Shown here piece after piece: positions 1 to 33,669 of a DNA stretch of 33,669 nt (positions are counted from its first letter, which is position 1; every line of letters begins with the position of its first letter). Location: positions 1 through 33,669 of the forward strand of contig JAHFOS010000029.1 of NCBI GenBank assembly GCA_023261545.1, read 5' to 3'. The notes under the pieces were generated by a model. It was not told the origin of the DNA and searched no databases. It saw only the letters and a program-made list of their open reading frames with translations. Source of the stretch: a bacterium (GTDB lineage: Bacteria > Planctomycetota > JADGBV01). The position numbers were made by a program, and so were the translations under genes.

Positions 1-751
1 GCTCCTCGCGCCCGGCGCGTACATGGCCAATCTCCCCAGCCGCGCAGCCCGAACCCGCCAAAGCCTTCCCCTCCGCCAGCACCGCGCCGCCCAGACCTTC
101 GGTGATTTCGATGAAGAGCACGGGGTCGTGTTCCTGGATGATGTTTTCAAACCACAGCCCGGCCCAAAGCCCGCAGCGCACCTTGTTCTCGACGATGACG
201 GGCTGTTGCAGGCGCGCTTCCAAGGTTTTTTTGACGGGGATGCCGCGCCAGCCGCGGATCTGCACGGCTTGAAGACAGGCCCCGTGCTGATCCACGATGC
301 CGGGGAGCGCCACGCCGTAGCCCAGAAGGCGGCCTTGGGCGGCGGCGGCGCGCGCGCCCAGCTCGTCGGCCATGATTTCCAGGACTTGCGCGGGACTCAT
401 CCCCGCGTCGAGGGCCGTCACGGCCTCCTGATGGCGCGCGCCGTCCAGGCCCACCAGGGCCGACTCCAGGCGCGCAGATTGAAGCGAAGCCACGGCGGCG
501 AAGCCCCCCGCGCTCACCAGTCGCAAGTTGCCGCGCGCGGCCCCGGGACGCTCCTCGCCGAGCAGCCCCGCGCGCAGCAGTTCCTCGACGATGCTGCCCA
601 CACTCGACTTGCGCATGGCCAGCCGGCGGCTCATTTCCGAACGCGTGAGCGGTCCCAGGCGGCTCAGGGCGCCCAGGATGGCGCAGCGGTTGCTCGCCCG
701 CAAGCGAGCCGGCGTGCCGGCCCGTTCTACCTCAACCGAGGTTTTCGGCAC
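1..751 (-). CDS. ROK-family transcriptional regulator (partial, C-terminus outside window)
   Basis: The minus strand is open from a GTG at 749-751 to the window edge, giving 250 residues. The N-terminus is a winged helix-turn-helix (about residues 15-70, with NRCAILGALSRLGPLTRSE), as in NagC/XylR-type ROK repressors. The ROK sugar-kinase-like fold follows, with GVALPGIVD, a GW-IPV stretch and the GxxCAAGEIGH signature near the window edge. The usual catalytic Asp in the ENDAN motif is replaced: the sequence reads VENKVR. This suggests a regulator without kinase activity. The first 20 bp overlap the end of the NagB/PIG-L gene, so the two are co-transcribed and an amino-sugar ligand is likely (inference). 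The CxCGxxGC zinc motif, if present, lies outside the window. Only the start codon is uncertain. Confidence 0.88.
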   Translation of the reverse strand, partial: MPKTSVEVERAGTPARLRASNRCAILGALSRLGPLTRSEMSRRLAMRKSSVGSIVEELLRAGLLGEERPGAARGNLRLVSAGGFAAVASLQSARLESALVGLDGARHQEAVTALDAGMSPAQVLEIMADELGARAAAAQGRLLGYGVALPGIVDQHGACLQAVQIRGWRGIPVKKTLEARLQQPVIVENKVRCGLWAGLWFENIIQEHDPVLFIEITEGLGGAVLAEGKALAGSGCAAGEIGHVRAGREE

Positions 752-3113
752 TGCGGCGCAGCTCCCGCGAGCGTTCATAGAACTCCTTGAGCGTCATGCT
801 CTTCAGGAACACGAAGCCGCGGGTGCCGCGCATGAGGGCGCTCTCGTGCTCGTAGAAGAATTCGCGGCCCAGGCAGGTCTTGAGCATGCGGTACTGCTCC
901 ACCTGGATGCGGGCGGCGAGCTCGTGGAAGGGCCCGTCGTGATCGGGGCTGGGGAAGGAAGCCTCGCGCTGCGAGATGAAGGTGTTCATGAAGGTGCTGC
1001 TCTGGAGCGCGAACATGTTGATGGAGACGGGCACGATGATGTTGGCCTCGGAGGGGTGGAAGCGGTACCAGATGTTGCGGTAGCCAAGCACCTCGATGTC
1101 GTCGCGGCCCGTCTGCTTCTCGTACTCCTTGAGGGCGGCGCTCACGGCCTGGAGCACCTTGTAATGGGTGTCGGGGCCGCTGCCCTCGGGGTCCAGGGCC
1201 ACGCTCACGATGTCGGGCTTGATCTCCATGAGCTTGCGCAGCACGGGTTTCACGTCGCGGTCAAAGGTCGGCTCCTCGGTGAACAGGTCGCCTTTGTAGA
1301 AGCCGAGGCGTAGGTGGTGGACGTACTCGTTGTGCCAACCGAGGTGGCCCCACAGGCATTCGGCTTCCCACTCGCGGCACATGCCCTTGAGCCGCTGCAC
1401 GTACTCCAGGTCCTTCTTGCCGGGATATTGCGTCTCGAAATACTGGATGAGCCCCCGGATGCGGTCGGCGATGGCCGCGAGGTCGGTCTCCTCGAAGACC
1501 TCGATGAGGTTCCGGAGCAAGCGGCGCGACTCGCCCTCGGCGCGCTGGCTCTCGGAGTCCGCCGCCACGCCGTCGAGGTACTGCCACACGTCGCGGTTGC
1601 GGAAGCAGGGGTTCTGGGGGTCGAAGTACTGCTCGGCGTAGAGCTGGCGGAAGCCCTTCTCCCCCAGCCAGAATTGCAGGTTCCTGAGTTTGTGGAGCAT
1701 GAAGGCATTGGTCACGGCGTTGAAACCGCTGGTCAGCGTCGCGAAATAATGGCGGTTGCTGTGCTCGCGGATGTTGCGCACGATCCACGGGAGATAGCCC
1801 AGCATCAGGTCGTCGTGATGCGGCTCGGTGTGCCAGAACACCTTGCCCTGGCGCGCCACCGCCCCGGCCGTGATTTTGGCCTTGAGGCTGGCGATGACCT
1901 TGAGTTTCGCCGTTTCCAGATCCGCCCCGCACTTCTTGAGCAGGATGGCCCCCAGGGGATGGCTCGCGAAATCTCGCGGCTGGAGGCCGGCGATGGGGCG
2001 GCCCAGCTCCAGCGCCAGGTCAACGATGAGCCGCTCCACTTGCGGTTCGCTCAAGCGCTGCTCGCGCCCGAGCTGCACGCGCAAGCGCTCGCGCAGGCGG
2101 CTGGCCGCCCCGGCGGTGATATAGAAGCGCGCGGCGGGCAGGGCCTGGAGCGCGCTCGCCGGAAACATCACGTCGCGCGGGCTCTCGATGGAATCGGCGA
2201 CGATGCGCGCCTTGGCCTCCCCCGCCGCGAAGATCACCGCCACCGCGTCGGGCCGCGCCGTGATGGTGGCGAGCCCGATGGTGATCACCAGCCGCCGGCG
2301 CGAAATCTCGATGCCGCCGAGATCGCCCGCCGCCGCGGCCTGGGTTTCGTAGTTGACCTCGCTGAGCCGCGTGGTGGAGTGATGGCTGGCCCCGCGCATG
2401 TTGAAGCCGATGTGTCCGTCCGGGCCGATGCCGCCCAGGAAAAATCCAATGCCCCCCCACGAGCGGATGCGCTCTTCGTATTCCTGGCACCACTGGTCAA
2501 TGTCGTGGAGCACCCGCGCCTGCAGGCGCTCGCGCACCGTCGTGGGCGGCCGGTGGCGCAACCCGAGATTGACGGTGAGCTCGGGCCAGACGTCTTCCAG
2601 GGTCTGGCCTTTGGACAGGGCGATGTCATGGCAGTTGATGAGCAGGCAGCGCGTGGGATCGAGCCCGAAGCCCTGGACGTAGAAGCGGTTCACGTAGTGG
2701 AAAAAGCTGTTGTGCTGGTGGGGATTGATGGGATAGAACTCGTCAATCTGCACGAAGCGCAGGCCCTTGAGTTCCGGCTTCTTGGCGGCATCCAGGCCGC
2801 CGTTTTCGATCTCCCGGCGCACCCCGGCGTCGTTCCAGCCCTTGATGAGGCGCTGCACCTCCTTGATGAAATGCTCGGGCGTCTTGCCCGTGGGCAGCGA
2901 GACCACGCCCTCCGGGTTTTGTTGCACCCATTCAAGGAAACGCAGGGCCGCCAGCCGCCCTAAACTCGGATAATTTTCAACGATGATGGAGCCGATTTTT
3001 TCGGTGGGCGCATAACACAGCTCGTATCCCGAGCGTTCGAGGGCGACCTTTTCGACGGGGCTCAAGGCGGACTTGGAACGTGAAGACGAAGATCCGGTGG
3101 CTGTGGAGCGCAT
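732..3113 (-). CDS. NagB-like glucosamine-6-phosphate deaminase fused to a PIG-L/LmbE-type deacetylase domain
   Basis: 793 residues in two modules. Residues about 30-350 are a NagB/SugarP_isomerase domain: LPTGKTPE near 73, QIDEFYP at 122-128 (Asp124 matches the active-site Asp72 of E. coli NagB) and GGIGPDGHIGFN at 227-238 (Asp232 and His234 match Asp141 and His143). From about 425 to the end is a PIG-L (LmbE-like) domain with PHHDDLMLG at 431-439, the variant of the zinc motif PHPDDxxLG, and PDTHYK with His650 as the probable third zinc ligand. Fusions of this order are known in Bacteroidetes and other groups. Oddly, the position of NagB Glu148 is Met239. The likely role is cytoplasmic deacetylation and/or deamination of amino-sugar phosphates, but the exact substrate is not shown. 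The ATG is preceded by GGGAAGGA at good spacing. The ROK gene overlaps its 3' end. Confidence 0.85.
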   Translation of the reverse strand: MRSTATGSSSSRSKSALSPVEKVALERSGYELCYAPTEKIGSIIVENYPSLGRLAALRFLEWVQQNPEGVVSLPTGKTPEHFIKEVQRLIKGWNDAGVRREIENGGLDAAKKPELKGLRFVQIDEFYPINPHQHNSFFHYVNRFYVQGFGLDPTRCLLINCHDIALSKGQTLEDVWPELTVNLGLRHRPPTTVRERLQARVLHDIDQWCQEYEERIRSWGGIGFFLGGIGPDGHIGFNMRGASHHSTTRLSEVNYETQAAAAGDLGGIEISRRRLVITIGLATITARPDAVAVIFAAGEAKARIVADSIESPRDVMFPASALQALPAARFYITAGAASRLRERLRVQLGREQRLSEPQVERLIVDLALELGRPIAGLQPRDFASHPLGAILLKKCGADLETAKLKVIASLKAKITAGAVARQGKVFWHTEPHHDDLMLGYLPWIVRNIREHSNRHYFATLTSGFNAVTNAFMLHKLRNLQFWLGEKGFRQLYAEQYFDPQNPCFRNRDVWQYLDGVAADSESQRAEGESRRLLRNLIEVFEETDLAAIADRIRGLIQYFETQYPGKKDLEYVQRLKGMCREWEAECLWGHLGWHNEYVHHLRLGFYKGDLFTEEPTFDRDVKPVLRKLMEIKPDIVSVALDPEGSGPDTHYKVLQAVSAALKEYEKQTGRDDIEVLGYRNIWYRFHPSEANIIVPVSINMFALQSSTFMNTFISQREASFPSPDHDGPFHELAARIQVEQYRMLKTCLGREFFYEHESALMRGTRGFVFLKSMTLKEFYERSRELRRSAENLG

Positions 3114-3221
3114 GGGAGTGGTCCTTCCCTGTTAAACGTTATCGTATGCGGTATAAATTTAAAGTCAATACGGTAATATTTATAAATTTTAACAAAATAT
3201 GTAACGTATATGTTATTATAA
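3114..3221 (-). promoter_or_regulatory. AT-rich promoter/operator region of the NagB-PIG-L/ROK operon
   Basis: This 108-bp spacer is far richer in A/T than its neighbours. It separates the end of the ABC permease gene (3222) from the start of the NagB/PIG-L gene. It holds an imperfect 14-bp palindrome, TAACGTATATGTTA at 3202-3215 (12 of 14 positions symmetric), a plausible operator for the ROK protein of the same operon. A clean -35/-10 pair could not be fixed. Promoter and operator roles are inferred from position and composition. Confidence 0.4.
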
Positions 3222-4022
3222 TTAGCTTCCAGTACTTCTATAGGCTCGTACCCCGATACTCCAGACTGCGCAGCCCACGGCAAATGATCCTACGCCCACA
3301 AGTGGCGTCATCCAGGCGAACAGGGAAAATTCGGCGGATCGGCTGTTGCTGGTGAGGAAAAAAGTGGCGGGATAGAAAGCGAGGAACCCAAAGGGAATGA
3401 CGGTGGAGAGCAGCATTTGCACCGAGCGATGGAAGATCGTCAGCGGGTAGCGCCCGAAAGCCAGGAGGTTGAACACCGGCGGGGTGATGGCCACGCGATC
3501 TTCGAACCAAAAACTGAGGGTCGTGAGAGCTAGGAAGACCCCCACCAGCATCAGCGCGGCGGAAACTGCATCCAGGCTCAGGATCAGCACTTTGGCGGGG
3601 CTCCATGCGAGGCCCAGGGATGAAGCGGAAAATCCGATCAACAGCAGGCCCAGGATCAAGCTCGGCAGCTCCTCGAATTCGAGGTTCTCCATCATGAGCT
3701 GCAGCAGCGGGTTCACGGGGCGAATGAGCAGGCGGTCCATTTCCCCGTTCATGACATAGCGATTGGGGAATTGCCAGAAGGTGGTGCTGACCAGACCGAA
3801 AAGCGCCTGACTCAGCATGGCGAGGCCGTAAATGAAGATCACCTCGGCTTTTTTCCAATCCCCCAGCGTCTCGGTTTTCTGGAAGATGACGCTGACCACA
3901 ATAAGCCCCGTGGCGTTCGCCGCTAGGGCCGAGAAACACTGCATCAGGAAATCGTAGCGATACGCCATGCGCGCCTTGAGCGTCTGCGTGAAGAAATGCA
4001 GGGCGAGCGCGGCCTGGTGCAT
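3222..4022 (-). CDS. ABC-2 type exporter permease (DUF990/ABC2_membrane_6-like), second permease
   Basis: 266 residues with about six hydrophobic segments (for example near 36-52, 119-137, 150-172, 195-225 and 230-256). The tract QFPNRYVMNGEMDRLLIRP is typical of the ABC2_membrane_6 (DUF990) permeases, which occur as two paralogous permeases plus one ATPase. It starts with ATG 4 bp after the stop of the preceding permease gene, so the two are translationally coupled. The protein should form the membrane channel together with the 4027-4875 product and the 5027-6037 ATPase. The substrate cannot be told from sequence; this family is usually annotated only as an exporter of unknown substrate. Confidence 0.85.
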   Translation of the reverse strand: MHQAALALHFFTQTLKARMAYRYDFLMQCFSALAANATGLIVVSVIFQKTETLGDWKKAEVIFIYGLAMLSQALFGLVSTTFWQFPNRYVMNGEMDRLLIRPVNPLLQLMMENLEFEELPSLILGLLLIGFSASSLGLAWSPAKVLILSLDAVSAALMLVGVFLALTTLSFWFEDRVAITPPVFNLLAFGRYPLTIFHRSVQMLLSTVIPFGFLAFYPATFFLTSNSRSAEFSLFAWMTPLVGVGSFAVGCAVWSIGVRAYRSTGS

Positions 4023-4026
4023 GGGT

Positions 4027-4875
4027 TCATCCCCCCTGGATGATGATGTGGCGCCGCGCGCGGCTCCAGGCCCAGGCGCACAGCGCCAGCAACAACGCTG
4101 TCCAGCCCGCCTCCAGGGCCAGCGCTTCGAAGGCGGCCATCCCCGTGAGCTTGCCCTGGTAGAGTAGCACCGGTGTGTGGCCGAGCGCGGCGAAGGGGCT
4201 GCGGGCCAGCCAGGGCTGCGCCCAGGCGGGAAAGATGGCGAAGGGCAGCATCACCCCCGACAGCAACTGCACCAGCAGGAACTTGGCCCATAGGAAGCCC
4301 TGGATCTTCAGGGTCGCCACGGCGATGAGGCCGGTCAGCAGGTTCACGGCGAAATAGATGTGGAAGGCCAGAACAAGGGAAACCAGGGAGAGCCCTAGGT
4401 GGCCGGCTCCGGCGGGTGGCCGCAGCAGCGGGTGATAGACGGCGGCCAGCACGGCGAAGATGGGCAGGCTCATGAAGAAGACGCGGAACAGGGATTCGCC
4501 CGCCGCCTCGGAGTATTTGATCCAGGGGTAGGCCGCGGGCCGGATAAGCTCCATGGCGAGCTCACCGCTGGCCACCTGCTCCGCCAGCCGGCCATCTATT
4601 TCGTTGTGATAGGCCGCCCGCGCCGCCCAGCCCACGGAGAAATAGGTCACGAGGTCCGCCGGGCTCAAGAGCGGCTCCACCGCTCGCGGGTTGGCCTCCA
4701 GCACCGCCCGCATGAGGTAATAATGCACCGAGACATAGAGGAAGTAATTGGCCACCCCCACGACGTAGCGCACGCGGTAGGAGAGCAGGCGCAGGAAGGA
4801 ATTGCGCGCGAAAGCCAGGCCCACGCGGGGCGAGAGACCCAGGGCGGCGATCACGGCGTCCCGGCGGCGCAGCAA
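4027..4875 (-). CDS. ABC-2 type exporter permease (DUF990/ABC2_membrane_6-like), first permease
   Basis: 282 residues with about six membrane segments. The tract EQVASGELAMELIRPAAYP corresponds to the NGEMDRLLIRP stretch of the downstream paralogue, so the two permeases are distant paralogues. The track start at 4875 is a TTG; a GTG seven codons later is an alternative, and no convincing ribosome binding site is seen. The gene sits between the ATPase gene, 151 bp upstream and with a repeat in the gap, and the second permease, 4 bp downstream. The three encode one exporter. Substrate unknown. Confidence 0.83.
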   Translation of the reverse strand: MLRRRDAVIAALGLSPRVGLAFARNSFLRLLSYRVRYVVGVANYFLYVSVHYYLMRAVLEANPRAVEPLLSPADLVTYFSVGWAARAAYHNEIDGRLAEQVASGELAMELIRPAAYPWIKYSEAAGESLFRVFFMSLPIFAVLAAVYHPLLRPPAGAGHLGLSLVSLVLAFHIYFAVNLLTGLIAVATLKIQGFLWAKFLLVQLLSGVMLPFAIFPAWAQPWLARSPFAALGHTPVLLYQGKLTGMAAFEALALEAGWTALLLALCAWAWSRARRHIIIQGG

Positions 4876-4906
4876 TTTAGTCTTGCCGCAAAAATCCCCG
4901 CCGTTC

Positions 4907-4977
4907 GCCCTTTATCCCCAGTTTTGGGGGATGAGCTTGTCGAAGCCTGTCCTGAGCATAGTCGAAGGGGGTGGATG
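4907..4977. repeat. Dispersed TTCGACAAGCTCAG-type repeat, copy inside the ABC operon
   Basis: About 70 bp starting CCGTTCGCCCTTTATCCCC, with a short CCCC/GGGG hairpin and TGAGCTTGTCGAAGCC. It is nearly identical to parts of 22263-22345 and 24836-24912. It lies in the 151-bp gap between the ABC ATPase and first permease genes. Motifs of this type recur between genes in many bacterial genomes; no function is established here. Confidence 0.8.
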
Positions 4978-5026
4978 GTGGTAGGGGCGAGGAAGATCAA
5001 CATGAAGAAATATTTCAAGGGACGAC

Positions 5027-6037
5027 CTATGACCCGGCGGCGACCAGGCCGCCGCGATACACCTGGCGCACCACTTCCTCGATGGAGGGTTCCTCGAAGC
5101 TCAGATCGCGCACCTCGAAGCGCTCCAGCATCGCGCGGATCACTTCGCCCTTGGCCAGGGCCTCCTGGGGAAAGGAGGCCGTGAGCGTGTGGCTCTCGGC
5201 GTTGGCGAAACGCGCGGCGGGGAAGGTCCGGCGCAGGGCCTCCAGCTCCTCGGGGCGCGGCGCGTCCTTGAGGTGGAACTTAAGCTCCAGCTCGCCTCCC
5301 AGGCGCCGGCGCAGCTCCAGCAGCGCGCCGTCATAGACCAGTTGCCCGCGGTCAATGATGATGACGCGCCGGCAAAGTTCCTCGATGTCCTTCAGGTCAT
5401 GCGTGGTGAGGATCACCGTGACTTCCTGCTCGCGGTTGATGGTTTTCAAGAACTCGCGGATGGCCACCTTGGCCTCGATATCGAGCCCGATGGTGGGCTC
5501 GTCCAGATACAGCACGCGCGGGGCGTGCAGCAGCGCGGCCGTGAGCTCGCAGCGCATCTTCTGCCCCAGCGAGAGCTTGCGCACGGGCGTGCGCAGGAAG
5601 GCGCCGATGCCCAGCACCTCGTCGAAACGCTGCAAGCGCCGGCGGAAATCCTGCTCGGGAATGCGGTAGATGCGCTGCAGCAGCGAGAACGACTCCTGGA
5701 CGGCGAGGTCCCACCAGAGCTGGGTGCGCTGACCGAAGACCACGCCGATGTTGGGTAGGTAGCGCTGGCGCTCGCGGAAAGGGTCCAGCCCGGCCACCGC
5801 GATGCTCCCCGAGGTGGGGTGCAGGATGCCGGTCAGCATCTTGATGGTGGTGGACTTGCCCGCCCCGTTGGCTCCGATATAGCCCGCTATTTCGCCCTTG
5901 GGAATGTGGAAGCTGATGCCGTCCACCGCGCGCATTTCGCGGTAGCGGCGGCTGAAAAGGTCGCGAACGGCCCCCGCCAGCCCCTCGCGGCGGTCGAAGG
6001 TCTTGAAAACCTTGGTAAGTGCCGCGACCTTGATCAC
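5027..6037 (-). CDS. ABC exporter ATP-binding protein
   Basis: 336 residues, GTG start at 6035-6037. Walker A is GANGAGKST at 55-63, the signature is LSLGQ at 155-159 and Walker B is VLYLDEP at 175-181. The switch histidine is His213 in TTHD. A C-terminal extension of about 100 residues after the ATPase core is normal for ATPases that pair with DUF990 permeases. It is cytoplasmic, hydrolyses ATP and drives the two permeases encoded downstream (4875-3222). The 151-bp gap to the first permease is occupied by a dispersed repeat, unusual within an operon. Confidence 0.93.
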   Translation of the reverse strand: MIKVAALTKVFKTFDRREGLAGAVRDLFSRRYREMRAVDGISFHIPKGEIAGYIGANGAGKSTTIKMLTGILHPTSGSIAVAGLDPFRERQRYLPNIGVVFGQRTQLWWDLAVQESFSLLQRIYRIPEQDFRRRLQRFDEVLGIGAFLRTPVRKLSLGQKMRCELTAALLHAPRVLYLDEPTIGLDIEAKVAIREFLKTINREQEVTVILTTHDLKDIEELCRRVIIIDRGQLVYDGALLELRRRLGGELELKFHLKDAPRPEELEALRRTFPAARFANAESHTLTASFPQEALAKGEVIRAMLERFEVRDLSFEEPSIEEVVRQVYRGGLVAAGS

Positions 6038-6089
6038 GTCAATTGCGGCTCAGCCGCCATGCTCGGGTCCCATCGCCGTTCACAGTCTT

Positions 6090-6344
6090 GGCTCATCCGA
6101 ATAATGCGTACTTTTCTGGGATTTTTAACACGGGCACACGGTCGAGTAAGTCTGAAAACAAGGCGATCTGCCGGGGGGATTTTCCACAGATTGCACAGAT
6201 TAACTCTGATAATAATCAATCCGGGCCATCCTTTTTAATCGGTGCAAATCTGTGTAATCTGTGGATGCTCCCGAGTTGAGAACGCAGAGAGCCGAGAACA
6301 AATGAGGGGCACCCTGCCAGAGGTACGCATTCTTCGAATGAGCC
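6090..6344 (+). mobile_element. MITE-like element, family A copy 1
   Basis: A 255-bp element with imperfect terminal inverted repeats: left GGCTCATCCGAATAATGCG at 6090-6108, and right CGCATTCTTCGAATGAGCC at 6326-6344, its near complement. It is flanked by an exact 8-bp direct repeat, ACAGTCTT at 6082-6089 and 6345-6352, which looks like a target-site duplication. An inner inverted repeat runs from TTTTCCACAGATTGCACAG near 6180 to AATCTGTGTAATCTGTGG near 6247-6264. No coding capacity. It fills most of the gap between the ABC ATPase gene and dtd. Copies 2 and 3 are at 26649-26896 (inverted) and 29297-29552. Confidence 0.8.
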
Positions 6345-6446
6345 ACAGTCTTTCACGATAGCTTGGCCGACCAGGAATCAATTCCGCCCGCCTCTTTTTC
6401 CCTGCAAGTCCTCGGCGCGCCCTAGAATTTGACCAGGAAATCCGTC

Positions 6447-6899
6447 ATGCGCGCTGTCGTCCAGAGAGTCGAGAAAGCCAGCGTCGAAATCGAGGGACGC
6501 TCTCACGCCGCTATCGGTCCAGGCCTGCTGGTGCTGCTGGGCGTTGAAGATGAAGACGGCGAGGCCGATGCCGTGTGGCTCAGCCAGAAGGTGGCCCACC
6601 TGCGCATTTTCCGGGACGAGCAAGGCCTCATGAACCTGGCGCTCCGGGACATCAGGGGCGAAGCACTGGTCATCAGCCAGTTCACGCTTTTCGCCTCCAC
6701 CAAGAAGGGCCAGCGCCCCTATTTCGCGCGCGCGGCCCGCCCCGAAAAAGCCCGGCCGCTCTACGAGAGCTTTGCCGCGTTGCTGGGCCAGGAAATCGGC
6801 CACACCGCCGCCACCGGGATTTTTGGCGCCACCATGAAAATATCCCTGATCAACGACGGGCCGGTGACCCTTATTCTGGACAGCCGCAACCGCGAATAG
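6447..6899 (+). CDS. dtd: D-aminoacyl-tRNA deacylase
   Basis: 150 residues from ATG 6447, close to the usual 145. The enzyme hydrolyses D-aminoacyl-tRNA (and Gly-tRNA-Ala) in the cytoplasm, a translation quality-control step. The family starts MRAVVQRVxxASV, which supports this ATG over one six codons upstream; AGGAA lies at suitable spacing before it. The diagnostic motifs SQFTLFA (77-83) and NDGPVT (136-141, the Gly-cisPro motif) are both intact. The gene ends about 50 bp before a tRNA gene, whose apparent promoter is in the gap. MITE-like element A1 lies just upstream. Confidence 0.97.
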   Translation: MRAVVQRVEKASVEIEGRSHAAIGPGLLVLLGVEDEDGEADAVWLSQKVAHLRIFRDEQGLMNLALRDIRGEALVISQFTLFASTKKGQRPYFARAARPEKARPLYESFAALLGQEIGHTAATGIFGATMKISLINDGPVTLILDSRNRE

Positions 6900-6913
6900 C
6901 TGGCGCCGGCGCT

Positions 6914-6939
6914 TTGACAGGCGTCCGGCCGCCTATAAT
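6914..6939 (+). promoter_or_regulatory. Probable tRNA-Pro promoter
   Basis: TTGACA at 6914-6919 and TATAAT at 6934-6939 both match the sigma-70 consensus perfectly. The tRNA gene begins 11 bp after the -10 box. The spacer is only 14 bp against the optimum of 17, so strength is uncertain. Confidence 0.45.
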
Positions 6940-6949
6940 CGCGATCCTT

Positions 6950-7024
6950 CGGGGTGTAGCGCAGCTTGGCTAGCGCGCACGGTTCGGGTCCGTGAGGTCG
7001 TGAGTTCAAATCTCACCTCCCCGA
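6950..7024 (+). tRNA. tRNA-Pro (anticodon CGG)
   Basis: A 75-nt cloverleaf can be drawn by eye. The acceptor stem begins C1 and pairs with G72, the C1-G72 pair with A73 being characteristic of bacterial tRNA-Pro. The anticodon stem is CACGG/CCGTG around loop TTCGGGT, giving anticodon CGG (6985-6987) with G37. The T arm is GTGAG-TTCAAAT-CTCAC. One acceptor pair is T6-T67, a mismatch. The 3' CCA is not encoded. Confidence 0.93.
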
Positions 7025-7087
7025 TTATGCCGCTCGGTGTGAGGGTTTGAGCTCTCATGAATTTTTCTTGTAGCTGCTCAGGTCCAA

Positions 7088-7115
7088 CGCCCCTCTCCCT
7101 TCGGGAGAGGGGGCG
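7088..7115 (+). terminator. GC-rich hairpin downstream of tRNA-Pro
   Basis: CGCCCCTCTCCC (7088-7099) pairs with GGGAGAGGGGGCG (7103-7115) around a 3-nt loop, with one bulged G. It could end the tRNA transcript 64 bp downstream of the gene. There is no T-run after it, so it could equally be a dispersed palindromic unit. Confidence 0.35.
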
Positions 7116-7154
7116 CGAAAATGCCCGATCCGTCACTTTTTCTATTGAACAACC

Positions 7155-7829
7155 ATGAAGCGATCCGAAATCAACTCCCTGATTCGCGATGCCCAGGCCT
7201 TCTTCAAGGCGCACCGCTTCGAGTTGCCGCGCTGGGCCGTCTGGAGCCCCGAGGAATGGGCGCGGCATCCCGAGGACGCGCGGCGCATGAAGTCGCTGCA
7301 AATGGGCTGGGACATCACCGACTTCGGCAGCGGGGACTTTTACCGCACCGGCCTCATCCTGTTCTGCATCCGCAACGGGAAACCCGGGGCGGGACCCGGG
7401 GGCAAGGTTTACGCCGAGAAAATCATGGTGGTGCGCGAGGAGCAGGAGACCCCGCTGCATTTCCATTTCTCCAAGCAGGAGGACATCATCAACCGCGGCG
7501 GCGGCGATCTCGTCGTCGAGTTGCACAATGCCGACGCCAAGGAAGGCCTGGCCGCGACCCCGGTCACGGTGAGCGTGGACGAGCGACCCCAGCACCTGCG
7601 CCCCGGCGCACCCCTGGTGCTGAAACCCGGCGAAAGCGTCACCCTGCCCACGCGCCTCTACCACCGCTTCTACGGCGCCAAGGGCCGCGGCAAGGTGCTG
7701 GTGGGCGAGGTTTCGCAAGTGAACGACGACACCAAGGACAACCGCTTTCTGACCGCCCCCGGCCGCTTCCCCGCCATCGTGGAAGACGAGCCCGCGCTGC
7801 ACCCCCTCTGGCCGGAACTTCCCGGCTGA
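7155..7829 (+). CDS. D-lyxose ketol-isomerase-like cupin enzyme
   Basis: 224 residues, close to the 227 of the characterised E. coli O157 enzyme. The family (DUF1498) converts D-lyxose to D-xylulose with Mn2+ in a cupin barrel. Visible features: KIMVVREEQETPLHFHF with His102 and His104, then Glu109, and His170 in LYHRFYG; these fit the His/His/Glu/His metal site. The ATG follows directly on a short leader after the GC-rich hairpin. No kinase or pentose operon is adjacent, so the physiological sugar is unknown; a related ketose or hexose is possible. Confidence 0.85.
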   Translation: MKRSEINSLIRDAQAFFKAHRFELPRWAVWSPEEWARHPEDARRMKSLQMGWDITDFGSGDFYRTGLILFCIRNGKPGAGPGGKVYAEKIMVVREEQETPLHFHFSKQEDIINRGGGDLVVELHNADAKEGLAATPVTVSVDERPQHLRPGAPLVLKPGESVTLPTRLYHRFYGAKGRGKVLVGEVSQVNDDTKDNRFLTAPGRFPAIVEDEPALHPLWPELPG

Positions 7830-7915
7830 GGGTGCTGACCGGGGCGACCGATTTTTCAGGGTTTGTCACCTGAGCCGGCAGTGCCGGATCTAGGAAGGCA
7901 AGAATTCGGTTTCTT

Positions 7916-8206
7916 ATCTGGAACTCAGGAAAAAATCGTGGGGGATCGCCCGCTCTGCAAAAACCCGTCCACGCTTGTCTTCGAAATTTAATTTTCCTGA
8001 GAGCCTGCTTGAAATGTGTCTTTCATGTCGCTTTTTAATATTTTATAAATAATGTTTTACCACAGAGACACAGAGAGCACAGCGATAATATGAAGAAATA
8101 CTTAAATCGCTATTTTCGCCTCCGCATATTCTCAGCGTCCTCTGTGTCTCTGTGGTGAGTAAATTCATACTTTTTAAACAGGCTCTGAGTTCCTGAGTTC
8201 CAGATT
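7916..8206. repeat. Family C repeat, copy 1, interrupted by element B1
   Basis: The ends are ATCTGGAACTCAGGAA (7916-7931) and its complement in TTCCTGAGTTCCAGATT (up to 8206). Homology to copy 2 (17810-17918) continues to about 8237 on the right. The copy is split by element B1 at 8001-8185; without it the repeat is about 103 bp, like copy 2 at 109 bp. Non-coding. It ends close to the stop codon of the minus-strand astA, as copy 2 ends close to that of the LysM gene. Confidence 0.72.
8001..8185. mobile_element. MITE-like element, family B copy 1, nested in family C repeat
   Basis: 185 bp with ends GAGCCTGCTTGAAA (8001-8014) and TTTTTAAACAGGCTC (8171-8185), imperfect inverted repeats. A TGA flanks each side (7998-8000 and 8186-8188), consistent with a 3-bp target duplication. 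The centre holds a long imperfect hairpin, CCACAGAGACACAGAG near 8060 and CTCTGTGTCTCTGTGG near 8139-8154. No coding capacity. Copy 2 is at 32042-32254. Confidence 0.75.
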
Positions 8207-8247
8207 CAAATTCAGTTTTTGCGTTTTGACCTGGTGAACGCATGCCG

Positions 8248-9282
8248 TCAGCGTTTCGGCTCCCGGCGCAGCGGCGCGGCTAAAAGGGGATCGCCGGGAT
8301 GCAGGTCGAGGGCCCTGCAGGTCTCCTCGGAAAGCGCCGCCTGATCCGCGGCGGAAAATTCCGCCTCGCCCGCCAGCGCGCGGAAGGATTTCATGTCGCG
8401 GCCGTTAGCCAGGATATACAGCCGGGAAGATGTGACGGGCCGCACTTCGGCGAGCGTGAGCGTGCGGCAGGCCTTGACGGTGCGAATCTCGTCCGTCCTG
8501 GCGTTGAGCACCGGCCCGGCCTCGAAGATGTCAATTTCATCGCAGAAGCGGAAACCCTCCTGTTCCAGCAGCCGGCGCGCCGGGCGCGTTTCAGGGTGCA
8601 CCTCGCCGATCACGAGCTGCGCCTCCTTGGGCAATAGGGGAATGTAGATGGGGTGCTTGGGCATCAGCTCCTGGATGAAGGACTTGTCCTTCATCACCAT
8701 CAGGTCGGCCTTGGCGAAGTCCACGGCGAAGAAGTGCTTGCCGAGGGCCTCCCAGAACACGGTGCGGCCGTCATCGTCAATGGCCCCGCGCATTTCGGCT
8801 ATGACCGTGTCCTCGCAACAATGGCGGTGGCGGGCCATGAAAACGAAGCGGCTCAGGGAGAGCAGGCGGCCGTTGTGGCCCTGGCGCTCGGCCGGGTCTA
8901 GGAAAAGCGTGCCTATTTCCGTGGGTCCGTTGTGGTCCGCCTTGAGCTGCAAGACCTGGATTTTCTTGTTGACGCCGAGCAGCTTGGAGCGGTTGGTGAG
9001 GCTCAGGATCTGGTAGGTCCAAAAGGGCTGGAAACCGCCGACCTTGGAGACGATGGAGCAGGTGCCGATGATGCGCCCGGTCGCCAAAGCCTCCAGCACG
9101 AAAAAGAACAGCTCGCCTCCGGGCTTGTCGGGGGGGAACTCGAAGCTGCGCTCGGATTCATGGATGCGCTGGCTCAACAGCTCGCGATCGTGGGGCAAGG
9201 TGGTGAGCCCGGCCTTGGTGAGCGCCGCCAGCTCGAAAACGGCATCGAGGTCGCCGGATCGCACCGGTCTGAGGACGTTCAC
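8248..9282 (-). CDS. astA: Arginine N-succinyltransferase
   Basis: 344 residues, the same length as E. coli AstA, with GTG start. The enzyme transfers succinyl from succinyl-CoA to L-arginine (or ornithine), the first step of the AST arginine-degradation pathway. Family features visible: MNVLRPVRxxDL at the N-terminus, GGFQPFWTYQ, EIGTLFLDPAERQGHNGRL (the GNAT acyl-CoA region, about 122-140), FWEALGKHFFAVDF and FIQELMPKHPIYIPLLP. It is an orphan: no astB, astC, astD or astE lies in the window, and the next gene is a PilZ-like protein. It may therefore serve a different acyl transfer, but the conserved core argues for a true AstA. Confidence 0.92.
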   Translation of the reverse strand: MNVLRPVRSGDLDAVFELAALTKAGLTTLPHDRELLSQRIHESERSFEFPPDKPGGELFFFVLEALATGRIIGTCSIVSKVGGFQPFWTYQILSLTNRSKLLGVNKKIQVLQLKADHNGPTEIGTLFLDPAERQGHNGRLLSLSRFVFMARHRHCCEDTVIAEMRGAIDDDGRTVFWEALGKHFFAVDFAKADLMVMKDKSFIQELMPKHPIYIPLLPKEAQLVIGEVHPETRPARRLLEQEGFRFCDEIDIFEAGPVLNARTDEIRTVKACRTLTLAEVRPVTSSRLYILANGRDMKSFRALAGEAEFSAADQAALSEETCRALDLHPGDPLLAAPLRREPKR

Positions 9283-9336
9283 GGCGCAAATCCCGGGAAG
9301 AGGCCCCTTGAAAAAACCGCGAGATCGGTCATCGCG

Positions 9337-9606
9337 TCACAACTTGACGCCGAAAAAACTGTCATCGCCGACCTTCTTGGACCATTGCACGGTGAGCCGA
9401 TGCTCCTGGTTCAGCACCACGGGATCGCCCTTTTGCGGAGGTTCGCCGCTGAGGCACTTGAAGCCCAGTCCCGCGTCGCTCTCATCCACCAACTGCGCCA
9501 TGATTTTTCTTTTCGCGTCACCGACCAACATTTCCAAAGGTCCGTAGTTCGCCGAAGCGACATAGCGGGGGCTTCTTTTTTCTGGAGGCATGGGCGCATT
9601 CTCCAT
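9337..9606 (-). CDS. Small PilZ-like domain protein
   Basis: 89 residues, ATG start. It fits a minimal PilZ domain: an Arg-rich start (KRSPRYVAS), then VDESDAGLGFKC in the place of the (D/N)xSxxG motif, then GDPVVL and VQWSKKVGDDSFFGVKL. PilZ domains usually bind cyclic di-GMP; here the RxxxR motif is only approximate, so binding is uncertain. It lies 57 bp downstream of the large anchored-protein gene and 54 bp upstream of astA on the same strand and may be co-transcribed with them. Confidence 0.6.
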   Translation of the reverse strand: MENAPMPPEKRSPRYVASANYGPLEMLVGDAKRKIMAQLVDESDAGLGFKCLSGEPPQKGDPVVLNQEHRLTVQWSKKVGDDSFFGVKL

Positions 9607-9663
9607 CCAGGGGCGCGGGACGCAACCCGGGGGACCATAAAAAAGTCCGGCGCGACGCGCGCT

Positions 9664-12600
9664 TCAGGGAGGCGCGACCGCGCTGAGACCGCCCGGAGGA
9701 TCGAGCTTGAGCTCCGTGATGGGCGCCTTGGTCTGCGGGTCCAGGAAGCGCACGCGCAGCTTCCAATCGCCCCAGGAATTGTCCACCTTGAAATTGATTT
9801 GATTGATGCCGGACCTCAGGGAAACGGGCACGGTGTTCTGGTCCTCGGCGTAAAGCGGGCGCGGCTGGTGGAAGAAAAGCACCAGCTCAGAGTTCACCCA
9901 GGCCTTGATGCCGTCGTCCGAGCCGCAGCCCATGAGCAGGTTCCTGGCTTCGGAGCACTCGATGCGGAACTGGGCATAAACCACGCTGTAATCGCTGGCA
10001 CCCGCGGGGTAGAGCTTCTTGAAATCCAGCACGCCATCGGCGAAATCCATGCGCCGCCAGGTGATGGGGTTCTCCCCTTCCAAGGGCGGGTACTCGCCAA
10101 GATGGGCGGCGGCGAAAGTCGCCTCGCCGCCCAGGTGGGCCAGCCAATCCTTATTGAACCCGTAGCACTGCTCGCCGTGGTGGAAGTTCTCCTTGGAGAG
10201 CACCAGGGGGAACTTGTCCGAGACCAGATACGACATGACGTAGCCCCCGGCGGGCGGCAGGTCGCCGAGTTTTTCCAATTGCAGGTCCAGCGCGGTCGCG
10301 GCGTTGCCCGAAAGGTTGAAAGGCACCTCGGCAATGCGGTAGCCCTGGGATTCGGCGGTGGCGAGGTAAGGCCCGTTGCCGAGGTAATACTCACCCTCGT
10401 AGATCCCCATGGACTGGGCGGAGACGAGCTGCCCGCGGCTGCTGGTCTCGTCCCCGATGGCATAGATGCCGAGGCTCCACCAGGGGGGCCGTTTCTCCAT
10501 GGCCAGAGTGACTTTCACCGGTTTCACCTGTTCGAGGGTGAGGTCAATGACGTCGTCGGCCTTGGCCGTGAAGGGTCCGTGCAGCCGCGCGCCCCAAGGC
10601 GGTGGCATGCCGCCCGTGTAGATCCAGAACTTGCTGTCCGGCGGGGTGAGGAACAGCAGCTCGGGCTGCTTCAGCACCTCGGCATACTCGTTGCCGGGCA
10701 TGCGATCCGGCATGATGATATTGCCGCTCGCCACGCCGACCCATGAGCGCACGAATAGGCCCTGGCTCCAGTCCGGGCCATTCAGGCGCACGCGCACCCC
10801 CGGCCTCGGGACGACCTCGAACGCCGCCGTCCCCACGGCAAAGTCGGGAAGGAAATCGCGTTGTTCCAGGTTGTTGTAAAAGGTATGGAATATTTCGAGG
10901 TGGAAGGCGGTATCCACCTTGAGCCCCGCGAACTCGGCCTTTCCGTCTTCTCCGGTGATCTGGCTGAGGTTCTGTCCGCCGCCGATGATGCTGACCCGCG
11001 CGCCCGTCACCGGTTTGTCGGCGTTCCCCGCCCGAACCGCCACCGAGAAAGGCTTCAGGGATTGCCAAAGGAAAACCTCGCCCCCGCTGTAGGGCCCGCT
11101 CAGCACCAGGTTGTCTTTCAGGACCTGCTTCTCGCGGACCCCGGCCGCCACCACGCGCAGCAGCCGCTGCTGCGCCAGCGGTTTCAACGCGAAGGTCCCG
11201 TCCTGGGCAGTGGTGGCCGAGGCGGCGAGATCGCCGTTGCCATAGCGCGCCTCCACCAGGAGGCTGGGCACGGGGCGTCCGTCCTGATCCACGACGCTCC
11301 CCGCAAGCTCCGAGGGCAGCACGACCCCCTGCTGCAAGCGCACCAGCCCCAGGTTGCGTTTTTCCCCGCTCTTCAGGGTGTAGCTGCCGAGCAGGACATC
11401 GCCCCCGACATCGTTGGCGTAATAGAGATCCGTCGCTCTCCAGGCCGAGAGGTTCTGCACCCAGGTCTCAAGTCCCGCCCGCACTTCCGCTCCGCTTCCG
11501 CCCTGCTGCACCAGGGCCTGGAACTCCTGAGGCGAATGCACCGAGGTGGTCGCGATCCAACCCGAGCGCACGTCAATGCCATCGGCGCCCTGGAGCCGCA
11601 GCCCGAGCTGCCCAGGCTCATCGCCGCTCACATTGGGCCGGTATTCTTTCTCGTACACCTCGCCGCTCGAGAACTTGTGCTCGTCGAGGACGAGGGCCCC
11701 GGTGCGTGCGTGGTAGAGCCAGAGCTTGAGGGCCACTCCCGGCTCAACACCGACCAGCTCCACGCGGCCCTCGCCGTCGCTGAACAGGACGGCCCCGCTG
11801 CTCAAGGCCTCCTCAACACTGGGAAAGCTGCGCAGGCTCACCGCGATTTGCACAAGTGGCGAGTTGTCCGGCGCAAGGAAACGGCCGCGCCACAGGCCGG
11901 GCTCGGGCCCCGCCTTGGTGAAGCTGAAAACGATATCCGTCTGGACCTCGCCCTCGGCCAGTGGCGGCAGTGCGGCTTTCTGGGGTTCGGCTCCTCCGAC
12001 CAGACAGGTGAGCGTTCCGCCCACCCAGGGGGCTTGCAGCGCGAACACGAACTCGCCCTTGGCGTCGCTGAGGGCGAAGCGATAACTTTTGTCCAACAGG
12101 ATCTTCACGTGCTCCGCGAGGCTCTGGATTTCCCTGGTGGTGACCACCGCGCCGGGCAAGGGGTGACCCCAGCGGTCCAACACTCTGCCCGAAACCAGGG
12201 CCGTGGGGGCTTCCAGATTGAGCCGCACCACCTGGTTGCGCCAAGCCGACTGCCGGCTGATAGGTCCGTTGAAAATAACCTCGTAAGCAGGATCGAGGAC
12301 GGCCACGAGCGAGACGGCTTCCACGCTGGCCGGCAACCCCATGACGACGCGGCCCTCGCGGTCGCTGGCCCCGACGATTAGCGCACCCGGGGGTAATTCC
12401 GCCACGCTTGCCCCCGCGATGATGCCGACGGGCGGGATATAAGGTGTGACGGGGGCGGTGGTGGCGTAGATGCGTACCCCCGGGAAAGGCTGGCCGAGGC
12501 GATTCAGCAGCACCGCGCTGAATTCCACGAGATCCAAGGGACTAGCGGCATTGCCGGAAGCCGCCAGGGCCGGGTCCAACTTTTCCACATCCAGAATCCC

Positions 12601-13119
12601 CCTGTCGGCAAGACTTCTGGGATTGCCGCGATCCGATTTCAGCAGATCCTTGCCGCCATTGCCGGAGGCTGAAGCGAGGTGCTTTTCGCGCCATTTATTC
12701 ATCCCCTCCATCACCTCGGAAGAGATCGCCGCGCGCTTTTCGGACTGCTTGTCGTTGGGATTGCCGGCCGGTTTTGGGGCTGGTGCGCCCGCGGCCGGTG
12801 CCGGGGCTGTGGCGTTGGCCGGCAGGGAGGGCGCGGGAAGCACGGGTTCCGTCTTCAAGTCATTAGCAGCATTCCCGCCAGCACTGGTTTTGGCACTGGC
12901 TTTAGTCTGGCGCTTCTTTTTGGAGGAAGCCGCTGCGGCGGGATCCAGTGGCGTTGCAACCCCGGAACCCTCAGCCAGCGGGCCGGGAGCCGCCGACGTT
13001 ACGGCGACGGGACCCGAGGACTCCGAGCCGAAATCGGGTTCAGGAATAGCTAGGAAAAAGAAAGCGCCGATGACGACGAGCAGCACCGCGGCGGCGGCGA
13101 AGGCCCAGGCGGTTTTCAA
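9664..13119 (-). CDS. Large membrane-anchored protein with repeated carboxypeptidase-regulatory-like domains
   Basis: 1151 residues. The N-terminus has a membrane segment (AWAFAAAAVLLVVIGAFFFL, residues 4-23) followed by an Ala/Pro/Lys-rich linker of about 130 residues, so most of the protein is probably outside the cytoplasm. It then shows at least five modules like CarboxypepD_reg/PEGA beta-sandwiches, each with a GxP(V/L)xxxxV strand and a DxxGxxxF strand (for example VSGRVLDRWGHPLPGAVV, AGSVVDQDGRPVPSLLVEA, SQITGEDGKAEF). The last 200 residues form a separate domain with GCGSDDGIKAWVNSELV and NQINFKVDNSWGDWKLRVRF, like galactose-binding/PA14-type domains. No catalytic motif is seen. The start is TTG at 13117-13119, the only start after an in-frame stop. 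A structural or carbohydrate-binding surface role is likely. Confidence 0.75.
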   Translation of the reverse strand: MKTAWAFAAAAVLLVVIGAFFFLAIPEPDFGSESSGPVAVTSAAPGPLAEGSGVATPLDPAAAASSKKKRQTKASAKTSAGGNAANDLKTEPVLPAPSLPANATAPAPAAGAPAPKPAGNPNDKQSEKRAAISSEVMEGMNKWREKHLASASGNGGKDLLKSDRGNPRSLADRGILDVEKLDPALAASGNAASPLDLVEFSAVLLNRLGQPFPGVRIYATTAPVTPYIPPVGIIAGASVAELPPGALIVGASDREGRVVMGLPASVEAVSLVAVLDPAYEVIFNGPISRQSAWRNQVVRLNLEAPTALVSGRVLDRWGHPLPGAVVTTREIQSLAEHVKILLDKSYRFALSDAKGEFVFALQAPWVGGTLTCLVGGAEPQKAALPPLAEGEVQTDIVFSFTKAGPEPGLWRGRFLAPDNSPLVQIAVSLRSFPSVEEALSSGAVLFSDGEGRVELVGVEPGVALKLWLYHARTGALVLDEHKFSSGEVYEKEYRPNVSGDEPGQLGLRLQGADGIDVRSGWIATTSVHSPQEFQALVQQGGSGAEVRAGLETWVQNLSAWRATDLYYANDVGGDVLLGSYTLKSGEKRNLGLVRLQQGVVLPSELAGSVVDQDGRPVPSLLVEARYGNGDLAASATTAQDGTFALKPLAQQRLLRVVAAGVREKQVLKDNLVLSGPYSGGEVFLWQSLKPFSVAVRAGNADKPVTGARVSIIGGGQNLSQITGEDGKAEFAGLKVDTAFHLEIFHTFYNNLEQRDFLPDFAVGTAAFEVVPRPGVRVRLNGPDWSQGLFVRSWVGVASGNIIMPDRMPGNEYAEVLKQPELLFLTPPDSKFWIYTGGMPPPWGARLHGPFTAKADDVIDLTLEQVKPVKVTLAMEKRPPWWSLGIYAIGDETSSRGQLVSAQSMGIYEGEYYLGNGPYLATAESQGYRIAEVPFNLSGNAATALDLQLEKLGDLPPAGGYVMSYLVSDKFPLVLSKENFHHGEQCYGFNKDWLAHLGGEATFAAAHLGEYPPLEGENPITWRRMDFADGVLDFKKLYPAGASDYSVVYAQFRIECSEARNLLMGCGSDDGIKAWVNSELVLFFHQPRPLYAEDQNTVPVSLRSGINQINFKVDNSWGDWKLRVRFLDPQTKAPITELKLDPPGGLSAVAPP

Positions 13120-13155
13120 TGCTGTCGTAACGGATAAAGGAGGAAAATTGCGCTT

Positions 13156-13323
13156 TCAGTTTATTAACCCCGAGAAGAAGGAAAACAACGCTACCGGCTG
13201 GGCTGGGCCCATGGGATAGGTTTTGAGCGCGAACATGAGCCCCCGGTCATGGTGCCCGAAACCCAGCTTGAGCATCCCGGCGCCGTGGCGCGCCACCAAC
13301 TGGCAGCGCCCGTCGAAAGCAAA
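13156..13323 (-). pseudogene. Coding-like open frame without start (possible gene remnant)
   Basis: Between two in-frame TGA codons (13324-13326 and 13156-13158) the minus strand reads 55 codons with very high GC at third positions, as in real genes here (for example RGLMFALKTYPMGPAQPVAL). The same frame is coding-like for about 18 codons before the first TGA. It shares the frame of the 1151-residue protein that begins just downstream. Starts are only internal (GTG or ATG giving about 40-46 residues). I recognise no family. The rest of the 13120-13704 gap shows no clear gene apart from the entry at 13517-13704. Confidence 0.2.
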
Positions 13324-13516
13324 TCATCCCAGGCGGACCTTCCGACGGATTTCGCTGCTGACCCTGTCGCCCACCTTCGAAATCGCGCCATTTTGCGGCG
13401 ATTCTGCTCTTGGGAGGTGGGTCAATTTTGCGCGCCGCTTAACACTCGGGGCGCCGGGATCCCGGCGTCCCGAGCTAAAATCACGATGGTTCAGTGAATC
13501 CGATTTCCCATCGACC

Positions 13517-13704
13517 CTACTGCACAACCCCTGTGATACGCCGGTACTCCTCCGCCTTGTCCTCTTCCTTTACGTTCAGCAATAGCGTCTGTTCGTTTCA
13601 AGACAACCGTTTGCTTTCTGGACTGCTATTTCAGAATTGCCGATTGCAAATGGAACTCCTCGCCGCGTTAAATCGGCCACAAGCTCCTTGATGGGTTGCT
13701 CCAC
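13517..13704 (-). pseudogene. Possible frameshifted small gene divergent from msrA
   Basis: The minus strand from a GTG at 13702-13704 reads EQPIKELVADLTRRGVPFA and on to CLETNRRYC with a stop at 13576. A second frame (+2) then reads NEQTLLLNVKEEDKAEEYRR and ITGVVQ to a TAG at 13517-13519, and both parts look protein-like. One frameshift near 13590 would join them into a protein of about 62 residues. The start abuts the msrA ATG on the other strand. I do not recognise the family. A sequencing error or chance are alternatives. Confidence 0.3.
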
Positions 13705-14241
13705 ATGAGTTCTCAAAGAAATACTCCCCATGCTTTCGCCACCCTGGGCGGCGGCTGCTTCTGGTGCGTCGAGGCGGTGATCGAGCGCGTTCCGGGCGTC
13801 ATCGCCGTGGTTTCGGGTTATGCCGGGGGAGCCCTCCCCCATCCCACCTATCAGCAGGTGTGCGGTGGCCGCACCGGCCATGCCGAAGTGGTGCAGATCG
13901 AGTACGACCCGGCGCTGCTCAAATACGAAGAGCTCCTTGAGGTCTTCTGGCGCTGCCACGACCCCACCACCCAGGATCGTCAAGGCGCCGACGAGGGGAC
14001 GCAGTACCGCTCCATTATCCTCTACGCGGACGCGGAACAACGCAGGTTGGCCGAAGATTCGAAAAAACAGTTGGAAAAATCAGGCCGTTTCGCCGACCCC
14101 GTCGTGACCGAGATCGCGCCGCTCAAGACTTTTTATGCGGCGGAACCCTACCACCAGGACTACTACCGGCTGAACCCGCGCGCGCCTTACTGCGCGCACG
14201 TGATCCATCCCAAGCTCAAGAAGCTGGGGATGGAAAAATAA
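13705..14241 (+). CDS. msrA: Peptide-methionine (S)-S-oxide reductase
   Basis: 178 residues from ATG 13705 (a TTG three codons upstream is also open). It reduces methionine S-sulfoxide in proteins and free methionine with thioredoxin. The active-site motif is GCFWC at 17-21 with catalytic Cys18; other family marks are VVSGYAGG, the HAEVVQIEYDP strand, HDPTTQDRQGADEGTQYRS and YHQDYYRLN near the C-terminus. No MsrB domain is fused. The promoter region overlaps a possible small divergent gene. It converges on the GH4 gene, with a hairpin between. Confidence 0.97.
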   Translation: MSSQRNTPHAFATLGGGCFWCVEAVIERVPGVIAVVSGYAGGALPHPTYQQVCGGRTGHAEVVQIEYDPALLKYEELLEVFWRCHDPTTQDRQGADEGTQYRSIILYADAEQRRLAEDSKKQLEKSGRFADPVVTEIAPLKTFYAAEPYHQDYYRLNPRAPYCAHVIHPKLKKLGMEK

Positions 14242-14281
14242 AGGAGGGTTTTCGCCACCAGCAGCCCTCCCCGAATTTTCC

Positions 14282-14306
14282 CTTCTCCCCCCGGCGGGGG
14301 GAGAAG
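14282..14306. terminator. Hairpin between convergent msrA and GH4 genes
   Basis: CTTCTCCCCCC pairs perfectly with GGGGGGAGAAG over 11 bp with a 3-nt loop. It sits 40 bp after the msrA stop and 42 bp after that of the convergent GH4 gene, so it could terminate both. No T-run follows on either side. Confidence 0.45.
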
Positions 14307-14348
14307 ATCGGGAAGAGGGCGGAAAAAGCTGAAGCCCCGACTAGGTTT

Positions 14349-15743
14349 TCACACCCGCACCTCCGCCGGATCGACGTGCCGTTCCGCGGCGGCTATTTTG
14401 ACGCCCGCCAGCACGGGTTTGGCCGCCGGCTTGCGGCCCTCGAACTGCGGCAGCCAGGGTTGGTGCGCCTCGAAGAGTTCGAGGGTCATGGCGCGGATTT
14501 CATCCAGGGAGCAGCAGGCCGCGGTGAGCGGGTCCAGGGCGATGGCCTGGAAGGCCGCCTCGGGGTCGCGGCGCAGGGTCGCCTCGACGACCAGTTCCTG
14601 GACGTTGATCTGCGTGCGGTTGATGGCCGCGAGATGCGCCGGCAGCCGTCCGACCTTGAGGGGTCGCACGCCCGTGCGATCCACGTGGCAGGGCACCTCG
14701 ACGTTGCAACCTTCAGGCAGGTTGTCGATGAGCCCGCGGTTCATCACGTTGCCATGGATCAGCACGCTGTCGCCGCCCTCGATGGCGTTGATGATCTGCG
14801 AGCCGTACTCCAGGCTGCGCTTCAGGTTCACCGGCTTTTCCCAACTCGCCATCTTCTCCATGGTCTGCCGCCAATCGGGACGGTCGTAGAGCTCCTTGAT
14901 GAACCCCGAGCCGCCGTTCCAGCTTCCGCCCGGGCAGTAGTTCTCGATGAGTTCGGAACGCTTGCGGAACCAGCAGGTGTACTCGGAGTTATGGCCGCTC
15001 GACTCGGTCACCGGAAAGCCGAAGTGTTTGACGTATTCCATGCGCGAGGTGTCGCCCTTCCACACGTCGGGCTTCACGGCCAGCTCGCGGATGCGCGGCA
15101 GCAGGTCCACGCCCTTGCGCTCGAAGCGATAGATCCAGGCCTGGTGATTGATGCCGGCGCACTCGAAGGTGATCTCACCGATGTCGTAGCCGAGACGCTT
15201 GGCCCATTGCTCGCTGGTCCCCTGCACCGAGTGGCAGAGTCCCACCAGCTTGATGCCGGGGGCGGCCTTCTCCATCCCCCAACACAGCATGGACATGGGA
15301 TTGGTGTAGTTGAGCAGCCAGGCCTTGGGGCAGATTTCCATGATGTCGCGGGCCACGCCGGCCTGGTGCGGCAGGGTGCGCAGGCAGCGCATGACGCCCC
15401 CGGGGCCCAGGGTGTCGCCGATGCACTGGTCCACACCGTATTTCTTGGGGATGTCAATTTCGCGCTGGATGGCCTCATAGCCGCCCACCAGGATGCTGGT
15501 GATCACGTAGTCCGCGCCTTTCAGGGCCTCGCGGCGGTCGGTGGTCATGGAGTAGCTCGCCTTGTCGTAGCCGCCCTCCTTGAAGATGCGCTCCACGATG
15601 CGGCCGGCATAGGCCAGGCGCTCCTTGTCCAGATCCACCAGCGCGAAGTGCGCGTCGCGGGTGTTCTCGTAGGTGAGGATGTCGGCGGTGAGGCGACTGG
15701 AGAAGACCAGGCTTCCCGCTCCGATGATAACGACCTTGGCCAT
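14349..15743 (-). CDS. melA: Glycoside hydrolase family 4 (alpha-galactosidase type)
   Basis: 464 residues. GH4 enzymes are NAD+- and Mn2+-dependent and cleave glycosides by a redox/elimination mechanism in the cytoplasm. The Rossmann motif IGAGSLVFS is at 7-15. The metal site is GLCHSVQGT (Cys170, His171) and ECAGINHQAW (His200), as in characterised GH4 enzymes; the CHSVQ motif is the MelA/alpha-galactosidase type rather than that of 6-phospho-glycosidases. AAGAGG precedes the ATG at good spacing. It is divergent from an AraC-family regulator across a 97-bp AT-rich spacer, which implies sugar-dependent control. Alpha-glucosidase or alpha-galacturonidase activity is a less likely alternative. 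Confidence 0.88.
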   Translation of the reverse strand: MAKVVIIGAGSLVFSSRLTADILTYENTRDAHFALVDLDKERLAYAGRIVERIFKEGGYDKASYSMTTDRREALKGADYVITSILVGGYEAIQREIDIPKKYGVDQCIGDTLGPGGVMRCLRTLPHQAGVARDIMEICPKAWLLNYTNPMSMLCWGMEKAAPGIKLVGLCHSVQGTSEQWAKRLGYDIGEITFECAGINHQAWIYRFERKGVDLLPRIRELAVKPDVWKGDTSRMEYVKHFGFPVTESSGHNSEYTCWFRKRSELIENYCPGGSWNGGSGFIKELYDRPDWRQTMEKMASWEKPVNLKRSLEYGSQIINAIEGGDSVLIHGNVMNRGLIDNLPEGCNVEVPCHVDRTGVRPLKVGRLPAHLAAINRTQINVQELVVEATLRRDPEAAFQAIALDPLTAACCSLDEIRAMTLELFEAHQPWLPQFEGRKPAAKPVLAGVKIAAAERHVDPAEVRV

Positions 15744-15840
15744 GGGGGCGACCTCTTAAAATAACTTATATTTAATATATCGGCTTTTATTCTTGAATAA
15801 ATGGCAAAATATGTATAAAAACATTTGAAAAACGATCTCA
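15744..15840. promoter_or_regulatory. Divergent GH4/AraC regulatory region
   Basis: A 97-bp AT-rich spacer between two divergent starts. It holds a perfect inverted repeat TTTATTC-TT-GAATAAA (15786-15801) and a second, TATATT-T-AATATA (15767-15779). Either could bind the AraC-type protein or belong to the promoters. No confident -35/-10 pair was assigned. Confidence 0.45.
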
Positions 15841-16680
15841 ATGGAGTTTGAACGCGGATTCCCCGGCATCGAGGCGCCCCGCCTGCGGCTGCCCTTGCGC
15901 CTGCACAACGCCGGCTACGCGCGCTGGGAAGCCGGACATTCCTTCGCGCGGGAACACAGCACCATCTTCGCCGTGGAGCTGATCGTGGCAGGCGACTGTG
16001 AGCTTCTTCAGGACGGCCACCCGGAGGTCATTACGGCGGGAGGCGTCTATCTCCTGCGCCAGGGCGCGAGTCACACTTACCGGACCGGCCCTTCCGGCTT
16101 CCTGCTCAAGCGCTTCGCGAGCATGGCCGGGCCCGCGCTCGAAACGCTGCTCGACCACATGGGCCTCAACAAATTGGACGCGCTGCGCCCCGGACGACCC
16201 GCCGTGATCGAAGGCCTGTTCAGAAAAGCCGTTGCGCTATTCAGGAACCGGCCCGAAGGCCTGGAGATCGAATCCAGCCAGTTGGCCTACCGCCTGCTCG
16301 CGGAACTGGCCCCCAGCGATGTTCCCGCCCTGCCCGAACCCCTGCAACGCGCGCTCGCCTGGATGGAGCGCCACCTGGCGGGCAGCCTGGACACACACTC
16401 GCTCGCGCGCGCGGCGGGACTCAGCCCCGGTCACCTGGGCCGGCTCTTCCAGCGCCACCTCGGCAGCTCGCCCCTGCGCCTGCATCTCGACCGCAAGATG
16501 GCCTGGGCGGCCGAACTCCTGCGCGAGACGACCCAACCCGTGAAGGCCATCGCCGCCGCGGTGGGCTGCCCGGACGCACTCTACTTCTCGACGCAATTCA
16601 AGCGCCGCTACGGCAAAAGTCCGCGCGCCTGGCGGCAGGCGCTGCAGCGGGGCGACGACAAGCGCATCGGAAAGCTTTGA
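15841..16680 (+). CDS. AraC-family transcriptional regulator
   Basis: 279 residues: a cupin-like sensing half (about 15-150, with FAREHSTIFAVELIVAGDCE) and a C-terminal double helix-turn-helix (about 172-272). The second half has LARAAGLSPGHLGRLFQRHL and the conserved ending VGCPDALYFSTQFKRRYGKSPRAWR. The divergent GH4 gene is the obvious target, with a sugar related to the GH4 substrate as effector (inference). The ribosome binding site before the ATG is weak. It converges with a low-GC hypothetical gene only 19 bp beyond its stop. Confidence 0.93.
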   Translation: MEFERGFPGIEAPRLRLPLRLHNAGYARWEAGHSFAREHSTIFAVELIVAGDCELLQDGHPEVITAGGVYLLRQGASHTYRTGPSGFLLKRFASMAGPALETLLDHMGLNKLDALRPGRPAVIEGLFRKAVALFRNRPEGLEIESSQLAYRLLAELAPSDVPALPEPLQRALAWMERHLAGSLDTHSLARAAGLSPGHLGRLFQRHLGSSPLRLHLDRKMAWAAELLRETTQPVKAIAAAVGCPDALYFSTQFKRRYGKSPRAWRQALQRGDDKRIGKL

Positions 16681-16699
16681 CCTTCGCTGGCGAACCTGG

Positions 16700-17182
16700 C
16701 TAGTTCGAAAGATAGCGGAAGTAAACGCGGCCATCCTCACCATCGTCGCTGTCGTAAAATTTCAAAGTATTGCCGGAGAAACTGATCCGGATTGGATTGT
16801 CAAGACGGTGATTCGTATAAATAATTAAATAATATTTTTCATCAACGAACTTCATGCAATATTTCATAAAATCCAACCTGTTTTCAGAGAAAATTAAATT
16901 ATAGAAAAAATCCGTGATGCTCAAAGGAAAGTCTGGCCTCTTGTGCTCTATTTTGTAATTAAAGTGTTCATCAGAAATAAAGTTTGTTTCAACGACCTCG
17001 CTCGTGTACGTTTGATGCCACCTCAGGGCTCCGTCATCCTTAAATTCAAGCATTTCCGTTCCATTCTCCGACAGCCATACGCCCACCAATGATTCAGGTT
17101 TTTGAGATAATATTTGTACGAAGATGGCGGAAATAATTGCCATGGACAGCAGAAAACATGCATTCCTTGTTCTTGGCTTCAA
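16700..17182 (-). CDS. Hypothetical secreted or membrane-anchored protein, AT-rich gene
   Basis: 160 residues from a TTG; an ATG 13 codons later is an alternative start. The N-terminus is hydrophobic (NACFLLSMAIISAIFVQIL), a signal peptide or anchor. The body begins LVGVWLSENGTEMLEFKDDG, resembling the first strands of small lipocalin-like/DUF5004-type domains, followed by alternating beta strands. I cannot name a family. GC is near 40%, far below all neighbours, which suggests recent acquisition. It follows another small secreted protein gene by 42 bp on the same strand. Confidence 0.7.
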   Translation of the reverse strand: MKPRTRNACFLLSMAIISAIFVQILSQKPESLVGVWLSENGTEMLEFKDDGALRWHQTYTSEVVETNFISDEHFNYKIEHKRPDFPLSITDFFYNLIFSENRLDFMKYCMKFVDEKYYLIIYTNHRLDNPIRISFSGNTLKFYDSDDGEDGRVYFRYLSN

Positions 17183-17224
17183 GAAGCAACAGGCGCCTGC
17201 GCAACTTGCCGAAGCCGACGGAAA

Positions 17225-17776
17225 TTACCGGCTGAACGCCAAGCTCGCCTGCAACCTCGGATAGGCCGCCGCCGGTGCGGCGCGCTCGTAGATGGCGAGC
17301 GCGGCGGCGCCTTTTTCGGGGACGTAGGTGATTTCGGCGCAGAAGTTGCGGTCGGGAAGCTCGGCGCGCGCCAGCCAGCGCAGGACTTCGGCTTCGTCCA
17401 GGGTCTTGAACGTGAAGTCGTAGCTTGCGGCGGTCTCGGCCACCTTGCGGTGGAAGGCGGGGATGCTGGCGTCGGCGAAATGGGCCTCGATGCGCATCAA
17501 CTTCCCGGCGGCGTAGAAGACCCGGGTGAGCACGATGTCCTTATCGGCTTCCAGAGAGCCCGTTATTTCATAGGCCAGCATGAGCCTCGTACCCTGCTCC
17601 CGGATGGGGCGGAAAGGCAGGCGCTTGTACCAGCAGCGGCGCTGCACCGAGTCGAGGCTCTCGCCCAGCTTGATGCCGAAGAAGTCCGCGCGCGGGGCGG
17701 CCTGGGCGGACGCGGAAAACAAAATCAATACAAGAAGCAAGGGGAAAATCCTGTAGGGAAAAGCCGTGTGCTTCAT
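17225..17776 (-). CDS. Hypothetical secreted protein
   Basis: 183 residues with a clear signal peptide (MKHTAFPYRIFPLLLVLILF, cleavage probably after ASAQA near residue 26). The mature part starts ADFFGIKLGESLDSVQRRC, the pattern of small periplasmic proteins in which a LGxSxxxV motif begins a compact alpha/beta domain. No catalytic motif seen and no family named. ATG start. It lies downstream of the LysM gene with a family C repeat in the gap (17777-17960). Confidence 0.75.
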   Translation of the reverse strand: MKHTAFPYRIFPLLLVLILFSASAQAAPRADFFGIKLGESLDSVQRRCWYKRLPFRPIREQGTRLMLAYEITGSLEADKDIVLTRVFYAAGKLMRIEAHFADASIPAFHRKVAETAASYDFTFKTLDEAEVLRWLARAELPDRNFCAEITYVPEKGAAALAIYERAAPAAAYPRLQASLAFSR

Positions 17777-17809
17777 GGGTGACCGCTCACTTGTATTTTA
17801 ATGTTTTGT

Positions 17810-17918
17810 AATCTGGAATTCAGGAACTCAGGAAATTGGGATTAAAAACCTGAGCGCAGGCATCACCCAGGATTTGGGTGGGGCCAGATTCCTCGTATCT
17901 TTTCCTGAGTTCCAGATT
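17810..17918. repeat. Family C repeat, copy 2
   Basis: 109 bp with ends AATCTGGAATTCAGGAAC (17810-17827) and CCTGAGTTCCAGATT (to 17918), inverted repeats of each other. Similarity to copy 1 (7916-8206) goes on to about 17952. Uninterrupted here, which allows the nested insertion in copy 1 to be recognised. Non-coding. Confidence 0.72.
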
Positions 17919-17960
17919 CAAATTAAGTCTTCGCATTTTAGACCGGCTGAACTAGGCGCT

Positions 17961-18596
17961 TCATGGCAGGGGTATCCTGAGTTTCATGCCGGGGACGATG
18001 ATTTCTTCCGGGTCGAGGTTGTTCTCCTGGCGGATGCGATCCACGTGATCGTAGTCCTTGTAGAACTTCTTCGAGATGACCCAGAGCGAATCGCGCGACT
18101 TCACGGTGTAGATCTCCACCCGGCCCTGAGGTGCGGTGGACCCCGGGAGCGCGAAACCCGGAGTCTCTTCGGCGGGCGGCGCTTCGGGCGCTTCCGCCGC
18201 CTCGGGCTCGGGGCGTGGAGGGGTGTGCTTGGCGGAAGGGCGCGCCGGCACCGGCACGACCTTGGGTGCGGGACGCGGCACCCCGGGGCTGGATTCCAAC
18301 TCGGGAACTTCCGGCGTGACGGGCGCGGAGGAACGGGGTGGCGCGGGCTGCGGCCCTTGCGCGGTCGGTACGCCAGGCCCTTCGCTGATGGGCGACGGCG
18401 GGACCGCGGCGGAATCGCCAAATTCGGCGACGATGATGACCACCAGCGCCGCAAAGCAGGAGAGCACGCTCAGGACGGCGCAAAAACGCAGCCACAACCC
18501 CTGGTTGCGGCGCAGGTCCTCGTTCTCGGCTTTGAGGCCGCGCACCTTGAGCTCCAAATCGCGAACTTCGTAGTTGGGCTTGCCCTCGTCGCTCAT
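17961..18596 (-). CDS. Membrane-anchored LysM protein
   Basis: 211 residues. Order: a charged coiled-coil-like N-terminus (YEVRDLELKVRGLKAENEDL), one membrane segment (about 34-58, LRFCAVLSVLSCFAALVVII), a Pro/Ala/Glu-rich spacer of about 95 residues, and a C-terminal LysM domain from about 160 (YTVKSRDSLWVISKKFY ... DPEEIIVPGMKLRIP). LysM binds peptidoglycan; the long spacer would span the periplasm. No enzymatic domain. It lies 66 bp downstream of mutS and probably shares its transcript. Confidence 0.88.
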   Translation of the reverse strand: MSDEGKPNYEVRDLELKVRGLKAENEDLRRNQGLWLRFCAVLSVLSCFAALVVIIVAEFGDSAAVPPSPISEGPGVPTAQGPQPAPPRSSAPVTPEVPELESSPGVPRPAPKVVPVPARPSAKHTPPRPEPEAAEAPEAPPAEETPGFALPGSTAPQGRVEIYTVKSRDSLWVISKKFYKDYDHVDRIRQENNLDPEEIIVPGMKLRIPLP

Positions 18597-18662
18597 GGGT
18601 TCAGGAATTCCTCACGCGGCGGGACTCTATTCCTCGGACCGAATTTGTCGAGGCTGGCCCGC

Positions 18663-21314
18663 TCATGGCTTCAGCGACTCCTTGAGCTCGCGCAGCAGCA
18701 GCAAGGCCTGAAGCGGCGTGATGGCGTCGGCGTCGGTTTTCTCCAGGCGTTCCCTCAAGGCGCGCAGCGGCGCGGCATCGTCCATGCGGAAGAGCACGAG
18801 CGGTTCCTCCACGCGGGTTGCCGGGGGCGGAGCGGCCACGCCCTCGCGGCCGGACTCGAAGTGCCGCAGCAGATCCGCGGCGCGGCGGATGACGCGCTCG
18901 GGGAGTCCCGCGAGCTTGGCCACATGGATGCCGTAGCTTTTGTCGGCGAAGCCGGGCTCGATGCGGTGCAAGAAGATGATGCGCCCTTCGTCCTCCTCCA
19001 CGGCCACTTGCAGGTTGGCCACGCCTGGGAGCCTTCCCGCGAGCTCGGTCAGTTCGTGGTAGTGGGTGGCGAACAGGGCGAGGGGCGCCGCGGCGGCCAG
19101 CTCCTCAGTGATGGCCCAGGCCAGGCTCACCCCGTCCAGCGTGCTGGTGCCGCGCCCCACCTCGTCCAGGATGACCAGCGAGCGCGGCGTGGCGTTGTGC
19201 AGGATGTTGGCCGTCTCGTTCATCTCCACCATGAAGGTGCTGCGGCCCGAGCGCAAGTCGTCGCCGGCACCCACGCGCGTGAAGACGCGATCCTTGAGGC
19301 TCAGGCGCGCCCGGGCGGCTGGGACGAAGCTGCCGATTTGCGCCATGATCTGGATGATCCCCACCTGGCGGATGAACGTGGACTTGCCGGCCATGTTGGG
19401 CCCGGTGAGCAGCACGAGCCGCGTGCCGTCGGCGCTGAGCCGCAAGTCGTTGGGGTAGAAAGCGCCGGCGGGCAGCCCGCGCTCCACCACCGGGTGGCGC
19501 CCGGCCTCGAATTCGCTGCACGGCTCAGGGGTGATTTCAGGCCGCGTGTAGCGGTGCCGCGCGGCCGAGTCCGCGAAGGTGCTCAGCACGTCGAGGTCCG
19601 CCAGCCGGCCAGCGGCCTCCATGAGCTCCTCGCCGCGCTCCAGCACCAGCGCGCGCAGCGCCTCGGCGATTTCCATTTCAATGGCGGCGATGCGCTCTTC
19701 GGCGCCGTAGATGCGGTCCTCGTGCTCCTTGAGCTCGGGGATGATGTAGCGCTCGGCATTGGTGAGGGTCTGGCGGCGCACGAAATTCGCCGGCACGCGC
19801 ACGCTCTGGGCCTTGGGCACCTCGATGTAGAAGCCGAAAACCCGGTTCTGGCGCACCTTGAGGCCGGGAAGCCCGAGTTCCCCCTTGAGCCTTTCCTCCA
19901 GGCTCTGGAGGTAATCGTGGCCGTCACCGGCGATGGATTTGAGCCCGTCCAGCTCGCCGTGGACTCCGGGGCGGACCATGCCGCCCTCGCGCAGCGTGAG
20001 CGGCAATTCATCGAGCAACGTCGCCTGGATCTGGCGCGCGAGCTCGGGAAACTCGGGAACCCGCGCCGGGGCAAGCGACGGGCTTTCCGCGAGAATCGCG
20101 TTGAGTTCTGGGATAAGTTCCAGGCTCGACCCCAGGCTTTTGAGGTCGCGCGCGCTGTAGCGCCCGCAGCGCACGCGCCCCAGCGGCCGCTCGATGTCGC
20201 GCAACCGGCTGAGGGTAGCGATGAAGCGCTCGCGGCCCGCGAGGTCTAGGAAGGCCTGCACCGCCTCGTGACGGCGCTCCAGGCGCCGGCCCTCCAGCAG
20301 CGGTTGCGCCAGCCACTGGGCGAGCCGGCGCGCTCCCATGGGGGTGGCGGTCTCATTGAGGCAGGCGTAGAGCGTGCCCCCCTCCCCGCCATCCTGGAGG
20401 TTCTGGAATATTTCCAGGTTGCGCAGCGTCTGGCGGTCGAGGATCAGCGTCTCCTCGTCCGCCAGGGTGCGCACGCGCCTGAGGTGCAGGCGCGCGCCGC
20501 ACTGCGTGTCTTCGAGGTACTTCAAGAGCGCGCCCAGGGGCTTCAGCAGCGGGGCGCCGGCCCCCGCGCCAGCGCCGAAGCCCAGGCCCTCGGCGTTGTG
20601 CAGGCCGTAAATCTTCTGCACCTGCTCGCGGCCGAACTGCTCGGTGAACCACCAGTCGTCGAGGGCGGCGGGCTTGAGCTCCAGCGCCGCGCGGATTTCA
20701 GCGGCCAGGGGGTCCAAGCTCAGGCTGCGCGGCAGCAGCAGCTCGTCGGGGCGGATCGCGCCCAGGAAATCCATGAGGCGCGCGCGCGGCACGTGGCGCA
20801 CGAAGAGCTCGCCGGTGGAGAAATCAATCCAGGCGCAGGAAAGCAGCGCGCCCTCGTTGCAAAGGCAAAAAAGATAGTTGCTGCGCCCGGCCGTGAGCAG
20901 GCTGTCCTCGGTGAGCGTGCCGCTGGTGACCACGCGCACCACCTCGCGGCGCACCAAACCCTTGGCCTTGCGCGGATCCTCCACCTGCTCGCAGACCGCG
21001 ACCCGCAGGCCCGCGCGGATGAGCCGCGGCAGGTATTCCTCCAGCGCGTGGTAAGGGATGCCAGCCATGGGGGTGCGCTGCGCCTCGCGGCCATCGCGCG
21101 AGGTGAGCGTGATGCCCAGCACCTTGGAGGCCGTTTCGGCGTCGCCGTGGAAGGTCTCGTAGAAATCGCCCATGCGGAACAACACCAGCTTGTCGGGGTG
21201 CTGGCGCTTGACCTCGAGGAACTGCGCGAGGAAGGGCGTGGCGCGCTCGCCAGCCTGCGCCGTGGGCGCGCCCGTCGCCGGGGTTGCATCGCTCAGTGCC
21301 GTCGCGCCGTCCAT
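18663..21314 (-). CDS. mutS: DNA mismatch repair protein MutS
   Basis: 883 residues, a normal length. Mismatch-binding motif Phe-x-Glu is F51-Y52-E53 in MGDFYETF. The clamp region includes QNRVFGFYIEVPKA near 489-502. Walker A is GPNMAGKST at 638-646 and Walker B ILDEVGRGT at 715-723, followed by the FATHYHEL switch. It recognises mispairs and starts methyl-directed or nick-directed repair. It sits 45 bp downstream of ispH. No clear ribosome binding site before the ATG. mutL is not in the window. Confidence 0.98.
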   Translation of the reverse strand: MDGATALSDATPATGAPTAQAGERATPFLAQFLEVKRQHPDKLVLFRMGDFYETFHGDAETASKVLGITLTSRDGREAQRTPMAGIPYHALEEYLPRLIRAGLRVAVCEQVEDPRKAKGLVRREVVRVVTSGTLTEDSLLTAGRSNYLFCLCNEGALLSCAWIDFSTGELFVRHVPRARLMDFLGAIRPDELLLPRSLSLDPLAAEIRAALELKPAALDDWWFTEQFGREQVQKIYGLHNAEGLGFGAGAGAGAPLLKPLGALLKYLEDTQCGARLHLRRVRTLADEETLILDRQTLRNLEIFQNLQDGGEGGTLYACLNETATPMGARRLAQWLAQPLLEGRRLERRHEAVQAFLDLAGRERFIATLSRLRDIERPLGRVRCGRYSARDLKSLGSSLELIPELNAILAESPSLAPARVPEFPELARQIQATLLDELPLTLREGGMVRPGVHGELDGLKSIAGDGHDYLQSLEERLKGELGLPGLKVRQNRVFGFYIEVPKAQSVRVPANFVRRQTLTNAERYIIPELKEHEDRIYGAEERIAAIEMEIAEALRALVLERGEELMEAAGRLADLDVLSTFADSAARHRYTRPEITPEPCSEFEAGRHPVVERGLPAGAFYPNDLRLSADGTRLVLLTGPNMAGKSTFIRQVGIIQIMAQIGSFVPAARARLSLKDRVFTRVGAGDDLRSGRSTFMVEMNETANILHNATPRSLVILDEVGRGTSTLDGVSLAWAITEELAAAAPLALFATHYHELTELAGRLPGVANLQVAVEEDEGRIIFLHRIEPGFADKSYGIHVAKLAGLPERVIRRAADLLRHFESGREGVAAPPPATRVEEPLVLFRMDDAAPLRALRERLEKTDADAITPLQALLLLRELKESLKP

Positions 21315-21359
21315 CTGCGGCTGGGGAGGTGGCCGCGCCAGCCGCGCCTCAGGTGGCGC

Positions 21360-22211
21360 TCACCGGCATAGTCCCACGATGGCCTCGTGGACATCGGCGA
21401 TGACGTAGGTCGGGGTGGAGGTGCCAGCGGTGATGCCCGCGTGGCACTTGCCCGTGAACCACTCGGGCTTGAGTTCGGAGGCCGACTCCACGTGATAGGC
21501 GTCCACGCCTTTTTTCTCGCACAGCATCTTGAGCTTGCGCGTGTTGCTGCTGTTCTTGCCGCCCACGACGATCATCACGTCCACCTGGTCGGAGAGCTCC
21601 TCCACCGCCTCCTGGCGCTCGCGCGTGGGCTTGCACACCGTGTTCATGAACTTCACCTCCTCGACGCCGGGCATGCGGCGGATCTGCTCCACCAGGCGCT
21701 CCACGTTCTGGGCGTTCTGCGTGGTCTGCGACACGATCCCTAAGCGCCGGCGCTTCTCGGGCGGGATGCGCTCGATTTGCTGCGCCGCGTCTATGACCAG
21801 GTATTCCTCCAGGTCGCCGACGATGCCGCGCACTTCGACGTGGTGCTCCTCGCCGATGACCACCGGGAAATAACCCGCGGCGCGCATCTTCTTGATGGTG
21901 CGATGGACGTGCTGCACCAGCGGGCAGGTGGCGTCCAGCAGGTTGAAGCCGCGGCGCGCCACCTCGGCCTTGATGCGGTCGGCGGCCCCGTGGGCGGTGA
22001 TCATGACGTTGCGCGTCTCGATATGCTGGATGTCGTCAATGCCGTGCAGCAGCCGGATGCCGCGCTCGCGCAGGTGCGCCACCGTCTGGGGGTTGTGCAC
22101 CAGGTCGCCCAGGATGGTGAGGTCGCCGGCGTTTTCGTAGTCCATGGCCATCTTCACGGCGTCTTCGACCCCGAAACAGGAACCCATGACGCGGGCCAGG
22201 GTGATCTTCAT
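21360..22211 (-). CDS. ispH: 4-hydroxy-3-methylbut-2-enyl diphosphate reductase
   Basis: 283 residues. The last enzyme of the MEP isoprenoid pathway, a [4Fe-4S] reductase making IPP and DMAPP. The three cluster cysteines are in place: Cys12 (GSCFGVEDAV), Cys96 (ATCPLVQHVH) and Cys193 (NTVCKPTRERQ). The active-site pair His124/Glu126 is in EEHHVEVRG, and GTSTPTYV near the C-terminus is normal. ATG start. The 416-bp gap to leuA upstream is filled with repeats, so it may have its own promoter near 22212-22250. Confidence 0.97.
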   Translation of the reverse strand: MKITLARVMGSCFGVEDAVKMAMDYENAGDLTILGDLVHNPQTVAHLRERGIRLLHGIDDIQHIETRNVMITAHGAADRIKAEVARRGFNLLDATCPLVQHVHRTIKKMRAAGYFPVVIGEEHHVEVRGIVGDLEEYLVIDAAQQIERIPPEKRRRLGIVSQTTQNAQNVERLVEQIRRMPGVEEVKFMNTVCKPTRERQEAVEELSDQVDVMIVVGGKNSSNTRKLKMLCEKKGVDAYHVESASELKPEWFTGKCHAGITAGTSTPTYVIADVHEAIVGLCR

Positions 22212-22250
22212 GAAAAAACTGGCACTAAAAGCCTGTTTTTAACGGTTCTG

Positions 22251-22604
22251 CCTTGTCGAACCATCCGCCGTTCGCCCTTTATCCCCCGCTTCGGGGGATG
22301 AGCCCGTCGAAGCCCGTCCTGAGCAGCGTCGAAGGGGGTGGACGGCGGTGAGACCGCGGCCCGTTCATGCTTCGACAAGCTCAGCACGAACGGACCTGAA
22401 TGCCGGTGGCGAAAAACAAGGACACGTTCTTGGAGCCGAACTATTCCACCTTGTCGAACCATCCGCCGTTCGCCCTGAGCCTGTCGAAGGGTGGACGGCG
22501 GTGAGACCGCGGCCCGTTCATGCTTCGACAAGCTCAGCACGAACGGACCTGAATGCCGGTGGCGAAAAACAAGGACACGTTCTTGGAGCCGAACTATTCC
22601 ACCT
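22251..22604. repeat. Tandem pair of dispersed-repeat units
   Basis: Two units start with CCTTGTCGAACCATCCGCCG at 22251 and 22449. They share a perfect 116-bp direct repeat (22336-22451 and 22489-22604), which includes TGCTTCGACAAGCTCAGCAC. Unit 1 carries an extra hairpin segment (CCCCCGCTTCGGGGG). Related copies are at 4907-4977 and 24836-24962. An open frame crosses the units but only because the repeat has no stop in that frame. This fills the gap between ispH and leuA. Confidence 0.88.
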
Positions 22605-22627
22605 ATTCTAGCTGGCCCGCCGGCCTC

Positions 22628-24238
22628 TCAACGGGCCGGACTGAGGGGGAGCTTGGCCGCAGGCGGTCCTGAAATAGGCGCGTGCGTAGGACCGATCTTC
22701 TGCTGCAAATGCCGGTTCACGCACTTCATGAAGGCGCGGCAGCCCGCCTGGACGATGTCCGTGCTCACGCCGCGGCCCTGGTAGGTCACGCCGGCGATGG
22801 CGCAGCGCACGAAGGCCTGCATCTGCGAGTCACGGCCCTGGCCCACGACGACGTCGTGGTAGTCGAGGATCTGGGCGTCCAGCCCCAGCAGGGCGCAGGT
22901 GACGTCCATGAAGGCGGAAAAGGGGCCGTCGCCGTAGCCGATGCCGCGCAGCGTCTCGCCCGTGTCCCTGCGCCGCAACACCACCTCCGCCGAGCTCGGC
23001 AGCACGCCGCTTTCGGCCTTGCAGATGCTGAGCTCAATGATGTGCTCGCCGTCCTCGATGACGTCCATGGCGATGGCGCGAATGTCCTCGGTGCTCGGCG
23101 TCTTCTGCTGGGCCAGCAGGATGACCTGCTCGTAGATGCGCTCGGCCACCGCCTTTTCAACGCCGATGCCGAGGTCGGCGAGCACCTTGGTGATGCCCTT
23201 CAAGCCCGATTGCACATTGAAGGTGATGAGCCGGTGGCCGGCCTCGACGCCGAAGGATTCGGGGTCGTAGCACAGGTAGGTGCGGCGGTCCTTGAGCATG
23301 CCGTCCTGGTGGATGCCCGCGGTGGTGGTTACCACCGCCGAACCCACCAGCGGCTCATTGTAGTTGACGCCCAGCCCACTGAGCTCGCCCACCAGCACGG
23401 CGGTGCGCGCGTATTCCTTGAGGCACACGCCGGTCTCCACGCCGTAGTCGCTCGCGGAAAACGCGCCGCCCGGGGAGCCGTGCAGGCACAGCAACAGCGC
23501 CCCCAGCGAGGCGTTGCCGGCGCGCTCGCCCAGGCCGTTCACGGTGCACTCCACCATGCCGGCCCCGGCCTCGATGGCGGCCAGGGCGTTGGCCACCGCC
23601 AGACCCTTGTCGTTGTGGGTGTGGGCGCTCAAGAGTACGCGCCGCGCCGCCGGCACCTCGGCGAGCAGGCGCGCGAAGATCTCGGCGTATTTGCGCGGGC
23701 TGTTCACGTAGCCCACCGTGTCGGGGATGCTCACGATATCCGCCCCGGCCTCGACGAAGGCGCTGACCAGCTCCGCGAGGTAGGAGAAATCGGTGCGCGT
23801 GCCGTCTTCGAGATACACCAGCAGCTTGTGGAAGCCCCGCCCGGCGCCGTAGCGCACCATTTTCGCGAACACCTCCAGCATGCGCCCGCGGTCGCTTTTG
23901 AACTTGGACTCGATGTGGATGTCGGAGACGCTGGTGAGCAGGTTCAGCATGGAGTGCGGGTGCCGGCCCACCCCCTCGAAGGCTAGGTCAATGTCGCCCT
24001 CGCGCGCGCGCGCGAAGGCGGCCAGCAAAACCGGCGCGTCCTTGAGCAGCTCCCCCGCGCGGGCGGCGGTTTCGAGCTCGCCGGGGGCGGCCACCGGCGT
24101 GCCGATTTCAATGCAGTCCACGCCCAGGCGCACGAGCTGCTCGGCCACCTTGAGTTTGGCATCGGGAGAAAAATGCGCCCCCACCGTCTGCGCGCCGTCG
24201 CGCAGCGTGGTGTCGGCGATGAGGAGGCGCTTCGTCAT
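22628..24238 (-). CDS. leuA: 2-isopropylmalate synthase-type enzyme
   Basis: 536 residues from ATG 24236-24238; an upstream start would add 12 residues. DRE-TIM metallolyase: ADTTLRDGAQ at 8-17 and the metal motif HTHND at 206-210, then VECTVNGLGERAGNASLGAL. The C-terminal third is a LeuA dimer/regulatory domain (GIGYGDGPFSAFMDVTCALL and GRGVSTDIVQAGCRAFM). The enzyme condenses 2-oxoisovalerate with acetyl-CoA in leucine synthesis, and the regulatory domain suggests feedback control. The TTLRDGAQ motif is more usual in CimA (citramalate synthase), so a citramalate or related synthase is the main alternative. No other leu genes are adjacent. Confidence 0.82.
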   Translation of the reverse strand: MTKRLLIADTTLRDGAQTVGAHFSPDAKLKVAEQLVRLGVDCIEIGTPVAAPGELETAARAGELLKDAPVLLAAFARAREGDIDLAFEGVGRHPHSMLNLLTSVSDIHIESKFKSDRGRMLEVFAKMVRYGAGRGFHKLLVYLEDGTRTDFSYLAELVSAFVEAGADIVSIPDTVGYVNSPRKYAEIFARLLAEVPAARRVLLSAHTHNDKGLAVANALAAIEAGAGMVECTVNGLGERAGNASLGALLLCLHGSPGGAFSASDYGVETGVCLKEYARTAVLVGELSGLGVNYNEPLVGSAVVTTTAGIHQDGMLKDRRTYLCYDPESFGVEAGHRLITFNVQSGLKGITKVLADLGIGVEKAVAERIYEQVILLAQQKTPSTEDIRAIAMDVIEDGEHIIELSICKAESGVLPSSAEVVLRRRDTGETLRGIGYGDGPFSAFMDVTCALLGLDAQILDYHDVVVGQGRDSQMQAFVRCAIAGVTYQGRGVSTDIVQAGCRAFMKCVNRHLQQKIGPTHAPISGPPAAKLPLSPAR

Positions 24239-24337
24239 GGGGGGGCCATTGTAGGACGCCGGCCACGCCGCCAAACCGCCGGGCCGTTCCCGCCGTCGTC
24301 CGGCCCATCTGACCCTTCTGGACCCTGGGGGGGGGAT

Positions 24338-24442
24338 GAAACGCGCGTGGAGCCGCCCTTAAATCCTGGCGCTGCTTCAGGCTGAAGGCTGTAGACCGTA
24401 GGCTGGAGAGAAACGCGAGTGGGGCCGCTCTTAAACCTTGGC
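24338..24442. repeat. Two 33-bp direct repeats around a GGCTGTAGACC motif
   Basis: GAAACGCGCGTGGAGCCGCC... at 24338-24370 recurs at 24410-24442 with 28 of 33 bases equal. Between them lies GCTGAAGGCTGTAGACCG. The whole stretch 24239-24476 has no gene; nothing else stands out. Confidence 0.55.
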
Positions 24443-24476
24443 ATTGACGATTACAATCCTAGTCCCAGGCGCCGCC

Positions 24477-24761
24477 ATGGATCAAGACAAATTCGACCGG
24501 CTGAAGCGCATCGCCGATGGCATCCTGCGCGAGGAGGAGGAAGCCCTCCAGAAGTGCGAGAACCAGGTCAGGGTCGCCACCATGAACCTGAAAAGCCTGG
24601 GTCCGCTCCATAAACTCATCGGCGCCAAGGAGGAAAAGGAATCCCTGGACCGGGCGCTCAAGGAACGGGAGCTGCAGCATCAATTCGTGGAAAAAGTGCG
24701 CAAAAACCGATCTCACATTGATACGCGCCGCAAGGTCTTCAGCGAACTCGAAGGTTTTTAA
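24477..24761 (+). CDS. Small hypothetical coiled-coil protein
   Basis: 94 residues from the ATG at 24477. Highly charged and helical throughout (EEEEALQKCENQV, GAKEEKESLDRALKEREL, EKVRKNRSHIDTRRKVFSEL), so a short coiled coil. No membrane segment, no family recognised. Longer versions of the frame begin upstream, but the codons before the ATG do not look coding. Stands alone, with repeats on both sides. Confidence 0.7.
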   Translation: MDQDKFDRLKRIADGILREEEEALQKCENQVRVATMNLKSLGPLHKLIGAKEEKESLDRALKERELQHQFVEKVRKNRSHIDTRRKVFSELEGF

Positions 24762-24782
24762 AACGCTGCGGCCGGCCCCGCC

Positions 24783-24993
24783 CTAGTATTGTGACACGCA
24801 AATAATGAAACGTCATCGTTCAGCCGGTCAAAAAGCCGTTCGCCCTTTATCCCCAGTTTTGGGGGATGAGCCTGTCGAAGCCTGTCCTGAGCATTGTCGA
24901 AGGGGGTGGACGGCGGTCAGGTCGGTCCGTTCGTGCTTCGACAAGCTCAGCACGAACGGACCTGGTTGCGTTATTTACGTGTCACAATACTAG
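24783..24993. mobile_element. MITE-like element with 23-bp terminal inverted repeats
   Basis: The left end CTAGTATTGTGACACG... (24783-24805) is repeated inverted at 24971-24993 with 22 of 23 bases matching. The 211-bp element carries a copy of the dispersed TTCGACAAGCTCAG-type repeat inside (24836-24962). CTAG at both ends could be part of the terminal repeat or a 4-bp target duplication. The right end reaches into the ribosome binding site of the FmdB-type gene (AGGAG at 24992-24996). No coding capacity. Confidence 0.8.
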
Positions 24994-25003
24994 GAGAAAC
25001 CGC

Positions 25004-25231
25004 ATGCCTCTTTTCGATTTCAACTGCGCGAACTGCGACGAAACCATCGAGCTGCTGGTCCGCGGTCGCGAAGAACCGTCCTGCCCGCGCTGTGGCGGCC
25101 GCCTCGACCGGCAGTTGCCCCTTTTCGCGGTGCGCAGCGGTAGCGCCAGGTCGGCCTCCAGTCCCGCGCCGGGATCCTGCGGCACTTGCGGGGATCCGCG
25201 CGGCCCGGGGTCCTGCAGCCTTCCCGGCTGA
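25004..25231 (+). CDS. FmdB-family zinc-ribbon protein
   Basis: 75 residues from ATG 25004. The start MPLFDFNCANCDETIELL is the classic FmdB/CxxC_CxxC_SSSS pattern. Zinc would be bound by Cys8/Cys11 and Cys27/Cys30. The tail is rich in Gly, Ser, Cys and Pro, as is common in the family. Family members are often called putative regulatory proteins; function is not established. Its ribosome binding site, AGGAG 7 bp before the ATG, is partly formed by the end of the inverted-repeat element upstream. Confidence 0.9.
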   Translation: MPLFDFNCANCDETIELLVRGREEPSCPRCGGRLDRQLPLFAVRSGSARSASSPAPGSCGTCGDPRGPGSCSLPG

Positions 25232-25297
25232 GGATCGTCCGCCGCGCCCAAGTTGCGGGTCCAGCGCGCCAGGGCGCTACCGCGCGATTCCAACCCC

Positions 25298-26620
25298 CTA
25301 TTTCTTCTTCCGCTCCCCGCGATAGCGCCGGCCGATGAGGTTGGCCAGGAAGGGGGAGCCGAGCCCCACCGAGGGCCGCGCCGACACGCCGCGCGCCGCC
25401 GGCACCGTGGCGGGCACCGAGTAGTTCCTGAGCTCATAGAGCAGGAAAAGCGGCAGGGTGCGCAGCACCGAGGAGATGATGAAAAGGCGGAAGTAGGCGC
25501 TCATGTCCTTGCCCAGCGCATCCAGGATAGTCCCGCCCAGGGCGGCGCCGGCCGCGATCATGAGCGCGTTCAGGAAATTGAAGATGGCGAGCATCCAGGT
25601 GCGATCGCGCGCGGGCACGGCCTCGAAAATCAGCAGGAAGGCGCCGAGTTCGTAGGCCGACCAGGCGACGCCGGCGACGATTTGGGAGACGAGTAAATAG
25701 GTGTAAGAAGTGGAGACCGCCCACAGGGCCGAGACGGGCACGATGCCCAGGCCGCCCCACCACAGCAGGCGCGAGGCTCCCAACCGCTTGGCGAGATCCC
25801 CCTGCCACATCACCACGGCGACGCGGGCGAGGATCGGGCCGGCGAGCAGCGGGACGAATTCGTAATAGGTGATCTTGAGCTCACGGAACATGTAAGGCGT
25901 GAAATAGGGACCGCTCACCTGGACGGCGAATTGCGTGCCGAGCATGTAGAAGATAAACAACCCCTGGCGGCCCCGGAACATGCGCTGCACGCGCTCGAAG
26001 ATCGCGCCGGGCGGAGGCGGGGGCGGCGGCGCATTGCTCTGCCGCGAGAGGTTGATGAGCGACCCGAACCGTGCGGCCGTGCCGGCTGCAAACAGGATGG
26101 CGAATCCCCAAAGCTCCTGGTGCAAAGTCTTGGCCCCTTGGAGCAGAAGTCCCGCCCCGGCAAAGCCACCGAAAACCCCGACGTACATCCACAGCGAACG
26201 ACGCGCAAAGTAACGGGCGCGCAGGCGCCGCGGCACCAGGGCCTCCACCCACGTGCTCCAAACCGGCCCCCCGGCCATGCCGAAGGCCCAATAGCAGGAG
26301 AAGACCACCAGGAGGAACGCGCGCGGACCCCAGCCGAAAATGGCCGCGGAGATCAGCGGCAGGAAGCACAAGGCCTGGAGGGTTCCGCAGGTCAAGACCC
26401 AGCGGCGTGGTGAAGAGAAATGCCCTGAAAGCCAGGGCGTGAAAAGCTGCGCGCTCGACCCCACGAAAATGGGCACCGTGGAGAGCAGGCCCGTGGTCAC
26501 TTCTTCCAGGCCCAAAGCCAGGACAAAGGTGGCGAGGTAGCTTTCCCCCAGCCCCACCATGACGGCGTAATAGACCCCGTCCATGAAAATGGCGCGCAGA
26601 TTCTTCCGGAGCTGGGTCAT
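25298..26620 (-). CDS. Major facilitator superfamily transporter
   Basis: 440 residues with about 12 hydrophobic segments and the central cytoplasmic loop after segment six (about 195-220, with a run of seven prolines). The order of helices and the loop SGHFSSPRRW after segment two fit MFS permeases. No substrate-specific motif was recognised, so the cargo is unknown. ATG start at 26618-26620. It stands alone on the minus strand; element A2 lies just upstream of its start and could hold or disturb its promoter. Confidence 0.88.
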   Translation of the reverse strand: MTQLRKNLRAIFMDGVYYAVMVGLGESYLATFVLALGLEEVTTGLLSTVPIFVGSSAQLFTPWLSGHFSSPRRWVLTCGTLQALCFLPLISAAIFGWGPRAFLLVVFSCYWAFGMAGGPVWSTWVEALVPRRLRARYFARRSLWMYVGVFGGFAGAGLLLQGAKTLHQELWGFAILFAAGTAARFGSLINLSRQSNAPPPPPPPGAIFERVQRMFRGRQGLFIFYMLGTQFAVQVSGPYFTPYMFRELKITYYEFVPLLAGPILARVAVVMWQGDLAKRLGASRLLWWGGLGIVPVSALWAVSTSYTYLLVSQIVAGVAWSAYELGAFLLIFEAVPARDRTWMLAIFNFLNALMIAAGAALGGTILDALGKDMSAYFRLFIISSVLRTLPLFLLYELRNYSVPATVPAARGVSARPSVGLGSPFLANLIGRRYRGERKKK

Positions 26621-26648
26621 GCTAAACGAGGAGGGCTAAAGGAATTAT

Positions 26649-26896
26649 GGCTCATCCGAAGAATGCGCACCTCTGGTAGTGTTTTTCCCCGGTTTTTTCC
26701 TGGTGCTCCGAGTCCTAAACTCGGATTTATCCACAGATTACACCGATGGGCACTGATTAAAGAGGCCGGTCCTTACTGATTGTTATCTGTGTTAATCGGT
26801 GTTCTCTGTGGATAATCCCCCCCGGTAGCACGATTAGGTTCCTACCGTGCTGGATCGCGTGCCCGTGTGAAAAATCTTGAAAAGCACGCATGATCC
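26649..26896 (-). mobile_element. MITE-like element, family A copy 2 (inverted orientation)
   Basis: Aligns in reverse to copies 1 and 3. The left end GGCTCATCCGAAGAATGCG (26649-26667) matches the right end of copy 1. The right end (GAAAAGCACGCATGATCC) has lost about 9 bp compared with the others. Flanks GGAATTAT (26641-26648) and GGATTTAT (26897-26904) match at 7 of 8 positions. Inner arms end in two perfect DnaA-box sequences, TTATCCACA (26727-26735) and TGTGGATAA (26807-26815), in inverted orientation. Confidence 0.75.
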
Positions 26897-26926
26897 GGAT
26901 TTATCGCGACCCGGACGTCCGGACTT

Positions 26927-27250
26927 CTAAACCCGCCCCGCCCCGCGGCCGGGCGCCTGGGGATGGATAGCATAGCCGCGGTGCAAATCCGCAATATGGT
27001 AAACGTGGGCGATGATTTCCGCCACGGCGGGAAAAAGCTCCTCGGGAAGCACGCTGCCCACTTCGAGCAGGTTGAGCTCGCGCGCCAGCTCATCGTCCGC
27101 GACGACGGGGATGCCCTGAGCGCGCGCGATGTCGAGGATGCGCTCGGCGAGCAGCCCCCTTCCGGCCGCCACCACGCGCGGCGGTTTCGCGCTGTCGGCC
27201 CGGGCCTCGATGGCGGCGGCCATCCTGGTCTTGGGTTTCTCGCGGTTCAT
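26927..27250 (-). CDS. FlhB C-terminal-domain-like protein (FlhX/EscU_C type)
   Basis: 107 residues. The stretch PPRVVAAGRGLLAERILDIA ... IPVVADDELARELNLLEVG ... LPEELFPAVAEIIAHVYHI aligns by eye with the cytoplasmic C-terminal domain of flagellar FlhB just after its NPTH autocleavage site. The NPTH motif and all membrane segments are absent, so it is a free-standing domain. FlhB-C switches export specificity through FliK. The gene overlaps the FliK-like gene upstream by ATGA, which supports a functional pair. No other flagellar gene is in the window. Confidence 0.85.
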   Translation of the reverse strand: MNREKPKTRMAAAIEARADSAKPPRVVAAGRGLLAERILDIARAQGIPVVADDELARELNLLEVGSVLPEELFPAVAEIIAHVYHIADLHRGYAIHPQAPGRGAGRV

Positions 27251-28479
27251 GCTTTGGCGTCGAGGTGCGTGACCGGCTCGTGGCGCGCCGGAAGTTCGCC
27301 TTCGGCGAGCTCATCCCGCGGCGGAGCGGCGGCCTCGACGCGCTGGCCCAGCACGTAGCCCAGCGCCGCGAAGCGCTCCTCGAGCCGCGCGCGCTCCTGC
27401 TCCAGCAGCCCGCGCACGGAGGCATGGGCGCTCATGAAGGTGAGCTCCACCCTTTCGCCCTCCACGCTGGCACGCCCTTCCAGCAACCCTATTTCGCGGG
27501 TGCTGAAGCGGAAGTAGATCACCAGCCGGCCTCCCTCCATGATCCGGGCGGCGGGATGATCGCGGTCGTGGACCCAGATGCGGCAGGGCAGGCTCATTCC
27601 CGCGATTTCCACGCCCAGGGAATGGCAGGCGCCGTGCTCGCGCAGGTGGTGGTGCACGTCCTCGCGCGAGAGGATGGCGTCGGCCAGCAGCATGTCGGCC
27701 CCCGCGCGCGCCAGCGAGCGGATCCTGGAGAGCAGCTTCTGGAATAATTCGTCCGGCGGCCCCTGCATAGAACCCGCCAGCGTCTCCAGGTTGCCGGCGA
27801 AACGCCACTGACCGTAGAGCCGCAGGAACCATTCGCGGCGCTCCACCAACCCGCGGAGCTGGTCCGGAAGGCCGGCGCCGATGAGTTCGGCCACCTCGCG
27901 CACCGCCGCCTCGATGGCCGCGCGCAGCGGTTCGAGCGCCGCGGGGAAGCCGTCGCGGTTGTAGGTCTCGGCCAGCAGGTCCGTCCAAGCACCGCGGATT
28001 TCGTGCAGCAATCCCATCAAGGTGTGTGGCTGGGCCGTGAGCGCCGACATCAGGATGGTGGTGCCCTGACCCGCCTCCGCGACGGGCAGCTTGCTCAAGG
28101 CCGCGATGAAAGCCTCGGCCTGCAAACCCGCGGGAACGCCCTTGGGAAAAAGCTCCTGCGCGAGATCGAAAAGCTCGCGGGAGAGTTCTAAGCGGTGTGA
28201 AAGCAAGAAACGCGCGACCTGGCGGTGGTTCGGGGTGACTTCGATGCCCGCTTTTTTCAGCAGCACGTCAATATCGGCGTCCGTAAAGCTGCGCGCTTCG
28301 TCGCCGCGGCTCTCCAGCGGTGCCGCCTCATCTTCCGCGGCGGACGGCTGGGACGCGGACTCAGCGGGTGACGCCGGCGCCCCTCCGCCCCTGGGGGAAC
28401 GCGCGTGCTTGAGCATGCTGCGAAAGGCCCAAAAGCCCAGCATGTCCGCGTGCGGGTCAATGGGTTCCACGGTGGTCAT
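27247..28479 (-). CDS. FliK-like hook-length-control-type protein
   Basis: 410 residues, no signal peptide or membrane segment. The N-terminal 75 residues are low-complexity (Pro/Ala/Ser/Glu); the middle is alpha-helical. The C-terminal domain (about 300-380, with GGRLVIYFRFSTREIGLLEG and VELTFMSAHASVRGLLEQER) resembles the FliK C-terminal domain, which touches FlhB-C. The stop overlaps the start of the FlhB-C-like gene. Sequence support is moderate; the pairing is the stronger argument. Real FliK proteins are secreted by the flagellar apparatus, and whether this organism has one is not visible here. Confidence 0.65.
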   Translation of the reverse strand: MTTVEPIDPHADMLGFWAFRSMLKHARSPRGGGAPASPAESASQPSAAEDEAAPLESRGDEARSFTDADIDVLLKKAGIEVTPNHRQVARFLLSHRLELSRELFDLAQELFPKGVPAGLQAEAFIAALSKLPVAEAGQGTTILMSALTAQPHTLMGLLHEIRGAWTDLLAETYNRDGFPAALEPLRAAIEAAVREVAELIGAGLPDQLRGLVERREWFLRLYGQWRFAGNLETLAGSMQGPPDELFQKLLSRIRSLARAGADMLLADAILSREDVHHHLREHGACHSLGVEIAGMSLPCRIWVHDRDHPAARIMEGGRLVIYFRFSTREIGLLEGRASVEGERVELTFMSAHASVRGLLEQERARLEERFAALGYVLGQRVEAAAPPRDELAEGELPARHEPVTHLDAKA

Positions 28480-28548
28480 GCTGGTATTATCGGCGCCGAC
28501 GGGAGATTGCAGCGGCCGGGAACGAAACCGGCCCGAAGATAAGTGATT

Positions 28549-28893
28549 CTAGAACAGTGGGTTGCGTTTGTCGAAGCCTTTGAGTTCCTCGCGCGGGACC
28601 AGGTGGTTGAGGTTCCCGGCTTTGCCGCGGTATTTGCTCTCATGGCGCTGACGCTCGAATTTGTGGTTGAGCGGGAAGGCCTGGTGGAACTTGAGCAGCG
28701 CGCGCAGGGCCTCCCGCTCCACAAGTTCCATGGCGGCCAGCTCTTTTTCCACGGGCCGCTGGCTGTGGCTGCGCGGGTCAAGGTGCTTCAACAAATGCCG
28801 GATGCTTCCCGGCAATTCCTGGAAATGGCGCTCGAAAGCCTCGCGGCTCTGCGCCGCGGCGCGCGCTACTTCCAGCCAGGGATGATGGGACAT
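28549..28893 (-). CDS. Hypothetical protein (114 aa)
   Basis: 114 residues from ATG 28893. Soluble, rich in His, Arg, Lys and Glu, and mostly helical in the first 75 residues (SREAFERHFQELPGSIRHLL ... EKELAAMELVEREALRALLK). The tail is basic and probably flexible. No family recognised. It lies 69 bp upstream of the FliK-like gene on the same strand and is divergent from the next small gene; it could be co-transcribed with the FliK/FlhB-like pair. Confidence 0.6.
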   Translation of the reverse strand: MSHHPWLEVARAAAQSREAFERHFQELPGSIRHLLKHLDPRSHSQRPVEKELAAMELVEREALRALLKFHQAFPLNHKFERQRHESKYRGKAGNLNHLVPREELKGFDKRNPLF

Positions 28894-28924
28894 AATCGCG
28901 GTGATTTTTGGTTTTGAACCACGG

Positions 28925-29236
28925 ATGTCAACGGTCTCCCCATATCACCTCGAACTGGACCCCGAGGAGTTCGAACTCTGCGGGCGTTCCGAAGCCGTGC
29001 AGACCGTCCTCGAAGATCGCGGGCGGGCGCGACTCGCGCAGCAGCCGGATGGCACCCGCCGCCTGCTGGCCAACTCCCCGGGCCTCGAACTGCTGCTGGA
29101 GGCCTTCGCGGCAGAGGCCAACCAGAACACCGGCGCGCACGAGGCCATTTTCGCCGGGCTCTTTCGCCGCGCCCTGGCCACTCTGGAAAGCCTCACGCTG
29201 GAGGAACTCAACAGCGAGGAGCCGCTTCAGGAATAG
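28925..29236 (+). CDS. Hypothetical protein (103 aa)
   Basis: 103 residues from ATG 28925 (an ATG eight codons earlier is possible). Acidic, soluble, alpha-helical in the second half (LELLLEAFAAEANQNTGAHE ... ALATLESLTLEELNSEEP). No family recognised. The codons have the high GC third positions normal for this region, which supports real coding. Divergent from the 114-residue gene by 31 bp, so the promoters must overlap. Confidence 0.65.
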   Translation: MSTVSPYHLELDPEEFELCGRSEAVQTVLEDRGRARLAQQPDGTRRLLANSPGLELLLEAFAAEANQNTGAHEAIFAGLFRRALATLESLTLEELNSEEPLQE

Positions 29237-29296
29237 CCACGCCAGGAGTTTCGACCTGGGAACCCCCTCCAGAGTCGCTTTTAAGACCCGAAAACA

Positions 29297-29552
29297 GGCT
29301 TATTCGAATAGTGCGTACTTTTCAAAAGTTTTCACGCGAGGCCACAATCTGGCAAGACGGAAGTCAAATGTAATACCGGGGGGATTTTTCCACAGAGAAC
29401 ACAGATTAACACAGAAAACAACCAATCGTGACTGGCCTCTTTAATCAGCGCCCATCGGTGCAATCTGTGGATAAATCCGAGTTGAGGGCACGGAGCACCA
29501 GGAAAAAACTGGGAGGAGACACCACCAGAGGTACGCATTATCGGGATGGGCC
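29297..29552 (+). mobile_element. MITE-like element, family A copy 3
   Basis: 256 bp. Left end GGCTTATTCGAATAGTGCG (29297-29315), right end CGCATTATCGGGATGGGCC (29534-29552). Flanks CGAAAACA (29289-29296) and CGGAAACA (29553-29560) match at 7 of 8 positions. The inner arm has TTTTCCACA at 29386-29394 and a perfect DnaA-box TGTGGATAA at 29466-29474. Non-coding; fills the gap between a hypothetical gene and the metallo-beta-lactamase-fold gene. Confidence 0.8.
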
Positions 29553-29567
29553 CGGAAACAGCCAGAT

Positions 29568-30659
29568 TTATGGCCGATCTTCTGATGGATCAATGGTTGA
29601 GGGTGGCCCGACCTCCCCCTTCGGGTGCGCGGGCGCGCGCACAAGCTCGGTGCCCGGGACCAGCCATCTTTCCCCCCAGGTCAGCACCAGAGCCTCGTAC
29701 CGGGTCGTGTTGCGAATGGCCTTGAAGGCGAAAGCATAGGACCACCGCCTGGCTTTCGGCGGTTTCAGCGCGTGCCCAAGTTCCTGGACGTGAGAGACCA
29801 GGGTGGTTTTGGGCTTGAGGTGGCTGATGGCATCGTCAGGCCGCATATCCATGTTCACGTGCACGATGAACACATCCACGGGCTTGTCCGGCGTCATCTT
29901 CAAGAAGTTGCTGCCGTCCCCGCTATGGTAGATGACGCGGTCGTTTCCCGAAGCGCCGCAGTCCACCTGAAACATGAGCATGTCGTTCCGTCGGGCCGGT
30001 TCCTTCTGGCGGTGATCTCCTAGGTCCACCTTGACGCGGATCGCGCCGAACTTGAATTCACAGGGCTCCTTGATCACGGGGCCTCCGCAGGCGAAGCGGG
30101 CCAACACCGGTTTCTTCGCCGCGATCATGGCGGCTATCAAATCGTCGCTCTTGTGGTCGCGGTGCTCGTGAGTGACCAGCAGGAAATCGAGGTCCGGGGC
30201 CAGGTCCTTGGCGTCCCGCAGATAAATGTCAATTCCGAAACAGGACTCCGGGGTCTTGAACACATAGCCCATGTTGTAGAGGTGCCAGATGGCCACGCCT
30301 TTCTTCAACTGGGTGCGCCGGATGTCCTCTATCGCGGCGTTCCTGGCCTGATGCAGGTAGTACAGAACCCCGTCGCGCTCCAGCTCATTGGCGCGGGAGG
30401 GGCTGTCTTCCCACGCCTTGCAGTACTCCTTGAAAGTTTCCTGGGGCAACGCGTCGCAAGCCCTGTCAATGACGGCTATCCTTTCCCGCCGCTCTGTCCG
30501 CGTCGCCACACTGTCGGGATGCCGCTGAATCCACTCGCGGACCTGGTCAAGCTCCTGACGGGTCGGCGCTTCCACCGTTGAAGGATCTTCCCGCGCCTGG
30601 ACAGCGGTGCTCCAGGACAGTGCCCAGAAGCAGGCCGCAAGGATAGGAGCTGACCTCAT
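29568..30659 (-). CDS. Secreted metallo-beta-lactamase-fold protein
   Basis: 363 residues with a signal peptide (MRSAPILAACFWALSWSTAV, cleavage near 22). After a helical region of about 95 residues comes an MBL domain: AIWHLYNMGYVFKT, then DFLLVTHEHRDH with the metal motif HxHxDH (His164, His166, Asp168, His169), then RVIYHSGDG as the later metal region and TTLVSHVQELGH at the end. It looks like the UlaG/RomA-type branch rather than a beta-lactamase. Substrate unknown. It lies 141 bp downstream of the GH5-like gene on the same strand. Confidence 0.85.
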   Translation of the reverse strand: MRSAPILAACFWALSWSTAVQAREDPSTVEAPTRQELDQVREWIQRHPDSVATRTERRERIAVIDRACDALPQETFKEYCKAWEDSPSRANELERDGVLYYLHQARNAAIEDIRRTQLKKGVAIWHLYNMGYVFKTPESCFGIDIYLRDAKDLAPDLDFLLVTHEHRDHKSDDLIAAMIAAKKPVLARFACGGPVIKEPCEFKFGAIRVKVDLGDHRQKEPARRNDMLMFQVDCGASGNDRVIYHSGDGSNFLKMTPDKPVDVFIVHVNMDMRPDDAISHLKPKTTLVSHVQELGHALKPPKARRWSYAFAFKAIRNTTRYEALVLTWGERWLVPGTELVRAPAHPKGEVGPPSTIDPSEDRP

Positions 30660-30800
30660 GCAATAAACCGGCGCCGCGGGCTATTCTCCACAGCGCCCTG
30701 ATTCGGCCATTCCGGCAGGTTGCAAACCCGCCTCCGGTGCCGCTGGCCCCGCGCCCAGGCAGCGCGGGGGAATCACCCGAATTTTTCTCGGCGACGCAAG

Positions 30801-31841
30801 CTATTTCCTTTCATCCGCCGCCAGAGCGATGGTCAGCTTGAACAAAGCGATCTCTCCGGGATCGTAGGCCGTGAAATCCGGACGAAAAAGGTCGTGCTGC
30901 CAGACCGCCGGATCCGGATCGCCGGGAAGATGACCCCAGTTCAGGTGGGTCTGGGTCCTGCCGTTCACCAACCCCCAGTGCATCGCGCCGATGCGTTCCG
31001 CGCGGAAGACCGGCAGGCAGGCGGCGACGGTGGAGCCATTTCCGCGGCACATCCATTCGGTGCAGATCACGGGACGGCCGCGCTCGTTGAGCTGCTGGAT
31101 GCGTTTTTTCAACCCCTCCGGAGCATCGTAGCTGTGAAAGCTGTTCACGTCGCTCAGGCGGAAGGCCATGTCGTCGAGCTTGGGGTTGTTGTTCCACACA
31201 CCCAATGTCAGCGGCTGCGCGGGATCGATTCCTCTGGCCCAGCGAAAGACATTTTCGACGAGCGGGAGCGTGACCTCGCCCACGGGGAAGCTGAGCTTGC
31301 CGATGCAGACGCCGTTGGTGGGCTCGTTGTACAAGTCCCAGAGCAGGAGGCGCGGATCGTCCCGGAAAGCGCCGATCAGGTCCTTCACATACGGTTCGAG
31401 GCGCGGCCATGCCTTGGGATCGCGCACGATGGCGTGCCCGGGGGAGGGCGACCAGCCGTTGCCATACCAGCCCGGGATCATCCTCGGCTGGGGGCCGAAC
31501 ACCGGGTCCGCTAGGGTGCCGAAACAGCAGTCGTCAAACAGGGCGGGGATCACCCGGATCCCGCGGGCATGACAAATCTCCATGAAGCGCGCGAACCGTG
31601 ACTTGAACGCTTGGGGCTCCCTTTCCCAGACCACGAAGGGCAGGACCACGCGCGCGCAATTGAAGCCGATGTCCTGCGCCAGCGCCAGCTCGCGATCGAT
31701 AAGGGCCGGATCAAAACCATCGTCCATCCACATCTCCGTGTAGTTGATCGCATGGGACGGGACGTAGTTGAAGCCGCACAGCCAGGGCTGGCGCTCGTAC
31801 CAGCTCCAGGCCTCTTCCGCCGGCCATGGGTTCGCGTTCAT
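30801..31841 (-). CDS. Glycoside hydrolase family 5-like (beta-mannanase/cellulase superfamily)
   Basis: 346 residues with a TIM-barrel pattern. The acid/base is Glu173 in LLLWDLYNEPTN and the nucleophile Glu262 in VICTEWMCR; both are in the clan GH-A positions at strands 4 and 7. Other marks: CGFNYVPSHAINYTEMW at the start and SFHSYDAPE before strand 7. There is no signal peptide, so it is cytoplasmic or exported otherwise. It could hydrolyse beta-mannosides, beta-glucosides or related glycans; substrate is not shown. A few residues follow the barrel. Related entries are often annotated only as cellulase-family proteins. Confidence 0.82.
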   Translation of the reverse strand: MNANPWPAEEAWSWYERQPWLCGFNYVPSHAINYTEMWMDDGFDPALIDRELALAQDIGFNCARVVLPFVVWEREPQAFKSRFARFMEICHARGIRVIPALFDDCCFGTLADPVFGPQPRMIPGWYGNGWSPSPGHAIVRDPKAWPRLEPYVKDLIGAFRDDPRLLLWDLYNEPTNGVCIGKLSFPVGEVTLPLVENVFRWARGIDPAQPLTLGVWNNNPKLDDMAFRLSDVNSFHSYDAPEGLKKRIQQLNERGRPVICTEWMCRGNGSTVAACLPVFRAERIGAMHWGLVNGRTQTHLNWGHLPGDPDPAVWQHDLFRPDFTAYDPGEIALFKLTIALAADERK

Positions 31842-31873
31842 GAGAAGGGGCGCCTCATGGCTTTAAGCTGTAA

Positions 31874-32038
31874 GAGCCCGTCTCATAAGCCGCTTCGTCG
31901 GCCCGAGGCTGAACAGAGTCAAGGCGGGCAAGGCGCGCAAAGCCGGCGCTAGCGCGGAGGATATCGCCGATGCAGCGCAACGCGGCATGCCGCAGACGAT
32001 GCCCAGCCGAAGCCAGAATGGGCTTTTCAAACAAGCCC
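31874..32038. mobile_element. MITE-like element, family D, next to B2
   Basis: 165 bp with ends GAGCCCGTCTCATAAG (31874-31889) and CTTTTCAAACAAGCCC (32023-32038). These imperfect inverted repeats resemble the family B ends. Flanks are TAA (31871-31873) and TTA (32039-32041). The centre differs from family B and has no CACAGAG hairpin. A 70-residue open frame covers it but has no support as a gene. Confidence 0.5.
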
Positions 32039-32041
32039 TTA

Positions 32042-32254
32042 GAGTTTGTTTGAAAAGTGTCTTTCACATCGCATTTTAGTATTTTATAAATAATATTTTA
32101 CCACAGAGCGCACAGAGCGCACAGAGCGCACAGAGCGCACAGAGCGCACAGAGATAATATGGCGAAATGCTTGAAATCTCTAGTTAGCCCCTGAATATTC
32201 TCAGTGTCCTCTGTGTCTCTGTGGTGAGTAAATTCATACTTTTTAAACAGGCGC
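32042..32254. mobile_element. MITE-like element, family B copy 2, at the stop codon of the S16 peptidase gene
   Basis: 213 bp with ends GAGTTTGTTTGAAAAG and TTTTTAAACAGGCGC, homologous to B1. Flanked by TTA on both sides (32039-32041 and 32255-32257); the right TTA is the TAA stop of the minus-strand peptidase gene. It contains a 9-bp tandem repeat, CACAGAGCG, five full units from 32102 plus a partial to 32153, which B1 lacks. Conserved right part with B1 runs through CTCTGTGTCTCTGTGGTGAG. Confidence 0.75.
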
Positions 32255-33669
32255 TTAGATGCCCTCGCGTATCACTTTTTCCATCAGGTTGCTGTTGGCC
32301 TCCATTTCGTTCAGCCGGCCCACCAGCGTGTTCCTGCACTTCGTGAAGTCCCCCTCGGCCCCCGTCAGGTTGATCTGGTTTTGCTTGGTGGACCCGGCGT
32401 TGTACGCATCGCGAGCGCGCTGCAGCTTCTGAGCGGAGGACAAGAAAGACGAGCACGATTCGTACAGCGATTTGATGTCGGGATGCACCAGACCGCGCAT
32501 GCTGCTCAACCGCCCGGACATCCCTTTGTACTGGTCCTGGTTCATGGGCACGAGCTGGTTGTAGAAAATGGACTGCCGGCAGGGGCCGATGGTGTTGAAC
32601 AGGCGCGCCAACGACGCGCTGCGCGACAAGGTCTTGGGCATGTTGCCCGCGGCCAGCTCCAGCAGATATTTCGCGGATACGTGCTGGGGGCACGACTTCG
32701 CGATCTCCTCCAGCGTTTCCCGCGCCTCCTTCTTTTTGTAGAATCCGCTCTTCTCATTCTCCCCACGAAACAAGGCGAACTTGTCGAAAGCCGCGCTCGT
32801 CTCGCCCTCCTGCTTCGGCTTGAGCAGCCCAATGGCCTCGTCCACGTTATTCACCGACAGGATCTGCACCCGCCACAGCGTTTCCAAGGGATACAGCAGC
32901 ATCATGTCCTGCACCTGTTCCTCATTCTCCTTGGGTATCAAGACGTACTTGCAGCCGTCCATCATGGCGCCGCGAATTTTCGCGGCGATGCCGCCCACCT
33001 TGCGGATCTTCCCATCCACCGTGACGTCGCCCGTGATGGCGACCGTCTGATCGATATCGAAATTGTCGAAGAGCGACAGCATCAGGATAGCAAAGGCCGC
33101 CCCGGCGGAGCCCCCATCCTTGGGAGTGTATTTGTCGCCGAAACTGACGCGCGTCTCGCTGGCCTCCCAAAATGGGTAGCGGACATCAACGAAGCGTCGC
33201 GCCTCGTCGAAGGAGATTTGCATCTCATCCCCCACGCGATTCTGAATGCCGAGGGTGCCGCTGTGGGAGTTCGACGGCAACGGCTTGGCGACGATGATGA
33301 TATCCAGCACGCTTCCCATGTGTTCGCCATTGGGCAACTGCTGCACCACCAGTCCCTTGATGGTGCTGAGCCGTTTCATGAACTTCTTGTTCTTGGAGGT
33401 TTCGCTCGTCACCTCGGGCTTCGCGGCGGAGTCAGGCGTCGGCCCACCCGTCTGCGCCGGAGGGCGAGCCGTCTCCTGGCCTTCGTCCACCGCCGGCGCC
33501 CAGTCCCAATCCAGTTTGTTCTTCTCCAGGTACAGTTCCAAGTTGAAAATGGCATCGTCGTTGCGCGGATCGATGCGCTTGGCCAGCCAGCACAAATAAG
33601 CCCCCAGCTTGGCGTCCTCCGTATTCAAGTTTTGCATCAGCGACACCGCCGTTTTCGTCAACGCCTGAG
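32255..33669 (-). CDS. Lon-type (S16) peptidase-domain protein without visible AAA+ module (partial, N-terminus outside window)
   Basis: The frame is open to the window edge, so the TTG at 33661 is probably not the real start; at least 470 residues. The peptidase domain has the Ser in PKDGGSAGAAF (codon near 33107-33109) and the Lys in KVGGIAAKIRGA (near 32978-32980), forming the Lon Ser-Lys dyad. ITGDVTVDGKIRKVGG and KYVLIPKEN are also typical of Lon. No Walker motifs in the part visible. Upstream is a helical region and a Pro-rich linker, downstream about 180 helical residues without known domain. A function in regulated or substrate-limited proteolysis is inferred. Confidence 0.82.
   Translation of the reverse strand, partial: QALTKTAVSLMQNLNTEDAKLGAYLCWLAKRIDPRNDDAIFNLELYLEKNKLDWDWAPAVDEGQETARPPAQTGGPTPDSAAKPEVTSETSKNKKFMKRLSTIKGLVVQQLPNGEHMGSVLDIIIVAKPLPSNSHSGTLGIQNRVGDEMQISFDEARRFVDVRYPFWEASETRVSFGDKYTPKDGGSAGAAFAILMLSLFDNFDIDQTVAITGDVTVDGKIRKVGGIAAKIRGAMMDGCKYVLIPKENEEQVQDMMLLYPLETLWRVQILSVNNVDEAIGLLKPKQEGETSAAFDKFALFRGENEKSGFYKKKEARETLEEIAKSCPQHVSAKYLLELAAGNMPKTLSRSASLARLFNTIGPCRQSIFYNQLVPMNQDQYKGMSGRLSSMRGLVHPDIKSLYESCSSFLSSAQKLQRARDAYNAGSTKQNQINLTGAEGDFTKCRNTLVGRLNEMEANSNLMEKVIREGI

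Follow-up and report, generated by a model that had tools for sequence, protein, structure and literature searches.

A MITE of the IS5/IS1031 type at the stop codon of an S16 peptidase gene, and the TNA targets of its family

How does a repeat element come to lie exactly at the stop codon of a gene whose protein remains whole? The question is raised by B2, a 213-bp MITE at positions 32042-32254 (plus strand) of the window, by which we mean the entire stretch of 33,669 nucleotides that was analyzed. B2 was delimited by its paired terminal repeats and by end-to-end alignment, and it contains no transposase gene. Its terminal inverted repeats are GAGTTTGTTTGAAAAG on the left (32042-32057, plus strand) and, in minus-strand reading, GCGCCTGTTTAAAAAG on the right (32239-32254). 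Directly outside GAGTTTGTTTGAAAAG... and ...CTTTTTAAACAGGCGC there is a TTA on each side (32039-32041 and 32255-32257). On the minus strand the right TTA reads TAA and is the stop codon of a gene with an S16 (Lon C-terminal) protease domain (32255-33667, minus strand), which runs for 470 codons up to the contig edge, where the frame is still open (Pfam match Lon_C/S16, E=2.4e-19). A sequence-only reading of this DNA had taken the two TTA as a 3-bp target duplication, by which insertion copied the stop codon and left the protein intact, and had suggested that the IS5 family (IS1031 group) could mobilise the element. It was exact on the TTA pair and on the stop codon; the span that it gave, 32039-32257, comprises B2 plus both copies of the duplication.

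In order to place B2 in a family, the genome (4.56 Mb in 288 contigs, 62% GC, assembly 91% complete) was searched with its sequence. The search returned 51 matches, and pairing of ends in the stretches fetched around them yielded 26 full-length, non-coding copies of 176-274 bp, referred to as the B family. They fall into two subfamilies of about 185 bp, the type of B1 and B2, and about 228 bp. B1 (8001-8185, plus strand, 185 bp) also lies in the window and has, as had been noted, a TGA on both sides (7998-8000 and 8186-8188). The terminal inverted repeats of the family carry GAGCYTGTTTAAAAAG at either end, and consensus columns 1-19 pair with columns 196-214. The interior consists of a CACAGAG hairpin and a 9-bp minisatellite of variable repeat number. 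In B2 the core hairpin (32100-32227, plus strand, identified by folding) pairs a left arm ACCACAGAG... with a right arm ...CTCTGTGTCTCTGTGGT, with z-scores of -2.6 for the DNA fold and -2.8 for the RNA fold, and the left arm holds 5.8 copies of the unit CACAGAGCG (32102-32153, plus strand, Tandem Repeats Finder). Alignment of the copies indicated that length varies largely with the number of 9-bp units: the copy at C135:15474 has more units than B2, and in the copy at C43:7607 the opposite arm is expanded. A consensus fold of 16 copies backs the hairpin, with little covariation. The flanking DNA is unrelated from one copy to another. B copies are thus short and multicopy, lack a transposase gene, and have terminal inverted repeats and a target site duplication, i.e. 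hallmarks of MITEs. Outside its own genome, B2 had no match at E<=1e-10 in a further 58 genomes of the phylum and none in plasmids, nor did its inner sequence match viral contigs.

The CACAGAG hairpin is not confined to the B family. Copies of the hairpin ACCACAGAGRCACAGAG...CTCTGTGYCTCTGTGGT stand alone in many unrelated contigs, among them viral contigs (L252-L331), where solo hairpins lacked the shared GAGCCTGTTT/TNA ends. In the genome of B2 the hairpin is also found in a second repeat family, F, with about 16 copies (L372-L387). A sequence search gave no published description of the hairpin. A chimera (L031/L389, at about 32150-32238 of G000:C29) is half B end and half F family; the two halves meet in the common CACAGAG core, as recombination or template switching might produce.

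The listing of flanks for every B copy, which the sequence-only reading had named as the check, bore out the target duplication. The same trinucleotide was found at both ends in 21 of the 26 copies, and it was always TNA, with N being A in 6, T in 6, C in 5 and G in 4 cases. Neither unrelated trinucleotides nor longer duplications emerged as the pattern. When the comparison was shifted outward by 1-3 positions, none of the 26 copies had identical flanks, which fixes the duplication length at exactly 3 bp; shifts of up to 8 gave at most 4/26. TNA was present on 25/26 left and 25/26 right flanks, and the five copies with non-identical flanks include some that abut another element or have decayed. 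The target consensus extends to C-TNA-G, with C before the TNA and G after it, each in 30 of 42 symmetric readings. Since B ends are GAG...CTC, each junction rebuilds CTNAG. There are two abutting pairs, one in the window, where a further element, E, meets B2 across a shared TTA (E|TTA|B2), and one at C219:50638|TTA|50826; both would fit insertion at rebuilt CTNAG sites.

Element E (31874-32038) is a second MITE, with ends GAGCCCGTCTCATAAG / GGGCTTGTTTGAAAAG, a TAA at 31871-31873 and, on the other side, the TTA at 32039-32041 that is also the left copy of the B2 duplication. It represents a separate family with copies at C24, C118, C212 and C88, related ends GAGCTTGTCCATAAAT and TNA flanks; in the window copy the right end resembles that of B. 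The copy at C212 has TAA on both sides. The TAA and TTA flanking the window copy differ by one base, which a single substitution would explain. With B2 and E taken out, 29 bp would separate the S16 stop codon from the start codon of the following gene on the same strand (30801-31841), which makes it probable that the two elements inserted between the genes of an operon-like pair.

The window holds further repeats. A distinct MITE-like element at 6090-6344 has ends GGCTCATCCGAATAATGCGTAC / GTACGCATTCTTCGAATGAGCC, an 8-bp repeat ACAGTCTT on either side (6082-6089 and 6345-6352), a core with CACAGATT-type repeats, and relatives at about 26649 and 29297. At 22336-22604 a 116-bp sequence is exactly repeated in direct orientation with a spacing of 153 bp, and a family of 90-bp repeats that include TTCGACAAGCTCAG-like sequence occurs at 4900, 22267 and 24835. 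A plus-strand tRNA gene at 6950-7024 (Rfam RF00005) overlaps a 289-codon minus-strand ORF.

The IS1031 group is reported to prefer a TNA target and to generate a 3-bp repeat (PMC12016507). The occurrence of all four TNA words among the B copies agrees with this rule, and the proposed fit of the B targets to this group held. A search of genome contigs with the pattern TNA-GAGCYTGTTTRAAAAG gave matches across many phyla, among them numerous MITEs with identical TNA flanks; MITEs that share the B ends and have such flanks occur in Poribacteria, Desulfobacterales, Gottesmanbacteria and Raymondbacteria. Two matches enclose transposases of the IS5 family (NF033580). The poribacterial insertion sequence (L157:5128-6015, 888 bp) reads TTA, GAACCTGTTTGAAAAAG ... 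CTTTTAAAACAGGTTC, TTA, and its transposase scores 204 bits against NF033580. The element of Acetobacter garciniae (L116:6461-7341) has ends GAGCCTGTTTGAAAAG ... CTTTCCAAACAGGCTC, an interrupted NF033580 gene, and TTA on one side with TAA on the other. Within the phylum, other NF033580 elements have ends starting with GA and TNA duplications, e.g. L229, with GAGCCTATCCGAAAAC at either end and a TAA duplication, in a scan that required TNA. B thus shares with the IS1031 group the 3-bp TNA duplication, and its ends are common to an autonomous IS5-family element of other bacteria.

In the genome of B2 itself, at 91% completeness, no cognate transposase was found with NF033580, PF13340 or a protein query, PF13586 gave nothing above the cut-off, and single-ended GAGCCTGTTT matches, when followed, reached no transposase. 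Genes with PF01609 (DDE_Tnp_1) were also considered as mobilisers; they proved to be IS1380-like and IS4-like only, and the two main ones lack B ends. The suggested search for an IS5/IS1031 transposase with B-like ends therefore succeeded in the poribacterium and in A. garciniae and not at home. Mobilisation by this family is supported by the TNA target, the 3-bp repeat and the near-identical ends on NF033580 elements elsewhere; what speaks against it is the absence of the transposase from this assembly. Judging from ends and targets, we infer that an IS1031-type transposase would have moved B2 in trans. Assignment of the B family to the MITEs of the IS5/IS1031 type, ordinary in kind, is well supported. 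With no matching transposase in the assembly, the family appears, as far as the assembly shows, to behave as an orphan MITE.

Among described systems, members of the IS1031 group such as ISLrh (PMC12016507) resemble B in target and duplication length, and the ends of ISLrh (GAACCTGTCTAGTATCT) and B (GAGCCTGTTTAAAAAG) are both of the type GARCCTGT. These insertion sequences are about 860-900 bp long and encode a transposase, whereas B elements are about 200 bp long and do not. The BrickBuilt MITE of Porphyromonas gingivalis (PMC4596501) also combines IS5-type ends with a tandem-repeat minisatellite of variable length; however, its unit is 23 bp instead of 9 bp, it has yielded no consistent duplication, in contrast to the clean 3-bp TNA of B, and its parent insertion sequences are present in the same P. 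gingivalis genome, whereas none was found for B. BOX elements of Streptococcus pneumoniae (PMC3049150) are likewise small repeats and often lie at the 3' ends of genes. In 36 of 58 overlapping CDSs the stop codon is drawn from the BOX repeat, with no clear protein loss (PMC3049150). There the repeat itself supplies the stop, whereas in B the duplicated target restores the original one. BOX was the only precedent for stop-codon insertion by such elements that a literature search gave.

Each of the TNA words TAA, TGA, TTA and TCA is a stop codon on one strand (TTA and TCA as complements), which accounts for about a quarter of B copies lying on stop codons. According to a codon-usage model, which was trained on window genes and like the loci rests on small samples, 7 of the 26 copies have inserted at a TNA that ends a coding frame as its stop codon. 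The position of B2 exactly at a stop codon is real and not peculiar to it. The model took the place of two procedures that failed, raw open-frame length, too loose at 62% GC (background 12%), and greedy longest-ORF gene calling, which chose wrong strands; two apparent stop-codon cases were removed in this way. The seven genes encode the S16 peptidase (B2), a pyruvate dehydrogenase E1 beta-like protein, an LptB-like ATPase, a histidine kinase, a GDYXXLXY protein, a DUF4159 protein and a CBM protein. The six copies besides B2 are complete and their genes have intact Pfam domains, and in the LptB-like and DUF4159 proteins the match to the family model runs nearly to the end, so that the copied stop and the spared protein claimed for B2 recur in six further genes. 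A one-sided B copy at C189 and the E copy at C88 also end at gene stops.

As a background, stop codons account for 1.7% of TNA sites overall (P=2e-7) and for 5.2% when the only sites counted are TNA that is non-coding or a stop (P=3e-4). The tests on stop codons were devised once the pattern in this first set had been seen. Among 46 flanks in an independent second set, the elements with B ends from other genomes, 6 close a frame that is at least 200 codons long, with 0.53 expected (P=2e-5). A stricter control, TNA located 1-60 nt downstream of stops, gave odds ratios of 1.9 (P=0.17) in the own genome, 3.0 (P=0.047) in the others and 2.3 (P=0.023) combined. Since the excess over downstream TNA is only about 2.3-fold, survivorship explains much of it.

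The most probable course of events, which we hold with high confidence as a whole, is the following. An IS1031-type transposase would cut at TNA, best at C-TNA-G, with a 3-base stagger, and gap repair would then duplicate the TNA. If the TNA that is hit ends a gene, the stop codon would be restored on the gene side and the protein stay whole. Such insertions would survive, and copies would pile up at and just after stop codons. Of this, the analysis directly shows the element with its copies, the duplication of 3 bp at TNA, genes of the IS5 family that have matching ends in other bacteria, and the excess at stops. No empty B2 site was found, and the same-family genome G001 has no match to the S16 gene. 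A transposase or host factor that actively favours stop codons or the 3' ends of genes would make the excess a matter of targeting. This is suggested by the 2.3-fold enrichment over two data sets and by the location of 24 of the 26 copies within a span that runs from 3 nt ahead of a gene's stop to 127 nt beyond it. We nevertheless regard it as unlikely: the own genome alone gave no significant enrichment, most intergenic TNA lies near a stop anyway, and the C-TNA-G preference describes a short palindrome in which stops are no more frequent than in other TNA (3 of 84 non-coding CTNAG). Gene pairs at B copies were not significantly biased in orientation (convergent, divergent). Most of the excess would come from survival and not from stop codons being recognised, and a modest favouring of stop codons beyond survival is possible.

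B may also have been retained at gene ends for a function, its hairpin being a mobile terminator or a stabiliser of the mRNA 3' end for the S16 gene and for other genes. The hairpin in B2 is strong, B elements follow directly on stop codons, and other bacteria commonly have solo CACAGAG hairpins, some of them between A- and T-tracts. Yet no T-run directly follows the B2 stem, no terminator was called inside B2, and both-sided changes affect only 1 of 55 pairs, giving no sign of selection on hairpin pairing, which makes such a role rather improbable. That the TTA pair is a coincidence, with B being fixed repetitive DNA spread by recombination and never transposing, can practically be dismissed. 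AT-rich ends make TTA common, and no transposase was found in the genome, but the duplication is exactly 3 bp in 21 of the 26 copies and involves all four TNA words, against 0/26 in the offset control. This refutes coincidence, and the unrelated DNA around the copies speaks against it as well.

The B family illustrates that a MITE family can outlive its transposase or occur without one. We tentatively propose that TNA-targeting elements have a built-in safe harbour, and that stop codons may be preferred, possibly actively favoured, landing sites across phyla. The stop-codon logic of such elements is general and testable, and we met no earlier description of it in the literature searched. A 3-bp target that is always a stop on one strand, together with a duplication that returns this stop, would offer low-cost entry into compact bacterial genomes. 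It also yields a prediction of the sites at which IS1031-type elements and the MITEs derived from them should lie, which can be tested on any genome collection.
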